NCBI RefSeq assembly: GCF_000739375.1
Contig: NZ_CP006704.1
Location: forward strand, 992,001-1,056,000
Length of the DNA stretch: 64,000 nucleotides
Direction of reading: 5' to 3'
Origin: Comamonas testosteroni TK102
GTDB lineage: Bacteria; Pseudomonadota; Gammaproteobacteria; Burkholderiales; Burkholderiaceae_C
Each line of letters begins with the position of its first letter. The first letter of the stretch is position 1. The position numbers and the translations under genes are program-made. This document shows positions 1 through 64,000 of this stretch, piece after piece. A model generated the notes under the pieces. It ran no database searches. It worked only from the letters and a program-made list of their open reading frames with translations, and had not been told where the DNA came from.

Positions 1-656
1 ATCAGCTGATCTAGCATCGCTTTTCGGGCAACCAGGCTACTTCGATCTTGGGCAACCAAAGCTTTGGCCCACTCAATTTGACTGCTAGCCTGAGGCTTTC
101 CTGCACGCTCCCAGAAGGACTCGATTGCCCGTTTGTTTTCATCAATACGCGCAATGACAATCTTTTCGTTATCTTCCGTATCCTTCACCAGTTTGCGCAA
201 CGAGTTCTCTGACGCTTCTGCTAGAGCGACATCCACAAAGCGGCTGATTGCTTGGTATCTCTCTGCAGGCTTGGCCTCAACAAGCTTAAGAATTTGGGCG
301 CGTCGCAGCACCTCGACGCTAGGTCGCAGTGCGGCGTTGGCGACGTTGACGTTCGATTTTTCGAGCGAAGCAATGCAGTCACCTGCTGAAGTCTTCAATG
401 TCACTCGAACGTCGGACGCATTCTTGCCGACAGTGGGCCAGTACTTATGTATTGCGCTGCCTAGGCCTCTGGTGTCCAGAGAGCCGACTTTTCCGTTGCC
501 AAGCAAGTCCAACGCATCGCAAATGGTGGATTTGCCAGTGCCGTTCTCGCCGTAGATGATGGTGAGCTTCTTTCCCTTCTCAAATGTCAGCTCGACCGGC
601 CTGGCGGCTCCCCGCAGTCCTTCGATCTTTATGCCCCCCAATGAAACTTTGCTCAT
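1..656 (-). CDS. SMC/RecF-like ABC-type ATPase, C-terminus cut by window edge
   Basis: The reading frame is open for 218 codons up to the window edge, so only the N-terminal part is visible. The ATG at 654-656 overlaps the TGA of the preceding small gene as ATGA, which implies translational coupling. A Walker A motif, GENGTGKST, lies at residues 36-44. It is followed from about residue 95 by a charged, mostly helical stretch that would lead into a coiled coil; the signature and Walker B half would lie outside the window. This arrangement is typical of SMC/RecF/RecN-like ABC ATPases, which act on DNA ends or nucleoprotein and are common in bacterial defence loci. Together with the 63-aa protein and the SNF2 helicase it forms a three-gene unit. 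Function beyond ATPase is inference. Confidence 0.8.
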   Translation of the reverse strand, partial: MSKVSLGGIKIEGLRGAARPVELTFEKGKKLTIIYGENGTGKSTICDALDLLGNGKVGSLDTRGLGSAIHKYWPTVGKNASDVRVTLKTSAGDCIASLEKSNVNVANAALRPSVEVLRRAQILKLVEAKPAERYQAISRFVDVALAEASENSLRKLVKDTEDNEKIVIARIDENKRAIESFWERAGKPQASSQIEWAKALVAQDRSSLVARKAMLDQL

Positions 657-844
657 GCGGCGCCCTCCGCCGTTGCTTTCTTCTTGTCTAGCGATTTTTG
701 CGCAGCAAGTAACCAGTCTTCGGCTTTCATAGTTCCGGCCGATAGCTTGGGGCCGTATTGCTTGGCATCTTCGGCCAATACCAGTCCTTCCTGTACTAGC
801 AAAGGAAGGAATGTTTCAACTAACTGCTCTGATGGTGTTTTCAA
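653..844 (-). CDS. Small 63-aa protein of the helicase/ATPase module
   Basis: I do not recognise this protein. It is 63 residues long, predicted helical, and ends in a Lys-rich, Ala-rich tail. The start is a TTG at 842-844, preceded six to seven bases upstream by a strong AGGGGG ribosome-binding site; no ATG is available. It lies 39 bp after the SNF2 helicase stop and its own stop overlaps the ATPase start (ATGA), so all three genes are probably co-transcribed and the last two are coupled. Its position between a helicase and an ABC ATPase resembles the middle components of three-component ABC systems, but no sequence motif proves that. Confidence 0.7.
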   Translation of the reverse strand: MKTPSEQLVETFLPLLVQEGLVLAEDAKQYGPKLSAGTMKAEDWLLAAQKSLDKKKATAEGAA

Positions 845-883
845 TTTGTCCCCCTGGAGAAACTTTAATTGGCTAGATGGAAC

Positions 884-3748
884 TCAGATCAACTCCCACT
901 CTACGGTGAATAGCGTCTGCTCGTTCACGTCCTGCTGAAGCTTGCCTTCCAACTGACTGATCAGCTCATTGCGCTCAGCCTCAATCGCATCCTGGCGGTT
1001 GAAAAGCTCGCGCCGCAGCTTCGCGCGCTTGGTTTCAAGCTCCCTTTGCTGCTTCTGCCAGGAGAGCTTCTCTTCCAGCGAGGGGGCACTGGCTGCCGTG
1101 CGACGTACTTCCTTGATCTGGCGGTCGATTTCTTTGATCTCGTGCTCAATACCCAGCTTCAGGTCATCGGCCCATGCATCAAGCTTCTGGACTTCTTGCT
1201 CGAAGTAACCCAGGTTGCGCTGGTTGATCTCGCGAAGCACAGCAGACATCCGCGTCGCTACGTCTTCACGGAGGTGGGCGACATCTGAGCCAACTTGCGC
1301 GGAAGGCTGTGTTCGCGCGGGCAAACGCAGGAGCTTTTCTGGGTCGTCTTCCGCCAGGGGCTGACCGTCTGAGGTGATGGCGGCCACAATCAGGCGCTGC
1401 TCTTCGTTTCCGAGGGACTCAACAGTCACAAGCTTCAAGGTCAGCCAGCCGGTCTTGCCACGATAGGGTTTGAGGGTACTGACTTGGATGCCGTGTGCAT
1501 CGTAGTCAAAGACGAGCCGCGAGCCCGCAAGCACAAGGCCCTTTGCCTTATCTGTCACCCACTCGGCAAGCGGATGGCCGATGCGATAGAGGTGCGAGTC
1601 GCCAGAACGGCGAGGCAGCTCATAGCGACCGAGTTCAACGGAATTGAGGGTGTCGGCCGGGAGGCACTGAAGGAAGAAGCCATCTTCATCAAAATGGGCG
1701 CACTCCCCCAGCGCCGCCCGCGTTAGTTCGAGCAGCATGTTTTCGTACTTGTTGCGTGCAGCACGGCTATCAGCTGCACGCAGGCGCAGCTTGTCCTGGA
1801 CTTCTTCATCAAAGTTCTCCAGCAGGATTTGCCGGGTCTTGACCATGGCCTCGTTGATCTCGCCAGACAAGTCACGTTGCAACTGCTCGAAGCTGGACTT
1901 GATCGCATCCGGATCACGGCAGTTTTGATAGATGTCCGCGATGCGCCGCTCGAAGTCCACGCCTGAGCCGATGGCCCCTAGCACCTCGTCGCTGGCTCCA
2001 AAAACGCCTTCAAACAGCTGAAATTTCTGATCCAGCAGCTCATAGACCCTGGCGTCGGCTTCATTGCTGCGGTCCACGAAGTTGACTACCACCACGTCGA
2101 ACTTCTGCCCGTAACGGTGACAGCGGCCGATGCGTTGTTCGATGCGTTGTGGGTTCCACGGCAGGTCATAGTTGATGACCAGCGAGCAGAACTGAAGGTT
2201 GATACCTTCGGCACCTGCCTCGGTGGCGATCATCACTGTACCGCGCTCTTTGAAATGCTCCACCAGCGCGGCTCGTGTGTCGGCGGTCCTCGAACCCGTG
2301 ATGCGATCCGTCCCCTCGTGGCGCTTGATCCAATCGGCATATACCGCTTGTGCGCGGGCATCACTATTCGTGCCGTTGAACAAGACGATGCCCTCGCCGT
2401 AGGGTGTGTCAGCCAAGAGCGATAGAAGGTATTCCTGGGTGCGCTTAGATTCCGTGAAGATGATGGCCTTTTTGGCTGCGCCGAGTCGATCAAGTTCGGT
2501 GAATGCCTTGTACAGGGCGGTCAGCAGCGCCGTCCCCTTGGCGTTCTCTCGGATGTTGGTCGCTAGTGTTTTGAAGTGCTGCAGTTCGGCAATTTCCTGG
2601 GCAACCGCATCACGCTGATTGGAGGGGAGCGACGCAGCGGAGCCCTCTTGCCCGTCCCATTCGTCAGCAGTTTCGTCAAGCGACTCATAGTCGTCGTCAA
2701 GCACCTCAGCAAGATCAGGGATGTCTGACGACTCGTCGAGTTCACTCTGAAGCCGTTTGGCCATGGTCTCCAGCGCGCCCGCAATGGCGTGGGTCGATGA
2801 GGCCAGCAGCTTCCACAGTACCAAGGAGATCAGTTGCCGTTGGCCTTCCGGCAGCGCCTTGAGGTTGGGCCGCCGGAGGTAGTCAGCGACAAGGTTGGAC
2901 AGCTCTCGTTCCTCGTTCGAGGGGGAGAACTCTTCAACGATGGCCCGCCGTGCTGTGTAGGGCACGTACTGCTGAACCTGGCGGCGCAAAGTGCGTTTGC
3001 AGACGGTGGCAAGGCGGGCTCGCAGGGCTGTGAAAGCCTGTTCCCTGGGCTGTGCCGTGAACTGCGAGCGGAAGCTGTCGATGTCACCAAAAACGCGGTC
3101 ATCGATCATGCTGACTAGGCCATAAAGCTCTAGCAGCGAGTTCTGCAAAGGCGTGGCCGTCAGCAGCACTTTAGAATGCACATGGGCCAGAGCTTCTTTC
3201 AGCGTCTTGGCGATCACGTTGCTGGTTTTGTAGACATTGCGCAGGCGGTGCGCTTCGTCGAACACAACCAAGTCCCAATCAACTGCCTTGATGTCGGCTG
3301 CCTTCGCCTTTGCGAACTGGTAAGAGCAGATGACAGGGCCGGACGCCCCTTGAAACGGATTCTGGCGGCCCTGTTTGCGCAGGGTGTTGAAGCTCTTGGC
3401 CTCTAGGAGGACGCTCTGCAGGTTGAACTTATCTTGCAACTCCTGGTGCCATTGCTTGCGCAGGTTGGCGGGCACGACGATCAGGATGCGGCGGCGGCGC
3501 TCGGCCCAGCGCTGAGAGATCACAAGCCCGGCCTCAATGGTTTTGCCGAGCCCCACTTCGTCAGCCAAGATGACTCCGTGCGACAAAGGATTGGCGCAGG
3601 CGAAGAGGGCAGCTTCCACTTGATGAGGGTTGAGATCAACCTGGGAATCAACGAGCGTTGATGCTAGAGACTCGACACTGTCTCCGCCGGTGCGTTTTGT
3701 AAGTTGCCAAGCATAAAAAAGACTTTGATGTGGCGTTAGAAGCTGCAT
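884..3748 (-). CDS. SNF2-family DEAD/DEAH-box helicase/translocase
   Basis: This is a 954-residue SNF2-type ATPase. Walker A is DEVGLGKT at residues 63-70, the Walker B box is DEAH at 164-167, and motif III is in LLTATPLQNS. The C-terminal RecA lobe (about 420-580) carries the motif V/VI stretch EGINLQF...QRIGRCHRYGQ. The last 120 residues are a charged coiled coil. An acidic insert lies near residues 340-380. The ATG has a GGGGAG ribosome-binding site. Proteins of this layout (RapA/DrmD-like) move along duplex DNA and occur in DISARM-type and other defence clusters. Here it leads an operon with a small protein and an ABC ATPase. The assignment as helicase/translocase is secure; the defence role is inferred from the island context. 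Confidence 0.93.
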   Translation of the reverse strand: MQLLTPHQSLFYAWQLTKRTGGDSVESLASTLVDSQVDLNPHQVEAALFACANPLSHGVILADEVGLGKTIEAGLVISQRWAERRRRILIVVPANLRKQWHQELQDKFNLQSVLLEAKSFNTLRKQGRQNPFQGASGPVICSYQFAKAKAADIKAVDWDLVVFDEAHRLRNVYKTSNVIAKTLKEALAHVHSKVLLTATPLQNSLLELYGLVSMIDDRVFGDIDSFRSQFTAQPREQAFTALRARLATVCKRTLRRQVQQYVPYTARRAIVEEFSPSNEERELSNLVADYLRRPNLKALPEGQRQLISLVLWKLLASSTHAIAGALETMAKRLQSELDESSDIPDLAEVLDDDYESLDETADEWDGQEGSAASLPSNQRDAVAQEIAELQHFKTLATNIRENAKGTALLTALYKAFTELDRLGAAKKAIIFTESKRTQEYLLSLLADTPYGEGIVLFNGTNSDARAQAVYADWIKRHEGTDRITGSRTADTRAALVEHFKERGTVMIATEAGAEGINLQFCSLVINYDLPWNPQRIEQRIGRCHRYGQKFDVVVVNFVDRSNEADARVYELLDQKFQLFEGVFGASDEVLGAIGSGVDFERRIADIYQNCRDPDAIKSSFEQLQRDLSGEINEAMVKTRQILLENFDEEVQDKLRLRAADSRAARNKYENMLLELTRAALGECAHFDEDGFFLQCLPADTLNSVELGRYELPRRSGDSHLYRIGHPLAEWVTDKAKGLVLAGSRLVFDYDAHGIQVSTLKPYRGKTGWLTLKLVTVESLGNEEQRLIVAAITSDGQPLAEDDPEKLLRLPARTQPSAQVGSDVAHLREDVATRMSAVLREINQRNLGYFEQEVQKLDAWADDLKLGIEHEIKEIDRQIKEVRRTAASAPSLEEKLSWQKQQRELETKRAKLRRELFNRQDAIEAERNELISQLEGKLQQDVNEQTLFTVEWELI

Positions 3749-4014
3749 TTGCTATTTCTCCCCAGCTTCAACACATCCATGCCATTCCTTGAAGCCTTAA
3801 AATTTAGAACGGCTGACCTTTTTCGAGAATGACGACCAAAAACCTTCTCGCAATGAAAAAAGGCATGAGGGCGTGCTTTCTAAAAGGCCATACCAACGGA
3901 AGATGACTACTAAAATAACATGTTTAAACAAAAAGCTTCGATTCTAAGCGACGTCTAAAGTGCCCATGCATGCAGAGCATGCCCACACAGAAGTTGCAGA
4001 AGTCAAACCGGGAG

Positions 4015-5007
4015 TCAAAGTAAGCTTGGAGTGGCCTTCCGCAAGTTGCGTCGGATGTATCGCGCCAGAGTTATATCGGACTTATGTCCGGTCTGCTGGC
4101 GTATCTGCCAAGACTGTTGGCCTTGCTCTGCCGCACTTGTGCAGTAGCCTGCTCGGAGGCTGTGGCCGCTGATGTTCTGTGCATCAACTCCAGTTTGCAC
4201 CATGGCGGCTTTTACGATGAGCGCCACTGACTGTGGTGTCAGTCCTTGCTTGGCAATGCCGTCGTAACGGTTGACGGACCTAAAAACATGTCCTGTTCTG
4301 ATGCCTGCTTGCTTGAGCCAGCGCATCAGTGCGGTGACTGGACAGTGACTGCCATTGGCTCTCGGAATGAAGACGGTGCGTCCGTGCTGCTCCTGATCCG
4401 TTTTGCTGACTGGCAACTCAATTTCAAGCCCGATAGGTGAGAAGCCCAGATGTTCCACACATACACCAACCAGCTCAGATCGCCGCATGGCCGACGCAAA
4501 ACCAACCAGCAACAGTGCGGCATCACGGGCTGCTCTAATAGGCATGTGGATTTTCTCAACTGTCTCCACGGCGGTCAGTAGCTCATCTTTTGTCAGTGGC
4601 TTCACTTGTCGCTGTTTGGTGCCGAGTGTGCGACGTATGCCTTGCATAACTTGCCTGACGATTTCACTGTGTGCCGGTGATGCGTGCTTGTGATCGACAT
4701 GTGCTTTGTGGATCGCAGTGATGCGGCGCTCAAGCGTGGCAACCGCCAGACCATCATTGGCAGACTCTGCCAGATACGTGGCCAGCCGTTTCGACGAGCA
4801 GGGAACAGCGCCGCCATGTGCCAGGAAGTGCCGTAAGTCCGAGGCGTAGGCGTGCTTGGTGGCACTGGCTTGGCTTGCATTCATATATTCTTGGACAGAG
4901 TTTTTATTAAGTAATTTATTTTTCTTGTGATTTTCCCGGGAGAAAATTTTCGTTTTTTTAGTATGTGATTTACCTTCGGCTGAAATGGTAGAACGTTTAT
5001 TGCTCAT
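4015..5007 (-). CDS. Tyrosine recombinase/integrase
   Basis: This is a 330-aa site-specific recombinase. A basic, Lys-rich N-terminus precedes a SAM-like core-binding domain (about 40-135) and a catalytic domain. The catalytic residues can be read: Arg in AMRRSEL, Lys in VSKTDQ, HSLRAG (HxxR), the late His in QTGHKS, and the nucleophile Tyr in LARYIRR. The family cuts and rejoins DNA through a 3'-phosphotyrosine. It lies inside the island rather than at its edge, so it may belong to a smaller element nested in it or act in an inversion. An imperfect palindrome 18 bp before the start is a possible operator. The DNA around its start is clearly AT-rich compared with the chromosome. Confidence 0.92.
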   Translation of the reverse strand: MSNKRSTISAEGKSHTKKTKIFSRENHKKNKLLNKNSVQEYMNASQASATKHAYASDLRHFLAHGGAVPCSSKRLATYLAESANDGLAVATLERRITAIHKAHVDHKHASPAHSEIVRQVMQGIRRTLGTKQRQVKPLTKDELLTAVETVEKIHMPIRAARDAALLLVGFASAMRRSELVGVCVEHLGFSPIGLEIELPVSKTDQEQHGRTVFIPRANGSHCPVTALMRWLKQAGIRTGHVFRSVNRYDGIAKQGLTPQSVALIVKAAMVQTGVDAQNISGHSLRAGYCTSAAEQGQQSWQIRQQTGHKSDITLARYIRRNLRKATPSLL

Positions 5008-5024
5008 GAAAGTTCCAGTTTGGT

Positions 5025-5049
5025 TATTGATAACGATTGATTATCGATA
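5025..5049. promoter_or_regulatory. Imperfect palindrome upstream of recombinase
   Basis: TATTGATAA and TTATCGATA face each other across 7 bp, with 8 of 9 positions complementary. The site ends 18 bp before the recombinase start codon, in the right place for an operator or a recombinase binding site. No regulator has been tied to it. Confidence 0.4.
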
Positions 5050-5272
5050 GTCAGGATTTGAATGGGATTCAGCCAGCTTCAAAGCACGCGCAGATGGGGT
5101 ACGCCATTGCTACAGGCGCGTCTACTCCTGGTTTTGAGGGATGACTGGGGATTTGAGTCGCTACAACGAACGACTTGCAATTCAGCGTTTTTGCTGAGTT
5201 TATGTAGTTGTTCTGTATATATGGCTTAAATAGCCATAAAACCGCTAAAAATACGGTATTTTCTTATATTGT

Positions 5273-5281
5273 TGATATAAT
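5273..5281 (+). promoter_or_regulatory. Extended -10 promoter element (TGATATAAT)
   Basis: The sequence TGATATAAT is a perfect extended -10 hexamer, about 70 bp upstream of the ATG at 5353 and pointing toward it. No good -35 is found at the usual distance, which is tolerated for extended -10 promoters. Confidence 0.45.
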
Positions 5282-5352
5282 ACCATCATGCACGGATAAA
5301 TATGCATTATTTGTAGTACGGTGCAGCATTATTAGATATTGATGGTTTCAAT

Positions 5353-6039
5353 ATGAACGTGCAGAGCTTTAATCCCAATCCTTGTTTTCTCATTGGATTG
5401 AATTCGTCGGGCAATCTGGCGTTTCGCCGCCATCACCGCATGCAGATGCTGCAGCGCTTGCTGCCGGTGCTGCTGGGTATGTTGGGCGCGCAGCGACTGG
5501 CAGATGTGTCACGCGATTTGGAGCTGCTGTATTGGCCGGTACTGGGTCATTCCCGCAGCCCATGCTTCTTTGAAGTGCCAGCCTTCCTTGGCTCGGCGAT
5601 GCCTGATCAGCCAATGGAGCCTGCTCTGGTGGTGGAACGCTTGATGGCCGAACCATGTCCACCACTGCCGGTGGATGTGGCGCCAGCGGCTCGTAATCTG
5701 GAGAGATTGCGCAAGCACCTGGATTTGTCTTTGGCGCAGTCGCTGCGGCTGCTGTGTGCGTATCTTAACTATGGCGGCGCAGCTTGGCCATGTTTTGAAC
5801 TGCCTGTCCCGGCCTTGCATGCACTGCTGGCTGCATGGTGGGGTGTTGATCTGGCCGCTGTTGAGGTGGCACTGGATGAGCGGCTGACTCTGCTTGGCTT
5901 GCTGGATCGGCATGAGCCATGTGATGCCAATACTGATTTGAAATCGCTGCTGGGCATATGGCCTGCAACGGTTCAAGCACTCAGTCTCAGTCATGCGACA
6001 GACGCTGAGCTTTTCGCGGCACTGGAACTGTCGGTGTAG
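5353..6039 (+). CDS. Hypothetical protein, 228 aa
   Basis: I do not recognise this protein. It is Leu/Ala-rich and mainly helical. It has no signal peptide and no clear membrane segment; the hydrophobic patch at residues 35-50 (LLPVLLGMLGAQ) is short. The region around residues 113-140 (LERLRKHLDLSLAQSLRLL) resembles a short helix-turn-helix or helical packing motif, but this is weak. A terminator (6111-6137) follows it, so it is probably transcribed separately from the peptidase pair downstream. Its start has only a weak ribosome-binding site. A role in island maintenance is a guess. Confidence 0.65.
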   Translation: MNVQSFNPNPCFLIGLNSSGNLAFRRHHRMQMLQRLLPVLLGMLGAQRLADVSRDLELLYWPVLGHSRSPCFFEVPAFLGSAMPDQPMEPALVVERLMAEPCPPLPVDVAPAARNLERLRKHLDLSLAQSLRLLCAYLNYGGAAWPCFELPVPALHALLAAWWGVDLAAVEVALDERLTLLGLLDRHEPCDANTDLKSLLGIWPATVQALSLSHATDAELFAALELSV

Positions 6040-6110
6040 CGCAGCGCTGGTGGCTTGGCCTGTGCTGGCGATATGAAGTCGCTGCCACTTTCTCTTTCTT
6101 GATCTCTCGA

Positions 6111-6137
6111 TGGACCGGCAAAGCGGTCCATTTTTTT
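6111..6137 (+). terminator. Rho-independent terminator
   Basis: TGGACCG and CGGTCCA form a perfect 7-bp stem around a 6-nt loop, followed by a run of seven T. It lies 72 bp after the 228-aa gene. Confidence 0.85.
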
Positions 6138-6244
6138 ATCCGTTTTCACGCATGCGGAGGACGTTGCTCGCCCATGTGGGGCGGCGGTGTCGGTGATTCG
6201 CACGTGGAGTTCTTGAGTCTGACGATTAACCAAGGAGTACTTCC

Positions 6245-6616
6245 ATGTCAGCAAATTCTTCTCGTTCTGGTACGGCACGCCGCATGACTTTGATGAGCAA
6301 TGCGCCGCGCTTTGCACTCGGCCAGTTGGTAGCGACACCTGGCGCATTGGAGCTGCTGGAGCAAACCGGCTTCAGTGCATTGGCTTTGGTATCACGCCAT
6401 GTGCATGGCGATTGGGGTGACTGCTGTGATGAAGACAAAGCCACCAACGAGGCAGCCGTTCGGCAGCGCATGCGCGTGATGAGCGTTTACCGGCTGGTGG
6501 ATGCTGAAGCACTGCTGCAGACACCACAAGACAAGCGAAGCGGCTTGCCCACCCTGTGGATCATCACCGAAGCTGACCGCTCGGCCACAACGCTACTGCT
6601 TCCATCGGAGTATTGA
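6245..6616 (+). CDS. Small conserved plasmid/island-type protein, 123 aa
   Basis: The protein opens with a Ser/Arg-rich tail. It then has a conserved-looking core: FALGQLVATPGALELLE, a VSRHVHGDWGD segment with CCDEDK, an RVMSVYRL strand, and a C-terminal LWIITEADRSATTLLLPSEY. From memory, this pattern matches a family of plasmid- and island-borne proteins that databases sometimes mislabel as a type I restriction M subunit; there is no methyltransferase motif here. A GGAG ribosome-binding site precedes the ATG. Its stop overlaps the start of the peptidase gene (TGATG), so the two are coupled and probably work together. The biochemical role is unknown. Confidence 0.75.
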   Translation: MSANSSRSGTARRMTLMSNAPRFALGQLVATPGALELLEQTGFSALALVSRHVHGDWGDCCDEDKATNEAAVRQRMRVMSVYRLVDAEALLQTPQDKRSGLPTLWIITEADRSATTLLLPSEY

Positions 6617-7356
6617 TGCGTCCAGGAACGTCTATCTCTGCACCACAAAGTTATGGATTTCAGCGTGTGCATCCCGCATTGCAGACAGGCCATGCGCTGA
6701 CCGTGCAGCAGCAGCGTCAAGAGCCAGTACGCTGCTTTATGCAGCAATCTATGCTCGATGGCGCTTGCGGAACGCATGTGCTGGCGATGCTCTTGGTGAT
6801 CTTCGATTTGGCCAAGGCTTCAGCCATGTATGACATGAGCCAACGCAAGTACGGCGTGGCCGCAGCGGTCTGGAATGCATTTGGTCCCAAGTACTTCAGT
6901 GGCATCCATGCCAAAGAGTGGGTGGAATTGGTCAAAAGCCTAGAGCTGCCCCTGAAGCTGACTGCCAAGTACGGAGCCAAAGAGCATGTGGATAGACATG
7001 CGCTGGACTGGTTGATGCGCGGTGAGCTGGTGGCGGTGGCATTTGCATCGGTCAAACACCAGCGCACCAAGCACTGGGCATTGGCGGTCGGTGTGGAAGG
7101 CATGGCTTCTGGATCAAAGCATCAGCCGCAGCGCATCTTGCTGCTGGACCCAGGCGGTGGTGAGCCAAGCTTTCAAGCATTCAATGCACGGCTGCGATTG
7201 CCCACCACGGGCCTTGGTAGTCGCAGAGCCAAGCAACTGCATCTACCTGCTGGTGACGCCAAGCCATGGACAGTGTTCTGGCACTACGAATCGGAGTCGT
7301 GGTCTGCGGAGCTGGTGCGGCTGCTGGCAGCGGTGCGCGTGCGCAAGTTGCAGTGA
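6616..7356 (+). CDS. Papain-fold (C39-like) cysteine peptidase
   Basis: The 246-aa protein shows the layout of a C39-type papain-fold peptidase. A Gln-rich FMQQ precedes the nucleophile in DGACGTHVLAM (Cys51), the catalytic His is in TKHWALAVGV (His153), and the third residue is in ILLLDPGGGE (Asp178). C39 domains cut leader peptides after a double glycine or act as ubiquitin-like proteases. Here there is no ABC transporter, signal peptide or membrane segment, so it should be cytosolic. The start ATG overlaps the stop of the preceding gene (TGATG); a TTG one codon earlier is also possible. The family assignment rests on the three motifs and spacing only, and the substrate is unknown. The partner gene upstream is a plausible substrate or cofactor. 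Confidence 0.65.
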   Translation: MRPGTSISAPQSYGFQRVHPALQTGHALTVQQQRQEPVRCFMQQSMLDGACGTHVLAMLLVIFDLAKASAMYDMSQRKYGVAAAVWNAFGPKYFSGIHAKEWVELVKSLELPLKLTAKYGAKEHVDRHALDWLMRGELVAVAFASVKHQRTKHWALAVGVEGMASGSKHQPQRILLLDPGGGEPSFQAFNARLRLPTTGLGSRRAKQLHLPAGDAKPWTVFWHYESESWSAELVRLLAAVRVRKLQ

Positions 7357-7361
7357 CCAGC

Positions 7362-7757
7362 CTATGCCTTGGAACGTTTGACGCGGTGATCGGCACCGAC
7401 CACCTTGGACGGTGCTGGACTCTTCTCGGCATGTGCTTGGTTGCGGCGGCGCAAAGCACCGCCTTGCGAAGCGGGTGGCAGTGTGTCTGTCACGCCTTCA
7501 AAGAGTTGCTCCAGCGTGATGCTCAAGCAATGGCACAGCGTGGCGAGTGTGAGCAGCGATGGATTGATGTGGCCGTTCTCCAGTTTGGAGATACGCGATC
7601 GCTCCACTTCAGCATCATGCGCCAGTTGCTCTTGCGACTTTTGCGCCAGCTCTCGGTAGCTGCGCAGCTTGACCCCCAATGCTTTTGTGACGGCATTTGG
7701 CAGCTTCACCACTGGCGTGGTGTTCAGTTGCGACGGGGCAGACTCCTTGGCTCTCAT
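7362..7757 (-). CDS. XRE-family HTH regulator
   Basis: This 131-aa protein carries a Cro/C1-type helix-turn-helix at about residues 30-90: LRSYRELAQKSQEQLAHDAEVERSRISKLENG followed by PSLLTLATLCHCL. The frame can extend to 7811, but the earlier starts fall inside the operator-like repeat, so I choose the ATG at 7757. The C-terminal 40 residues are basic and low in complexity. It is transcribed away from the lipoprotein gene, and the shared 100-bp region holds a perfect 9-bp inverted repeat. Autoregulation together with control of the lipoprotein gene is therefore likely. It converges with the peptidase gene, 5 bp apart. Confidence 0.88.
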   Translation of the reverse strand: MRAKESAPSQLNTTPVVKLPNAVTKALGVKLRSYRELAQKSQEQLAHDAEVERSRISKLENGHINPSLLTLATLCHCLSITLEQLFEGVTDTLPPASQGGALRRRNQAHAEKSPAPSKVVGADHRVKRSKA

Positions 7758-7798
7758 GGCCGCTGAGGGTCTGCTAATGTGTCTTTTTAACCAACGTC

Positions 7799-7835
7799 TT
7801 ATACGACACATTGCGCTAAGATTTGAGTCGTATAA
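7799..7835. promoter_or_regulatory. Inverted repeat operator between XRE regulator and lipoprotein
   Basis: TTATACGAC (7799-7807) and GTCGTATAA (7827-7835) are exact reverse complements separated by 19 bp. They lie between two divergent start codons, and the right arm overlaps a TATAAA-like -10 for the rightward gene. This is the position expected for an XRE-type operator. Confidence 0.6.
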
Positions 7836-7858
7836 AACACATACAACAGGAGAGAGGA

Positions 7859-8566
7859 ATGATGAGAAAGACTTTTATAAGTAGCGTCTGTGCGGCTGTG
7901 GCCGTGCTTTCTGGGTGCGGCAGCAAGACACCGGCCTGCGCTGATGCACAGACCGTCAGCTTGGTCAAACAGATTTATCAGCAGCAGTTCGACAAGCAGC
8001 ACAACGCCATGAGTGAAGAGCGTCAGCAGCGAGTGCAGTTCACGGTCAAAGACACGACTGTTGCGCTGGAGAACATCACCACCGATGCCAGCAACGCCAA
8101 TACTGGCAAAGCCGTGTGCTCGGCACAGCTGGCAACGGTCTTCCCGGAAGATGCTGTGAAAGCAGAGCCGCAGATGGAGCAATACATGCGGGCCATCTAT
8201 GAAAAGCAAGGCGCAGTGCTGGATGGCACCAAGCTCCGGGGCCAAGTGACATACACCGTGCAGCGCACCGAAGATACCGGAGCATTGCAGGTGGCACTCA
8301 ACGGCTTCATGCCATTCATGGGCTACTTCCACGACATAGCCATGGATCGCTATGACCGCATGTTGCGTGAACAAGCAGCGGCAAAACAAGCTGCCGAAGC
8401 ACAGGCAGCCGCGCAACCATCAGCAAGCCAGGCAAAGATGGAGGCAGAGTCCGAAGGCGCATCGTCAGATGCCTGCGCCTGTGGCAACGCCAGTGCCGGC
8501 ATCACAGCAGCCCCCAGCGGCGGTAAGCCAGCAAGTTCTGCCAGCATTGGCAGCAGCAACACCTAG
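7859..8566 (+). CDS. Putative lipoprotein, 235 aa
   Basis: The ATG at 7859 follows a GAGAGAG ribosome-binding site. The N-terminus is a lipoprotein signal: basic start, hydrophobic VCAAVAVL, lipobox LSGC with the lipidated Cys at about residue 20. The mature domain (25-160) contains strands such as QRVQFTVKDTTVALENITT and LRGQVTYTVQRTEDTG; a cystatin- or NTF2-like fold is possible but not shown. The last 70 residues are an Ala/Gln/Ser-rich linker. That linker overlaps the next gene in another frame, and I suspect the two were once, or are, one lipoprotein joined by a +1 frameshift. Confidence 0.75.
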   Translation: MMRKTFISSVCAAVAVLSGCGSKTPACADAQTVSLVKQIYQQQFDKQHNAMSEERQQRVQFTVKDTTVALENITTDASNANTGKAVCSAQLATVFPEDAVKAEPQMEQYMRAIYEKQGAVLDGTKLRGQVTYTVQRTEDTGALQVALNGFMPFMGYFHDIAMDRYDRMLREQAAAKQAAEAQAAAQPSASQAKMEAESEGASSDACACGNASAGITAAPSGGKPASSASIGSSNT

Positions 8567-8996
8567 CCAGAATTCGATAGTGCCAACGCTGTGTTCAGCA
8601 GATGAGACGCCAGTGTTTGCATGCTCCACGGGCAAGAAGCGTGTATCGCTGTGTATGAGCGGCAGCGGCAATCAGCTGGCATACCGACTGGCTCCGATCG
8701 ATGGAGTGCCAGAGATGCTCTATCCGGCCAGCGCAACCGCAGCTAGCCCTGCATTCAAGCAAGGTACGCAAGTTGGAGCCAATGGACAGGCAGTGCCGTA
8801 TGTGTCGTTTGATAAAGGCATCTACCGTTATGCCGTTTATGGCAGCACGACGACGGCACAAGGTATCTTGGTAGAGCAAAACGGCAAGCGGATTGCAGAC
8901 CTGCGCTGCCAAGCGGATCGTTTGTCTGAGCTGGGTACATCCAACCTGCAGAGCTTGGGCCTTGTCCAAGATCAACGTCCACTTCTGCTGTCTTGA
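8469..8996 (+). CDS. Secreted-type domain without own signal peptide; possibly the 3' part of the lipoprotein gene
   Basis: The frame reads a Pro/Ala-rich linker (PVATPVPASQQPPAAVSQQ) and then a Cys-containing domain, CSADETPVFACSTGKKRVSLCMSG...YRLAP, followed by strands ending in IADLRCQADR. From memory this resembles a family of periplasmic/secreted proteins with C-x(n)-VF-x-CxTGKK-xVS-x-C. It lacks a signal peptide and has no ribosome-binding site before its ATG, yet its cysteines suggest export. The lipoprotein gene overlaps it by 98 bp in the frame one base away and supplies both a signal and a matching linker. Either a frameshift split one gene, or it is translated by frameshifting. Confidence 0.55.
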   Translation: MPAPVATPVPASQQPPAAVSQQVLPALAAATPSQNSIVPTLCSADETPVFACSTGKKRVSLCMSGSGNQLAYRLAPIDGVPEMLYPASATAASPAFKQGTQVGANGQAVPYVSFDKGIYRYAVYGSTTTAQGILVEQNGKRIADLRCQADRLSELGTSNLQSLGLVQDQRPLLLS

Positions 8997-9097
8997 AATC
9001 ACGGCGTAAGCCAGTCGGTATCTGATCCGCACGGTGGCACGCACATCAAAGTCGTAGCCGCCGGCAAATAAATGATTTAGTGGAGAGGGAGATAGTT

Positions 9098-10030
9098 ATG
9101 CGCAGTGGAAAATTTAGTGCTTGGGGCGTTCTGATATTGGCACTGTCACAGTCGCTGCTGGTTTCAAACGCTGGTGCTCAGCAGAGTCGCCAAGCTCCTG
9201 CTTATGACAAAGCACAGGCCCGAACGGTGCTTGACCGCAGCGTCTTCTATTTACCGTTGTTCGGGGCTGTATATCGCGAAAAGTTCACTGCGCTGATACC
9301 GCGCCATCCCACAGTGCGTGGACTTGTCATCCACAACCATGGCTGTGGCGGCATGTGGGGATGGGAAACCACGGTGGCGCAGTTCTACTACCGAGAAGGG
9401 TTTGCGGTCATAACGCCAGAATTCGTGGCGCGGGACGGCAACAAGCTCGGTTGTCCAGGCGGCTCAACTGAAGAAATGCTCAAGCAAGCCAGCGAGCGGG
9501 CACGCGAAGGCGTGTACACAGCAGTCAATCCGGCGCGCTTGGATGCACGCGGCGACGATATTGCAGAAGTCATTCGCTGGTTCAAGACCTTCTCAGACTT
9601 GCCCATTATCTTGAGCGGTCACAGCGAGGGCTGCCGCACCACTTACCACTGGGATCGTGCTGATCCCCAAATCGTTGGCGGGGTCTGCCACAAGCAGAGC
9701 GTGAACCGACAGTACGAGCATTTATGGAAATGGGACACGCGACTGCCGATGTGGTCATCTATCGAAGACGAAGACTCATGGGCTGGTGGCAGCAAGCAAT
9801 ATCCAGCGGTTGGTTTCACGGATAAATTCAAAGCCCACCCGGAAAACCTTACGGAGTTTCGCTACCACGGCAATAGCCACGATCCATTAGTGCGCCAAGG
9901 TGAAAGTCAAAGCTTGGCTACATGGCTCAACCAGCGAGTCACCAAGCCACTGCAGAAAGTGCAAAGTGGATTCAACTACGAAGATGTGTTGCCTGCCGTG
10001 CAGGATGCTATAAGCAAGCAACTACGCTGA
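9098..10030 (+). CDS. Secreted alpha/beta hydrolase (dienelactone hydrolase-like)
   Basis: The 310-aa product has a signal peptide (ILALSQSLLVSNAGAQ, cleavage after AGA or GAQ). The hydrolase core shows an oxyanion-loop HNHGCGGMWGWE, a nucleophile elbow GHSEG, and a late His in YHGNSHDPL. This gives a Ser-Asp/Glu-His triad typical of esterases and dienelactone hydrolase-like enzymes. Several Cys residues (HGCGG, LGCPGG, EGCRTT, GVCHK) suit disulphides in the periplasm. The ATG at 9098 has a GGAGAGGGAG ribosome-binding site; an ATG six codons earlier is less likely because it would precede the signal with acidic residues. The substrate is unknown. It follows the lipoprotein locus on the same strand. 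Confidence 0.85.
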   Translation: MRSGKFSAWGVLILALSQSLLVSNAGAQQSRQAPAYDKAQARTVLDRSVFYLPLFGAVYREKFTALIPRHPTVRGLVIHNHGCGGMWGWETTVAQFYYREGFAVITPEFVARDGNKLGCPGGSTEEMLKQASERAREGVYTAVNPARLDARGDDIAEVIRWFKTFSDLPIILSGHSEGCRTTYHWDRADPQIVGGVCHKQSVNRQYEHLWKWDTRLPMWSSIEDEDSWAGGSKQYPAVGFTDKFKAHPENLTEFRYHGNSHDPLVRQGESQSLATWLNQRVTKPLQKVQSGFNYEDVLPAVQDAISKQLR

Positions 10031-10111
10031 CTCCAAAACTCGATTTTGCGAGCGCTAGCTATTGCAGGGTTCGGTAATCGAAGTGCATTTAGTTAGGAGT
10101 AGCGCACCACC

Positions 10112-12094
10112 TCAAGTTGTAGATGGCTCGGCACAATTCTTGTTGACCAGCAGCAATGGCGCTTGGGTTGCCCTCTGCATGACTCTGGCGGAGAGGTCTG
10201 CCCCCGATACGTCTTCATACCTTGCTGGAATCCGTTCTTTGAGGCGTAAGAGTCGCTGATGTGCAGTTCGGGTGAGTTGCCCATAAGTGGTTGCCATCAC
10301 CTTTCCGCGAAGAACGCTCTCTTCTTTGATTTCTTTTTCTCGAGCAGTCTTTGGTGCAATTTCGTAGCCAACGACAAAAGCCCGGAATATGGGGGTGCCG
10401 TCCAATGCTCCGCTGCCAAGAAAATCCTGTATATAACCATCGGCTTGGTTCATCTCATCGCGCCCGATGGTCGACTTCCCCTTCTTGAGTTCGATGATTA
10501 ATACGTCTTGAATGCGCATCAAGTTGGAGTTCGCTGAATCAAACGTCTCGGTACCCACCACCGAGCAGGTCGCATCAGCAAGCGAGACTATGTCAGGCCT
10601 TTGCTTGGAGTTGACAAAAGCAGTGGTTGCGACACGTTTGCTGAATATCTTTGCTGTGGCTGTTCTCAGGCTTACATTGGAGGCATATTCACTGCTATCG
10701 AACTCGGGACCAAAGAGCCATCGTGCCTGAGTGACCAGTGGATGAAGTGTATGTAACTCGTCGGTCGCTGGATCGCCACAAAGCTTCTCTATTGCTGTGA
10801 CAACCGCTAGGCGGTGGTCGATCTCGTCGAGTACAGACAGTGCGTCCCTGACTGTCCATTGACTGAGTAAGCGGTCGAGGCCCTCAATATCCGACTCATC
10901 GAGCTTGGTGAGCTTCTCGAGCAGGCCTGCTCCGCCCCTGGATTTCTCCAAATTTATCAAGGCCTGTACGGCAGCGGATAGTGTGTCCGGATTAACTGTC
11001 GGATTAGCTTTGACCAAGTCGCGAGCGAAGCTAGCAACTTCAATGCGTCGTAGCTGTGAGAGCCCTTTGAATTCCTCACGATTGCGAACCAAGGCATCCT
11101 CAGAACTCTCCTCTACCAAATCCGACGATAGCTTGCTGAAGACCTGTTGTGCGTATTTCTGCACAGCCGCGAAAAGCGCTTCGGCCTTCGTACTGGGCTT
11201 GAAGCGTGCCCAATCCGGTTCAATCTCACTGGCCCAGCCATCGTTAGTCTTAACAACGATTGAATAGCGTTTAGCAAATCGCGAACGGCCATCGATCACA
11301 GCTTCCGAGCCGACCACCCAACTCGGTGAGCCCACCAGTCGACCATTCACCCAAAAAGCGACCCCTTGATAGATCGTAGATTTAGCTGCTTTGGATGAGT
11401 CGACCACGAAGGCCTCAGCAGCGGGGCAACCTGGAATGTTTAGTGCGGTCTGTTCGATTAGTCCTGATTGATCAGCCAGTGATACTGACTGACCATTCAC
11501 TCGCACTACGAACTGTGGGTCATGGAGAAACCGCGCCGATAAAATATCCCGAATCCGTCCTTCGTCAGGTAGATGCCGTTGAACGACAACCGATAGCCGA
11601 GTGCCGTGGCCCTGCCGCAGAAACGTAGTCTCCTTCATAATTTTGAAAGGTGTCTCACTGCTCTGGGTTCCGATCTCGAAGTTGGCTCCTTTTCCTTCGC
11701 GCCAAGTCTCAACATCGTAGTGATTGGCGAAGCATAGAAGGCCATGTCTACCGACCCCATTCCGGCCATAGGCTTTACGGCGCCAGTCAGCTCGCTCCGG
11801 AGGAAACTCTACATGTACGCCTTGGTGCTTGATCCGGTCGTAGCCTAGCCGCATCCATCGGCCCTTAAACTGGGCAGCACTCATGCCGTGCCCATCGTCT
11901 TGAACTACCAAGGCCGTTTCCCCTACGCTTGGCACCGTAATATCTACCAGAGACGCTCCTGCGTCCCATGCGTTGGCGACCAACTCCGTCAGTGCGACCT
12001 CTGGGTCATGTGCGATGCGTCCAAGCGTCCGAACAAGATAGTCCTCCTCGAAGAACGAGCCTGTTGATACATCCGCTTTTTTGGGCCTAGCCAT
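10112..12094 (-). CDS. Hsp90-like (GHKL) ATPase fused to PD-(D/E)XK nuclease
   Basis: The 660-aa protein starts with a GHKL ATPase domain: the N-box TELVANAWDAGA (Glu37, Asn41), the G1 box DDGHGM (66-71), and the G2 lid GRNGVGRHG (110-118). A middle region (about 230-480) follows. The C-terminal 160 residues carry a restriction-endonuclease-like core: RPD (Asp501), then DVLIIELKKG (Glu535, Lys537), then QADGY (Gln550). This combination suggests ATP-gated nucleic-acid cleavage, like MutL- or MORC-type proteins and several predicted phage-defence proteins. The start at 12094 has GGAG ten bases upstream; the frame extends to 12178 but without such a site. It stands alone in the island, so it may be a single-gene system. 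Domain calls are from motifs; the defence role is inference. Confidence 0.8.
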   Translation of the reverse strand: MARPKKADVSTGSFFEEDYLVRTLGRIAHDPEVALTELVANAWDAGASLVDITVPSVGETALVVQDDGHGMSAAQFKGRWMRLGYDRIKHQGVHVEFPPERADWRRKAYGRNGVGRHGLLCFANHYDVETWREGKGANFEIGTQSSETPFKIMKETTFLRQGHGTRLSVVVQRHLPDEGRIRDILSARFLHDPQFVVRVNGQSVSLADQSGLIEQTALNIPGCPAAEAFVVDSSKAAKSTIYQGVAFWVNGRLVGSPSWVVGSEAVIDGRSRFAKRYSIVVKTNDGWASEIEPDWARFKPSTKAEALFAAVQKYAQQVFSKLSSDLVEESSEDALVRNREEFKGLSQLRRIEVASFARDLVKANPTVNPDTLSAAVQALINLEKSRGGAGLLEKLTKLDESDIEGLDRLLSQWTVRDALSVLDEIDHRLAVVTAIEKLCGDPATDELHTLHPLVTQARWLFGPEFDSSEYASNVSLRTATAKIFSKRVATTAFVNSKQRPDIVSLADATCSVVGTETFDSANSNLMRIQDVLIIELKKGKSTIGRDEMNQADGYIQDFLGSGALDGTPIFRAFVVGYEIAPKTAREKEIKEESVLRGKVMATTYGQLTRTAHQRLLRLKERIPARYEDVSGADLSARVMQRATQAPLLLVNKNCAEPSTT

Positions 12095-12329
12095 GCTCAA
12101 TTTCTCCAGAGGTGATGATGTTAAAAGCGCTTCGCTGGGCCGTGAAAAGTCAGGCTTCCTGCATTCTTGGCTTGTCAACGTTAGTTGTGCCCACTGAATT
12201 TAACTGAATCGCAGTCATGCTTTTAGCTAGCGGCGTTTTGCTTGCAGTGATCGGATCGAAGAGCGGTCTTTGACAGTCAGCCTACCATGGAGAATGGCAG
12301 AAGTGGAACGAGTAGAGCAGTTCGCCCGT

Positions 12330-12510
12330 TGGACGAGTTCGACGGCTGCGTTCGGTAATGCGTGCATCGTTGGCACACAACCGTGTGGTCTTCAATATCA
12401 AAGGCCACGACTACCGGCTCATTGTGACCATGGCGTGCAAGATGCAATGGGTTTACGTCAAATTCACAGGTACACACAAACAGCACGACGTGATAGGAGC
12501 AGCCACCGTC
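12330..12510 (+). pseudogene. higB: higB toxin remnant (RelE-fold), frameshifted
   Basis: The stretch reads AAFGNACIVG in one frame and then, after a shift near 12380, VVFNIKGHDYRLIVTMACKMQWVYVKFTGTH and ATVD before a stop in another. This is the C-terminal half of a HigB-family mRNA interferase, whose hallmark is VVFNIKGNxYRL and FIGTHxxYD. The N-terminal third is not recognisable. It is followed 27 bp later by a HigA start, the normal higBA order. The toxin should be inactive. Confidence 0.7.
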
Positions 12511-12536
12511 GATTGAACGAAATGAAGGGAAGTGCC

Positions 12537-12737
12537 ATGGAAATCAGCCCCCTTCGCAGCGAAGCAGATTACAAGGCCATGCTGGCTGAAGTTTCGGCGC
12601 TGATTGAACTAGACCCGGATGGCGAATCCCCTGAGGGTGAGCGTCTGGAGGTGTTGGGGCTGCTGGTTGCAGTTTATGAAGCCAAGCACTATCCCATTTC
12701 TGCGCAGTCTCCTATCGAGGCCGCAACTCGGAGGTGA
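12537..12737 (+). pseudogene. higA: higA antitoxin remnant, truncated
   Basis: The 66-codon frame opens with MEISPLRSEADYKAMLAEV and continues ELDPDGESPEGERLEVLGLLV, VYEAKHYPIS. This is the N-terminal zinc-less domain of HigA. It ends abruptly after SPIEA, where the family would continue into the C-terminal XRE helix-turn-helix. The DNA-binding half is therefore missing and autoregulation is lost. It may still be translated, but with the toxin broken the pair is a relic of island maintenance. Confidence 0.75.
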
Positions 12738-12835
12738 AAGTGAACATTTCTGGATGAACTGCGCAGACGACTTGAACGAAAGTCCTTCTGTGGCCGCACG
12801 AAGTAGGCCATGCACTTAACTTTAAAGGAGGCTCT

Positions 12836-13012
12836 ATGTCTAAGTCATCTCGCAACAGCGCTCAGGTGTCACGTGGTACCGTCAAGTCGCCAACAACTCC
12901 AGCAGCAGTCGCCCGCGTTCAAAGCGCTGTTGCTAAACAAAGTGGGGGAGGGGTTCCGAAAGGTTCATATGTTGGCCGTATGCAGCAGACCCTTGCAAAG
13001 ACCGCAAATTAA
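12836..13012 (+). CDS. Small basic island protein, 58 aa
   Basis: A near-perfect AAAGGAGG ribosome-binding site sits 6 bp before the ATG, which supports a real gene. The product is Ser/Thr/Ala-rich and basic: it opens with MSKSSRNSAQVSRGTVK and continues AAVARVQSAVAKQSGG and GSYVGRMQQTLAK. I recall similar short proteins from plasmids and integrative elements, where their function is not known. It is 28 bp upstream of a second small gene on the same strand and probably co-transcribed with it. Confidence 0.75.
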   Translation: MSKSSRNSAQVSRGTVKSPTTPAAVARVQSAVAKQSGGGVPKGSYVGRMQQTLAKTAN

Positions 13013-13040
13013 TCTAGCCCTTCATCTACTGGAGAACAAA

Positions 13041-13178
13041 ATGTCCCGCCAATCAGACAACGATAACCACGCCAATCAATGCAATCCAAACCACGACGAA
13101 TATTGGCACTCACGCGGTGAAGATGATCGTCCCGATGACTGGGAAGACCGAATTACTCAGGATGACAACGAAGACTGA
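13041..13178 (+). CDS. Small acidic Asp/Asn/His-rich island protein, 45 aa
   Basis: A GGAG ribosome-binding site stands 7 bp before the ATG. The peptide is very polar: NDNHANQCNPNHDEYWHSRG, then DDRPDDWEDRITQDD. It has no hydrophobic core and looks disordered. I recall related short proteins with the CNPNxDxYWxSRG pattern in mobile elements. Its last 22 bases overlap the 3' end of the convergent 448-aa gene. It forms a pair with the basic 58-aa protein; opposite charges suggest they could bind each other, which is speculation. Confidence 0.75.
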   Translation: MSRQSDNDNHANQCNPNHDEYWHSRGEDDRPDDWEDRITQDDNED

Positions 13179-14503
13179 CTGAGCATCCATGCAGGCCACT
13201 CGATAGGTTCCCCCTTCTTGGGGCTTGCATTGTGTAAAAACTCATGTTGCGCGGATTGCTGAGATTCCCACTGTTGGCGACGGTGGTTCCAAAAGAGGTT
13301 GTATCTCTCCAGGTCAGGTAGCAAAAACGATTTCCCTTTGTCTCGTACCAGCAAGGTCTGCCAATGAAGAGCGAGCATGACTATCGGAAACGGTAGTCCT
13401 GGCCCCTGCCCAGCTTTTTCAAGCGTGAAGTGTTGGCGCATCTGCACCCAGTGGTCATACACAAGATCAAGAGTAAGCTTTGTTGATCCGTCGAAATAGT
13501 TGCTTACGTCGCTGTTGCTCAATACTTCCTGCGCGCTAGGTTTGGAGAGAATGCTTGCGAGAACTTGAGGGCTTGGTGCCCCGTCGGGCCATTTTTTGTA
13601 CCGCATGTAGAACAGCAAGGCGTACAGAAATTCCAGCAGTCGTCGAGACGGACGGAAGATGATGTTTTTTCTTGAAAGTGGTTTACGGCCTTCAAGCAAA
13701 CCGTCTTGCACCCTTACCATGACAAGAGGAAACAGTGATCGTCTCTGGCGGCCGGAGAAATAGTGACTGTTCCATTCAGCGTCTAGCGTACTAATCATGT
13801 CCCAATACAGTGTGTCGCGAACTTTCTCGATAAAAACGGTAGTTTGCGCCCAGTCATTCAGGGTCTGTAGCTCTTTCAATTCCTGCTCTGTCGCGTGTTC
13901 AAAACCGGTTTCTCCAGCAATACTGACCGCTGATCCATGTCGCTCAATGTGACTCAGCAAAATCTGCTTGAATTTAGCTAGGTCGTCTTCGTCGCAGGCC
14001 GCTACCAGTGCCTCCGTCAAATCATCTATGGTCAACGCCACTGCTTTGCTCATAGGAAGAGGAACCTCTGGCGGAAATTCAAGCTGATGCATCCAACCAG
14101 TCCAAGATGCATAATTTCCAGACTTGGTTTTCGGTGCTGTCGCAATCTTTTCGTGAGCGTGAGCAAGTGCTTCGGGGTCTTCGAGGTAATTCGCTAACCA
14201 CCGTTGCTGATGTTCATCTATCTTTTTCAGGGTGGATGGGCGAATCGTGTCTATGTTGCCCTTGGAGATTCGTGCTTTTGACAGCCCAGTTAGATCATGG
14301 ATCAGGCTGGGAATGCTCTGATTCCGTCCTTCAGCCAACATATACAAGGGAATCAATGCAAGAGCTTCCAGAGCCAACCTTGTTGATGAAGCCGGTTTGG
14401 CCGTAGGTCTATTTTCTGAGCGACGGTTGATTTCCTTGGACAACGTTGACACAGCTTTTGCCTCTCTTATGGGTGGAAAACTGAACTTTGCTTGTGGCGA
14501 CAA
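13157..14503 (-). CDS. Hypothetical protein next to integrase, 448 aa
   Basis: I do not recognise this protein. It is soluble and mostly helical. Residues 66-85 (PSLIHDLTGLSKARISKGN) look like a DNA-binding helix-turn-helix, followed by an HQQRWLANYLEDPEA segment. The C-terminal half (about 260-400) is aromatic-rich, for example LLEFLYALLFYMRYKKWPDG and PFPIVMLALHWQTLL. The start is a TTG at 14503; a GTG at about 14452 is an alternative. It begins 44 bp after the integrase stop on the same strand, so the two are probably co-transcribed. That suggests an accessory role in excision, integration or regulation. Its 3' end overlaps a convergent small gene by 22 bp. Confidence 0.7.
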   Translation of the reverse strand: MSPQAKFSFPPIREAKAVSTLSKEINRRSENRPTAKPASSTRLALEALALIPLYMLAEGRNQSIPSLIHDLTGLSKARISKGNIDTIRPSTLKKIDEHQQRWLANYLEDPEALAHAHEKIATAPKTKSGNYASWTGWMHQLEFPPEVPLPMSKAVALTIDDLTEALVAACDEDDLAKFKQILLSHIERHGSAVSIAGETGFEHATEQELKELQTLNDWAQTTVFIEKVRDTLYWDMISTLDAEWNSHYFSGRQRRSLFPLVMVRVQDGLLEGRKPLSRKNIIFRPSRRLLEFLYALLFYMRYKKWPDGAPSPQVLASILSKPSAQEVLSNSDVSNYFDGSTKLTLDLVYDHWVQMRQHFTLEKAGQGPGLPFPIVMLALHWQTLLVRDKGKSFLLPDLERYNLFWNHRRQQWESQQSAQHEFLHNASPKKGEPIEWPAWMLSQSSLSS

Positions 14504-14546
14504 GCGCCAACGAAACAGATTCTTCTGTTTAACGAAAAATCAGTTG

Positions 14547-15836
14547 CTATTCTTGCTCCAACAGATCAAGCAGCTTCTCCAGAGCTTGGCGCTTCTCAGG
14601 CAGGTACTCATAGGCGTTGTAGTGCCGATTCTGAATGCCTGAAATGCCATGCGACTGTAGTCTTCCCCGAATGTCGGAGCTGACACTTGCACTTGCCAGC
14701 AGAGTCTCAACCCCGGATCGGATTTGCTTAGCTTGAAAGTCTGCAAGACCGGCTTCGGCTGCAGCAGCTTGCGCCCATGCACTCAGCGTGGTTCCCGTTA
14801 AATGAGTCTTTCCGCCATCGCTGGTGAAAGCAAATTCACCGGGCGCACGGCATTGCTCAAGGGCAAGGCGCGCCACGTTGGTGAGAGGAACCACATGTGT
14901 ACGAGCCCGCTGGCCGGTTCGTCCCTTTGGATCATGCAGAACGATGTGGTCACTATGAATGTCTGCATTGGTGAGTCGCAGCAGTTGAGCTATGCGCTGA
15001 CCGCCAGTTGCCAAATGAAAACGTAGCAGGGCGCTGCGGTAGTCGTTCTGACTATTGATGTGCTTCCAGTACCTCTGCAGTCCAAAAAAGTTGATGGGAT
15101 TTTTGTCGGCTTGGTTGCCTTGCGGGTCCGGCGTTGTGTCTGAGACTGGATTGATGGAAATCGCAAAGCTTTTGAAGCTCAGCGGAATGCTGGGATTGGT
15201 CTTGGCAGACTTCGCACACTGGAAGGCGGCGCGCATATAGCTTCTCAGCTTGTTCGCACTGCGGCGCTTGCCATCCTGTATCAGTCTGCGCATCACATCA
15301 GCAACTTGCTCGGTAGTGATCTGCGATGCTGGCGATCTGGCAAGCTTCGGAAATGCTTCTATGACGTGGAGCCGCAGCACATTCCTTGCCTCTTGGTGAG
15401 AGATTTTTCCGAGATTTTGGAGATAGTCACAGTAGGCCAGCAGCAGCTTCTCAAGCGTTTGCTCTTCCAGCTCTTGTGCTCTTTCCCGCGCCTGAGCCAG
15501 CTCTTTTTTCTTAGCTTTCTTGAGGCTTTGGTAGCCGCCACCGTCAATGTTGCCAAGATGCTGTGTAGAGAGAACTTCAGCAGCTCTGACGGCAGCACTG
15601 AATGAATAGCCGCGTTCTGTTGGCTTGATGCTCTTTGGCGGTGCTGACGTGTCAAACGCGCCGATTGGCTCGCGTAGCTCTTTTCCGTTGTGCTCTGATC
15701 GCCAATAGAACATGCCGCTGCCATTTTTGAGCTTGCGAAGCAGCAGTGCTCCGCGTGGACTTATTTTTGCGAGCGTGGCGAATTTTCCGGCAGGTAAAGC
15801 TTGAAAAATCTGGCCTGGAGTCTGGGTCGTAGTCAT
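14547..15836 (-). CDS. int: Tyrosine integrase of the genomic island
   Basis: This is a 429-aa phage/P4-type integrase. An N-terminal arm-binding region (1-110) is followed by a Lys-rich linker (KKAKKKELAQARER), a core-binding domain (130-215), and the catalytic domain. Catalytic residues: Arg in GGQRIAQLLRL, the (H/K)xxR box as KQIRSG, the late His in LQSHGISG, and Tyr in the HYNAYEY segment. The start codon is 153 bp from a CAT-anticodon tRNA 3' end, with AATCCAGT repeats between, so this is very likely the enzyme that inserted the island into that tRNA gene. The gene points away from the attachment site. It is clearly different from the recombinase at 4015-5007. Confidence 0.95.
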   Translation of the reverse strand: MTTTQTPGQIFQALPAGKFATLAKISPRGALLLRKLKNGSGMFYWRSEHNGKELREPIGAFDTSAPPKSIKPTERGYSFSAAVRAAEVLSTQHLGNIDGGGYQSLKKAKKKELAQARERAQELEEQTLEKLLLAYCDYLQNLGKISHQEARNVLRLHVIEAFPKLARSPASQITTEQVADVMRRLIQDGKRRSANKLRSYMRAAFQCAKSAKTNPSIPLSFKSFAISINPVSDTTPDPQGNQADKNPINFFGLQRYWKHINSQNDYRSALLRFHLATGGQRIAQLLRLTNADIHSDHIVLHDPKGRTGQRARTHVVPLTNVARLALEQCRAPGEFAFTSDGGKTHLTGTTLSAWAQAAAAEAGLADFQAKQIRSGVETLLASASVSSDIRGRLQSHGISGIQNRHYNAYEYLPEKRQALEKLLDLLEQE

Positions 15837-15886
15837 TGAAGGGCGATTCCTGGTTCCGGTTTGGTTCCGGAATTTTCTTCGATGAT

Positions 15887-15971
15887 ACTGGATGCTGCTG
15901 GATTGCGTTGGAAAATTAAATGTTTAAAATCAACAAGTTATGATAAAATTTAAAATCCAGTGAAATCCAGT
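15887..15971. repeat. AATCCAGT repeats (candidate integrase arm sites)
   Basis: AATCCAGT occurs twice as a direct repeat (15954-15961 and 15964-15971), with two inverted partial copies at 15887-15893 (ACTGGAT) and 15898-15904 (CTGGATT). They lie between the integrase start and the tRNA fragment, where arm-type binding sites are expected. Confidence 0.5.
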
Positions 15972-15988
15972 ATTAGCTAAGCTATCAT

Positions 15989-16035
15989 GACTCATAATCC
16001 TTTGGTCGTCGGTTCAAGTCCGCCACGCCCTACCA
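15989..16035 (+). repeat. Attachment site: 3' half of a CAT-anticodon tRNA (attR)
   Basis: These 47 bases read an anticodon loop CTCATAA, the TTGGTCG variable region, the T-arm with GGTTCAAGTCC, and the acceptor end CTACCA. No 5' half precedes them. The GACTCATAATC...TTGGTCG pattern is that of tRNA-Ile2(CAT), although tRNA-Met cannot be excluded. Islands that insert into tRNA 3' ends rebuild the tRNA at one end and leave the displaced 3' half at the other. The reading direction puts the intact tRNA to the left, outside the window. A terminator follows directly. Confidence 0.8.
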
Positions 16036-16045
16036 ATGAATTCAA

Positions 16046-16075
16046 CGGGTTACGAGCAATCGTAGCCCGTTTTTG
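16046..16075 (+). terminator. Terminator of the displaced tRNA
   Basis: CGGGTTACGA and TCGTAGCCCG pair over 10 bp with one G-T, around a GCAA tetraloop, followed by TTTTT. It lies 10 bp after the tRNA 3' end and is probably the original chromosomal terminator of that tRNA gene. Confidence 0.85.
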
Positions 16076-16210
16076 TTGAGGCTCGTCAACCAAGTGTCAA
16101 CCAGCACAAAGGGTTGAGCTTCACGACTTCTGGCTAGCACCGCTTCGCCAGAAGCCCCAGGGCCGTGATGCTCGCGGCCCCCATGGCAGCCGACCCGTCA
16201 GCACCGACTG

Positions 16211-16880
16211 TGGCGACAGCTGCAGCCCCTCATCCCTGCCTTCGTGCCTTCTGCCCAAGTCGGTGCGCGCAAGCTCGCAGTCAGCGATGAAGCTGCCCTC
16301 AACGGCCTCTTGTTCCTGCTTCGAGCCGGTGCTCCATGGCAAGACTTTCCCCCAATCCCTTGGATACGCAGCGGCAGGAGCGCCGCAGATGCCTTGGAGC
16401 ATTGATACCGGCCATGCGGACCCGCTTGCCTGAACAGGAGCAGATCGATTGGAGCCCGGCCAGCATTGATGGCTCCTCGGCACCCAGCCTCCGGTAGACC
16501 AGTAGACAGCCACCACTCCAAGATGTTCGAGAAGTGCGTGGACGCGATTGCTGCGATTGCAGGCCTGCCAGGACGAGCTCGTAGAAGGCCCGCCAGGCTG
16601 CAGGTCGATTCAAGCGATGCCGAGCTCACCTGAGACCAGGGTGCATCGTCAGCCGCATCGCCAGACGGTGGTTGGAGGCGGCGAGCGGCTGGGCAAGCAC
16701 CGCTGCGTGGTGGAGTGGACGACGGCTGGATATCCACCCGGGGTTGCTGAAATGGGCGGCAGCAGATCATCTGCGCACGCTTCGTGGATCGGTGGGGTTA
16801 GCCACTCTTTGTCTATGCAGTGCCGCCCGTTTGTCGTCGACCAGTTCGTCGCACTGCGCCAGGCGGACTAGCTTTTGTGC
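16211..16880 (+). mobile_element. Remnant of an IS5-family transposase
   Basis: From 16211 one frame reads WRQLQPLIPAF then AVSDEAALNGLLFLLRAGAPWQDFP and QSLGY, the N-terminal signature of IS5-group transposases. The frame then breaks. Around 16685-16860 there are traces of the C-terminal end (RLGKHRCVVEW, then IHPGLLK in another frame), where intact proteins read LGKHRWVVERT and RADIH. The DDE catalytic core is not recoverable, and I found no terminal inverted repeats. It is an old, inactive copy at the edge of the 16-32 kb segment. Confidence 0.6.
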
Positions 16881-17058
16881 GCCAGAATGCCAAAAATTGG
16901 TGCTTGCGCGAATGCAACTGTGTCACCAACAGTGGTGAGTGGTCATCTGGAATTTCGGTAAGCGTACGTCGGGCGCTCGCACAGCGGGCGTTGAGCCAGT
17001 GCCGGCACCTGCAGCCACACAAGATGCTCAAGAAAAGGCCGCGACTGCTGCTCTATCT

Positions 17059-17775
17059 CTATCGGCTTTGATTCATCCGCTGCACGAGGGAGGTGATGTA
17101 GACCGTGAAGATTGGGAAGATCGTCATTCCACAGGTCGCCAGCAGCGCAGTGCAGACTTTGCCCAGCGTTGTCTCGGGAACGATGTTCGAGCCTACGGTG
17201 GTGACCGTCATGGAAGCCCACCACAGCGCGTCATAGTAGGTCTTTACCAAGGGGTTCACTCCGTTTTCAAAAACAAAAAAGATCAGCGTCTGGAAGTAAA
17301 CCACAGAGAAAAAACTCACCAGGTACGCGACAAAGAGCCCCGTGATCTTGTTGGCGACCACCATTTTGACGAGTACCACCAGCGCAGCTCCTCCACGCAT
17401 GATGGGCAGAAACTTCAGCACATACAGCACTTCCGCCGAGAACGACAGTGAAAACAGCTGGATCAGGCTCAGATAAGGAATCGACAGCAGCACCAGCAGA
17501 AAGTGGCGCAAGAGAAAACGCATCTTTTTGGGTGCCAACAGCATCAGCAAAAAGAAATCGATCAGAAAGTACAGACAGACCCACAGCTGGATGCGTTCAT
17601 AGACTGTGCCCTCTACAAAGACCTGAGCGGAGAACGCCTCCAGTGAAATGCTGACGATCAGCAGCAACGCTGCGCACATGCTTAGAACGCTCAACACGTG
17701 AGCAAACGTGAAACGCCAGCCGCTCTCAGGTGATACGGGGAGTACTTTCGATTCTGAAACTGAAGATGTCACCAC
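17059..17775 (-). CDS. Voltage-gated-channel-like ion channel with atypical filter
   Basis: The protein has six predicted membrane segments and a pore loop between the last two: DALWWASMTVTTVGSN, then LGKVCTALLATCGM. This is the Ion_trans_2 / Kv-like plan. Potassium channels have TVGYGD at the filter; here it is TTVGSN, so selectivity is uncertain. The fourth segment lacks the regular Arg series of a voltage sensor. There is no cytosolic RCK domain; the C-terminus ends soon after the last helix. I chose the GTG at 17773-17775, which has AAGG eight bases upstream; the frame also allows a TTG at 17802. It sits alone in gene-poor DNA between the transposase remnant and the metal operon. Confidence 0.8.
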   Translation of the reverse strand: MVTSSVSESKVLPVSPESGWRFTFAHVLSVLSMCAALLLIVSISLEAFSAQVFVEGTVYERIQLWVCLYFLIDFFLLMLLAPKKMRFLLRHFLLVLLSIPYLSLIQLFSLSFSAEVLYVLKFLPIMRGGAALVVLVKMVVANKITGLFVAYLVSFFSVVYFQTLIFFVFENGVNPLVKTYYDALWWASMTVTTVGSNIVPETTLGKVCTALLATCGMTIFPIFTVYITSLVQRMNQSR

Positions 17776-17802
17776 ATCAGACCTTGATAACGGAAAACCC
17801 AA

Positions 17803-18884
17803 ACATCGGTGCAGCCATGAACTTGGTAAATGTTACGGCTTGAAAGCTACCCGGCATCCTGGGGCCGGTATCGGGTCGTCCCGAGCTGCAGTGGTTTCGC
17901 TCAATGCCTGTTGGAGGCCTTCGGTTCTTGCAAACGACGGCACACCCAAGCCAGTTCCCACATCGTCATCATCACTCGCAGCTTCCAGTGCTCCGAGGAA
18001 CGTTTCGACTGTAGCCAAGCACGGTTTGACTTGGCAAGCCCAAGCTGGCAGTTATTTCACAGGCGACTCAAACAGGACGCTGGCTTGCAGATATGCACAC
18101 TCGGAAGGTCAGAAGGCGGATCCCCGGGAAACTCCATGGTGCAGCCCGACCGAGGCGCGCCATGATCGTCCAGAGAGAGTGTTGCGTGCGCACTGCGGAT
18201 TGCTTTTGTCTTGCCGGGCTGCGAGCTTGCGGCCAAGACTTGCTGGGCAGACCCCATGGTGCGCAGCGAGACTGACCGGGGCGCAGACTGATGCGTACCC
18301 TGCCTGCGCCAGTGCCCGATATGCCTTGTGCAACTGGATGACCCATTCCGTGACCAGTAGCTTGCTCGCACGCTCCACCTCACAAGACACCAGAGCCGCA
18401 AGCGGGCCGCGCTGGCGATGTGCACCAGTTCCTGTGCCGCATCGTGGCTTTGCGACACAGTCTGCAATCCTTGGTCGGCTGAGAACGAGTCGCCAAGTGC
18501 ATCCACAGCCTCATAGACCAGATGATTGACAGACGGGATCAGGGCTGGTGCGGGGACCTTGGTCGGTGCAGAACTACACAGGCCTTCGAAAAGATCGGAC
18601 GTACCCCAGCTACTGCCTCAAGTACAAAGTAAACGAACTCTGCGGGGATATTGATATCCATCTCGACTTCTGACCAGAACAGCACAACGAACGCAACAGC
18701 CATTCAGAACCTGAATAGTGCGGTATCGGTGGGCGCCCAGGAACATCACGGAATACACACGGCAGGAGTGTCGTGGTGAATTTGTTAGCACAGAAGCGCA
18801 CATAAAACTCAAGTTGGTGTTTTTTGTGTCGTTAACAAATGTGAAGAGACTTTTCTTCAAACGTTTCCTGAAAGTGGAGTAGCT
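17803..18884. other. Gene-poor region, probably decayed
   Basis: I find no convincing gene in these 1.08 kb. On the minus strand, two frames between 18109 and 18530 read helical protein-like stretches (ALGDSFSADQGLQTVSQ, then VTEWVIQLHKAYRALAQAG) that would join only through a frameshift, so a dead gene is possible. The last 120 bases are AT-rich and should hold the promoter of the small gene at 18885. Confidence 0.5.
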
Positions 18885-19175
18885 ATGAAAATCTGTCTAT
18901 CAGTACTTGCTGTTGCGCTTCAAATGTGTGTTCCTTCTGTGACACAAGCAGCCACTGGAACCATCAAATTGGTCGGCTCGATTGTGGTGGCCCCGCACTG
19001 TCAAGCCTCCAGCCTTGGCGCAGGGCCGTTGATCAGTTGCACCAAACCTGCAAGCAAGTCTTTGCCTGACACCCCAAACATAGTCAGGACAAGCGTGACC
19101 GAAATACGATCATTGGCGGCCGCTGAGAAAGGGACCAAGCATCAGCTTCGTCTTTTGACAGTTGAATATCTGTAG
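18885..19175 (+). CDS. Small exported protein, 96 aa
   Basis: A signal peptide (ICLSVLAVALQMCVPSVTQA, cleavage after TQA) precedes a short mature protein that begins ATGTIKLVGSIVVAPHC and has a second Cys in LISCTK. The GTI-x(n)-G-x-IV-x-P-x-C pattern resembles the first strand of chaperone-usher pilin-like domains, and the two Cys could form the usual disulphide. At about 75 mature residues it is half the size of a pilin, so it is either a reduced or truncated member or unrelated. A GGAG site precedes the ATG. No usher or chaperone gene is nearby. Confidence 0.65.
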   Translation: MKICLSVLAVALQMCVPSVTQAATGTIKLVGSIVVAPHCQASSLGAGPLISCTKPASKSLPDTPNIVRTSVTEIRSLAAAEKGTKHQLRLLTVEYL

Positions 19176-19530
19176 TCAAGCCAATTCGTTCAGACATGGA
19201 CTGCCCCTAGGCAGGTAGTCCATGAGCTGGAACCGCATCGGTTTGCAGGGGCAGTGAGAGAGGGAGCGGGCAGATTCATTGACGCTGTCAGAGGTCCCTG
19301 CCTTGCTGGCGCAGCGCTGGTGGCGTTCAGTTATTTCCACGAAATCGCTTGCTGCCTGATTTGAAAATGAGGCTCTCCCAGAGCTTGCGAACGCAGCAGA
19401 GCTTGCCTGCAGAGTTGATTTGTTCCAAAACCTGCTCGGGTTTGATGTGCCGCAGCAAGCGAGCAATTCGTTTGTCCTGCACCCAGGTGGTCGCTGAACC
19501 TGCAAACCGCCTGCGGGCACCGAAGGCGGT
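19176..19530. other. Intergenic region with a possible gene fragment
   Basis: I see no complete gene. On the minus strand around 19340-19500 there is a helical reading VQDKRIARLLRHIKPEQVLE continuing to a stop, which could be the end of a broken gene, but I cannot name it. It would lie downstream of the response regulator. Confidence 0.4.
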
Positions 19531-20172
19531 TCATGGGAGAGCCAATCTATCAACCACCCGAACCAGCTCTGCCAGGGTCCTGACCTGTAGCTTGCGCATC
19601 GCCTGGGCGCGGCGCACTTTGATGGTGATCTCGCTCACGCCCAATTCGGCAGCGACTTGCTTGTTCAGCAGCCCGGCGGTTACTCTGCGCACGACATCCT
19701 GCTCACCGGCGGTAAGACTGTCCCATTGCGCCTGCAGCGATTGCCTGCTCAGGGTTTGGGCTTGGCGGCAGCGTCCCAGCGCAATTCCCTGATGTATCGC
19801 ATCCAGCAGCTCCTGCTCACGGAATGGCTTGGTCAGAAACTCGATGGCACCGCTCTTCATGGCTTGCACGCTCATGGGGATGTCGCCATGACCGGTGACA
19901 AAGATCACCGGCAGCCCTATGCCAAGGTCTTGCATCTGTCGCTGAAATTCCAAGCCGCTTTGGCCCGGCATGCGGATGTCCAGGACCAAGCATGCGGGGC
20001 GCTCCTGAGGGATGCGGTGCCAGTGTGCGATGAACTCGGCGGTAGAGCTAAAACCCAGGACGTCCAACCCGACGGAGGCGAGCAGATCTTCAATGGCGGT
20101 GCGTACCGAGCTGTCGTCGTCCACTACATAGACCATGGCGGTGGGTTTAGGGGTAGAGGGGATGCTGCTCAT
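19531..20172 (-). CDS. FixJ/NarL-type response regulator
   Basis: The receiver domain shows the acidic pair in VYVVDDDSS, the phospho-acceptor Asp in LVLDIRMPG, Thr in FVTGHGD and Lys in LTKPF. The C-terminal domain is a LuxR-type helix-turn-helix (LTAGEQDVVRRVTAG, NKQVAAELGVSEITIK). The family binds DNA as a phosphorylated dimer. Its start overlaps the kinase stop by 4 bp (ATGA), so it is the partner of that kinase. It closes the long minus-strand gene series that starts with the EPDP leader peptide, and its targets may include that series. The overall length of 213 aa is normal. Confidence 0.92.
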   Translation of the reverse strand: MSSIPSTPKPTAMVYVVDDDSSVRTAIEDLLASVGLDVLGFSSTAEFIAHWHRIPQERPACLVLDIRMPGQSGLEFQRQMQDLGIGLPVIFVTGHGDIPMSVQAMKSGAIEFLTKPFREQELLDAIHQGIALGRCRQAQTLSRQSLQAQWDSLTAGEQDVVRRVTAGLLNKQVAAELGVSEITIKVRRAQAMRKLQVRTLAELVRVVDRLALP

Positions 20173-21242
20173 GGTCGGGAGCCCGTTGTTGCGGGCAGGC
20201 TGATATGAAACTGCGTGCCAGGCAGACCATCGTCTCGAGGTTCTGCCCAGATGCGGCCCCCATGGGCCTCGATCATATTGCGGCTGATGGTAAGCCCCAG
20301 TCCCATGCCATCTGATTTGGTGGTCCAGAAGGCATCGAATAAATGAGCCTGGACGGCGGGCGACAGACCGCTGCCACAGTCGGTGACCGTCAACTGCAGC
20401 TGTTGCTCGTCCAGGCGGCGTGCAGTGATGGTGATTTCAGCTTGCCGGTGTTCGGCCGTTATGGCCTCGATGGCGTTGAGCAGCAGATTGCCCACCACCT
20501 GCTGAATCTGTATGCGGTCGGCCCATGCCTCGGGCAGGTTGGGGGCAAATTCCCAGCGCAATCCAATGCCGCGTTTTTCCAGCACGCCCTGCGACAGCTG
20601 CGCCATTTCGCATACCGCATCTTCCAGCACAAAGCGCTGTCGCTGTGGGGCTTCGCCACCCGCCAAGCCGCGGATACGGGTGATGACATTGCTGGCGCGC
20701 TCGGCGTCGGCCTGAATTCGCAGCAGTGCTTGGTTGGCCTTCTCCAGCTGGGGAGGCTGTTGGCCCAGCCAGCGTTGGCCGGCCTGGCTGCTCGTGACAA
20801 TGGCCGCCAGCGGCTGGTTGACTTCATGCGCAATGGAGGCCGTCAGTTCCCCCAGGCTGGTGGTCCGCGCAATGTGCAGCAACCGGGTCTGGGCCGCATG
20901 GGCTGCGGCCTGGGCTGCCACCATCTTCAGTCCCAGGTAGGCGGTGATGGCAATGGCGAGAACGCTGATCCCGGAGTTGACCAGTCCCACCCGGTACATC
21001 CCCGTGGGTGTGAGAACAAAGCTGACTACGGTCAGCACAATGCACAGCACTGTCAGCACCACCACGGTACGTGGAGTGAACCAGCGCACGGCCATCAGGA
21101 TGACGGCGGTGTAGAAAACGGCTGCGGCTACCGCATATTCCGTCATGGTGTCGGCCACAAAAATGGCTGTCATGACCATTCCCAGCACCAAGGCGATCAG
21201 GCTGCGACGCAGCGACAGGGATTGGGGCAGTTGCGACATCAT
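20169..21242 (-). CDS. FixL-like membrane sensor histidine kinase
   Basis: Five to six hydrophobic segments fill the first 120 residues (LIALVLGMVMTAIFVADT, AAAVFYTAVILMAV, VVVLTVLCIVLTVVSF, ISVLAIAITAYLGL). The HisKA domain has the phospho-acceptor in SIAHEVNQPLAAI, and the ATPase domain has NLLLNAIEA (N box), DCGSGLS (G1) and GMGLGLTISR (G2). HEVNQPLA is typical of FixL/TtrS-type kinases with FixJ-type partners. There is no PAS domain; the membrane part itself may be the sensor. The reading frame extends to 21329, but the hydrophobic core starts just after ATG 21242/21239, so I chose that start. The stimulus is unknown; the neighbours suggest Mg2+ or metal stress. Confidence 0.88.
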   Translation of the reverse strand: MMSQLPQSLSLRRSLIALVLGMVMTAIFVADTMTEYAVAAAVFYTAVILMAVRWFTPRTVVVLTVLCIVLTVVSFVLTPTGMYRVGLVNSGISVLAIAITAYLGLKMVAAQAAAHAAQTRLLHIARTTSLGELTASIAHEVNQPLAAIVTSSQAGQRWLGQQPPQLEKANQALLRIQADAERASNVITRIRGLAGGEAPQRQRFVLEDAVCEMAQLSQGVLEKRGIGLRWEFAPNLPEAWADRIQIQQVVGNLLLNAIEAITAEHRQAEITITARRLDEQQLQLTVTDCGSGLSPAVQAHLFDAFWTTKSDGMGLGLTISRNMIEAHGGRIWAEPRDDGLPGTQFHISLPATTGSRP

Positions 21243-21386
21243 CAAGACAGTCAATGTGACAAGGCAAAAATGGCCGGGATACCTATATGGTAGATGAGTG
21301 GTCGGCAGCGCTTGTTTGCGCCATCGCATCGGTTAAGGGGGGAGCGTAAAAATGCAGCCAGCTCAGCCAGTGAGTAGGGCTGAAGG

Positions 21387-22115
21387 TCAATCCTCCGCCC
21401 TGGCATTCCAGAAGGCTTGCAGCACCCCATCCTCGGCTTCCAGCCGGGCCATGATCTTGTCGAGCTCGTCGCCTTCGACTGCTGTGGCATAGAGCGTGGC
21501 CTCGATTTCGGTATCGCCTTGGCCAAAGGCATGCTGCTCTATGTCTCGTACCGGGTAGCTGGCCTGGTCCAGCCACTGCAGCAATTTCTCGCGGATCTCG
21601 GGCTGCTGGGTGTGGCGGCATATCACATAGACCGCGTAGGTGGCTTCGCTCAATTCCTCCTGTATGGGTTGGCGGTTGATGCGATTGACCACGGGACGCA
21701 GCAAGGTGTTGGCTGCCAGGACGAACAACGCGGCCAAAATGGCTTCAGGCAGCAACTTGGCTCCCGCGCAGCAGCCCACGGCGGCCGAGCCCCACAGCGT
21801 GGCTGCCGTGTTCAGACCTGAGACATTGGCACCTTCTTTCATGATGGCGCCTGCGCCCAGAAAGCCAATGCCGGAGACCACATAGGCAATGACCTGCATG
21901 GGGCTGGGGGAGCCTCCATACAGGTCGTGGAAACGCACTGCCAGATCGACAAACACCGCCGCACCCACAGCCACCAGCGTGTTGGTGCGCAGACCGGCCG
22001 TGCGCTGGCGGATCTGGCGCTCAAAGCCAATCAGTGCGCCCAGGCTGAAGGCGATGACCAGGCTAGCAAGTGTGCCGAGCGTGGCGGAAATATCGAAGGC
22101 GGGCCAGTGGTTCAT
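21387..22115 (-). CDS. mgtC: MgtC/SapB family protein
   Basis: The N-terminal 140 residues form the conserved MgtC membrane domain: SLGALIGFERQIRQRTAGLRT, NTLVAVGAAVFV, VVSGIGFLGAGAIMKEG, SGLNTAATLWGSAAVGCCAG. The C-terminal 90 residues form an ACT-like soluble domain. MgtC is made under Mg2+ starvation in enterobacteria and damps ATP synthase activity. The ATG at 22115 has AGGA upstream and matches the usual start of the family; the longer frame to 22250 adds 45 unrelated residues. It lies about 200 bp downstream of mgtA on the same strand, the same association as in the Salmonella mgtCB operon. Confidence 0.92.
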   Translation of the reverse strand: MNHWPAFDISATLGTLASLVIAFSLGALIGFERQIRQRTAGLRTNTLVAVGAAVFVDLAVRFHDLYGGSPSPMQVIAYVVSGIGFLGAGAIMKEGANVSGLNTAATLWGSAAVGCCAGAKLLPEAILAALFVLAANTLLRPVVNRINRQPIQEELSEATYAVYVICRHTQQPEIREKLLQWLDQASYPVRDIEQHAFGQGDTEIEATLYATAVEGDELDKIMARLEAEDGVLQAFWNARAED

Positions 22116-22316
22116 GAAAATCCTGGAGGAGGTCGAGGCCAAGCGTGGTGCCAGTGTGTGGCAGACGATCACATCGATCACTACCCAACTATGGCACGTC
22201 AGCAGCAGAGAGTGCAGAAAGACCGTGGTGTGGCCATCGCGCTGCACCATCCATGAGTTCAGGGCCTGTGCATGCTCAGGTCCTGAGCTCTCGCCGTCAG
22301 CGCTCCGGGACCTGGC

Positions 22317-25103
22317 TTACTGCCAGCCAAATCTGTGGATGTAGTGGCGTTTGACCACGGTGGTCAGCGCAGCGTAACCCAGCAAGATGGCCACCAGAAA
22401 AGGCCAGTACAGCGGTGGCAGTGCCTCCATCTTGAAGTAGCCGGCCACAGGCCCCATGGGAATGAACACTCCGATGGCCATGATGGCGGCAGTGGTCAGC
22501 AGCAGCGGCCAGGCGGCACGGCTTTCGACAAAGGGAATGCGGGGAGTGCGGATCATGTGCACGATCAGAGTCTGGGTCAGCAAGCCGACCACGAACCACC
22601 CAGACTGGAACAGTGTTTGGTGCTCAGGCGTGTTGGCCTGGAAGATCCACCACATCGTGCCAAAACACAGAATGTCGAACAGCGAGCTCAGCGGTCCAAA
22701 GCACAGCATGAAGCGCCCTATGTCCTGAGGATTCCAGCGCAGAGGCTGGTGCACCAGCTCGGGGTCCACCTTGTCAAAAGGAATGGCGATCTGCGAGATG
22801 TCGTACAGCAGGTTTTGCAGCAAAAGCTGCAGCGGCAGCATGGGCAAGAATGGCAGGAACACCGAGGCCACCAACACCGAGAACACGTTGCCGAAATTGG
22901 AGCTGGCCGTCATGCGGATGTACTTCAGCATATTGCAGAAGGTACGGCGACCTTCGATCACACCTTGCTCCAGTACCATCAGGCTTTTTTCCAGCAGGAT
23001 GATGTCGGCAGCTTCCTTGGCGATGTCCACAGCGCTGTCCACGCTGATGCCTATGTCCGCAGCGCGCAGCGCAGGAGCATCGTTGATGCCGTCGCCCATG
23101 AAGCCCACTACCCGGCCCTGGGCGCGTAGCGCAAGGACAATGCGCTCCTTGTGCAACGGGGTGAGACGAGCGAACAGGTGATGCTTTTGGAGGGTGGCAG
23201 CTAGCGCAGAGTCGCTCATGCGCTCCAGCTGTGGCCCAGTGACGGGCTGCCCCACATGCAGACCTACCTGTTCGCAGACCCGCGCGGCGACCAGCTCGTT
23301 GTCACCGGTGAGCACCTTGACTTCGACGCCATGTTCGGCCAGGGCCTTCAAGGCTGGTGCGGTGGACTCCTTGGGGGGATCGAGAAAGGCGATATAGCCC
23401 ACCAGGGTGAGCCCGGCTTCGTCAGCCACGCCGTAGTTGCGGCTGGACAGCGGGCTGACGGGCAGATGGCGGCTGGCTACTGCCACCGCGCGCAAGCCCT
23501 GTTTGTTCAGCCCTTCGGTCACTGCGCGCACGCGCGCCAGCATGGCGCTGTCCAGCGGCACCGTGGCATCGCCGTTGCGCACCCCGGTACAAACGGCCAG
23601 CATTTCCTCTATAGCGCCTTTGCACACCAGCAGCGTACTGCTGAGGTCGTTGTCGGGATGCAGCAGCACCGACATGCGCCGGCGGTCGAAATCGAAGGGT
23701 ATTTCATCGATCTTCTGCCAGTTTTTTGCAGGTCTGGAGGCAGGGTTCTGGTCCATGTGTTCGACGACGGCGCGGTCCAGCAGGTTCTTCAGCCCGGTCT
23801 GGTGGTAGCTGTTGAGCCAGGCCAGCTGCAGCGTCTCGCGTGACTCGTTGCCGAACACGTCGGTGTGGCGTTCCAGTGCGATGCGGTCCTGCGTCAGCGT
23901 GCCCGTCTTGTCGGTACACAGAACATCCATGGCACCGAAATTCTGGATGGCATCGAGTTGCTTGACGATGACTTTTTGCCGTGACAGCACAACCGCTCCC
24001 TTGGCCAGGGTGGAGGTGACGATCATGGGCAGCATCTCCGGTGTCAGGCCCACGGCTACTGACAGTGCAAACAGAAATGCCTCCATCCAGTCGCCCTTGG
24101 TGAAGCCGTTGAGCAGCAGTACCAGCGGAGCCATGACCAGGGCAAAGCGGATCAGCAGCCAAGAGACGCTGTTGACCCCGGCCTGGAAGGCGGTGGGGGC
24201 GCGGCCGGCGGCAACGGCACGGTGGGCCACCTGTCCGAAATAGGTCTGGTTGCCGGTGGCCACTACCACGGCCGTGGCCACGCCAGAGACCACGTTGGTG
24301 CCCATGAACAGCAGATTGGATTGCTCCAGAATGCCGTTGGAGAGGTGCTTGCGACCGGTGAACTTCTCCACCGGCAGGGATTCACCCGTCATTGCCGCCT
24401 GGGCCACAAACAGGTCCTTGGCCGTCAGCACGCGGCAGTCGGCGGGCACCATGTCGCCGGCGGACAGCCAGATATGGTCGCCGGGTACCAGCTCGCGCAT
24501 GGGGACTTCGCGTCGGACAGGGCGGCAGCAGGCATTGATGGGGTCATCAGTGCTGCGCCGGAGCGCTTCGCTGCCCTGAGGTCTCAGGTCACGGCGAATC
24601 ACCGTGGCGGTGCTGCTCACCATGGCCTTGAGCTGCTCGGCGCTGCGCTGGGAGCGGCCTTCTTGCACAAAACGGATGATGGTGGACAGCAGCACCATGG
24701 CAGCAATGATGACGGTGGCCTGGATGTCTTCGGTGGCCCAGGACACGATGGCCAGCAAGGTCAGCAACACATTGAAGGGGTTGCGGTAGCACTGCCACAG
24801 GTGCTGCCACCAGGGCAGTGGTTTTTCGTGATCGACCTCGTTGGGTCCGATGCGTTGCAGGCGCTCTGCCGCTTGGCCGTCGCTGAGCCCGGCTTCGCTG
24901 GACTGCAAGCGCACCAAGGCGCCTGGAATGTCATCGCAGGCCGCACGCCACAGGGCTCGGGTCAGTTGCTCAGGCACGGGGCTCCGGGCGACGGGCTTGC
25001 CGCCAGGTCCGCGCTCGAGGCCCGGCAGCGCGCTGCGGCGGAACAGTCTCAGGTTGTGGCGCCGGCGCAGGAAATGACCGAACCAGAATGTGAAGAAATT
25101 CAA
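22317..25103 (-). CDS. mgtA: Mg2+-importing P-type ATPase (MgtA/MgtB-like)
   Basis: This is a P3B-type ATPase of about 928 residues. It shows the membrane motif VGLTPEMLPMIVTSTLAKGA, the phosphorylated Asp in DKTGTLTQD, the hinge GDGINDAPAL followed by ADIGISVDSAVDIAKEAAD, and the phosphatase loop TGES. The N-terminus is extended, basic and partly acidic. These transporters bring Mg2+ in, with the gradient, under low Mg2+. No ATG is available near the start. The TTG at 25127 is only 2 bp from a ribosome-binding site, whereas the TTG at 25103 has AAGGA eight bases upstream, so I chose the latter. It follows the RND outer-membrane gene by under 30 bp. Confidence 0.93.
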   Translation of the reverse strand: MNFFTFWFGHFLRRRHNLRLFRRSALPGLERGPGGKPVARSPVPEQLTRALWRAACDDIPGALVRLQSSEAGLSDGQAAERLQRIGPNEVDHEKPLPWWQHLWQCYRNPFNVLLTLLAIVSWATEDIQATVIIAAMVLLSTIIRFVQEGRSQRSAEQLKAMVSSTATVIRRDLRPQGSEALRRSTDDPINACCRPVRREVPMRELVPGDHIWLSAGDMVPADCRVLTAKDLFVAQAAMTGESLPVEKFTGRKHLSNGILEQSNLLFMGTNVVSGVATAVVVATGNQTYFGQVAHRAVAAGRAPTAFQAGVNSVSWLLIRFALVMAPLVLLLNGFTKGDWMEAFLFALSVAVGLTPEMLPMIVTSTLAKGAVVLSRQKVIVKQLDAIQNFGAMDVLCTDKTGTLTQDRIALERHTDVFGNESRETLQLAWLNSYHQTGLKNLLDRAVVEHMDQNPASRPAKNWQKIDEIPFDFDRRRMSVLLHPDNDLSSTLLVCKGAIEEMLAVCTGVRNGDATVPLDSAMLARVRAVTEGLNKQGLRAVAVASRHLPVSPLSSRNYGVADEAGLTLVGYIAFLDPPKESTAPALKALAEHGVEVKVLTGDNELVAARVCEQVGLHVGQPVTGPQLERMSDSALAATLQKHHLFARLTPLHKERIVLALRAQGRVVGFMGDGINDAPALRAADIGISVDSAVDIAKEAADIILLEKSLMVLEQGVIEGRRTFCNMLKYIRMTASSNFGNVFSVLVASVFLPFLPMLPLQLLLQNLLYDISQIAIPFDKVDPELVHQPLRWNPQDIGRFMLCFGPLSSLFDILCFGTMWWIFQANTPEHQTLFQSGWFVVGLLTQTLIVHMIRTPRIPFVESRAAWPLLLTTAAIMAIGVFIPMGPVAGYFKMEALPPLYWPFLVAILLGYAALTTVVKRHYIHRFGWQ

Positions 25104-25131
25104 AATTCGTTCCTTGGCTGGTTTCAATACC

Positions 25132-26526
25132 TCACAGAGCGGGCTTTTGTCCCACGCTCAGCTGCAACTCGACCGTGGCGGTCGCCAGGTCCGCTTGGGC
25201 CTGCAGATAGTTTTGATAGGCTTCATCGGCCGAGTACTGCGCCGATAACAGCTCCAGCAGCGAGGCCGCGCCCTGGCGATAGGAGAGGCGCATGCCCTCC
25301 AGCACTTTCTGTGCATCGGCCAGCACGCCGTTGCGGTAGCGCTGCACGTTCTCGCGGGCAGACATGAAGCGCAGCTGTGCGGCGCGTACCTCGGCCTCGG
25401 TCTTGTAGCGGGCATGGTCCAGCTCCAGCATGGCCTGGGTCACCTCGGCTTCGGCCTGGATCAAGGCCCCCTTGTTCAGTCGCGAGAGCGGCAGCGGCAC
25501 GCTGATCCCAACCTTGAACATGCGCGAGCGCACGGCTGCGTCATAAGGATCTCCATCGCTGCCTAGCCCGGCCGGATGACCGGGCGTGCGCGCTACGCCC
25601 ACCGACACCGTGGGATTGACCCAGCGCTCTGCCTGGGCCAGATCGACCTTGTCACGGGCGTTGGCCAGCGTGGCTTCGGCGATGCGTATGGCATCGCGGG
25701 CGCGCAAGGCCTTTGGCAGCAGGCTTTGCAGGTCATCGCCCTGTGAGAAAGGTGTGAAATCGCAAAACAGGCGTACTTCTTCCTGAGCAGCTCCCAACGC
25801 CTCGGCCAGACGGCCACCCAGCGGGACTGACAGCGCCAGCATGGCCGCCTCGACATCGGCGCGGGCCGAGGTCACGTCGGCCGCGAACTGGTTGCGTTCA
25901 ACACGAGATTGCAGCAACTCCACGCCACCCACATCACCCGCCTTGCGGCGCACTTCGTTGGCTTGCACCACATCGCTGAGAGCCTTCAGTGTCTGCTCCT
26001 TGCGCTTGAGCACCTCGCGGCTGCGACAGGCCTCAGCGAAGGCGGTGGCAGCATTGCTGAACAGCGTGTTGCGAAATCCTTCAAGCTCGGCCTGTGTCAG
26101 TTGAGCCTGGCTTTTGGCCGCGCGAATGCGGGCATTGCGCTTGCCACCAGTCTCCATTTCCCAGCTCAGGGTGGGCGTAAAGGTTGTGGGGCGGGGCTCA
26201 CCGGTGTGTATGCGCTCGCGTTCCCATTCAAGGGACAACTCGGGATCGGGACGCAAGCCGGCTATGCCAATCTGGGCCTCGGCGGCAGTGATGGTGGTTT
26301 TCTGGGCTTTGAGTTCCAGGCTGTGGGATTCCACGGCCTGCAGGTAGTCGGCAAAGTGCACGGACTGTGGAGGCTGGGCACTGACCGGTGCTGGGGGCGT
26401 TGCCGGTTCGCTCGCGGCGAGCGTCGATGGCCCGGCCAGTGTGGCCATGGTGCAGGCCAGGCCAAGGCTGCCCAGGGACAGTCGGAGCGCCTGGGTCAGT
26501 GGGGCGTGGATGTAGACAAAACGCAT
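25132..26526 (-). CDS. czcC: CzcC-like outer-membrane efflux factor
   Basis: The 464-aa product has a signal peptide (LGLACTMATLAGPSTLAAS) and two TolC-type outer-membrane efflux repeats. They are rich in long amphipathic helices such as RNTLFSNAATAFAEACRSREVLKRKEQTL and AEATLANARDKVDLAQAERWVNPT. The family forms the trimeric outer-membrane duct of RND pumps. The start ATG 26526 has GAGG upstream. A longer open frame to 27186 runs antiparallel to nothing but lies within czcA in another frame and is rejected. It is 17 bp downstream of the pump gene, in the order czcB-czcA-czcC rather than the CBA order of the classic czc locus. Confidence 0.9.
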   Translation of the reverse strand: MRFVYIHAPLTQALRLSLGSLGLACTMATLAGPSTLAASEPATPPAPVSAQPPQSVHFADYLQAVESHSLELKAQKTTITAAEAQIGIAGLRPDPELSLEWERERIHTGEPRPTTFTPTLSWEMETGGKRNARIRAAKSQAQLTQAELEGFRNTLFSNAATAFAEACRSREVLKRKEQTLKALSDVVQANEVRRKAGDVGGVELLQSRVERNQFAADVTSARADVEAAMLALSVPLGGRLAEALGAAQEEVRLFCDFTPFSQGDDLQSLLPKALRARDAIRIAEATLANARDKVDLAQAERWVNPTVSVGVARTPGHPAGLGSDGDPYDAAVRSRMFKVGISVPLPLSRLNKGALIQAEAEVTQAMLELDHARYKTEAEVRAAQLRFMSARENVQRYRNGVLADAQKVLEGMRLSYRQGAASLLELLSAQYSADEAYQNYLQAQADLATATVELQLSVGQKPAL

Positions 26527-26543
26527 GGGAGACCTCGCTGGCT

Positions 26544-29500
26544 TCAATGTCCGGTGTGGGGTTGCTCGGGGTGGTCTGCAGAGGCTTGTGTGTCCAGCAG
26601 GTCCCAGTCGATGTCGCCTTGGTTCGCAGCGCCGGCAGCGCGGCGCTGTGCCCGGCGCTCCGTCCACGCTTCGACCGCGTAGTAGATCGAGGGCAGCAGT
26701 AGCAGGGTCAGCGCGGTGGCACTGGTCAGGCCGTAGACCACCACCGTGGCCAGCGGGCGCTGCACATCGCTGCCCAGATCGGTCGCGAGCATGGCCGGCA
26801 TCAGGCCAAAGGCGGCCACGGCTGCCGTCATCAGCACCGGACGCATGCGGTTGACTGCGCCCTCGATCACGGCCTCGCGCAGCGCCAGGCCTGCTTCCCG
26901 GCGCAATCGGTTGATCTGCGACACCAGCAGCACACCCGAGAGCACGGCCACACCGAACAGGGCGATGAAGCCCACGGCACTGGAGACATTCAGCGTCATG
27001 CCGCGCAGGTGCAGACCGGCCAGACCGCCAATCATGGCCAGAGGCACTGTGGCAAGCACCATCAGCGGCTGGCGCAGATTGCCGAAAGCACCAAACAGCA
27101 GCACCAGCATCAGGCTCAGCGTCAAAGGCAGGATCAGCGCCATTCGAGCCTCGGCGCGCTGCAGGTTTTCGAACTGGCCACCCCATTCCAGGCGGATGTG
27201 TTGCGGGTCTAACTGGATTTCTCGGTCGATGGTGGCATGTGCCTCGTCCAGAAAGCTGGCCAGGTCGCGGCCGCGGACGTTGAGCTTGACCAGAATGTGG
27301 CGTTCACCGCCTTCGCGCACGATCACGCTCTGGCCCTGGGTGGTGGAGATGCGTGCCACATCGGCCAGTGGCACCCGGGCACCGTTGGAGGAGCTCAGGC
27401 GAAGCTGGGAGATGGCGTCAACGCTGCCCCTGGCCGCCGGTGTGAAGCGCACGGCGATGTCGTAGCTTTTCTCGCCCACGTACAGATCGCCAATGCTGGC
27501 GCCGCCGATGCCGGTGGAGATCAGCTGGGCGACGTCGGCGGCGTTGACGCCCAGGCGGGCGGCAGCAGCACGGTCCAGCTCTATGCGCAGATTGGGCAGC
27601 GGCGGCTCGATGTCCACGGCCACATCGGCGGCACCTGGCACGGTCTTGAGCAGCGCTACCAGTTGATCGGCCACGCGGCGGTCATGGTCCAGGTCGTCGC
27701 CGAAGACCTTGAGTGTCAAGTCGCTATGGGCGCCTGAGAGCTTGTCCTGCACGCCGTCGATCATGGGCTGCATAAAGCCTACGCTGTAGCCCGGCATGCG
27801 GGCAAAGCGTGCTTCCATATGGCTGATCAGCTCCTGCTTGGTCCAGCCGGATTTCCAGCTCTTGTAGGGGTGCAGGCCTACGCTGGCCTCGATGTGAGAA
27901 GGAGTCCAGTAGTCGGTGCCGTCGTCATTGCGCCCGGTCTGGGTGACCACATAGGACACCTCGGGGAACTCGCGTGCTGCGCTGCGCAGCTCGTCCGCCA
28001 TATGCTGGGCCTTGCTCAGTGTGATGCCGGGGGGCAATTGCACCTGCAGCCAGATGGAGCCTTCGTCCAGATAGGGCAGAAAGTCACGGCCGATGGTTGC
28101 TCCGAGGCCCAGCAGCGTCAACAGGGCCACGCTCAAGGTGACCGCCCACCAGCGACCCTGACCTACGGCGCGTTGCAGAAACCGTCCGTAACGTGTTTCC
28201 ATTCTGTGCAGCACCGGGTTGTGGAAGATCTTGCGCGGATGGCGGAAAGCCAGCCAGGCCAGTGCCGGTGTCAGCAACAGGGCCACGGCCAGCGCACCGG
28301 CCAGCGCTGCAGACACGGCACTGGCCATCGGTGCGAACAGCTTGTATTCGATGCGCTCAAAAGCGAACAGTGGCAGATAGGCTGTGGCGATTACGCACAT
28401 GCCGAAGAAAATGGGGCGGGCTACTTGCAAGGTGGCCGTGATCGCATCGCGTGGTGACAGTGGCCGACCGGCGCGCTGCTCACGCAGGCGCAGCATCCCT
28501 TCGACGACCACGACGGCCCCGTCCACCAAAATGCCGAAGTCGATGGCACCCAGCGACAGCAGATTGGCGGGGATGCGGGCGTGGTGCATGAAGACAAAGG
28601 CCAGCAGCAGCGACATGGGAATGGTCAGTGCCACGATCATTGCGGCGCGTGGGCTGCCCAGGAATAGCAGCAGCACCAAGGTGACGACCACCAGGCCTTC
28701 TATCAGCGTGTGGCCGACGGTGTCTATGGTGCGATCGATCAGTGTGGAACGGTCCAGATAGGGAACAACCTTGACATCGGCAGGCAGCAGACGGCCATTG
28801 AGTTCATCGACGGCGGCATGGATGCCTTGTAGTGCCTGAGAAGGGTTGGTGTCCTTGAGCAGCAGCACAATGCCGCTGACGGCATCGCTGTCATCGTCCT
28901 TGCCCAGCACGCCGCGGCGCTCCACTTCCCCATAGATCAAACGGCCCAGGTCCTTGACCAGCACCGGCACGCCGTCCTTGCTGGCCTTGACCACCACCTG
29001 GCCCATGTCCTCCAGCGAACGCAGCAGACCGACACCGCGAATCACATAGGAAACTTCACCGCGGTCCAGCACGCTGCCGCCACCGCTGGCATTGTTGGCA
29101 TTGATGGCCTCCACCACCTCGGCAAGCGTCACGCCGTATTGCAGCAGGCGCTGAGGGGCCAGCTCCAGCATGTACTGCGTGGTCAGGCCGCCGAAATTGG
29201 TCACATCCGCTACGCCTGCCGCTTTTTTGAGCCGGGGAATCACGGTCCAGCTCTGCAGCTCGGACAGCTCGCGAAGACTGCGGACAGGGCTTTCCAGTGT
29301 GTAGCGGTAGACCTCGCCGGTCGGCGAGCTGTAAGGGTCCAGCTCAGCCTTGGCCTCATAGGGCAGGTTGACCTCGTTGATGCGTTCCTGCAGGCGTTGG
29401 CGCGCCCAGTAGCCGTCCACGCCGTCCTCAAACACCACGGTGATCAGCGACAGCGCAAACAGGCTGCGCGAGCGCAGCACATGCATGCCCGGCGTGGCCA

Positions 29501-29720
29501 GCAAGGCGCGCTCCAGTGGCACGGTGATCTGTTGTTCGATTTCCTCGGCCGCCAGCCCTGGCACCTGGACCACGATCTGGGAAGTGGTATCGGCGATGTC
29601 GGGATAGGCCTCGATGGGCAGTTGCTTCCAGCTGAATGCACCATACAGTGCGGCGAAGGCGAATACCAGCCAGACCAGGTTGCGCCGCTGAAAGCACAGG
29701 GAGACAAAACGCTCAATCAT
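26544..29720 (-). CDS. czcA: CzcA-type heavy-metal RND efflux pump
   Basis: The 1058-aa protein is a full-length HME-RND pump. It shows the 12-TM plan with two large periplasmic loops, an N-terminal VWLVFAFAALYGAFSWKQLPIEAYPDI, and the proton-relay motif in TM4, DFGILVDGAVVVVEG, close to the DFG-x3-DGA-x4-EN of Co/Zn/Cd exporters. It works with CzcB and CzcC, using proton influx to move divalent cations from the periplasm or cytosol to the outside. The exact metal cannot be set from sequence alone. The C-terminus is hydrophilic and slightly His-poor. Its start overlaps the end of czcB by 8 bp. Confidence 0.93.
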   Translation of the reverse strand: MIERFVSLCFQRRNLVWLVFAFAALYGAFSWKQLPIEAYPDIADTTSQIVVQVPGLAAEEIEQQITVPLERALLATPGMHVLRSRSLFALSLITVVFEDGVDGYWARQRLQERINEVNLPYEAKAELDPYSSPTGEVYRYTLESPVRSLRELSELQSWTVIPRLKKAAGVADVTNFGGLTTQYMLELAPQRLLQYGVTLAEVVEAINANNASGGGSVLDRGEVSYVIRGVGLLRSLEDMGQVVVKASKDGVPVLVKDLGRLIYGEVERRGVLGKDDDSDAVSGIVLLLKDTNPSQALQGIHAAVDELNGRLLPADVKVVPYLDRSTLIDRTIDTVGHTLIEGLVVVTLVLLLFLGSPRAAMIVALTIPMSLLLAFVFMHHARIPANLLSLGAIDFGILVDGAVVVVEGMLRLREQRAGRPLSPRDAITATLQVARPIFFGMCVIATAYLPLFAFERIEYKLFAPMASAVSAALAGALAVALLLTPALAWLAFRHPRKIFHNPVLHRMETRYGRFLQRAVGQGRWWAVTLSVALLTLLGLGATIGRDFLPYLDEGSIWLQVQLPPGITLSKAQHMADELRSAAREFPEVSYVVTQTGRNDDGTDYWTPSHIEASVGLHPYKSWKSGWTKQELISHMEARFARMPGYSVGFMQPMIDGVQDKLSGAHSDLTLKVFGDDLDHDRRVADQLVALLKTVPGAADVAVDIEPPLPNLRIELDRAAAARLGVNAADVAQLISTGIGGASIGDLYVGEKSYDIAVRFTPAARGSVDAISQLRLSSSNGARVPLADVARISTTQGQSVIVREGGERHILVKLNVRGRDLASFLDEAHATIDREIQLDPQHIRLEWGGQFENLQRAEARMALILPLTLSLMLVLLFGAFGNLRQPLMVLATVPLAMIGGLAGLHLRGMTLNVSSAVGFIALFGVAVLSGVLLVSQINRLRREAGLALREAVIEGAVNRMRPVLMTAAVAAFGLMPAMLATDLGSDVQRPLATVVVYGLTSATALTLLLLPSIYYAVEAWTERRAQRRAAGAANQGDIDWDLLDTQASADHPEQPHTGH

Positions 29721-30846
29721 GGAAGAGCACTCCTCCGTTGACGACCACGCGCTCGCCCGGCTTCAGACCTGCGCTGATTTCTACCTGCTGGTCCTGCTGG
29801 GAGCCCACTTGCACATCACGCTGCACGAAGTGGCCGGCAGACTGCTCGACAAATACCCGGGTGCCCACGCTGCTTTGCAGCAGGGCCGAGACGGGCACCA
29901 CAGTTGCCTGGCGAGCCGGACCGTCAAAACGCACCTGGGCAAACATGCCGGGGAGCAGGCGCCCATCCTGGTTGTCGACGGCCACGCGCACTTTCACAGT
30001 GCGGGTTTCGAGATCCAGCAGCTCGCCCACATAGCGCACCTTGCCCTGCAGGGGCTGGTTCGGGTAGGCATTGAGAATGATGTGCGCGTTCTGTCCCACG
30101 CTGATGCTGGCCAGGTCACGCTCGGCCACGCTGGCGCTGAGCCAGACGGTGGACAGATCCGCCACGGTCATCACGGATTCGTTGATGTCGTTCCAGTAGC
30201 CGCCTTGTGCTCCGTTCATTTCTACGACGCGACCATTGATCGGTGAGCGCAGCACATAGTTGCCACGGCCACTGCCCTTGGCGGGAGCGCCCATCTGTGC
30301 CAGATGGGCCGTGACGGCTGCCATATCAGCTCGCGCTCTGGCCAGTTCTAGCTCGGCGGCTTCGTAGTCCTTGCGTGGAGCAATATCGGCTTCCAGCAGC
30401 AGCTTTTGACGATCGGCTTCGCGCTGGGCATGAATCATTGCGGCCTGGGCCTTTGCTTGGTCGGCGCGTACATTGGCCATATCGGCCGAGTCCATGGCGA
30501 ACAGCGGATCGCCCAGGTGCACGGTATCGCCAAGTACGCGGTGGATCTGCACCAGACGTCCGGGCAACGGAGGTGCCAGCTTCACCAGTTTCTCCGGCGC
30601 GGCTTCGATACTGGCTGGGGCAGTCACCGGTGTGGATAGATCGGCCAAGCCCACGACCTCCACCTGCAGCTTGCTCAGCAGAGGAGAGTTCGGGGGAACT
30701 TCGAGGATATTTCCCTGGCGGCGCAGTGCGGGCACTTCTGCAGGCCGGGAGTCGGTAGAGGCTGTATTGAGATCGCAGGCGCTGAGCAAGCTGCACAGGA
30801 GCAGGGCGGTGCCAGGTCGCGGCATGGCGGCCATACGGAAAGTCAT
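29713..30846 (-). CDS. czcB: CzcB-like membrane-fusion lipoprotein
   Basis: The 377-aa protein is a periplasmic adaptor of an RND pump. Its N-terminus is a lipoprotein signal with lipobox LLSAC. Next come a barrel-sandwich part (LVKLAPPLPGRLVQIHRVLGDTV), a helical hairpin (about 120-190), and the beta-barrel domain (VWLSASVAERDLASISVGQ, VRVAVDNQDG). The ATG at 30846 has AAGGAG seven bases upstream; the longer frame to 31059 has no such support. I see no His-rich metal-chelating N-terminal domain as in some CzcB proteins. It lies 70 bp downstream of the MgtE_N-like gene and overlaps czcA by 8 bp. Confidence 0.92.
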   Translation of the reverse strand: MTFRMAAMPRPGTALLLCSLLSACDLNTASTDSRPAEVPALRRQGNILEVPPNSPLLSKLQVEVVGLADLSTPVTAPASIEAAPEKLVKLAPPLPGRLVQIHRVLGDTVHLGDPLFAMDSADMANVRADQAKAQAAMIHAQREADRQKLLLEADIAPRKDYEAAELELARARADMAAVTAHLAQMGAPAKGSGRGNYVLRSPINGRVVEMNGAQGGYWNDINESVMTVADLSTVWLSASVAERDLASISVGQNAHIILNAYPNQPLQGKVRYVGELLDLETRTVKVRVAVDNQDGRLLPGMFAQVRFDGPARQATVVPVSALLQSSVGTRVFVEQSAGHFVQRDVQVGSQQDQQVEISAGLKPGERVVVNGGVLFHD

Positions 30847-30916
30847 GGGAGCTCCTTGCGGGAGAAGAAGGCGGCAAGAGCCGGCTTCACGTCGAGGGGG
30901 AATCGGCCCTGCAGAG

Positions 30917-31234
30917 TCAGGCTTGGATGTGCGCTGCGGTATCACCCCAGGCCAGCAGGTCCCAGCGTATGCGGCGGGGCGGATAGGGCGTGGCAACAGC
31001 GATTCCCAGCGGCAACAAGCTGTCGCACAGGTGGCGCGGCAGATGGCGCAGCACGGCATTGCGCTTGTCTTGAGGCAGCAGGCTCAGGGCATCGGCGGCA
31101 ACGCGAGGAGAGCAAAGTGCCAAGGCCTTGGCGAAAGAAGGCAGACCATGGGTTGCCAGTAGGTCGCGGACTTGGTGCACATTGCGCGACATCAGGGCGG
31201 CGCGCAGTGCGATGTTGAGTGGTTGACGGGTCAT
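30917..31234 (-). CDS. Small MgtE_N-like protein, 105 aa
   Basis: The protein has the repeating helical pattern of the MgtE N-terminal (MgtE_N) domain: IALRAALMSRNVHQVRDLLA, LPSFAKALALCSPRVAADAL, SLLPQDKRNAVLRHLPRHL. In MgtE this superhelix senses cytosolic Mg2+ and gates the channel. Here no CBS domains or membrane part follow, so the domain stands alone. It is the first full gene after the leader peptide and its ATG is hidden at the base of a 7-bp hairpin. A role as Mg2+ sensor or adaptor for a pump or MgtA is plausible but inferred. Confidence 0.7.
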   Translation of the reverse strand: MTRQPLNIALRAALMSRNVHQVRDLLATHGLPSFAKALALCSPRVAADALSLLPQDKRNAVLRHLPRHLCDSLLPLGIAVATPYPPRRIRWDLLAWGDTAAHIQA

Positions 31235-31236
31235 GG

Positions 31237-31270
31237 GGGGCTCACTGTCAATGCGGCGAGCGAGAGCCCC
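31237..31270 (-). promoter_or_regulatory. Hairpin that abuts the start of the MgtE_N-like gene
   Basis: GGGGCTC (31237-31243) and GAGCCCC (31264-31270) are perfect complements around a 20-nt loop. In the minus-strand transcript the hairpin falls between the leader-peptide stop (31285) and the next ATG (31234), and covers the place where a ribosome-binding site should be. It is a candidate translational switch. Confidence 0.5.
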
Positions 31271-31284
31271 TAGTCACAAAGGAA

Positions 31285-31392
31285 TCAGAGGTTCTCGAGC
31301 GGCAGCCGAACGGGTGGGACATGGCAGTGCTTTTGCCATGCGTGGGTCGGGAAAAGGGCGGTGCACAAGCACCTATGAGGGTCGGGTTCCAT
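31285..31392 (-). CDS. MgtL-like leader peptide (MEPDP...), 35 aa
   Basis: A 35-codon frame begins MEPDPHRC and ends PLENL-stop. Its ATG has a GGAG ribosome-binding site eight bases upstream. Enterobacterial MgtL, the leader peptide of mgtA, starts with the same five residues MEPDP; in MgtL the EPDP stretch destabilises the ribosome when Mg2+ is low, which changes the RNA structure so that mgtA is transcribed. The rest of this peptide is different from MgtL, longer, and has three Cys and several Pro. It lies 50 bp before the first gene of a series that contains mgtA and mgtC, which makes chance unlikely. The mechanism here is inferred. Confidence 0.65.
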   Translation of the reverse strand: MEPDPHRCLCTALFPTHAWQKHCHVPPVRLPLENL

Positions 31393-31511
31393 AGACGTTT
31401 CTCCGTGGGATGGATAGACGTCAAGCAGTGCTGAGAAGCGATTGCTTGAGCGATGGGGGTGATTCTCTGGATTCCCCGTAGCAGCGTCTAGCCGCTTTTG
31501 GGAAGGAGCGG

Positions 31512-31527
31512 CTATACCTTGGTATAG
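31512..31527. promoter_or_regulatory. Palindrome CTATACC-TT-GGTATAG
   Basis: Two perfect 7-bp arms are separated by 2 bp, some 120 bp upstream of the leader peptide. The position suits an operator for the operon. No regulator can be named; MerR-type and PadR-type operators have comparable layout. Confidence 0.4.
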
Positions 31528-32323
31528 ATGCGGCTGCGACAGACGGCTTGCCAAGGCAACGGCGCTGAATGGCGACAACTTTGCCGGTGAGTTCCAGGGC
31601 AGCGCCAAGGGGCTGACTGGCGCGCGGCCTTGATTTGCATCGGGCCGGGCTCCCCCAAAAGCCGCAGCAGCACGGCACCAGCCTGCGACGGCGCATATGG
31701 CGCCACTGTCCATCCACCGCAAATACCGAAGCCGGTGCGCCGCAGGCGCATGAGCCGCTCAACCAAGCCGACGGTTCACGTCAGCAAGGATGCGCGCAAG
31801 TGCACGAGGGTGATGTCGTGCCGAGTGTTTACGCCTGTGAGGCTTCCATAGGTTGTGCCGGTTGTTCATCCGGATGGTCTTGAGCGACTGGCAGTCGCCA
31901 CACACTCCGTGCGCGCATTGCCCTTCGCGCCATGCATTGCAGCGGGAAGATGCACGAAGCCGTCGCATTCCTGCACAACCGGGCGGCGCACAACGCAAGG
32001 CTGGGCAGGCGCATTGATAACCGGCAGCACCACTGCCACTGGCACAGAACGCACAGCAGCAGCGGCCATATCGATCCATGTCCAGACGCAAATCTGCAAA
32101 TAGGCACTTGAAGCTACTCACCGACTCATCCAGGCAAGGGCTCCTGCCCATGACGGGAGGAGCGTGGCTTGCCTACACGGCCGGCTGTCGGAGAGCGAGA
32201 GATGGTGCCAACTGGTCGTCAACAGCATTGCAGACTGCTGCGGACGCAGAGCAGGCCTGTGGTTGCCAAGTGGTCGACTTGCATTCCGCTGCCGGGACGG
32301 CGCTGCCCTGTCCGTATAGTTGA
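31528..32323. other. Gene-poor edge of the 16-32 kb segment
   Basis: I see no complete gene in these 796 bases. On the minus strand a short reading ARHHPRALARILADVNRRLG near 31760-31820 looks protein-like and could be the remains of a transposase or other gene, without firm match. The stretch ends at the second tRNA-like attachment sequence. Confidence 0.5.
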
Positions 32324-32370
32324 GACTCATCGTCCCTTGATCGTCGTTTCAAGCCCGCCACACCCTGCCA
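32324..32370 (+). repeat. Second, degraded copy of the tRNA 3'-end attachment site
   Basis: These 47 bases align without gaps to 15989-16035, with 39 identical positions. Both begin GACTCAT and end in CCA. As with the first copy there is no 5' tRNA half. A hairpin terminator follows it. The mismatches disturb the T arm, so it is an old attachment relic and not a tRNA. It marks the probable right end of an older element that spans 16036-32370. Confidence 0.7.
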
Positions 32371-32379
32371 GACTGCATG

Positions 32380-32413
32380 AAAGCCTGCCGTCTTCATCAA
32401 TGACAGGCTTTTT
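32380..32413 (+). terminator. Terminator-like hairpin after attachment relic
   Basis: AAAGCCTG and CAGGCTTT pair over 8 bp with a 16-nt loop, followed by TTTTC. The position after the tRNA-like fragment repeats the arrangement at 16046-16075. Confidence 0.6.
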
Positions 32414-32486
32414 CTTTGCCGGGTGCGAAAAAGTTGCCAGATTTGCCCGGGCAGCGGTTTTTGCGCTGCTACAATACAACCCTGTT

Positions 32487-32563
32487 GCGGCTGTAGCTCA
32501 GCTGGATAGAGTACTTGGCTACGAACCAAGGGGTCGTGGGTTCGATTCCTGCCAGCCGCACCA
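32487..32563 (+). tRNA. tRNA-Arg (ACG)
   Basis: The 77-nt cloverleaf includes the CCA end. The acceptor arms are GCGGCTG and CAGCCGC. The anticodon stem is CTTGG/CCAAG around CTACGAA with anticodon ACG (read as ICG). The T arm is GTGGG-TTCGATT-CCTGC. A strong terminator follows 10 bp later. It is intact and outside the island repeats, so it marks the start of normal chromosome. Confidence 0.97.
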
Positions 32564-32572
32564 CAAAACGTC

Positions 32573-32606
32573 AAACCTCAGAACTGCAAAGTTCTGAGGT
32601 TTTTTC
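32573..32606 (+). terminator. Terminator of tRNA-Arg
   Basis: A perfect 13-bp stem, AAACCTCAGAACT paired with its complement around GCAA, is followed by TTTTTTCG. It also reads as a terminator in the opposite direction and could serve the converging kinase gene. Confidence 0.92.
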
Positions 32607-32645
32607 GTTTTTACCCTCAGGTTTCCTGCGCGGTGCTGGGGCGCT

Positions 32646-34994
32646 TCAGACTTTGGGGATCAGCAAGGTGAAGCAACTGCCCTGGCCCGGCTGGCTGCTG
32701 ATCTGCAGACGGCCGCCATGGCGCTGTGCCACGGTGCGCGTGAAGGCCAGTCCCAGGCCCACGCCATCCATGCGCTGGTGCTGCTGCAGACGCTCGAAGG
32801 GCTGGCTGAGTCTGGCCAGCGATTCCTCATCCATGCCGGGGCCGTGATCGCGCACGGCAATGCCCCAGTGGCCATCTTGCTCGACGATGCGGATGTCCAC
32901 CACCGCGCCGGCATCCGCATCCTGCGGCTTGCCGTACTTGATGGCATTGGTCAGCAGGTTGATCACGGCGCGGTGCAGCAGGCCGGGGTCGCCATGCACG
33001 CAGGCTTCGGCATCCGGCAGTTCGAACGCCAGCTGCATGTTCTGCTGCTGGGCCTGGGCCCAGCAATCCGAGACGGCCTGATCTGCCAGAAGGCCCAGGT
33101 CCAGGACCTCGCTGCGGTATTGCTGCCGCTGGGCTCTGGCCAGATGCACAAAATCGTCCGCCAGTTGCAGGGACGACTGGGCATAGCCCTCGATGCGGGC
33201 AAACAGCGCATCTTCCGATTCGATGCGCTTGCCAGTGCGCTGCATCTCCAGCAAGGTGATGATGGAGCCGATGGGCGCGCGGATATCGTGCGAGATGAAC
33301 TGCATGGCCTGGTCGCGCTGGGCCTGTGCACTGCGCAGGTCGCTGATATCGACCAGGGTGATGAGCCAGCCCGAGGTGGGCGGTGCCTCGAAGGTCTGGC
33401 TCAGCAGCATCAGATGGCGTCCCTGGGAGTCGCGTCCCTCGCTTTGGCGAGGCAGCGTTGCATTTTGCATGGCGCTGCGCGTCAGCAACGGGGTGTTGCC
33501 GTGTTCCTCGTCGCTGGCGGCATGGTGCAGTTCGGCCAGCAGGTTGACCAGGTCGTCGCCCTGCTGCAGGCTCAGGCCCAGGCTTTCGATATAGCGGTGG
33601 GCTGCGGTATTGGCCAGCAGTACCAGTCCGTTGCGGCCGCAGACAAAGGTGGCGGATGGCAGCTGGCGCAGGCTTTCGCTCACGAAGTGATGCAGGGAGC
33701 GCAGCTGGCGCGAGGCCTGCTCCACGGCCGAGATGCGCTGATCCAAGGCATCCCCCTTGAGAGCGCTGCGGCTGGCAGTCGGCAGCCCCTGGTCCTGCAG
33801 ATCGCGCAGCTCCAGCGCCAGAAAGCGTGTCGCTGCGCGCAGGCGCAGCCAGCTCCACAGCGGATAGGCCAGCGCCAGACTCAGCAGCGCTGCCGCAGGC
33901 TCGGTCTGGATATGGCCCCAACGCGGTGCCAGGCCGGCAATCAGCAGACTGAGCAAGGCCAGCAGGATGCTGGAAATCAGCCCGCCGGAGGGTCCGAACC
34001 AGGCCAGGGCCAGCAGGCCCAGCAGCACGGGCAGCAGATTGAGGCTGCGGTTGAGTGCGGAAGATGCGGGTTCCAGATGTGCGCCCTGCAGGATGCCGTT
34101 GAGCACATGGCCCAGCATTTCCACATTGGAGATCAGGCGTGCATCCAGGCCGATGGGGGCGGTGAATTTTTCGCCGAGACCGGCAGCGGTTGCCCCGATC
34201 AGCACATATTTGCCGCGAAAGGCGGCCGCCGGAATGTCGCCGCGCAGGACGTCGATATAGGAGTAGGTGGTGAACGGCGAACCCAGGCTTTTCTGGCGGT
34301 CCTGCGAGGCCCGGGCAAAGGCGATGAAGCGCGGCTGCAGCTTTTGCCAGGAGTCGGCGGGCGCCGGGCCGGCTGGCGACTGGGCTGGTGGCGGGCAGGG
34401 CCCGGCGTTCTGGCCCACGCAGTGCAGGCTCAGTGCCATATGCCACCAGGGCTGGGTGGGCGTGCCTTCCTGTGCGTAAAAGCGCCGAACAACCCCGTCG
34501 GCATCCATCGGCATCTGCGTGTGGCCCAGTGCGGCAGCTTCGCTGGCAAGACCCTTGAGCGGAGCGGTGGCGCCGTTCTGCGCGGCGCGTGTGACGGGCA
34601 GCACCACATTGCCGCTTTTTTTCAGTGCTTGCTGCAGCAGCAGATCGTCGCCGGGGTAGTCCAGGTCTTCCTCGCTGAAGACCACATCCATGCCGATGGC
34701 GCGAGGCTTGCCCTGCTCGATGCGATCCAGCAAGGCCGCATGCAGTGCGCGGCGCCAGGGCCAGCGGCCTATGCTGGCGATGCTGTCATCGTCGATGGCC
34801 ACAATGACGACCTCGGGCGAGGCCGGACGCTGGTGCAGCCAGACCGAGGTGTCCTGAAGAATGCCGTTGATGCGCGGTAGCTGGCCCGGGCCGCTGAGCC
34901 ACCAGGTCAGGCCGAGCAGGAAGGCGCTGAGCAGCAGCCAGCTCAGGCGCAGATTCTGCAAGCGGCTTTTGCGCGGGCTGGGAGCTTCAACCAT
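32646..34994 (-). CDS. CHASE2-domain sensor histidine kinase
   Basis: The 782-aa kinase has one N-terminal membrane anchor (LSWLLLSAFLLGLTWWLSG) and a periplasmic CHASE2 domain (about 45-300; EVVIVAIDDDSIASIGRWPW, GMDVVFSEEDLDYPGDD). Three further membrane helices follow (about 310-385), then a PAS-like region and HisKA with phospho-acceptor in FISHDIRAPIGS. The ATPase domain has NLLTNAIKYG, DHGPGMD and GVGLGLAFTR. CHASE2 kinases sense unknown external signals. It is the third gene after the OmpR regulator and the FecR/LysM protein on the same strand, so these likely form one signalling unit. Confidence 0.93.
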   Translation of the reverse strand: MVEAPSPRKSRLQNLRLSWLLLSAFLLGLTWWLSGPGQLPRINGILQDTSVWLHQRPASPEVVIVAIDDDSIASIGRWPWRRALHAALLDRIEQGKPRAIGMDVVFSEEDLDYPGDDLLLQQALKKSGNVVLPVTRAAQNGATAPLKGLASEAAALGHTQMPMDADGVVRRFYAQEGTPTQPWWHMALSLHCVGQNAGPCPPPAQSPAGPAPADSWQKLQPRFIAFARASQDRQKSLGSPFTTYSYIDVLRGDIPAAAFRGKYVLIGATAAGLGEKFTAPIGLDARLISNVEMLGHVLNGILQGAHLEPASSALNRSLNLLPVLLGLLALAWFGPSGGLISSILLALLSLLIAGLAPRWGHIQTEPAAALLSLALAYPLWSWLRLRAATRFLALELRDLQDQGLPTASRSALKGDALDQRISAVEQASRQLRSLHHFVSESLRQLPSATFVCGRNGLVLLANTAAHRYIESLGLSLQQGDDLVNLLAELHHAASDEEHGNTPLLTRSAMQNATLPRQSEGRDSQGRHLMLLSQTFEAPPTSGWLITLVDISDLRSAQAQRDQAMQFISHDIRAPIGSIITLLEMQRTGKRIESEDALFARIEGYAQSSLQLADDFVHLARAQRQQYRSEVLDLGLLADQAVSDCWAQAQQQNMQLAFELPDAEACVHGDPGLLHRAVINLLTNAIKYGKPQDADAGAVVDIRIVEQDGHWGIAVRDHGPGMDEESLARLSQPFERLQQHQRMDGVGLGLAFTRTVAQRHGGRLQISSQPGQGSCFTLLIPKV

Positions 34995-35025
34995 GTAGAT
35001 GGTCCGGGTTGATGCTCATCAAACC

Positions 35026-35105
35026 ATAGCTGCTAGCACTTGGCAGATATGAATTTGAGGAATGAATCCTTTGGAATATCATGAAGTACAAGCGCTGGCA
35101 GCTAT
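35026..35105. repeat. Dispersed inverted repeat (atagctgctagc... type)
   Basis: ATAGCTGCTAGCACTTG (35026-35042) and CAAGCGCTGGCAGCTAT (35089-35105) are complementary at 15 of 17 positions across a 46-bp spacer. The right arm recurs at 62997-63011 in a second hairpin. I recall this motif as a frequent intergenic repeat in Comamonadaceae. Confidence 0.55.
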
Positions 35106-35110
35106 TGTTT

Positions 35111-36860
35111 TTACTGGCGCATCAGACGCAGGCCATCGCCGGAAGTCAGTGTCTGTCCTTCGGAGGTGGTCACCCAGTTGCCGGTCTGGAACTGACGCGC
35201 GGCAGAGAGGTTGCTGCGCAGGCCGTTGGCATCCTCGACCTGCATCTGCAGATAGTAGGTGCCGGGGGGGGAGCTCCTGCGTGTTCCACTGCGGCTGGGT
35301 CACCCAGGTATCGACCAGGGGCGCGGCAAAACCGGCGTCGCTGGCCACCACGATGCGGTAGCGCTGGCCCTCTTCGCCTGTCCAGTGAATATGGCTGCTG
35401 CCCTCGCCGGGTGCGCCGCCGATCTGCAGTTCGGGCGATTGGGGGGGCAGGGCCAGCTTCATCTTTTGCGGGGCGGCGAAGGGGCCCGCATCCGGCTGGC
35501 CGTTGCCCAGCGTGCGGATGCTGCCCGCGCGCCACAGGTATTCGCCGACAGGCAGCCTGGCCAGCGCCTCGGCGGGCAGGGCGCAGTCCTTGAGCTCGCC
35601 GGCATCGATGAGGGGCTGGGCAAAGCTGCCGTTCGCCGCGACGACCTGGATACGGTAGGCCGAGGCTTCGGTCACCTGGGTGCACTTCAGGCCGTGCTGG
35701 CCCTGTCCGACGGTGGCGTCGGGGGCAGGCGACTCGTAGAGCGGAGGCACCGGATGGGCCTTCACGCGCAGCGCCTGCAGGCTGGGTTTGCCGGGAATGC
35801 CATTGGCATCGATGGCACGAATGGCGGCAATATAGCTGCCGTCCTCCACGCCCGTCAGGCGGGCCGGTGACTGGGTGAACAGGCCGCCGCGCACGATTTG
35901 CGTCAGATCCTTGTCCTGGGCCAGCAGCACCTGATAGCGCACGGCACCCGCCATGGCGGGCAGGGGCAGGCTGACCCAGCTGGCGTCTTCGACCAAGGCG
36001 GGCCAGGCCGCGATATCGGGAGCTGCCAGCATGGCCGTTGGCTTGCCGAGCTGGCCGTCGGCGGACACGGACAGGCCTTGACCGGGCTTGAGCAGGGCCG
36101 AGGGCTGGCCCGTATGCACGGCGACCGAGCCTTCGTCGACGGCAGCAGCCGTGCGGCCCTGCCCATCGCTCCACACCAGAAACCGGGTGCCGCGCACGCT
36201 GGTCGAGGCTGCCTGGGTGCGCACTTCGAAGCGGCGCTCGCCATTGGCTTGCCTGGGCACGTTGGCTTCGATAGCGCCCTCGCGCAGATCGATGACGGAC
36301 TGCAGGCTGCCGGCACGGCCTTTGCGGCGCATCTGGCGCAGCTCGACATCGGACTCCGACTGCACGCGCACCAGTGAGCCATCGGCCAGGCGCACGGAGA
36401 CAAAGGCGTTGGCGGGAACCTGGAGCGAATCGCCTTCCTGCAGCAGCTGGCCTTTTTGCACGGGCTGGGTCGGAACTTTGGCCGAGTCGGCGAGATGGTC
36501 GAGCGAGCGGGTGCTTTGCACATCGCCCTGCACAAATTCCACGGAGGCCATTGCCGCGCGCAGCAGGCGGGTGGGAATTTCCAGCACCGAGCCGGGGCGC
36601 AGGCGCAGCGGGTCCAGCACCTTGTTATGGCTTTGCAGCGCCGTCCAGCGCTTGTGGTCGCCCAGATAGCGGGCCGCCAGCACCTCCAGCGTATCTCCGC
36701 TCACCACGCGGTGGGCTATGGCATCGCTGGCGCGTGGCGTGATCTGGGCGTGGGCGACACCTGTCGCCGTCATCCCCCCGAACACCACCCAGAGCATGCC
36801 GGCGCCCAGCATGGGCAAAGGGGTGCGGGTGGAGCGGAGGGCGGGGCGTAAAGCAGGCAT
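35111..36860 (-). CDS. FecR/LysM periplasmic protein, frameshifted in a G8 run
   Basis: A signal peptide (FGGMTATGVAHA, cut before Q) is followed by a LysM domain (HRVVSGDTLEVLAARYLGDH, LRPGSVLEIP) and a FecR-type domain (about 125-240; VQSESDVELRQ, STSVRGTRFLVWS), then fibronectin-like repeats. After TQELPP the frame read from the sequence gives nonsense to 35079. Removing one base of the G8 run at 35274-35281 restores GTYYLQMQVEDANGLRSN and a stop at 35111. I annotate that repaired end. ATG 36860 is the likely start, though a TTG at 36896 is possible. It may bind peptidoglycan and signal through the neighbouring kinase. Confidence 0.85.
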
Positions 36861-36892
36861 TTGAGGGTCAGGGGTATAGGGGCTGCTCAAAC

Positions 36893-37603
36893 TCAAGCAG
36901 CCGGGGTTGCGGGCTCCGCGGTTTCGGGGGCATCCAGGCGGTAACCATAGCCATAAACGGCCGAGATGGCATAGGGCTGGCCAGCGCGCAGATTCAGCAG
37001 ATTGCGCAGGCGCGAGACATGGGTGTCCAGCGAGCGCGACTGCACCTCGGCGTTATGGCCCCAGACGACTTCGCGCAGATGATCGCGCGAGAGCAATCGG
37101 CCCTGGTTCTGGAACAGCGTCAGCGCCAGCGTGTATTCACGGTGCGTGACCTCCACGGGCTTGCCTTGCATCTCAATGCCGTTGGTGGTGGTGAGAAACC
37201 GGTAGGGGCCGAAGTCCAGCACGCTTTGTGCCGTCAGCGGATAGGCGCGGCGCAGCAGTGCGGAGATGCGTGCGCGCAGCTCGCCCGCGCGGATGGGCTT
37301 GATCATGAAGTCATCGGCACCGCTGGCCAGGCCTTCGACAATGTCGGCCTCTTCGCTGCGGTGGGTCACGAAGATGATCGGCACTTCCTTGCTGATCTGC
37401 TCGCGCACCCAGCGCACGATGTCCGGCCCGCTGCTATCGGGCAGTTCCCAGTCGACAAGCAGCAGATCGAAGCTCTCACGCCGCAGGGCCTGCTGAAGGG
37501 CCGCCCCCTTGAGGTAAGAGTGACAGCTGTGCCCGGCTTCCGTCGCGACTTGTTGCAACAGTTCCAGTTGTAGTGGATCGTCATCCAGGGCCGCAATGCG
37601 CAT
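36893..37603 (-). CDS. OmpR-family response regulator
   Basis: The receiver domain has LDDDP acidic residues, the phospho-acceptor Asp in LLVDWELPD, Thr in FVTHRS and Lys in MIKPIR. The C-terminal winged helix covers about 130-225 (EVTHREYTLALTLF, SLDTHVSRLRNLL, AVYGYGYRL). It binds DNA as a phosphorylated dimer. It is the first gene of the unit and its stop is 33 bp before the FecR-protein start. The kinase partner is two genes downstream. The C-terminal Pro/Ala tail is short. The targets are unknown. Confidence 0.92.
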   Translation of the reverse strand: MRIAALDDDPLQLELLQQVATEAGHSCHSYLKGAALQQALRRESFDLLLVDWELPDSSGPDIVRWVREQISKEVPIIFVTHRSEEADIVEGLASGADDFMIKPIRAGELRARISALLRRAYPLTAQSVLDFGPYRFLTTTNGIEMQGKPVEVTHREYTLALTLFQNQGRLLSRDHLREVVWGHNAEVQSRSLDTHVSRLRNLLNLRAGQPYAISAVYGYGYRLDAPETAEPATPAA

Positions 37604-37682
37604 CGGTCGTTCCTTTAGTGCGAAGGATTAAATCCGCGCTGCCTGTTGAATGCGCAGGCAGCGTCCCATAGGGGGTGAGGAG

Positions 37683-38984
37683 CTATTGCTCGGCGGCCTC
37701 ACGCAGTTGTTCCAGAGCCTGGATCACCTGGTCGTCGCTGACGTCGGCCAGCGTCTGCAGGCGCGGCTTGAGGCCGGCCAGAGCCGTTGCGCCTTCGCGC
37801 TGCAGCTGGGCAATGCTCTGGCCCGCTTCCTTGGGCGCTGCAAAGCCAAGGCTTTGCAGCAGCAACTGGCCGTCAGCAGCCACCAGCTTGAAGTAGAACT
37901 GGCCGTCCGTCTCGCGATACTGCTTGAACTGGGGCAGCGCCGTCTTGGCAACCTTGGCCTTGGCCTTGCTGGCCTGCGCCAGATTGCGGATGCCCACGGC
38001 GGCGCGCAGCTGCTGCAGCAAAGGAGTCGCCAGCTTGCGGGCCTTGACCGCGCCGGCCTGAAGAATCTCTTCCAGCTCGGCGGGATGGGCAATCAGGTAT
38101 TCGTAGCGCTCGCGCATGGGGGCGATTTCGCGGTCGATGCGCTCGAACAGGATCTGCTTGGCATCGCCCCAGGCAATGCCTTCGGCATATTGCTGGCGCA
38201 GTGCGGCACTTTCCTCTTCGCTGGCAAAGCCCTGGTAGATCTGGAACAGGGCCGAGCCCTCGACTTCCTTGGCTTCGCCGGGAGCACGCGAGTCTGTGGT
38301 GATGCTGTTGATGAGCTTCCTCAGCTGCTCGCGTGGTGCGAACAGCGGAATCGTGTTGTTGTAGCTCTTGCTCATCTTGCGGCCGTCAAGGCCGGGCAGG
38401 GTGGCGACGGATTCCTCCACCACGGCTTCGGGCAGGGTGAAGTACTCACTGCCGTAGATGTGGTTGAAGCTGGACGCCATATCGCGCGCCATCTCCAGAT
38501 GCTGGACCTGGTCGCGGCCCACAGGAACCTTGCTGGCGTTGAAGATCAGGATGTCGGCACCCATGAGCACGGGGTACATGAAGAGACCGGCGGTCACGCC
38601 GTCGTCAGGTTCGGTGCCGGATGCATTGTTCTTGTCCACCGCCGCCTTGTAGGCATGGGCGCGGTTGAGCAGCCCCTTGCCGGTCACGCAGGTCAGGAAC
38701 CAGGTCAGTTCCGGAATCTCGGGGATGTCCGACTGGCGGTAGAAGGTCACATGCTCGGGGTCCAGGCCCGCGGCCAGCCAGCTGGCGGCAATCTCGATGG
38801 TCGAGCGCTGCACGCGCTCGGGGTCCTGGCACTTGATGAGGGCGTGGTAGTCGGCCAGAAAGTAGAAGTTCTCCACATTCTTGTCGCGGCTGGCCTCGAT
38901 GGCCGGGCGCATCATGCCTGCGTAGTTGCCCAGATGCGGGGTACCGCTGGGGGTGATGCCGGTCAGAAAACGGGTGGTGCTCAT
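37683..38984 (-). CDS. trpS: Tryptophanyl-tRNA synthetase
   Basis: A class I synthetase with the HIGH-type motif in SGTPHLGNYAG and KMSKS in GRKMSKSYNN. It charges tRNA-Trp in the cytosol. At 433 aa it is about 100 residues longer than the E. coli enzyme; the extra C-terminal part (about 330-433) carries FYFKLVAADGQLLLQSLGF, an unrelated-looking domain also found in other Betaproteobacteria. The start ATG 38984 is preferred over TTG 38996. It is followed upstream by the site-2 protease gene on the same strand. Confidence 0.95.
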   Translation of the reverse strand: MSTTRFLTGITPSGTPHLGNYAGMMRPAIEASRDKNVENFYFLADYHALIKCQDPERVQRSTIEIAASWLAAGLDPEHVTFYRQSDIPEIPELTWFLTCVTGKGLLNRAHAYKAAVDKNNASGTEPDDGVTAGLFMYPVLMGADILIFNASKVPVGRDQVQHLEMARDMASSFNHIYGSEYFTLPEAVVEESVATLPGLDGRKMSKSYNNTIPLFAPREQLRKLINSITTDSRAPGEAKEVEGSALFQIYQGFASEEESAALRQQYAEGIAWGDAKQILFERIDREIAPMRERYEYLIAHPAELEEILQAGAVKARKLATPLLQQLRAAVGIRNLAQASKAKAKVAKTALPQFKQYRETDGQFYFKLVAADGQLLLQSLGFAAPKEAGQSIAQLQREGATALAGLKPRLQTLADVSDDQVIQALEQLREAAEQ

Positions 38985-39026
38985 AGGGATCAACAACAGA
39001 TATCAGTAGCAGACCAGGCGCTGGGT

Positions 39027-39695
39027 TCAGCGCAGCAAGGCCATGAAGGGGTAGAGGATCAGATCGATGGCCGAGTAGCCCAGGCTCATCAGCGGGCGCA
39101 GCCAGAAGCTGCCGACCACGCCGGCGATCACCAATGCCATGACGATGAAAAAGCCATAGGGCTCGATGCGCGCCAGCACCTGCGCCTGCTTCCAGGGCAG
39201 CAGGCCGACCAGGATGCGGCCGCCGTCCAGAGGTGGCAGCGGAAACAGATTGAAGGCCCACATCACCAGATTGACCAGGATGCCGGCACGGCACATCTCC
39301 AGGAAAAAGCGCTCCTGCAGACCTGTGCCTACCAGCACGATCAGCAGCAGGCCCCAGAACACGGCCTGCACGAAATTGGAGGCCGGGCCGGCCAGCGCGA
39401 CCCAGATCATGTCGCGCTTGGGGTGGCGCAGATGGTCGAAGCGCACGGGCACGGGCTTGGCGTAGCCGAAAAGAAACGCGCCCGAAGTCGCGAAATACAG
39501 CAGCAGCGGCATCAGGATGGTGCCGATGGGGTCGATATGCTTGATGGGGTTGAGCGTGATGCGCCCCATCATGGCTGCGGTGTTGTCGCCAAAGTGACGC
39601 GCAGCATAGCCGTGCGCCGCCTCATGAATGGTGATGGCGAACAGCACGGGCAGTGCGTAGATCAGTACGGTTTGTATGAGTTCAGTGGGTTCCAC
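39027..39695 (-). CDS. Site-2 protease family (M50) membrane metalloprotease
   Basis: The 222-aa integral membrane protein has the zinc motif HEAAH in ITIHEAAHGYAARHFGD and the second ligand motif NLFPLPPLDGGRI. It has about five membrane helices. Members cleave membrane-embedded substrates, but this short form without PDZ has no known target. The start is a GTG (39693-39695). It stands next to trpS in other Betaproteobacteria too, as far as I recall. Stop to trpS start distance is 42 bp. Confidence 0.9.
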   Translation of the reverse strand: MEPTELIQTVLIYALPVLFAITIHEAAHGYAARHFGDNTAAMMGRITLNPIKHIDPIGTILMPLLLYFATSGAFLFGYAKPVPVRFDHLRHPKRDMIWVALAGPASNFVQAVFWGLLLIVLVGTGLQERFFLEMCRAGILVNLVMWAFNLFPLPPLDGGRILVGLLPWKQAQVLARIEPYGFFIVMALVIAGVVGSFWLRPLMSLGYSAIDLILYPFMALLR

Positions 39696-39920
39696 GCGCT
39701 GATTGTCTCAGACGCCGCGTCAAGCTGCCATGTTGTGCCGGGACAAGCCGTGTGTGCTTGCAGAAATACGGGTTGCACATAGTTGTGTGGTAAACCAGAT
39801 GTAGCAAAATGCAACTCGCGCAAATTCCCGGACATGGCCTGCTCGCAGGAACAGGTTGGTTCGGTTTGGCGACATCAACACATAACACGGCGTTCGGCAG
39901 GACAGGGCAAGGGGATCGAT

Positions 39921-41177
39921 ATGACGGTAAGCAAGCGACTGGTGATCGCATTTGTCAGCATCAGTGTTTTTGTGCTGGCTTTGATGGGAATTGCCTGGTC
40001 AGCAATGTCCGATGTGCTGGAGGTGCTCAAGGCGGGCTCGCTGACGGCGCAGCAGTCTGAGAGTCTGATGGCCGAGGTGGAGCGTTCGCGCTGGTGGCTG
40101 CTGGCACTGGGGGCCTGGGTCTGCATTTCCTGCGCCTGGTCCTGGGTCAGCCTGCGCCGACGCATCGTCGCGCCCCTGCAGGAGGCGATCCTGATTGCCG
40201 AGACCGTGGCGGCAGGGGACCTGAGCAAGGAGTTCTCTTCCAATGCCGAAGGCGAGTTCGGACGTTTGCTGACGGCGCTGAGCACCATGGAAGACACGCT
40301 GACCGAACTGGTGGGCCGTATCAAGCAGTCGACCGACTCGCTGGCCGTGTCGGCCTACGAGATTGATGCAGGCAACATCAATCTCTCCAGCCGTACCGAG
40401 CAGCAGGTCAGCGCGCTGACCGAAACTGCTGCCAGCATGGAGCAGCTCACCGTCACCGTGCGCCAGAATGCCGAGCGTGCCCATTCGGCCAGTTCCCTGG
40501 CCGTCACGGCTTCGGCCACGGCCGGGCGCGGTGGTGATGTGGTGGATCAGGTGGTTCACACCATGGACGCCATCAGCAGCAGCTCGCGCAAGATTGTGGA
40601 CATCATTCAGGTGATCGAAGGCATTGCCTTCCAGACCAATATCCTGGCGCTCAACGCGGCCGTGGAAGCGGCGCGTGCCGGCGAGCAGGGACGCGGCTTC
40701 GCCGTGGTGGCCAGCGAGGTGCGCTCGCTGGCGCAGCGCAGTGCCGAGGCGGCCAAGCAGATCAAGGAGCTGATCACGGCCAGCGTGACCCAGGTCGAGA
40801 GCGGCTCGGGTCTGGTGGGCCAGGCCGGCAGCACCATGAAGGAGATCATGCAGTCCGTGGGCCAGGTCACCGGCTTGCTGAGTGAGATATCGGGCGCGCT
40901 GCAGCAGCAAAGCGAGGGCATTGCCCATGTGAATACGGCCGTGGCCCATATGGACAGCACCAATCAGGAGAATGCAGCCCTGGTCATGCAGGCGACGCAG
41001 GCCGCAGCGGCGCTCAATGCGCGCACGCAGGATCTGCAGCAGGCCGTGGGTGCCTTCAAGCTCGATGATGATGAGGCTCCGGGCCTGGCGCCTGCCGCCA
41101 TGCCGGCGCCGCGCCGGGCTGCGACCGCTCAGGCTCAGCCAGCTCGCGCACCGGAGCTGGCCTACGAAGAGTTCTGA
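39921..41177 (+). CDS. Methyl-accepting chemotaxis protein, small periplasmic loop
   Basis: The 418-aa protein has two membrane helices (about 8-28 and 58-77) separated by only some 30 residues, so it has almost no periplasmic sensor. A HAMP domain (about 78-130) and the signalling domain follow, with the conserved tip [36 protein letters not shown]. The C-terminal ELAYEEF resembles the WEEF/WETF tether for CheR and CheB. The ATG at 39921 has AAGGGG upstream. It lies on the + strand between minus-strand genes that are commonly neighbours, so it seems inserted. Without a ligand domain it may sense the membrane state or aid other receptors. Confidence 0.93.
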
Positions 41178-41178
41178 T

Positions 41179-41502
41179 TCAGGACAGCTCGCGCAGACGC
41201 CCGTAGACGGCCATGGCTGTAAAGCCGCAGTGCAGGCAGATGGACGCCCCCAGCAGGACTCTGCGGCGCAGCATGGAGTCGCCCGCCTGTGCCGACAGGC
41301 CCGGAGAGACATGAAATGATTGGCATTTGCCATAGGCCCTGATCGCCCACGCCGTCCAGAGGGTGGCGAGGGCATAGATCAGCCATGACTGAGACGCCTG
41401 CCAGAACAGCACCGCCACCAGCACCGAGTAGGCGCACAAAAAGCCGATGAGCCAGGGCCAGTGGCGCTGAACAAAGTCTTGCGGCGGCTGTTTTTCCTGC
41501 AT
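41179..41502 (-). CDS. Small membrane protein, 107 aa
   Basis: Two or three membrane segments (WLIGFLCAYSVLVAVLFW, SWLIYALATLWTAWAI, VLLGASICLHCGFTAMAVYG) are separated by a loop with GKCQSFHVSPGLSAQAGDS. I do not recognise a family with known function. It ends 2 bp from the converging chemoreceptor stop and starts 10 bp after the YciO-like gene end on the same strand, so it is probably co-transcribed with it. Confidence 0.75.
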   Translation of the reverse strand: MQEKQPPQDFVQRHWPWLIGFLCAYSVLVAVLFWQASQSWLIYALATLWTAWAIRAYGKCQSFHVSPGLSAQAGDSMLRRRVLLGASICLHCGFTAMAVYGRLRELS

Positions 41503-41512
41503 GAGGCCGCGC

Positions 41513-42157
41513 TTATTCGGGTTGCAGGCCGATGTCCTTCAGGCTGCCCATGCCCTGGCGCACCACGACAGGCGAATTGTTCAAGGCCATGGGCGTGAGG
41601 TCCAGCACCGTGGTGGGCTGCTGCGGGCAGGCGCCGGAGTCGACCACGGCATCCAGCTCATGGGGAAAGCGCTCCAGGATTGAATCGGCATCATTGAGCG
41701 GCTCGGTCTCGCCGGGCGCGATCAAGGTGGTGGCCAGCAAGGGCTCGCCCAGTTCTTCCAGCAGCAGTTGCAGGCCCTTGCGATCCGGCACGCGCAGGCC
41801 AATGGTCTTGCGCGAGGGGTGGCTCAGGCGCTTGGGCACTTCCTTGCTGGCTTCAAGAATAAAGGTGTAGGGGCCTGGTGTGGCCAGCTTGAGCAAGCGG
41901 TACTGGCGGTTGTCCACGCGGGCATAGTTGGCCAGCTCGGACAGATCGCGGCACAGCAGCGTCAGGTGGTGCTTGTCGTTGATCTGCCGGATGCGGCGCA
42001 TGCGATCCACAGCGTTCTTGTCGTCCAGGTGGCAGACCAGGGCATAGCTGGAGTCGGTGGGAACGGCAAGAATGGCGCCCTTGCGCAGCATCTCCGCCGC
42101 CTGCTTGATGATGCGCGGCTGCGGGTTCTCTGGATAGACTTCAAAAACGGTGGTCAT
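41513..42157 (-). CDS. yciO: YrdC/YciO-family nucleotide-binding protein
   Basis: The 214-aa protein has the Sua5/YciO/YrdC fold: ILAVPTDSSYALVCHLDD, HHLTLLCRDLSELANYA, TPGPYTFILEASKEVPKR and SRKTIGLRVPD. Members of the TsaC/Sua5 branch make threonylcarbamoyl-AMP for tRNA t6A; the YciO branch has weak activity. This one looks more like YciO, because of its context beside the rnm-like gene (yciV-yciO in E. coli). ATG at 42157. Confidence 0.9.
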   Translation of the reverse strand: MTTVFEVYPENPQPRIIKQAAEMLRKGAILAVPTDSSYALVCHLDDKNAVDRMRRIRQINDKHHLTLLCRDLSELANYARVDNRQYRLLKLATPGPYTFILEASKEVPKRLSHPSRKTIGLRVPDRKGLQLLLEELGEPLLATTLIAPGETEPLNDADSILERFPHELDAVVDSGACPQQPTTVLDLTPMALNNSPVVVRQGMGSLKDIGLQPE

Positions 42158-42179
42158 GCGGCTTCTCCCTGTTCTTTAG

Positions 42180-42256
42180 GACTTACGCAAACAAGAATGC
42201 AACAATGGCCCGCCTTTTGAGGCAGTCGCACGGCCTGAACCCGTTTTGCGTAAGTC
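42180..42256. repeat. MITE-like 77-bp element with 12-bp terminal inverted repeats
   Basis: GACTTACGCAAA and TTTGCGTAAGTC are perfect reverse complements flanking 53 bp without a reading frame. It lies between the yciO and rnm-like genes. I see no flanking target duplication. The ends look like those of non-autonomous elements mobilised by an IS5-like transposase, which is a suggestion only. Confidence 0.55.
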
Positions 42257-42263
42257 GTGCTCT

Positions 42264-43124
42264 TTATGCACGCTGTATGCGGTCCTGCAGCAGCTCCCAG
42301 ACCGGTGTGAGCTGGCTGGGTAGATAGGGCAACTGCCCCAGGTCTATCTGCGATTCATCGGGGCTGTGAAAGTCGCTGCCGCGCGAGGCTGCCAGGCCGA
42401 ACTCCACAGCCAGATCGGCGTAGCTTGCATATTCATGCGGGCGGTGACTGCCTGTGACAACCTCCACGCCCTGGCCGCCGAGTTCCTTGAACTTGGAAAA
42501 CAGTGCATATTCCTCGTTGCGGCTCAGGTCGTAGCGCGCCGGGTGGGCAATCACGGCCACGCCGCCGGCATCCACGATCCAGCGCACGGCATCATGCAGA
42601 TTCGCCCAGACATGGGCGACATAGCCGGGCTTGCCTTCGGTCAGATAGCGTTTGAAGACCTCATAGGTATCGGCGCAGACCCCGGTCTCCACGAGAAAGC
42701 GTGCAAAGTGGGTGCGCGAGATCAGTTCGGGGTTGCCTGCATGGCGCAGCGCTCCTTCATAGGCGCCTGCAATGCCGGCCAGCTCCAGCTGCCTGGCCAT
42801 TTCGCGGGCGCGCGGGCCGCGGCCATGGCGTGTGTCGTAGAGGCCTTGCGTGAGCGCGGCATCGTCGGCGTCAAAGCCCAGACCCACGATATGTACGCCG
42901 CAGCCCGAGAAGCTGACGGAAATTTCCGTGCCTGTCAGATAGTCCAGTCCTGCCGACTTCGCGGCGGCGGCCCGGTGCTGGCCGCCGACTTCGTCGTGGT
43001 CGGTCAGCGCCCACAGCTCCACTCCGCGCTCGGCCGCGCGCAGAGCCAGTTGCTCGGGCGTCAAGGTGCCGTCGGAGACGACGGAGTGACAGTGCAGATC
43101 GGCATTGAGATAGGTTTTGGGCAC
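42264..43124 (-). CDS. rnm: PHP-domain 3',5'-nucleoside bisphosphate phosphatase (Rnm/YciV-like)
   Basis: A PHP-type phosphoesterase: NADLHCHSVVSDG gives the first metal ligands, LWALTDHDEVGG the next, HAGNPELISRTHFARFLVE and VAVIAHPARYD further ones, ending in SRGSDFHSPDE. Rnm (RNase AM) removes 5'-nucleotides from short RNAs and hydrolyses 3',5'-bisphosphonucleosides. The GTG at 43122-43124 is my preferred start, since the protein homology begins just after it; a TTG at 43151 is also open. It is upstream of yciO in the same direction, as in many Proteobacteria. The two are separated by the MITE-like repeat. Confidence 0.88.
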   Translation of the reverse strand: MPKTYLNADLHCHSVVSDGTLTPEQLALRAAERGVELWALTDHDEVGGQHRAAAAKSAGLDYLTGTEISVSFSGCGVHIVGLGFDADDAALTQGLYDTRHGRGPRAREMARQLELAGIAGAYEGALRHAGNPELISRTHFARFLVETGVCADTYEVFKRYLTEGKPGYVAHVWANLHDAVRWIVDAGGVAVIAHPARYDLSRNEEYALFSKFKELGGQGVEVVTGSHRPHEYASYADLAVEFGLAASRGSDFHSPDESQIDLGQLPYLPSQLTPVWELLQDRIQRA

Positions 43125-43313
43125 GGCCTCATTGTAGGCCGCTGCAGGCAATCATGACTTGGGTCATAGCACGAGCATGCTTGTGGCAGCGGCTTGTAAC
43201 AAAGCTCAAATATGCCGCCCACATGCCGAAGAAGGATTGGCTACGGCGCTTGTGAGTTTTTGAATGCGTTAAGGCTGCCACGGTATTGCTTGATTTATTG
43301 AGATGGATAAAAA

Positions 43314-45059
43314 ATGAAATTGAATCAGTTCTCGGTGTCACAAAAGCTGTGGGCTTTGGTGATTGGCCTGCTGGTGGGCTTGCTGCTGGTATCGGCAGGC
43401 AGTCTGATATACCTGGATCGCGTCTACGTGAGCATCTCCAAGGAGGCCACACGCACCCGGATGGCCGCCAACATCGCCAGCGAGTGGCGCCATCTGACCG
43501 AGCAAAGTGTGGATCGTTCCATCGTTGCTGCGATCTCTTCCGAAGAGAATCTGGTGGAGCAGCAGCGCAAGCTGATGAGCGACGGGATTGCGCATATCAC
43601 CGAGCTGCAGAAAAAGCTCAACGAACTGGTCACCGACGAGGAATCGCGCAAGGTGCTGGATGAAGTCGCCGAGCGCAGGCGCGCGACGCTGGAGAGCAAT
43701 GCCGCCGTGCAGGCCGCACGCAAGGACAATGACTTTGCAGCGGCCTTCGATCTGGTTGAAAAGCAGCTGCGTCCCAATGCCAAGGTCTACGTGGATGCGC
43801 AGCGCAAGTTCGTGCAACTGCAGGAGCAGCGCAGCCAGCGTGCGATTGCCGATGGCGAGGCACGCCAGTCTCAGGCCTATGTGGCTATCGGTCTGGTCTG
43901 CGGCCTGATCGTTCTGCTGGGTCTGGCGATGGCGGCTCTGATCCTGCGATCGATCATCGCTCCGTTGAATGAGGCGGTAGCTCTGGCCGACTCCATCGCT
44001 GCCGGCGATTTGACGGCGACCGTGCGCAATGACCGTCATGACGAACTGGGCCTGCTGCTCAAGTCCCTGAACGCCATGGCCGAGCGTCTGCGCTCCGTCG
44101 TCGGCCAGGTGCGTTCGGGCGTGGAGTCCGTCTCTTCGGCCTCGGGCCAGATTGCCACGGGCAACCAGGATCTGTCAGCACGTACCGAGCAGACGGCGGC
44201 CAATCTCGAGGAAACCGCAGCCAGCATGGAAGAGCTGACGGCCACCGTCACCCAGTCCGCCGACACTGCACGCCAGGCCAATCAGCTGGCCTCTACGGCT
44301 GCCCAGGCCGCCGAGCAAGGAGGCCGCGTGGTGCAGCAGGTGGTGCAGAGCATGGGCCAGATCACCGACAGCAGCCGCAAGATTGCCGACATCATCGGTG
44401 TGATCGACTCGATTGCCTTTCAGACCAATATCCTGGCCCTGAATGCGGCCGTGGAAGCGGCACGAGCCGGCGAGCAGGGCCGTGGCTTTGCCGTGGTGGC
44501 TGGCGAGGTGCGCAGCCTGGCGCAGCGCAGTGCCGAAGCCGCCAAGGAGATCAAGCAGCTCATCACCACCAGCGTGGACAATGTGCAGTCGGGCTCGCAG
44601 CAGGTGGAACTGGCGGGCCAGAGCATGAGCGAGATCGTGGCCAGCGTGCGCCGCGTCAGCGACCTGATCGGCGAGATCACGGCCTCGTCCACCGAGCAGC
44701 GCGACGGCATCAACCAGGTCAATCAGGCGGTGAGCAATCTGGACCAGATGACGCAGCAGAATGCGGCGCTGGTGGAGGAGTCCAGCGCGGCGGCGCTGTC
44801 CATGCAGGAGCAGGCGCGCCGCCTGGCCGAAGTGGTGTCCATCTTCAAGCTCGGTCATGAGACCAGTCATGCCAAGGTGGCTGCACCCCAGCGCCCGGCC
44901 AGCCGTGCCATGCCGGCCATGGCCCCGGTGAAGCAGACAGCCGCTGCAGCTCGGCCTGCGATCAGGAAAGCGCCTGCCGGCCCGGCTCCCTCGGCACTGA
45001 GCGCCAGCAAAGCCAAGCCTGCTGCGGACTCTGGCGATGGGGACTGGGAAACTTTCTAA
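43314..45059 (+). CDS. Methyl-accepting chemotaxis protein with four-helix sensor
   Basis: The 581-aa receptor has a membrane helix at about 13-32, a helical periplasmic sensor domain (about 33-188; [28 protein letters not shown]-like region near 95-105), a second helix at about 190-212, HAMP, and a signalling domain with the tip [36 protein letters not shown]. The C-terminus DWETF is the full CheR/CheB tether. Sensors of this four-helix bundle size bind small ligands such as amino or organic acids. A strong terminator follows. The ATG has only a weak ribosome-binding site. Confidence 0.94.
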
Positions 45060-45083
45060 ATCAGCAAGTCGGCATCCGCTTGC

Positions 45084-45121
45084 AGGCCTGCCGCTTCTGA
45101 CAGGAAGCGGCGGGCCTTTTC
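45084..45121 (+). terminator. Terminator after chemoreceptor
   Basis: AGGCCTGCCGCTTC pairs with GAAGCGGCGGGCCT across a 6-nt loop (14-bp stem with one mismatch), followed by TTTTC. Confidence 0.9.
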
Positions 45122-45186
45122 CGGGTGCCGCGTGAAACGGACAGCCGTCGCGTCCGCAGTGGCGGCCTCCCTGGCTGGAGCGGAGA

Positions 45187-46926
45187 TCAGAAGCCCATGT
45201 TGCCGGCACCGCCCTCGAAGTCCTGCGCGGCTTCCACCAGAAACTGCACCTTGCGTTCACCGCGCCATTCGTTGATGTCCAGGCGATAGGCCAGGGTGGT
45301 GCGCGCGGGCAGCGGGTCGGTGTGGTTGAACCAGATGCCGTCGATCTTGGAGCCATGGTGCAGCAGCTCCAGCTTCAGATGCTTTTCGCCGACCAGGCGC
45401 TGCGAGGTGATTTCCAGCTCTTCGCTGAAAGTCGGCGCGGCAAAGCCCTGGCCCCAGACGGCCAGCTGCATTTGTTCGATCAGGCCGGTGTCCAGCCACT
45501 GGGGCGAAAGCGGCCCGTCGGTCTCCAGCCTGCGCGTCAGCGTCGCGGCATCCAGCCACTCCCTGGCGACCTGGGCAAAAGCCTTTTCGAACTCGTCAAA
45601 GTGCGCTTCCGTGATGGTGCAGCCTGCTGCCATGGCGTGACCGCCAAAACGCAGTATCAGACCGGGGTGGCGCTTGCTGACGAGGTCCAGCGCATCGCGT
45701 AGATGAAAGCCTGGAATGGAGCGGCCCGAGCCCTTGAGCTCATGCTCCTTGCCCGGAGCGCCACTGGCTGCAAAGACAAACGTGGGTCGGTGCAGCTTGT
45801 CCTTGATGCGCGAGGCCACCACACCGACCACGCCTTCGTGAAAGTCGGGGTCGAACACGCTGATGGCCGGTGGCGGCGTCATGCCGTCCTCGCACAGGCC
45901 TTCGGCCATGAGCAGGGCGTGCTCACGCATGCTGACTTCGATCTCGCGGCGCTCGCGGTTGATGCTGTCCAGCATGCGTGCCAGATTGTCGGCGCGGCTG
46001 ACATCTTCCGTAGTCAGGCACTCGATGCCTATGGTCATGTCGGCAAGCCGTCCGGCGGCATTGATGCGCGGTCCCAGGGCAAAGCCGAAGTCGATGGTGG
46101 AGGCCATGTCGAAGCGGCGGCCCGATGCCTCGAACAGCGCGCGTATGCCGGGCTGCATGCTGCCTTTGCGAATCTGCTTGAGGCCCAGCGCCACCAGACG
46201 GCGGTTATTGGCATCGAGCTTGACCACATCGGCCACCGTGCCCAGCGCCACCAGGGGCAGCAATTGCTCCAGCCTGGGCTGGTTGTGGCGATCAAAGCGG
46301 CCGCGGTTGCGCAGCTCGGTGCGCAGGGCCAGCAGCACATAGAACATGACGCCCACGCCGGCCATGGACTTGCTTGCGAACTCGCAGCCAGGCTGGTTGG
46401 GGTTGACGATGGCGTCCGCTGGCGGCAGGTGGTCGCCCGGCAGATGGTGGTCGGTCACCACGACCGACATGCCCAGCTCCTTGGCTACGGCCACGCCTTC
46501 CACGCTGGCAATGCCGTTGTCCACGGTGATCAGCATGTCGGCGCCGGTCTCCTTGACGCGGCGCGAGATGGGGGCGGTCAGGCCGTAGCCGTCGACCACG
46601 CGGTCGGGCACGAGGTAGTCGGCATGGGTCGCGCCCAGCATGCGCAGGCCGCGCAGGCCCACGGCGCAGGCGGTTGCGCCATCGCAGTCGTAGTCGGCGA
46701 CGATGCACAGGCGCTTTTGCGCGGCTATGGCATCGGCCAGCAGTTGCACGGCAGCATCGATGCCGCGCAGGCCCGAGGGTGGCAGCAGCCGGGCCGGGGC
46801 ATCGTCCAGTTCGTCGGCCGAGCAGACGCCTCGCGCTGCATAGAGCTGGGCCAGCAAGGGATGAATCTTGGCCTGCAGCAGTGCAGAGACACTGTCGTTG
46901 GGGATGGATCTGGGAATTATCTTCAT
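45187..46926 (-). CDS. recJ: Single-strand DNA-specific exonuclease RecJ
   Basis: The 579-aa protein has DHH-family motifs: VADYDCDGATA (motif I), TVDNGIAS (II) and VVTDHHLPGD (III), then DHHA1-type GRSIPGFHLRDAL and LRFGGHAMAAGCT. RecJ digests 5' single-stranded ends in the RecF pathway and in mismatch and base excision repair. The ATG at 46926 overlaps the TGA of the upstream gene (ATGA), so the two are coupled. The length is the same as in E. coli. No odd substitution was seen. Confidence 0.95.
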   Translation of the reverse strand: MKIIPRSIPNDSVSALLQAKIHPLLAQLYAARGVCSADELDDAPARLLPPSGLRGIDAAVQLLADAIAAQKRLCIVADYDCDGATACAVGLRGLRMLGATHADYLVPDRVVDGYGLTAPISRRVKETGADMLITVDNGIASVEGVAVAKELGMSVVVTDHHLPGDHLPPADAIVNPNQPGCEFASKSMAGVGVMFYVLLALRTELRNRGRFDRHNQPRLEQLLPLVALGTVADVVKLDANNRRLVALGLKQIRKGSMQPGIRALFEASGRRFDMASTIDFGFALGPRINAAGRLADMTIGIECLTTEDVSRADNLARMLDSINRERREIEVSMREHALLMAEGLCEDGMTPPPAISVFDPDFHEGVVGVVASRIKDKLHRPTFVFAASGAPGKEHELKGSGRSIPGFHLRDALDLVSKRHPGLILRFGGHAMAAGCTITEAHFDEFEKAFAQVAREWLDAATLTRRLETDGPLSPQWLDTGLIEQMQLAVWGQGFAAPTFSEELEITSQRLVGEKHLKLELLHHGSKIDGIWFNHTDPLPARTTLAYRLDINEWRGERKVQFLVEAAQDFEGGAGNMGF

Positions 46927-47894
46927 AGCATTTCCCGTAGATCTGGCAGGCGTTTCGTGCCAAAAACACGCTTTATCTTGTCCATCAGGCCGCGTGGCTG
47001 GCTTTGCCATTGCACGGCATTGCGCTCGCCGCAGAGCGTGAGCTTGACCGGTTCTCCGCGGGCAGCCCGCTGCTGCAGCTCGGCGATCAGGCTGCTGTCC
47101 AGTGACTGCCAGGCCTTTTGCCAGCCTTGCACATTGCCTTGCAGCGCAGTGTGGCGCAGATCATCCACGCACACGGTCCGGGAGTTCGCCGCAGGCAGGC
47201 TGGCAAGGTCTCCCGTGCCATGTACCCAGAAGGAGTTGATGGGCGGCAGACCGCGTTCGGCACGTCGGTCGTTGAAGACATGGGTGTAGAGCAGCATCTG
47301 CAGCTCGGTCTGCAGGCGCTGAATGATGGCTCCCTGAATCGGGTCGGGCATCCAGGGGCGCACGTCGCGGCCCAGCGCACGGTCCATCGAGGCGGTGGCC
47401 AGGCCCTTGAAGGCCGCACCGCGCGCCAGCCAGAGGTCGGCGCGCCGATATTCCAGCGTGATGCCGTCGTCGCTGAACCAGGGAGCGATCAGCGCCAGCA
47501 ACTGGCGGGATTCGTCTTCGTCCAGTGGCGCGCCGGCCGGGTCGGTCTGATGGACCTGGTCCGGCGTGATATGCCAGTGGCAGGGCGTGATGAAGGCACA
47601 GGCCTGGCTGCTGTCTCCAGCCGCCAGCGCAGCCCAGGGAATCAGCCCGGGTGTATCGGGCAGTTGCATGCCACGGGCCAGGGCGCGCTCATGCGGAGGA
47701 GAGAAGTCCATCTCGTCGCCCTGCACCAGCGAGGCCGGCGTCAGCGTTGCCAGCAAGGCCTGCAGGTGAGGGAGTTGCAAACCGTCCCATGCCTGGGGAA
47801 TGTCGGCAGGGCCGCTGGCATAGGCAACAATGATTTCGGAGGCGCCTGTGCCCAGGGCTTGGGCGGCAGGCAGCAAAGGCGCGGTCAAAGACAT
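46923..47894 (-). CDS. Phosphoglycerate mutase-like / conserved hypothetical protein
   Basis: I recall this betaproteobacterial family being annotated as a phosphoglycerate mutase, but no RHG motif or metal-binding pattern of either PGM type is clear. It contains SEIIVAYASGP, QLPDTPGLIPWAAL, HWHITPDQVHQTDP, LPPINSFWVHGTGDL and a C-terminal basic MDKIKRVFGTKR. The last part, with WLARGAAFKGLATAS in the middle, is conserved-looking. ATG 47894 is preferred over the start at 47930. It overlaps recJ by 4 bp. Its role is unknown; the coupling to recJ hints at a repair-linked or housekeeping function. Confidence 0.75.
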   Translation of the reverse strand: MSLTAPLLPAAQALGTGASEIIVAYASGPADIPQAWDGLQLPHLQALLATLTPASLVQGDEMDFSPPHERALARGMQLPDTPGLIPWAALAAGDSSQACAFITPCHWHITPDQVHQTDPAGAPLDEDESRQLLALIAPWFSDDGITLEYRRADLWLARGAAFKGLATASMDRALGRDVRPWMPDPIQGAIIQRLQTELQMLLYTHVFNDRRAERGLPPINSFWVHGTGDLASLPAANSRTVCVDDLRHTALQGNVQGWQKAWQSLDSSLIAELQQRAARGEPVKLTLCGERNAVQWQSQPRGLMDKIKRVFGTKRLPDLREML

Positions 47895-47946
47895 GGGCGC
47901 TATTGTCGGGCATGGCCGCCGCCTGGGCACGGAGCGGGGGGCTTTG

Positions 47947-49320
47947 TCACCTCGCGGGCATATTTTTCAGGGTGTAGACCAGGCTGTAGCTAGCGTCCTC
48001 GGCAATGGCGGGCATGCTGGCATTCCAGTCGTCCCAGCGCTGGCGCATGGCCTGCATGCGCTCGGGTTGCTGGCCGGCCAGATTGGCACGCTCGCGCTCG
48101 TCCTGCGCCAGATTGAACAGGTATTCGTTGTCCTCCACGCGCAGGTATTTCCATTCGCCTTCGCGCAGCGCACGCTGGTTGCGGTAGAGCATGCGCCAGT
48201 ACAGCGGTCGGGCAAACTCAGCCCCGTCGGTGCGCAGCACGGGCAGCAGGGAGATGCCGTCCAGCGGGTAGTCGGGATCGGCGCTCACACCGGCGGCATC
48301 CAGCACCGTGGCCGACCAGTCCATGCTCATGCATGGCTGGGCACTGCTGCGATGGGCCTCGATCACGGCAGGCCAGTGGGCGATCCAGGGCACGCGGATG
48401 CCGCCTTCGGTCAGGTCCATCTTGCCGCCCACGAGAGGCCAGCTGTCCGAGAAGCGCTCGCCGCCGTTGTCGCTGGTGAAGACGATCAGCGTGTTGTCGA
48501 GCTGGCCGTTCCTGCGCAGGGCTTCGACGATCCAGCCTATGCCCTCATCCATGTGATGAATCATGCGCCGGTACTGGTGAATATTGCCTCCCGCCAGATG
48601 CGTGATGCCCGCTCCCAGCTGCTCGGCGGTTTCACGGTCATCACGGGTTTCCCAGGGCCAGTGCGGGGCCGTGTAGTGCAGGCTCAGGAAGAAGGGGGCA
48701 TCGCCCTCGTTCATGCGGTTGACGAAGTCCACGCTGCGCTGGGACAGCAGATCGGTCAGATAGCCTTCGTCGTGATGCTCCTCTTCGCCGACCCACAGAT
48801 CGTGCTGGCCCGAGCTGCTCAGATGGGTGAAGTAGTCCACGCCGCCCGACATGGGGCCGAAGTATTCCTCGTAGCCCGAGCGCAGCGGGCCGAAGTGGGG
48901 AGGGTAGCCCAGATGCCATTTGCCTATCAGTGCCGTGCGGTAGCCCGCGCCCTTGAGCAGCGAGGCAACGGTGGGGATTTCAGGCGGCAGGCCCAGCTTG
49001 GCGCCCAGCGGGGTGCCGCGCGTCTTGCTGTTGATGGGCTCCTCGGCCGCACCGCGCAGGCGGTATTGATAGCGGGCCGTGGCCAAGGCAAAACGCGTGG
49101 GCGAGCACACGGGTGAATTGGCATAGCCCTGGGTGAGCCTGAGGCCGTTGGCGGCCAGGCGGTCGAGCACCGGGGAGACCGGGCCGAAGTCGGCATCGCG
49201 GCCGCCGTAGCAGCCCAGGTCGGCATAGCCGAGATCGTCGGCGACGATAAAGATGATGTTGGGACGAGTCATGAAATACGGGTCGTTGTCATGGGGCTGA
49301 TGGCTGGCGCAAGCGCTCAT
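47947..49320 (-). CDS. Arylsulfatase-type sulfatase
   Basis: A type I sulfatase of 457 aa. The formylglycine signature CSPTR is in NSPVCSPTRFALATARY, metal ligands in IIFIVADDLGY and FTSDNGG, and other active-site residues in IGKWHLGY and LSLHYTAPHWPW. It lacks a signal peptide, so it should act in the cytosol on an imported sulfate ester, with the Cys converted to formylglycine. The ATG at 49320 overlaps the stop of the Bug receptor gene (ATGA); the ATG at 49272 would match the usual start of homologues. The pairing with the Bug receptor suggests a carboxylated sulfate ester or sulfonate-like substrate. Confidence 0.9.
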   Translation of the reverse strand: MSACASHQPHDNDPYFMTRPNIIFIVADDLGYADLGCYGGRDADFGPVSPVLDRLAANGLRLTQGYANSPVCSPTRFALATARYQYRLRGAAEEPINSKTRGTPLGAKLGLPPEIPTVASLLKGAGYRTALIGKWHLGYPPHFGPLRSGYEEYFGPMSGGVDYFTHLSSSGQHDLWVGEEEHHDEGYLTDLLSQRSVDFVNRMNEGDAPFFLSLHYTAPHWPWETRDDRETAEQLGAGITHLAGGNIHQYRRMIHHMDEGIGWIVEALRRNGQLDNTLIVFTSDNGGERFSDSWPLVGGKMDLTEGGIRVPWIAHWPAVIEAHRSSAQPCMSMDWSATVLDAAGVSADPDYPLDGISLLPVLRTDGAEFARPLYWRMLYRNQRALREGEWKYLRVEDNEYLFNLAQDERERANLAGQQPERMQAMRQRWDDWNASMPAIAEDASYSLVYTLKNMPAR

Positions 49321-50318
49321 TCCATCTTCATGCCAGTGGCCTGGGCCAGCACCCGGTAGCGGTCGGCCAGGGCCTGAATGCGCCTGGCGGCTGCATCGCC
49401 TGTCAGTCCTTCGTAGACCATGTCGTTGACACGCATGCGCTCGCGCAGCGTGCCGTCCTTCATGGCCTTCTCGAAGAGGGCCTGGATTTTCTGCACCAGT
49501 GGCTCGGGTGTGCTGCTGGGCACCCAGGCGGCGAAAAGCACTTCCTGCTGCAGCTCCTTGTGCCCCAGTTCTGCCACCGAGGGGACTTCCGGCAGCAAGG
49601 GGTTGCGCTGGGCCGTAGTCACCGCCAGCGCGGTGATCTTTGCGGAGCTCACATGGGGCAGCATGGCGGTGGAGCTGATGACGCCGCCGTCCACTTCTCC
49701 AGAGAGCATCGCCAGCGTGGCTGGTGCATTGCCTTTGTAGGGCACGTGGTTGACCTTGGCTCCGGTGGCGTGGCTCAGGATGCTGGCGGCCAGGTGGCCG
49801 GGTGTTCCATAGCCGGCGGAGCCCAGGGTCAGGCCCTTGTCCTTGCCGCGGGCGATGAACTGCTCCAGCGTCTTGATATTGGTTTTGGGGCTGACAGCCA
49901 TCAGCATGCCTTGCGAGGCGAACACCATGACGGGACGCAGGTCGCCATTCTTGAACGGCATGCTTTTGTAGATCAGCGGGTTGACCGTGAGACTGGTGTC
50001 CAGGCCAATCAGCATGGTGTATCCGTCGGCGGCAGCCTTGGCGACGTAATCGGCTCCGATGTTGCCGCCGGCGCCGGTGCGGTTTTCCACCACGAACGGC
50101 TGCCTGGTCTCGCGTTGGAGTACTTCCCCTACGCCGCGCGCCAATATGTCAACCGCCCCTCCGGGAGCGAAGGAGGCGATCAGTCGAACCGGCTTGCCGG
50201 GCCAGGCAGAGGCGGCGGCGCCATCGGCAGGCTGGCCTTGGGAGGCGAATGCCGTGCAGCCCAGCAGCAGAGCCAGGCTGGTTTGAAGAAGGCGGCGGGG
50301 TGCAATCAGGCGAGCCAT
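49317..50318 (-). CDS. Bug-family (TctC-like) periplasmic substrate-binding protein
   Basis: A signal peptide (LLQTSLALLLGCTAFASQ) precedes a Bug-type receptor: WPGKPVRLIASFAPGGAVDILAR, RTGAGGNIGADYVAKAAADGYTML, NHVPYKGNAPA and the AALAV-type C-terminal lobe. Such proteins bind small carboxylates for tripartite tricarboxylate transporters. No TctA or TctB gene is adjacent; the tctBA pair at 59509-61524 could serve it. It is coupled to the sulfatase by a 4-bp overlap and is transcribed divergently from a MarR regulator. Confidence 0.93.
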   Translation of the reverse strand: MARLIAPRRLLQTSLALLLGCTAFASQGQPADGAAASAWPGKPVRLIASFAPGGAVDILARGVGEVLQRETRQPFVVENRTGAGGNIGADYVAKAAADGYTMLIGLDTSLTVNPLIYKSMPFKNGDLRPVMVFASQGMLMAVSPKTNIKTLEQFIARGKDKGLTLGSAGYGTPGHLAASILSHATGAKVNHVPYKGNAPATLAMLSGEVDGGVISSTAMLPHVSSAKITALAVTTAQRNPLLPEVPSVAELGHKELQQEVLFAAWVPSSTPEPLVQKIQALFEKAMKDGTLRERMRVNDMVYEGLTGDAAARRIQALADRYRVLAQATGMKME

Positions 50319-50421
50319 GGAATCACTCTCTTGTCTGAGGAAAGTGCTGGCATTTGCGAAAATCCCAGCACTTCCCTTGTCTCTGTATGGGGAGCATCCA
50401 CTGTAGAAGTGGCGGCCACAA

Positions 50422-50434
50422 TTGATCTAATCAA
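50422..50434. promoter_or_regulatory. TTGAT-N3-ATCAA operator candidate
   Basis: Two perfect 5-bp arms lie just before the MarR start codon and about 105 bp from the Bug start codon. MarR dimers bind such short inverted repeats, so this could control both directions. Confidence 0.5.
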
Positions 50435-50443
50435 CTCATCTCC

Positions 50444-50947
50444 GTGAATACCCGACAACCCACCTCCATTCAGCAGATGCTGCTGTTTCGCATCAGCCGC
50501 TTCTTCGGCGTGGCGGGCGGCATGGCCATGCGCATGTGCGAGGCCCGTTTCGGCCTCACACGCCGCGAATGGGGCGTGATGGCGACGCTGGCGACCGAGG
50601 AGGGTTTGCTGTCATCCGAGCTGGCACAGAAGGCACAGCTGGACAGGGCGCGCACTTCGCGGGCGCTCAGCGGCCTGGAGGAAAAAGGCTGGGTGCTGCG
50701 CAAGCCTCTGGATGGAGACCGCCGGCGTGTGGCCATCTATCTGACCGAGGAGGGGCGGCGCATGTACGGTCTGATACTGCCCGAGATGGTCAAGATTCAT
50801 GCCGATATCGTGTCCGTTCTCAGCGATGAGGAACTGGCCTTGTTTGACGGCCTGCTGGCAAAGCTCCAGGCCCATGCGGTGACGCTGGAGCAGCAGGATC
50901 AGTATGCGGATCTGCCGCGCATAGGGCGCAGCAGGCCGCCTCGGTAG
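50444..50947 (+). CDS. MarR-family transcriptional regulator
   Basis: The 167-aa protein is a winged-helix MarR type: REWGVMATLATEEGLLSSELAQKAQLDRARTSRALSGLEEKGWVLRKPLDGDRRRVAIYLTEEGRRM covers helix-turn-helix and wing. The start is a GTG. It is divergent from the Bug/sulfatase pair, and the intergenic 125 bp holds an inverted repeat. A role as repressor relieved by the sulfate ester or its product is plausible. Confidence 0.92.
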   Translation: MNTRQPTSIQQMLLFRISRFFGVAGGMAMRMCEARFGLTRREWGVMATLATEEGLLSSELAQKAQLDRARTSRALSGLEEKGWVLRKPLDGDRRRVAIYLTEEGRRMYGLILPEMVKIHADIVSVLSDEELALFDGLLAKLQAHAVTLEQQDQYADLPRIGRSRPPR

Positions 50948-51025
50948 AGGGGCGGCGGGCAGTCAGATCGCATAAGGCTGGCGCTGTCGGCAGGGCATTG
51001 CCGGCAATGCCACAATGCTGGCAAC

Positions 51026-52279
51026 ATGCAATTTCCCTACGAACTGGCCGTGGGCTGGCGCTATACCCGTGCAGGGCGCGCCACACGCCGCAATGGCTTC
51101 ATCTCCTTTATCTCGGGTGTCTCCATGCTTGGCATTGCGCTGGGCGTGGCGGCGCTGATCATTGTGCTGAGCGTGATGAACGGCTTCCAGAAGGAAGTGC
51201 GCGATCGCATGCTCAGCGTCGTCTCCCATGTGGAAATCTACGCCCCGCAGGGCGCCCCCCTGCCCGATGTGGTGCGCACCATGCGCGAGGCCAGAGCCAA
51301 CCCCGATGTGGTGGGGGCCGCGCCTTTTGTGGCGGCTCAGGCATTGCTGGCACGCGGCGAGGATATGAAAGGCGCCCTGGTGCGCGGTATCGATCCGGCG
51401 CGTGAGGGCGAGGTGACCGATCTGGCGGCCACCAGCGGCGAGGTGCTCAAGCGTCTGGTGCCCGGCGAGTTCAAGGTGGTGCTCGGCATCGAACTGGCGC
51501 GCAGTCTCGGTGTGAGCGAGGGCGATGTGATCACGCTGATCGCTCCCAGCGGACAGGTCACGCCGGCCGGCGTGCTGCCGCGCATGAAGCAGATGACGGT
51601 GGCCGGCACCTTCGATTCCGGCCACTACGAATATGACTCGGCGCTGGTGATGATGCATTACGAGGATGCCCAGCGCATCTTCCGCCTGGAAGGGCCGACC
51701 GGCATTCGTCTCAAGCTCAAGGACTTGCACGAGGCGCCGCGCGTGGCGCATGAACTCGCGGACACCCTGACGGACCGTTTGTTCATCCGTGACTGGACGC
51801 AGCAGAACAAGACCTGGTTTGCCGCCGTGCAGCTTGAAAAACGCATGATGTTCATCATCCTGACCCTGATCGTGGCCGTGGCGGCTTTCAATCTGGTGTC
51901 CACCCTGGTGATGAGCGTGCAGGACAAGCGTGCCGACATTGCCATCCTGCGCACCCTGGGCGCCTCGCCCTCGTCCATCATGGGCATCTTCATGGTGCAG
52001 GGCGCCATGGTCGGCGTCATCGGCACTTTGGCAGGTCTGGCGCTGGGGCTGGCGATTGCCTTCAATATCGACGTCATCGTGCCTGCCATTGAGCAGGCGC
52101 TGCATGCCAACTTCCTGCCCAAGGACATCTACCTGATCAGCAAGATGCCCAGCGAGCCGCAGTCCACGGACATCGTGCCGATCGCCGTGATTTCTCTGAT
52201 TCTTTCTTTTGTGGCCACGATTTACCCCAGCTGGCGTGCCAGCCGCGTGAACCCTGCGGAGGCACTGCGTTATGAATGA
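51026..52279 (+). CDS. lolC: Lipoprotein-releasing ABC permease LolC/LolE
   Basis: The 417-aa protein has an N-terminal helix ([27 protein letters not shown]), a large periplasmic domain and three C-terminal helices ([58 protein letters not shown]). [26 protein letters not shown] is the FtsX-type coupling region. It frees lipoproteins from the inner membrane for LolA. Only one permease gene is present here, so whether it is LolC, LolE or a fused-function LolF cannot be said. The stop overlaps lolD by 8 bp. Confidence 0.94.
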
Positions 52280-52961
52280 TGTTGTGATGGACCAGAGCGT
52301 TCTGGAGGCACGCGGCCTGACCAAGCGCTTTGCCGAAGGCAAGCTGGATGTGACCGTGCTGCAGGGTGTGGATCTGCGGGTTCAGGCGGGCGAGACACTG
52401 GCCATCGTCGGCGCCTCGGGCTCGGGCAAGTCCACCTTGCTGCACCTGCTGGGCGGGCTGGATGCGCCCACCACGGGCAGCGTCAGCCTCATGGGCCAGC
52501 CTCTGCACCAGCTCAGCCCGCAAAAGCAGGGCGCGTTGCGCAACCGGCACCTGGGCTTTATCTACCAGTTCCATCACCTGCTGGCCGAGTTCTCGGCCCA
52601 GGAGAATGTGGCCATGCCGCTGCGCATTCGACGCGACGCCAAGGAGGATTGCATGGACCGGGCGGCCGAGATGCTGCGCGCCGTGGGTCTGGGCCAGCGC
52701 ATGGCGCATCGCCCGGCCGAGCTGTCGGGTGGAGAGCGTCAGCGCGTGGCCATTGCACGTGCGCTGGTTACACGTCCGGCCTGTGTGCTGGCCGACGAGC
52801 CCACGGGCAACCTGGATCGTGGCACGGCCGATACGGTGTTTGCGCTGATGCTGGAGCTGGCGCGCAGCCATGGCACGGCGTTTGTGATGGTCACCCATGA
52901 CGAAGGACTGGCGGCGCGCTGCGACCGCATGGTCAGACTGGGGCGCGGGCAACTGGCCTGA
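52272..52961 (+). CDS. lolD: Lipoprotein-releasing ABC ATPase LolD
   Basis: The 229-aa ATPase has Walker [10 protein letters not shown], signature [15 protein letters not shown], Walker B VLADEPTG and the H-loop VTHDE. It drives the LolCE permease. The start ATG 52272 overlaps the lolC stop; the ATG at 52287 is an alternative. A terminator follows 20 bp after the stop. Confidence 0.96.
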
Positions 52962-52980
52962 TCGTCGCCAAGCGACGGCG

Positions 52981-53021
52981 AGGCCCGGGTCGTTGCAGCT
53001 GCAGTGATTCGGGCCTTTTTT
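52981..53021 (+). terminator. Terminator after lolD
   Basis: AGGCCCG and CGGGCCT pair across a 22-nt loop, with TTTTTT following. Confidence 0.75.
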
Positions 53022-53047
53022 ATGAAAAATACGCCTGAGACGATTGA

Positions 53048-54472
53048 TCAGTAAGCGCTGACAGCTGCATTTCTGATCGCAATCGTGGCCTGCTCACGCG
53101 CCGAGGCCTGCAGCGGCACGGCAGGGCGCGGCCTGGCCGAGCCCTGCTTGGCCGAAACATCCTGCGCCGTCAGATCGTCGGTGACCTCGCGCAGCCTGGC
53201 GGACTGGGCCAGCGAGGTCTGCACCACCTCGCCCATGATCTGCGTGACCTGGCGCGAGGAGTTCACGATCTCCGCCATGGTGGTGCCGGCTTCGCGCACC
53301 TGGGTCACCCCCTGGGTGACCTGGGTGACCGAGGTCTGGATCAGCTGCTTGATCTCCTTGGCGGCCTCGGCGCTGTGCTGGGCCAGCTGGCGCACCTCAT
53401 TGGCCACCACGGCAAAGCCGCGTCCCTGGTCACCGGCACGGGCCGCTTCCACGGCGGCGTTGAGTGCCAGCAGATTGGTCTGGAAGGCGATGGAGTCCAT
53501 CATGCCGATGATGTCGCTGATCTTGCGCGAGCTGGCGCTGATGGATTCCATGGTGCTCACCACATCCTGCACGGTGCGGCCGCCGGCTTCGGCCACGCTG
53601 CAGGCGTCCTGGGCCAGTTCGTTGGCCTGGCGTGCATGGTTGGCACTCTCGGTCAGCCCTTCCACCGTGGCGCGCAGGGTTTGCGCCGCGGTCACGCGGC
53701 GTGTGATGTTGGTGGCGAACTTGACGACCTTGAAGGGCCGCCCTTCGGTGTCGAGGATGGGGTTGTAGCTGGCTTCGATCCAGACCTGACGACCGGCCTT
53801 GCCTATGCGCAGATACTGGCCTGCATCGTGATGACCGAGGGCCAGCTTGTGCCAGAAATGCTGATAGGCCGGGGATTGGCGCTCGTGCGGCTGGACAAAC
53901 ATGCTGTGGTGTCTGCCCACGACTTCGGCAAGGGAGTAGCCCATGGTCTGCAGAAACAGATCGTTGGCCGTGAGGATGTTGCCGTTCAGATCGAACTCGA
54001 TGATGGCCTGCACCTTGGCAATGGCTTCGAGCTGGCCACGGGCATCGTCTTCATGCTGCTGCTGTTCGGTGATGTCGGTGGCGTACTTGATGACTTTGCG
54101 CGGCTGCCCCTGGCTGTCAAAGATCGGGTTGTAGCTGGCCTGCAGCCACACATCCTCGCCCTGGCTGTTGATGCGACGGTAGCGGCCGCTGTCATGCAGG
54201 CCTGCCGCCAGGCGCTGCCAGAACTGGGCGTACTCGGCAGAGGCCCGGGTCTCCTCATCCACAAACATGCGGTGATGCTGGCCGACGATCTGCTCGGCGC
54301 TGTAGCCCATGGTGCGCAGAAAGTTGTCATTGGCCGTCAGCACATGGCCTTGCAGATCGAACTCGATCACGGCCTGCACCTGATCGAGTGCAGCCAGCTT
54401 GCCCTGCATGTCGGCGCGCTGATGACTTTGACTCAGGCGTTGCCAGAGCGTGCTTTGCAGAAGTCCCGTCAT
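53048..54472 (-). CDS. Soluble PAS-PAS chemoreceptor (BdlA/Aer-like)
   Basis: The 474-aa protein has no membrane segment. Two PAS domains (about 25-130 and 147-252) are near-duplicates: [28 protein letters not shown] versus [28 protein letters not shown]. The signalling domain follows with tip [36 protein letters not shown]. It lacks the WETF tether, so methylation control may be different. This layout is that of BdlA-type receptors, which link redox or oxygen sensing to biofilm dispersal. Its 3' end lies just after the lolD terminator, in converging orientation. Confidence 0.93.
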
Positions 54473-54626
54473 AACTTGCTCCTTTGGCCGGTAGCGCAGG
54501 GCAGTGGGTGAAGTTGCTTAATGTTTTATTTGTTTCAATGTGTGTACCGTAGGACAAGGCTGGAAACTGTCTGTAGTCACTTGACGTGTCATATGCCGGG
54601 GCCAGCCTGCGCAAGCAGCCTAGCCG

Positions 54627-55463
54627 ATGCATGATGTGCAGATGCCCACCTGGATAGATACCCATTGCCACCTGGATGCACCCGAATTTGCGCCTGACAG
54701 AGATGCCGTGCGCGCCGCTGCGCAGGCCGCAGGCGTCAAGCATCTGGTCATTCCCGCCGTGCAGCGCAGCCACTGGCTGGGCGTGATTGCGCTTGCGCAT
54801 CGTCATGGCGACAGCTATGCGCTGGGCATTCATCCGCTTTACACGCCCGGCGCTCAGGAGTCCGATATCGCGGCGCTGCGCGAGTTGCTGAGCCGGCAGC
54901 GCGGAGACCCGCATCTGGTGGCGGTGGGCGAAATCGGTCTCGATTTTTTTGTCCCCGGACTGGACGAGCAGCGCCAGATCTGGTTTTACGAGCAGCAGAT
55001 CCGGCTGGCTCGCGAGTTCGGGCTGCCCGTCATCCTGCATGTGCGCAAGAGCAGCGATCGTTTGCTCAAGACCTTGCGCCAGCACAGGGTTGTCGGTGGC
55101 ATAGCCCATGCGTTCAACGGCAGCGTCCAGCAGGCGCAGGCGTTTATTGATCTGGGCTTCAAGCTGGGCTTTGGCGGCGCCATCACCTATGAGCGCGCGC
55201 TCAAGCTGCGCGAGCTGGCGGCCAGCCTGCCGCTGCAGGCTTTGGTGCTGGAGACCGATGCGCCCGATATCCCGCCGCACTGGCTCTACACCACGGCCGA
55301 GCAGCGCGCGGCCGGCCAGCCTCAGGGGCGCAACAGCTCCGCCGAGCTGCCGCGCATTGCGGCGGAGATTGCACAGTTGCGCGGCATGAGCATTGATCAG
55401 CTGGCGCAGGTCGGCACGGACAATGCACGCGCAGCGCTCTCAGGCTTGCCGGCGTTCTTGTAG
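54627..55463 (+). CDS. tatD: TatD-family metal-dependent DNase/hydrolase
   Basis: The 278-aa TIM-barrel hydrolase shows DTHCHLD (first ligands), VGEIGLDFF, ILHVRKSSDR, GIAHAFNGS and LETDAPDIPPHW. TatD proteins are 3'-5' exonucleases and deoxyribonucleases used in DNA repair or degradation. Two starts are close (54627 and 54642) and neither has a good ribosome-binding site. Confidence 0.92.
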   Translation: MHDVQMPTWIDTHCHLDAPEFAPDRDAVRAAAQAAGVKHLVIPAVQRSHWLGVIALAHRHGDSYALGIHPLYTPGAQESDIAALRELLSRQRGDPHLVAVGEIGLDFFVPGLDEQRQIWFYEQQIRLAREFGLPVILHVRKSSDRLLKTLRQHRVVGGIAHAFNGSVQQAQAFIDLGFKLGFGGAITYERALKLRELAASLPLQALVLETDAPDIPPHWLYTTAEQRAAGQPQGRNSSAELPRIAAEIAQLRGMSIDQLAQVGTDNARAALSGLPAFL

Positions 55464-55563
55464 GAAAAACAGCATCTGGCCTTTTCAGACCAAGTGGCGG
55501 CTGCTCATCTTTTCGAATATCAGCCCAAGGGCCTTGCCAAGCATGGCTGGGCGACAATAGGGC

Positions 55564-56100
55564 ATGACCGAGGATTCTTCTGCCACCGTGACAGAGACAG
55601 GCCCGCGCTGGCAGGGGCTGGCGGCGGTGGCCGATGCGCGCACGCAGGCACTGGTGCTGGGCAGTTTTCCGGGCCTGAAGTCGCTGCAGCTGGCGCAGTA
55701 CTACGCCCATCCGCAAAACCAGTTCTGGCCTTTGCTGCAGGCCTTGTGGCCCCGCCATCCACAGCCGTCACGTGCCGATTACGCGGGCCGTTGCGAGTGG
55801 CTGCTGGAGCGTGGCCTGGGCCTGTGGGACGTGTATGCGAGCTGCGAGCGCGAGGGCAGTCTGGACAGCGCCATTCGCTGTGCCCAGGTCAACGACTTTG
55901 CCGGGCTGCGCCAGCGCTGCCCGGATCTGCAGCTGGCATTGCACAACGGTGGCGAGAGCTACAAGCATGCGCGCCAGACCGAGGCGCTGGGGCTGACGGC
56001 GCTCAAGCTGCCATCGACCAGCCCGGCCAATGCCAGCTGGTCTTTCGATAAAAAACTGCAGGCCTGGCGCCATGCGCTGGCGGCCCATGGCCTGCTTTGA
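55564..56100 (+). CDS. DNA-deoxyinosine glycosylase (UDG superfamily family 6)
   Basis: The 178-aa protein has the family-6 signature LGSFPGLKSLQLAQYYAHPQNQFWPLL and the second active-site region LKLPSTSPANASW. These enzymes excise hypoxanthine, formed by deamination of adenine, from DNA. The Asn in HPQNQFW is the expected catalytic residue. It is 15 bp upstream of the spermidine synthase-like gene on the same strand. Confidence 0.85.
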   Translation: MTEDSSATVTETGPRWQGLAAVADARTQALVLGSFPGLKSLQLAQYYAHPQNQFWPLLQALWPRHPQPSRADYAGRCEWLLERGLGLWDVYASCEREGSLDSAIRCAQVNDFAGLRQRCPDLQLALHNGGESYKHARQTEALGLTALKLPSTSPANASWSFDKKLQAWRHALAAHGLL

Positions 56101-56115
56101 AGATTGGTGTGAAAC

Positions 56116-56979
56116 GTGATCCGTAAAACCCGTGGCGGTGCCAAATCCGCGCAGGACAAGAATGTGGGCAGCGTGCAGGAGCTGCCCGAAGTCAGCGTCT
56201 CCGATGATGGCGTTATCCGCTATCTGCATCTCGGAACGCCCTGGGTGCAGGGCTCCATGCGCATTCGCGACCCTTTTGATATCGACCTGGAATATGTGCA
56301 GCGCATGATGGGCTGGCTGCTGTTTGCCGAGCCGGCCGAAGTGCCCCGGATGCACGCCATGCAATTGGGGCTGGGGGCGGCAGCCATCACCAAGTTCTGT
56401 CACAAGAAGCTGCGCATGAAGACCACGGCGGTCGAGCTCAATCCCCAGGTGCTGGCCGTGTGCCGCAGCTGGTTCAAGCTGCCGCCCGACAGCAGCACGC
56501 TGCAGGTGGTGCTGGCCGATGCGGCCCAGGAAATCAAAAAGCCCGAATGGCAGGGCACGGTCGATGCGTTGGCGGTCGATCTCTACGACCATGAGGCAGC
56601 GGCCCCGGTGCTCGACAGCGCCGAGTTCTATGCCGATTGCCGCAATCTGCTGACCGAGGACGGCATCATGACCGTCAATCTGTTTGGCCGCTCCTCAAGC
56701 TTTGACAAAAGCCTTGACCAGATGGCCCAGGCTTTTGGCGAGGACGCGCTCTGGGCCTTCCGCCCCACGCGCGAAGGCAATACCGTGGTGCTGGCCCAGC
56801 GCAGGCCGCGTGTGCTGCAGGGCACCGAGCTGGATCTGGCCTGTGACCAGGTGCAGGCGCGCTGGGATCTGAACACCACACGCTGGGCCAAGGTGTTCGT
56901 GCCGGCCCGCGATGCCGAGGCCGGCCGCAAGACGGCCAGATCCAAGGTCGTCCGAATCGACCGGAGTGCAGCCGAATGA
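56116..56979 (+). CDS. Spermidine synthase-like protein
   Basis: A 287-aa class-I methyltransferase-fold protein: MQLGLGAAAITKFCH (nucleotide motif I region), TTAVELNPQVLAVCRSWF (Glu for ribose), VVLADAAQEI, and DALAVDLYDHEAAAP. The SpeE family transfers aminopropyl groups, but the catalytic DxD region of true spermidine synthase is not clear, so this may be a paralogue with unknown function. The start is a GTG. The basic N- and C-termini are unusual for SpeE. Confidence 0.8.
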   Translation: MIRKTRGGAKSAQDKNVGSVQELPEVSVSDDGVIRYLHLGTPWVQGSMRIRDPFDIDLEYVQRMMGWLLFAEPAEVPRMHAMQLGLGAAAITKFCHKKLRMKTTAVELNPQVLAVCRSWFKLPPDSSTLQVVLADAAQEIKKPEWQGTVDALAVDLYDHEAAAPVLDSAEFYADCRNLLTEDGIMTVNLFGRSSSFDKSLDQMAQAFGEDALWAFRPTREGNTVVLAQRRPRVLQGTELDLACDQVQARWDLNTTRWAKVFVPARDAEAGRKTARSKVVRIDRSAAE

Positions 56980-57046
56980 TTGCAAAGCCTGAGTAAAGCT
57001 GAGGGGGCGGCATTGATTGCAGCGGCGTTGTGCCGATGATGTTGAC

Positions 57047-57409
57047 ATGACGATCAGTGCCATCTCCTCCAGTTCTGCCAGTCCAGCCTCTTCGGGGGCC
57101 GGCGCGGCATCGCATATCCAGCAGCTGCAAAAGCAGATCAAGGATGCAACCAGCGAGCTCAAGGAAGTCGCCAGCAGCGACGCGGATGCCAAGACCAAGC
57201 AGCAGCAGACGCAGTTGCTGCAGGCCAAGATCCAGATGCTGCAGGCCCAGATCGAGGCCCTGCAGAACCAGCAGGCGCAGCAAGCCCAGCAGGCTGCTCA
57301 GCGTGGCACCGAAGCCGTTCAGTCAAAGCAGGACGGTGCGGTGCAGGGCAGAAGTCGCAGCAATCCGGGTCAGGGTGGGTTGGGTGGTCTGCTGGACGAA
57401 TACGCCTGA
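57047..57409 (+). CDS. FlxA-like coiled-coil protein
   Basis: The 120-aa protein is a Ser/Ala-rich start followed by an uninterrupted Gln-rich coiled coil (QLQKQIKDATSELKEVA, QQQTQLLQAKIQMLQAQIEALQNQQAQ) and a Gly-rich tail. It matches the FlxA-like family, found near flagellar genes in enterobacteria; here there are none close. The start at 57047 is chosen over an earlier frame start at 57017 since the family begins MTISAISSS. Function unknown. Confidence 0.75.
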   Translation: MTISAISSSSASPASSGAGAASHIQQLQKQIKDATSELKEVASSDADAKTKQQQTQLLQAKIQMLQAQIEALQNQQAQQAQQAAQRGTEAVQSKQDGAVQGRSRSNPGQGGLGGLLDEYA

Positions 57410-57514
57410 GCTGCATCAGACAACAGGCCTTCATCTGCCTGTTATGCATCTTCCTGATCGGCAGCATGGGCCGATGGCGGTACAGTCAAGGCAGTTTTGT
57501 TGCTGCAGCCGCCC

Positions 57515-59317
57515 ATGTCATTGACTGAATCCATTCTGCCCCGATCCGTCAAGCCAGCCCAGTACCAGGGGCCTCTGGACTGGCGTACGCTGGTGCAATG
57601 GCTGCAGGAAGACGGTGTGATCACGCCACAGGAGGCAGGGCGCACGGTGGCGCGCTGCTCGGCAGCCGAGAGTGCGCAGTTGCCGCTGGTGCGTCTGGCC
57701 AATGTGGGCGTTGTCGGCGCCCTGACGCACCAGCCGCTGGATCTGGAAACCCTGACCCAGTACCTGGCCCAGCGCAGCGGCCTGGCCTATCTGCGCATCG
57801 ACCCGTTGCGCGTGGATGTGGGCCGCGTGGGCGAGATCATGAGCGCCAGCTACGCCGAGCGCCACAAGGTGCTGCCCGTGCAGGTCACGGCCAAGGAGGT
57901 GGTGATCGCCACGGCCGAGCCCTTCATCAAGGACTGGGTGAGCGAAGTCGAGCGGCAGGCGCACCGCAGCGTGCGCTGCGTGGTGGCCAATCCGCAGGAT
58001 ATCAAGCGCTATACGGCGGAGTTCTTTGCGCTGGCCAAATCCGTGCGTGCTGCAGAGAAGGCCGGCGGTGCGACCGGCGGCGCGAGCTTCGAGCAGCTGG
58101 TGGAGCTGGGCAAGAGCAACAAGCAGCTCGACGCCAACGACCAGGGCGTGGTGCGCGTGGTGGACTGGCTTTGGCAGTATGCCTTCGACCAGCGCGCCAG
58201 CGACATCCACCTGGAGCCCCGGCGCGAGCAGGGCGTGATCCGCTTTCGCATTGACGGTGTGCTGCATCCGGTCTATCAGATGCCCATGGGGGTACTGAAC
58301 GCGATGGTGGCGCGCGTCAAGCTGCTGGGGCGCATGGACGTGGTGGAAAAGCGCCGCCCGCTGGACGGGCGCATCAAGACGCGCAACCCGCGCGGCGAAG
58401 AGGTGGAAATGCGCTTGTCCACCTTGCCCACGGCCTTTGGCGAGAAGATGGTGATGCGCATCTTCGATCCCGAGAACACGGTCAAGAATCTGGATGCGCT
58501 GGGCTTCAGCGCCCATGATGCCCAGCGCTGGGAAGACCTGGTCAAGCGTCCGCACGGCATCATCCTGGTCACCGGCCCCACGGGCTCGGGCAAGACCACC
58601 ACGCTGTATTCCACGCTCAAGCGGGTGGCGACCGAGGAGGTCAATGTCAGCACGGTGGAAGACCCCATCGAAATGATCGAGCCGAGCTTCAACCAGACCC
58701 AGGTTCAGCCTCAGCTCGACTTCGGATTCACCGAAGGCCTGCGCGCGCTGATGCGCCAGGACCCGGACATCATCATGGTGGGCGAGATCCGCGATCTGGC
58801 CACGGCCGAAATGGCGGTTCAGGCCGCGCTGACCGGTCATCTGGTGTTCTCCACGCTGCACACCAACGATGCACCCAGCGCCGTCAGCCGCCTGATGGAG
58901 CTGGGCGTGCCCTCCTATCTGATCAATGCCACCTTGCTGGGCGTGCTGGCCCAGCGACTGGTACGCACGCTGTGCCCCAGCTGCAAGGTGCGCGATGAAG
59001 ATGCCAAGCCCGAGGATCTGGCTGAATCGGTCAGACCCTGGAAGCTGACCGGCAGCTGCCAGCCCTACAAGCCCGTGGGTTGCGAGGACTGCCGCATGAC
59101 AGGCTATCGCGGCCGCATGGGGCTGTACGAGCTGCTGATGGTCACCGAGACCCTCAAGAAGCAGATTCACGATGCCCCGTCGATGGACGTTCTGCGTCGC
59201 CAGGCCGTGCAGGACGGAATGCGTCCCCTGCGTCTTGCAGGGGCCTTGCGGGTCGCCGAAGGCCTGACCACCTTGCCCGAGGTGCTGGCCTGCACGCCGT
59301 TGATGAGCGAAATCTGA
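57515..59317 (+). CDS. gspE: GspE/PilB-type secretion ATPase
   Basis: The 600-aa ATPase has an N-terminal T2SSE_N part, Walker A VTGPTGSGKTTTLYST, Asp box, Walker B RQDPDIIMVGEIRD, and a tetracysteine zinc motif (CPSC, later CEDC; the spacing is about 40 residues). The family powers pseudopilus or pilus assembly at the inner membrane. The four Cys favour GspE or PilB over PilT. No other type II secretion genes are next to it. No ribosome-binding site is obvious before the ATG at 57515. Confidence 0.92.
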   Translation: MSLTESILPRSVKPAQYQGPLDWRTLVQWLQEDGVITPQEAGRTVARCSAAESAQLPLVRLANVGVVGALTHQPLDLETLTQYLAQRSGLAYLRIDPLRVDVGRVGEIMSASYAERHKVLPVQVTAKEVVIATAEPFIKDWVSEVERQAHRSVRCVVANPQDIKRYTAEFFALAKSVRAAEKAGGATGGASFEQLVELGKSNKQLDANDQGVVRVVDWLWQYAFDQRASDIHLEPRREQGVIRFRIDGVLHPVYQMPMGVLNAMVARVKLLGRMDVVEKRRPLDGRIKTRNPRGEEVEMRLSTLPTAFGEKMVMRIFDPENTVKNLDALGFSAHDAQRWEDLVKRPHGIILVTGPTGSGKTTTLYSTLKRVATEEVNVSTVEDPIEMIEPSFNQTQVQPQLDFGFTEGLRALMRQDPDIIMVGEIRDLATAEMAVQAALTGHLVFSTLHTNDAPSAVSRLMELGVPSYLINATLLGVLAQRLVRTLCPSCKVRDEDAKPEDLAESVRPWKLTGSCQPYKPVGCEDCRMTGYRGRMGLYELLMVTETLKKQIHDAPSMDVLRRQAVQDGMRPLRLAGALRVAEGLTTLPEVLACTPLMSEI

Positions 59318-59508
59318 GGATCGGACGGCAGGTGCTTGCTGTCCTGCCAGGGCAGCCAGGCAAGGCCGGCATGCATCGGGTTTGCCCACGCTAGATGGAT
59401 GCAGAACGTCAGCATTAGGGTATGCCCTTTGTAGGTGGAATCCACATCAATTTGGCATATCTATGACACGAGAATCGCCAAGTCGTGATTTCCGTAAGGA
59501 GACGTTTT

Positions 59509-59997
59509 GTGAAAATCAAGAGCCAAAAAGACTTTTTCTCCGGTCTGATGTTCTTGGCCGTCGGTCTCGCATTTGCGATCGGCGCGTCCAACTACACCAT
59601 TGGCACCGGCGCCCGTATGGGTCCAGGTTACTTCCCTCTGATCCTGGGTGTGCTTATGTCCATCCTGGGTGCAGCCATCTGCGTCGGCGGCCTGACCAAG
59701 GGCCCCGAAGGTGGTGACAAGATCGGTAAGTGGGCCTGGAAGCCGGTGTTCTTCGTGCTGGCTGCCAACTTTGCCTTCGGCATTCTGTTGGTGGGTGTGC
59801 CGGCTGTGGGCATCCCCCAGTTCGGTCTGATCATTGCGATCTACGCTTTGGTCTTTATCGCCAGCATGGCCGGTCAGACCTTCAACCTCAAGGAAACAGC
59901 CATCCTGGCCACCATTTTGGCGGTCGGCAGCTATTTCGCTTTCGTGTGGGCGCTGAATCTGCAGTTCCCCGTGTGGCCTAGCTTCATCGCTGGCTAA
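59509..59997 (+). CDS. tctB: Tripartite tricarboxylate transporter small subunit TctB
   Basis: Four membrane helices in 162 residues: LMFLAVGLAFAIGASNY, YFPLILGVLMSILGAAICVGG, PVFFVLAANFAFGILLVG and AILATILAVGSYFAFVW. The helix II motif GARMGPGYFPLILG is typical of TctB. The start is a GTG with AAGGAG seven bases before it. It is 15 bp before tctA. The pair transports carboxylates together with a Bug receptor, which is missing here. Confidence 0.93.
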   Translation: MKIKSQKDFFSGLMFLAVGLAFAIGASNYTIGTGARMGPGYFPLILGVLMSILGAAICVGGLTKGPEGGDKIGKWAWKPVFFVLAANFAFGILLVGVPAVGIPQFGLIIAIYALVFIASMAGQTFNLKETAILATILAVGSYFAFVWALNLQFPVWPSFIAG

Positions 59998-60012
59998 TCA
60001 GGAGCATCGTCC

Positions 60013-61524
60013 ATGGATCTGATTCAGAACTTGTCGACGGGTTTTGGCGTGGCTTTCACGTTCCAGAACCTGATCTACTGCTTTGTGGGCTGTCTGCTCG
60101 GTACGCTGATTGGCGTGCTGCCCGGCATTGGCCCTGTGGCGACCATCGCCATGTTGCTGCCAGCGACTTATGCACTGCCTCCCGTGGCGGCGCTGATCAT
60201 GCTGGCCGGTATTTACTACGGCGCCCAGTATGGAGGCTCTACCACCGCCATTCTGGTGAACCTGCCAGGTGAATCGTCCTCTGTGGTGACCGTGATCGAC
60301 GGTTACCAGATGGCCCGAAAAGGCCGGGCGGGGCCCGCGTTGGCGGCAGCTGGTATCGGCTCCTTCTTCGCAGGCTGCGTGGGTACCGTGATTCTGGCTG
60401 CCTTCGCTCCTCCCCTGACCGAAGTCGCTTTCAAGTTCGGCCCTGCCGAGTACTTCTCGCTGATGACCCTGGGTCTGATCGGTGCCGTGGTGCTGGCTTC
60501 CGGCTCGCTGCTCAAGGCGATCGCGATGATCGTGCTGGGTCTGCTGCTGGGCATGGTCGGTACCGACGTGAACTCCGGTGTGGCCCGTTACAGCTTCGAC
60601 ATTCCTGAGCTGACCGACGGCATCGACTTCGTCGTGATCGCCATGGGTGTGTTCGGTTACGGCGAAATCATTGCCAACCTGTCCAAGCCCGACGACGAGC
60701 GCGAAGTGTTCGCTGCCAAGGTGACCGGTCTGATGCCCACAGGCGAAGACTTCAAGCGCATGATTCCTGCCATGCTGCGCGGCACGGCCCTGGGTTCGGC
60801 CCTGGGTATCTTGCCCGGTGGCGGTGCCATGCTGTCGGCCTTTGCTGCCTACACCATCGAAAAGAAGACCAAGCTGAAGCCCGGCGAAGTTCCTTTCGGT
60901 CAAGGCAATATCCGCGGCGTGTGCGCTCCCGAGTCGGCCAACAACGCCGGTTCGCAGACATCGTTCATTCCTCTGCTGACCCTGGGTATTCCTCCCAACG
61001 CCGTGATGGCGCTGATGGTGGGTGCCATGACGATTCACAACATCCAGCCCGGTCCTCAGGTGATGACCAGCAACCCAGAACTGTTCTGGGGTCTGATCGC
61101 CTCCATGTGGATTGGTAACCTGATGCTGATCATCTTGAACCTGCCGCTGATCGGCGTCTGGATCAAGCTGCTGACCGTGCCTTACCGCTGGCTGTTCCCG
61201 TCCATCGTGTTGTTCTGTGCTATCGGCGTGTACGGTACCAACAACAACGCCTGGGACGTGTGGATGGTGGGTATCTTCGGTTTCATCGGCTATGTGTTCC
61301 ACAAGCTGGGTACCGAACCTGCTCCTCTGCTGCTGGGCTTCATCCTGGGCCCGATGATGGAAGAAAACCTGCGCCGTGCCCTGCTGCTGTCGCGTGGTGA
61401 CTGGTCGGTCTTCGTGACCCGCCCCATCTCTGCCTGCCTGCTGGCCGCTGCCCTGGTGCTGCTGGTCGTGGTGCTGATGCCTGCAGTGAAGAACAAGCGT
61501 GAAGAAGCCTTCGTGGAAGACTGA
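60013..61524 (+). CDS. tctA: Tripartite tricarboxylate transporter large subunit TctA
   Basis: The 503-aa permease has about 11 helices and the family signature regions GVLPGIGPVATIAMLLP, YGGSTTAILVNLPGESSSVVTVIDGYQMARKGRAGPAL and GGAMLSAFAAY, IRGVCAPESANNAGSQTSFIPLLTLGIPPNAVMAL. The codons are unusually regular and rich in optimal ones, as in highly expressed genes. A GGAG ribosome-binding site precedes the ATG. It is followed by a strong terminator. With TctB it forms the membrane part of a sodium-driven carboxylate importer. Confidence 0.96.
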   Translation: MDLIQNLSTGFGVAFTFQNLIYCFVGCLLGTLIGVLPGIGPVATIAMLLPATYALPPVAALIMLAGIYYGAQYGGSTTAILVNLPGESSSVVTVIDGYQMARKGRAGPALAAAGIGSFFAGCVGTVILAAFAPPLTEVAFKFGPAEYFSLMTLGLIGAVVLASGSLLKAIAMIVLGLLLGMVGTDVNSGVARYSFDIPELTDGIDFVVIAMGVFGYGEIIANLSKPDDEREVFAAKVTGLMPTGEDFKRMIPAMLRGTALGSALGILPGGGAMLSAFAAYTIEKKTKLKPGEVPFGQGNIRGVCAPESANNAGSQTSFIPLLTLGIPPNAVMALMVGAMTIHNIQPGPQVMTSNPELFWGLIASMWIGNLMLIILNLPLIGVWIKLLTVPYRWLFPSIVLFCAIGVYGTNNNAWDVWMVGIFGFIGYVFHKLGTEPAPLLLGFILGPMMEENLRRALLLSRGDWSVFVTRPISACLLAAALVLLVVVLMPAVKNKREEAFVED

Positions 61525-61553
61525 TGGTCTTGCCTGATTGCTGAATCAAGCGC

Positions 61554-61581
61554 AAAAGCGGCCCGCAAGGGCCGCTTTTTT
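61554..61581 (+). terminator. Terminator after tctBA
   Basis: AAAAGCGGCCC pairs with GGGCCGCTTTT around GCAA, followed by further T's. Confidence 0.93.
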
Positions 61582-61652
61582 GATATGAGGACCTTTGTTT
61601 CGGGGGCCATGGATTAGGGCGGCAAAATAGCTGCAGTTATTCGAAAGATTGC

Positions 61653-62960
61653 ATGGCCTTGTCTCTATTGCCCGCGCAGCACCCCCAGCGGGTCTTGCTG
61701 CACAACGAAATTCACGCGCGTCCTGCGGAAATCATGCAGGCCCCTCTGGCCATCACGCATATCGTGATGCTCACCGATGCGGCCCAGCGCGAGGCCAGCC
61801 GCGAACATGTGGCGGCCCTGCTGCGCAACCACCACCGCCCCCTGCCCGATGCGGCAACCACCCATGTGCTGATCGACCTGGGCGCGTTTCGCCTGCGCTG
61901 GGAGCAGCACACCGAGTTTGTGGCCTGGACCTTCACCACGCCCATGGCGCAGGCCGGCGTGGCCGATGTGCGCGAGCCCGAGACCGCCATCGATGCCGTG
62001 CCGCGCGACTGGCTGGCCGCCCTGCCGGGGCAGTGCCTGAGCAGCCTGCACCTGTGGGCGCTGAACGAGCAGGATGTGGACCCGCACTATCTGATGCGTC
62101 ACATGCTGCATGCCGATACCCTGGTCGGCTCACGTGTCTCCGGTGGCGCAGGCTCCATCTATACCGACTTTGCGATTCATCCCGACGGCTTCTCGCGCAT
62201 GCTGCTGCTGGCGGGCGCCGATCTGTCGCCGCGCCGCCTGGGCCGTCTGGTGCAGCGGGTGCTGGAGATCGAGACCTATCGCATGGCGGCGCTGCTCGGC
62301 CTGCCGGCCGCGCGCAAGGCTGCAGCCGTGCTGGCCACGGCCGAGCGTGAGCTGGCCGAGCTGGCGAATGCCATTCGTGCGGCAGACCGCGACACCGAGC
62401 CGGCCCTGCTGGACCGCCTGACCCGGCTGGCCGGTCAGGTGGAGAGCGAGTACGCGGCCACGCATTCGCGCTTTTCGGCCAGCTCCGCCTATTTCGAGCT
62501 GGTGGACAGGCGCATTCAGGAAATTCAGGAGACGCGGGTGGATGGCATCCAGACCATTCGCGAATTCATGGACCGGCGCCTCACGCCTGCGCGCGCGACC
62601 TGCGAATGGGCGACACGCCGCCAGAATGCGCTGTCCGAGCGGGTCTCGCGCGTCAGCAGTCTGCTGCGCACGCGCGTCGAGATCGAGCAGCAGCAAAGCA
62701 GCCAGCAACTGCTGGGCACCATGAACGATCGCCAGGGCACGCAGCTCAAGCTGCAATCCACGGTGGAAGGTCTGTCGGTCGCGGCCATCACCTATTACAT
62801 CACCGGCCTGATCAGCTATCTGGCCAAGGGCGGGCAGAAACTGGGCTGGCCCTGGTCGCCCGAGTCGACGGCGGCCATGGCCATTCCGGTCGTGGCCCTG
62901 GGTGTCTGGTGGTCGCTGCGCAGGCTGCACCACAAGCTGTTTCATGGTCGCAGTCATTGA
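61653..62960 (+). CDS. DUF3422 family membrane-anchored protein
   Basis: The 435-aa protein fits the DUF3422 family: RVLLHNEIHARP at the start, HVLIDLGAFRLRWEQHTEFVAWTFT, YRMAALLGLPAARKAAAVLA and LVDRRIQEIQETRVDGIQTIREFMDRRL. Two membrane helices stand at the C-terminus (SVAAITYYITGLISYLAKG, AMAIPVVALGVWWSLRRL). The family is common in Alpha- and Betaproteobacteria and has no known function. The start ATG lacks a strong ribosome-binding site. Confidence 0.88.
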   Translation: MALSLLPAQHPQRVLLHNEIHARPAEIMQAPLAITHIVMLTDAAQREASREHVAALLRNHHRPLPDAATTHVLIDLGAFRLRWEQHTEFVAWTFTTPMAQAGVADVREPETAIDAVPRDWLAALPGQCLSSLHLWALNEQDVDPHYLMRHMLHADTLVGSRVSGGAGSIYTDFAIHPDGFSRMLLLAGADLSPRRLGRLVQRVLEIETYRMAALLGLPAARKAAAVLATAERELAELANAIRAADRDTEPALLDRLTRLAGQVESEYAATHSRFSASSAYFELVDRRIQEIQETRVDGIQTIREFMDRRLTPARATCEWATRRQNALSERVSRVSSLLRTRVEIEQQQSSQQLLGTMNDRQGTQLKLQSTVEGLSVAAITYYITGLISYLAKGGQKLGWPWSPESTAAMAIPVVALGVWWSLRRLHHKLFHGRSH

Positions 62961-62970
62961 ACGTTGAAAT

Positions 62971-63011
62971 GACTGCTGGTGCTTGGACAAAAAAAAGCGC
63001 TGGCAGCTATG
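62971..63011. repeat. Hairpin of the Comamonadaceae-type repeat
   Basis: TGACTGCTGGTGCTTG and AAGCGCTGGCAGCTA can pair imperfectly across a short A-rich loop. The right arm is the same as that of the repeat at 35026-35105. It lies just after the DUF3422 gene. Confidence 0.45.
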
Positions 63012-63069
63012 GATTTTGATAGTGTCGGGCAGTTTGCCCGGCTTGGAAACTGTGTGAAAGGACACTGAC

Positions 63070-63867
63070 ATGGACTTTGGTATCTCCGGGCGCTGGGCTC
63101 TGGTCTGCGGCGCCAGCAAAGGTTTGGGTTTTGGCTGCGCCAAGGCCCTGGCCGAAGAGGGTGTGAATCTGGTCATCAATGCCAGAAACGCCGAGACATT
63201 GCAGCTGGCAGTGCAGAAGCTGCAAGCCATTGCTCCTCAGATCAAGGTCATCGGTGTGGCTGCAGACATCACCACGCCAGAAGGTCGCACGGCAGTGTTC
63301 GAGGCCGCCGGCGGCCCGGGCAAGGACTACGACATCGTCGTGACCAACGCCGGCGGCCCGCCTCCTGGCGACTTCCGCACCTGGGATCGTGAAGCCTGGA
63401 TCAAGGCCGTGGACGCCAATATGCTGACCCCCATCGAGCTGATCAAGGCCACGGTGGACGGCATGGCAGCGCGTGGCTTCGGTCGCATCGTCAACATCAC
63501 CTCGAGCGCGGTCAAGGCGCCTATCGACATCCTGGGACTGTCCAACGGCGCGCGCAGCGGTCTGACGGGCTTTGTAGCCGGCCTGGCGCGTTCGGGCATT
63601 GCTGCCAAGGGCGTGACCATCAACAGCATCCTGCCTGGCAAGTTCGACACCGATCGTCTGGTGGCCACCCATCAGGCAGCGGCCAACAAGACCGGCCAGG
63701 ACCTGGATGCCGTGCGTCAGGCCCAGGCCGCTCAGATTCCTGCCAAGCGCTTTGGCACGGCCGAAGAATTCGGCGCCATCTGTGCCTTCCTGTGCAGCCG
63801 CCAGGCTGGCTATATGACGGGCCAGAACATCCTGCCTGACGGCGGTCTGTACCCCGGCACTTACTGA
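63070..63867 (+). CDS. SDR-family protein with altered active site
   Basis: A 265-aa short-chain dehydrogenase/reductase fold with the cofactor motif GASKGLGFG, NAG in VTNAGGPPPGD and the Ser in NITSSAVKAP. The Tyr-x3-Lys pair that should follow is replaced by LSNGARSG, so the classical catalytic residues are absent. From memory, a family of such proteins exists in Proteobacteria, annotated as 3-oxoacyl-ACP reductase-like. Either it is a pseudoenzyme or uses another residue. It has a clear ribosome-binding site (AAAGGACACTGAC-ATG). Confidence 0.9.
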   Translation: MDFGISGRWALVCGASKGLGFGCAKALAEEGVNLVINARNAETLQLAVQKLQAIAPQIKVIGVAADITTPEGRTAVFEAAGGPGKDYDIVVTNAGGPPPGDFRTWDREAWIKAVDANMLTPIELIKATVDGMAARGFGRIVNITSSAVKAPIDILGLSNGARSGLTGFVAGLARSGIAAKGVTINSILPGKFDTDRLVATHQAAANKTGQDLDAVRQAQAAQIPAKRFGTAEEFGAICAFLCSRQAGYMTGQNILPDGGLYPGTY

Positions 63868-63891
63868 TCGTTGATCGACGGCCGAAACGAC

Positions 63892-63916
63892 AAAGCCCCG
63901 CAGTGCGGGGCTTTTG
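63892..63916 (+). terminator. Terminator after SDR gene, bidirectional
   Basis: AAAGCCCCGC and GCGGGGCTTT pair around AGT-type loop and are followed by TG. It lies between two converging genes and can stop both. Confidence 0.9.
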
Positions 63917-63930
63917 TCTGGGGCGGCGGG

Positions 63931-64000
63931 CTATTTGCGCGACGACACGACGATGCCGGTCACGATCAGCGCAAACGCAAGCGCGTGGTAGAGGTGCGGG
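63931..64000 (-). CDS. C-terminal end of a probable EamA/DMT transporter, cut by window
   Basis: The last 22 codons read PHLYHALAFALIVTGIVVSSRK-stop in the minus strand. A final hydrophobic helix ending in Ser-Ser-Arg is typical of EamA/DMT permeases (ALILxGIxLSSR), but this rests on one segment only. Confidence 0.5.
   Translation of the reverse strand, partial: PHLYHALAFALIVTGIVVSSRK

Follow-up and report, generated by a model that had tools for sequence, protein, structure and literature searches.

Does the short reading frame that opens with MEPDP, ahead of a metal-transport operon of Comamonas testosteroni TK102, act as a magnesium-responsive leader of the kind known from enterobacteria? 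In the enterobacterial leader MgtL, the EPDP residues cause ribosomes to drop off at low Mg2+, and exchange of Glu2/Asp4 for Gln/Asn leaves no detectable expression of an mgtA fusion (excerpts of PMC11282234). The first-pass annotation of this DNA proposed that an EPDP leader works similarly here, in a betaproteobacterium, with another tail and placed before RND efflux genes. As a case study we considered the window, i.e. the whole stretch of 64,000 nucleotides around this frame (bases 992001-1056000 of a 6.06-Mb genome in one contig), together with related loci and genomes (L and G numbers below).

The leader, its operon and its nearest relatives

The 35-codon minus-strand frame and its GGAG site are present as first described (Table 1). 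The genes downstream do include mgtA and mgtC, recognised by TIGR01524 and PF02308, and the MgtE_N-like gene announced with them could be confirmed as a weak resemblance only: the first gene product, sml105, matches MgtE_N (E 0.18) and FliG_M (E 0.01) below the Pfam cut-offs, and a profile comparison with one MgtE N domain gave E 2e-4 at a probability of 45%. The small first-gene proteins of related loci have about 100-130 aa and a core ADALSLLP..R..VLRHLP, and are likewise weakly similar to a stand-alone MgtE N domain. At L218, L123, L245 and L129, the first gene past the leader encodes a probable exported protein of unassigned family (GGHHSVDDAAIL.. / GRPFATDDAAIV..), and the L218 protein has no match in Pfam. 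The window operon terminates in genes for a histidine kinase and a LuxR-type regulator, as do all the operons (those of G009, G063 and L262-L265) that share its upstream palindrome.

Table 1. Features of the leader region and of the operon downstream, in the order of transcription (positions in the window)
Feature	Position	Strand	Remark
Perfect palindrome TATACCAAGGTATA, candidate operator	31513..31526	.	134 nt upstream of leader start
Leader ribosome-binding site GGAG	31401..31404	minus	8 nt ahead of ATG
Leader ORF MEPDPHRCLCTALFPTHAWQKHCHVPPVRLPLENL	31285..31392	minus	35 codons; ATG 31392-31390, TGA 31287-31285
Predicted hairpin H1, GGTGC-TTGT-GCACC	31360..31373	minus	leader nt 20-33, directly past EPDP codons
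Predicted mid-leader hairpin, CATGGCA...TGCCATG	31320..31340	minus	consensus fold of own, G009 and G063 leaders only
Putative H3 antisequestor strand in leader tail, CGAGAACCTCT	31287..31297	minus	predicted to pair with 31271-31261
Putative H3 partner strand, AGGGGCTCTCG	31261..31271	minus	overlaps H2 5' arm
Predicted hairpin H2, GGGGCTC (31270-31264) / GAGCCCC (31243-31237)	31237..31270	minus	7 bp; would bury first-gene ribosome-binding zone
First gene, sml105, 105 aa, MgtE_N-like small protein	30917..31234	minus	weak resemblance
RND periplasmic adaptor	29713..30846	minus	HlyD_D23; TIGR01730 above cut-off
CusA/CzcA-type RND permease	26544..29720	minus	TIGR00914, 898 bits, cut-off 701
Outer-membrane efflux protein (OEP), start position not fixed	25132..26550	minus	PF02321
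mgtA, Mg2+-translocating P-type ATPase	22317..25127	minus	TIGR01524, 1314 bits, cut-off 611
mgtC	21387..22250	minus	PF02308; NCBIfam MgtC model below own cut-off
Histidine kinase	20169..21329	minus	
LuxR/FixJ-like response regulator	19531..20172	minus	

A tRNA gene lies about 1.1 kb upstream of the leader, at 32487-32560 on the plus strand. The palindrome TATACCAAGGTATA is exact in seven of the 53 leaders collected in this study (the window's own, G009, G063 and L262-L265), at -119 to -143, and L047 and L208 have only its ACC(AA/TT)GGT core; it is a candidate operator, possibly for the LuxR-type regulator of the operon.

Among the 52 other genomes of the genus, convincing matches to the leader stretch were found in G009 (E 3e-39) and G063 (E 7e-30) only, the next match having an E value of 0.012. 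Both genomes carry the entire operon with unchanged gene order, and both keep the leader start, the 35-codon frame, the stop and an identical nucleotide block from codon 5 (CCTCATAGGTGCTTGTGCACCGCC). Their leaders read MEPGP, with Gly as residue 4, so that Asp4, one of the two acids important in MgtL, is absent in two of the three. The annotation had regarded a MEPDP start that varies within conserved surroundings as evidence against its proposal, and this is in part what we find, operon and flanking DNA being kept in G009 and G063. The more distant G720 has the same operon behind the leader MDSDPDGRLCAAPRPSRSFHPAGSAWRASIA. In L047, from a Comamonas metagenome-assembled genome (MAG), the leader MDPAPSKRSCAVSRLPNPLFSYPTHPAAVWRLSIA stands ahead of the small gene, mgtA and mgtC, separate from the RND operon of that locus, and the genome of the window itself has a second leader, MDPDPSRSCSAPRAARCQAIGLRVTLRAARRNRNPDPGLDA, near 5.418 Mb, which heads a small gene-mgtA-mgtC series.

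Distribution and composition of the leaders

Short ORFs that open with M[DE]P[DAGY]P, in most cases MDPDP, are found as leaders at the head of Mg2+ operons in Burkholderiales and Xanthomonadaceae. These operons contain, in various combinations, the MgtE_N-like small gene, mgtA, mgtC, mgtE and CzcA-type RND genes, and there are also mgtA/mgtC/mgtE operons without RND genes. Using the RND protein as query, we obtained 80 loci. The leader count refers to 25 of them, the closest among those from betaproteobacteria, Xanthomonas and Stenotrophomonas; the remaining 55, whose RND genes are distant or cut or come from other phyla, were scanned and stand outside it. An operon-head leader is present in 16 of these 25, from Delftia, Comamonas, Herminiimonas, an Acidovorax MAG, Cupriavidus basilensis, Stenotrophomonas, Variovorax, Xanthomonas, a Roseateles MAG and an Alcaligenaceae, and there is none in the other nine (L039, L044-L046, the RND operon of L047, L049-L051 and L092). 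The placement before RND genes that was first proposed thus holds for these 16 loci, but is too narrow for leaders that also head non-RND mgtA/mgtC/mgtE operons and that reach the Xanthomonadaceae.

Searches with other genes of the operon gave comparable pictures. With the small first gene as query and the leader disregarded, 13 loci were recovered from 12 of the 399 genomes of the family (G720 included), and 10 of them have a leader. MgtC retrieved 74 regions, from 50 of the 399 genomes of the family, 15 of the 149 genomes of the family of G1105 (presumably Xanthomonadaceae, to judge from its operons) and 5 of the 321 genomes of the class, and 32 of the 74 have a leader at the operon. Such leaders accompany 17 of the 24 regions with mgtA beside mgtC, the other seven having none at the operon head, 18 of the 19 with the small gene, and none of the 19 loci whose MgtC has no more than 57% identity. 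Leaders are absent from the MgtC loci of Cupriavidus metallidurans (L287, L288) and C. campinensis (L289); the locus on a Variovorax plasmid (L286) has one, reading MDPAP. At L239 (DPDPEPEPEPEP) and L244, the leader stands directly ahead of an MgtE-type gene; three relatives of the leader-bearing MgtE were found in 150 genomes, all of them distant and none with such an ORF at its locus. L055 and L087 are weak members of the family (MDPAP; L087 lacks an SD). MDPVP reading frames upstream of mgtC in L226 and L229 were not counted as leaders.

The pattern MDPDP itself was also searched for. In the 53 genomes of the genus it gave 34 matches in 28 genomes, against 14 for the reversed pattern. Of 30 such loci read, 24 proved to be leaders (34-50 codons, with a purine-rich site upstream) and 6 something else; 23 of these leaders are followed, according to tblastn, by the small gene, mgtA, mgtC or HlyD, and the one at L296 is without a tblastn match. 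An order-wide pattern search in 399 genomes gave 27 matches against 18 for the reversed pattern. Only four of the 27 were recognised as leaders (L121, which is the window's own; L122; L123; L129), and this search taken alone proves little.

The 53 leaders comprise 40 with MDPDP, four with MDPAP, two each with MEPGP and MDPYP, and one each with MEPDP, MNPDP, MAPDP, MDPDS and MDSDP. Comparison across Comamonas, Delftia and their relatives bears out an acidic-proline leader on betaproteobacterial metal and Mg2+ operons, with a tail unlike that of MgtL, but not MEPDP as its rule, the exact start of the window being the exception (1/53). The motif is commoner at operon heads than chance would allow: when both strands of the 74 MgtC regions (1.05 Mb) were scanned for its strict form, [AG]TG-GAN-CCN-GAN-CC, 27 hits fell on leaders that head an operon and three elsewhere, and one of these three is itself the leader of L244, 44 nt ahead of mgtE. 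Since the search patterns themselves dictated most of positions 2, 3 and 5, conservation there is no independent result, and only codon 4 is largely free of ascertainment bias; it is acidic in 45 of the 53 leaders and non-acidic in eight. Codon variation in codons 2-5 is 0.029 at codon positions 1-2 and 0.235 at position 3, and there is no such difference between position classes in codons 6-15 (0.463 vs 0.442). Some leaders extend the motif: there are six DP in Delftia acidovorans (L035 8597), whereas D. tsuruhatensis has ten, together with one DS (L036 8585). These repeats, and that of L239, are evidence independent of the search-pattern bias.

Predicted structures between leader and first gene

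The hairpin first described as lying 15 bp past the leader stop and covering the next start codon does begin at the 15th nucleotide past the stop. Its other end lies 2 nt short of the ATG (31234), which it abuts and does not cover. For tests of this hairpin, H2, the first-gene start was assigned by hand in 43 of the 53 leaders, 37-70 nt past the leader stop; L041, L043, L052, L053, L055, L087, L215, L216, L223 and L242, in which this start is unassigned, were left out, and L211, which has no H2, is absent from the tests on 42 loci. Against dinucleotide shuffles, the spacer fold has a mean z of -2.37, with p<=0.05 in 27 of 43 loci, and the H2 of the window alone a z of -1.25 (p 0.11; swap rank 0.185). 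In the genus set, 23 of the 24 leaders have an ATG at 30-75 nt, and the mean z is -1.96, with p<=0.05 in 13 of 23, the start being taken mechanically as the first ATG with 60 open codons, which is clearly too early in L315 and L317. When arms were swapped among loci, own partners gave -23.9 kcal/mol and swapped ones -16.3, 23 of 42 loci were in the best 5% and none of 2000 permutations reached the observed sum, in a test that corrects only partly for relatedness. The arms differ among loci yet stay complementary, i.e. the partners covary. A column alignment of the spacers (RNAalifold) gave no consensus structure (0.0), which may perhaps reflect sliding arms. As a prediction, this covarying hairpin that would bury the ribosome-binding site (RBS) is the best-supported RNA feature of the family.

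The tail of the leader is predicted to pair with the 5' arm of H2 (H3), with compensatory changes between the window (CGAGA/TCTCG) and G063 (CGAAG/CTTCG). Against shuffled tails, the duplex of tail and 5' arm has a mean z of -1.34, with p<=0.05 in 15 of 43 loci, and in swaps, subject to the same partial correction for relatedness, 13 of 42 loci were in the best 5% and none of 2000 permutations matched the sum; taken by itself, the H3 of the window is weak (duplex p 0.22, swap rank 0.70, shuffled-leader percentile 0.17). Masking the whole leader raised the mean probability of H2 from 0.52 to 0.84 (up by more than 0.1 in 21 of 42 loci, down in one), and masking the tail raised it to 0.80. In the clade of the window, masking of the tail and of the whole leader had nearly the same effect: H2 rose from 0.27 to 0.72 and 0.71 respectively in the window, from 0.04 to 0.95 and 0.95 in G009, and from 0.01 to 0.88 and 0.84 in G063. 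Because taking away any competitor must favour H2, we compared the natural leaders with shuffled ones: free H2 is 0.52 as observed and 0.72 with shuffled leaders, the natural leader being in the lowest 5% in 13 of 42 loci and in the highest 10% in three (Wilcoxon p 0.007, on sequences that are not independent). By these predictions, some members of the family, the clade of the window among them, have a leader tail that can compete for the H2 5' arm.

Within the frame, the pairing of H1 is kept in G720 (GGCGC/GCGCC) and L047 (AGCGC/GCGCT), and a GGCGC/GCGCC-like motif occurs in 28 of the 53 leaders. The statistics for H1 are weak: the mean z against synonymous shuffles is -0.53, with p<=0.05 in 6 of 53, and swaps place one of 42 loci in the best 5%, though none of 2000 permutations matched the overall sum.

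A probable switch at low magnesium and its relation to known leaders

We think it probable that the reading frame is translated and belongs to a family of leader peptides that attenuate Mg2+ operons, ribosome drop-off at low Mg2+ turning the operon on. Ribosomes on M-[D/E]-P-[D]-P would be intrinsically unstable at low Mg2+. When Mg2+ is sufficient, the frame would be completed and the ribosome would cover the tail, H2 would form and bury the RBS, and the operon would be poorly translated; at low Mg2+, drop-off at the acidic-Pro codons would leave the tail free to pair with the 5' arm of H2, and the start of the first gene would be released. In the window, the output would be a composite operon encoding the MgtE_N-like protein, the RND metal pump, MgtA, MgtC and the two-component system. 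With Pro3 in the P site, the mRNA entrance would be occupied by H1, which begins 7 nt past codon 4 and may, on geometric grounds alone, hold the ribosome there. Drop-off as the ON state is the most likely sign of the switch because H3 and H2 correspond to stems 2:3 and 3:4 of Salmonella mgtQ, an ORF with early acids for which stem 2:3 frees and stem 3:4 buries the mgtB RBS (excerpts of PMC8092293).

The MgtL-like logic first proposed for this betaproteobacterium thus finds a switch that can be drawn consistently with MgtL and MgtQ, from H2 covariation and tail pairing, whereas the accessibility of the RBS is on average opposite to it. The unpaired probability of the RBS zone is, on average, lowered and not raised by a free leader (0.33 free, 0.38 with a ribosome at the stop, 0.43 with the leader removed); the zone is more open with the free leader in 9 of 43 loci and less open in 21, the clade of the window following the expected direction. 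Judged by RBS accessibility, an antisequestor model fails as a general rule, while the masking and shuffle tests specific to H2 are favourable. The wiring might be reversed, with completion of the leader opening H2 by translational coupling or re-initiation and drop-off turning the operon down. Over 43 loci, the median distance places the first base of the H2 5' arm at the 6th nucleotide past the leader stop, within the footprint expected of a terminating ribosome, and the slightly greater openness with a ribosome at the stop would agree with such coupling, but masking the tail gives more H2 and not less, shuffled tails pair with that arm less well than the natural ones, and Mg2+ importers would be shut off when they are needed; we consider this reversal rather unlikely.

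For the output, burial of the first-gene RBS could be replaced by Rho-dependent termination, as in Salmonella mgtL. Such termination is reported for MgtL in excerpts of PMC11282234 and PMC11552253, those of the latter adding that evidence for it is lacking in the case of E. coli mgtA; with the covarying RBS-burying hairpin as the best-supported RNA feature here, we hold it unlikely as the replacement, although both could act jointly. As to the signal, MgtP senses charged tRNA-Pro (excerpts of PMC8092293), and a leader that responds to proline supply, EF-P or slow Pro codons, and is linked to Mg2+ through its operon only, would suit the presence of Pro at positions 3 and 5 in 52 of 53 leaders each, above the 45 of 53 for an acidic residue 4. 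It would also suit codon choice, since codon 3 is CCC in 44 of 53 leaders, against a usage of 0.40 in six genes of the window, and codon 5 is CCT in 34 of 53, against 0.19. The two prolines were, however, partly demanded by the search patterns, they alternate with acids and do not stand in tandem, and the motif where expanded is DP or EP and not PP, which makes proline sensing distinctly improbable. That the ORF is a chance one, with only RNA structure conserved or nothing at all, is hardly credible in spite of H1 within it, H2 beside it and the strong synonymous bias of its Pro codons, given the excess of the strict motif at operon heads, the same peptide start behind a GTG in L238 and the D-to-E swap with codon change in L239 (acidic codons GAT, GAA and GAG).

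Returning to drop-off at low Mg2+, a wider hypothesis can be offered tentatively, as a possibility with the odds against it: acid-Pro leaders might form a separate, widespread class of Mg2+ sensors for mgtE, mgtA, mgtC and MgtE_N-like regulons, with a captured CzcA-type pump, in which the number of DP/EP (usually two, up to ten) and H1 would set the threshold of drop-off, and repeat expansion would tune the set point, as between the two Delftia. Drop-off sensing of Mg2+ is known from a few enterobacterial leaders, and a family in other orders would show its generality. The variants MDPDP, MEPDP, MEPGP, MDPAP and MDPYP and the long DP/EP repeats, beside a simple RBS switch, would provide a natural mutant series for the key residues, and control of a heavy-metal RND pump by such a Mg2+ leader would suggest a link between Mg2+ starvation and export of toxic metals.

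Rfam models gave no match to the leader in positions 29000-33000 of the window at E<=1 (only the tRNA and a sub-threshold match at that tRNA), nor to leaders at ten leader loci at the gathering score (three tRNAs only). A full-text literature search, with most subscription papers outside its reach, yielded no description of such leaders outside Enterobacterales, and none of the papers containing the string MDPDP concerns, by title and abstract, a bacterial leader. A copper-responsive upstream ORF is reportedly the subject of one paper (PMC9426467).

Among known systems, MgtL (the enterobacterial mgtA leader, b4702 in E. coli K-12) shares with the window the MEPDP start, which is MDPDP in most of the family, and the arrangement of a short ORF ahead of Mg2+ transport genes with alternative RNA structures. 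MgtL has 17 residues and the window leader 35, with an unrelated tail, HRCLCTALFPTHAWQKHCHVPPVRLPLENL; mgtA lies 140 nt past MgtL, whereas here a hairpin predicted to bury the RBS is followed by a first gene 37-70 nt past the stop, and mgtA is the fifth gene in the window and the second at the other locus of this genome. The present family also heads operons of the MgtE_N-like gene, RND genes, mgtA, mgtC or mgtE, in other bacterial orders. CorL, the leader of corA, is likewise a short ORF, the efficient translation of which lowers expression of a Mg2+ transporter gene; it differs by the single proline reported in its conserved start and by regulation through Rho (excerpts of PMC11552253). MgtQ, an 8-codon ORF in the gap between mgtC and mgtB of Salmonella, resembles the window leader in its early acids and, by prediction here, in RBS burial, and may resemble it in stem choice, for which the prediction is strong in part of the family and in the clade of the window but weak for the window alone; it acts by ribosome destabilisation with a translational output, as the window leader would; it differs in lying inside an operon between two genes and not at the head of one, and in having Asp2/Glu5 and one conserved Pro where the present leaders have acid-Pro-acid-Pro, sometimes repeated (excerpts of PMC8092293). 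In its proposed working, the window leader is thus like MgtQ and MgtL, but by peptide tail and place it is no member of the MgtL family.
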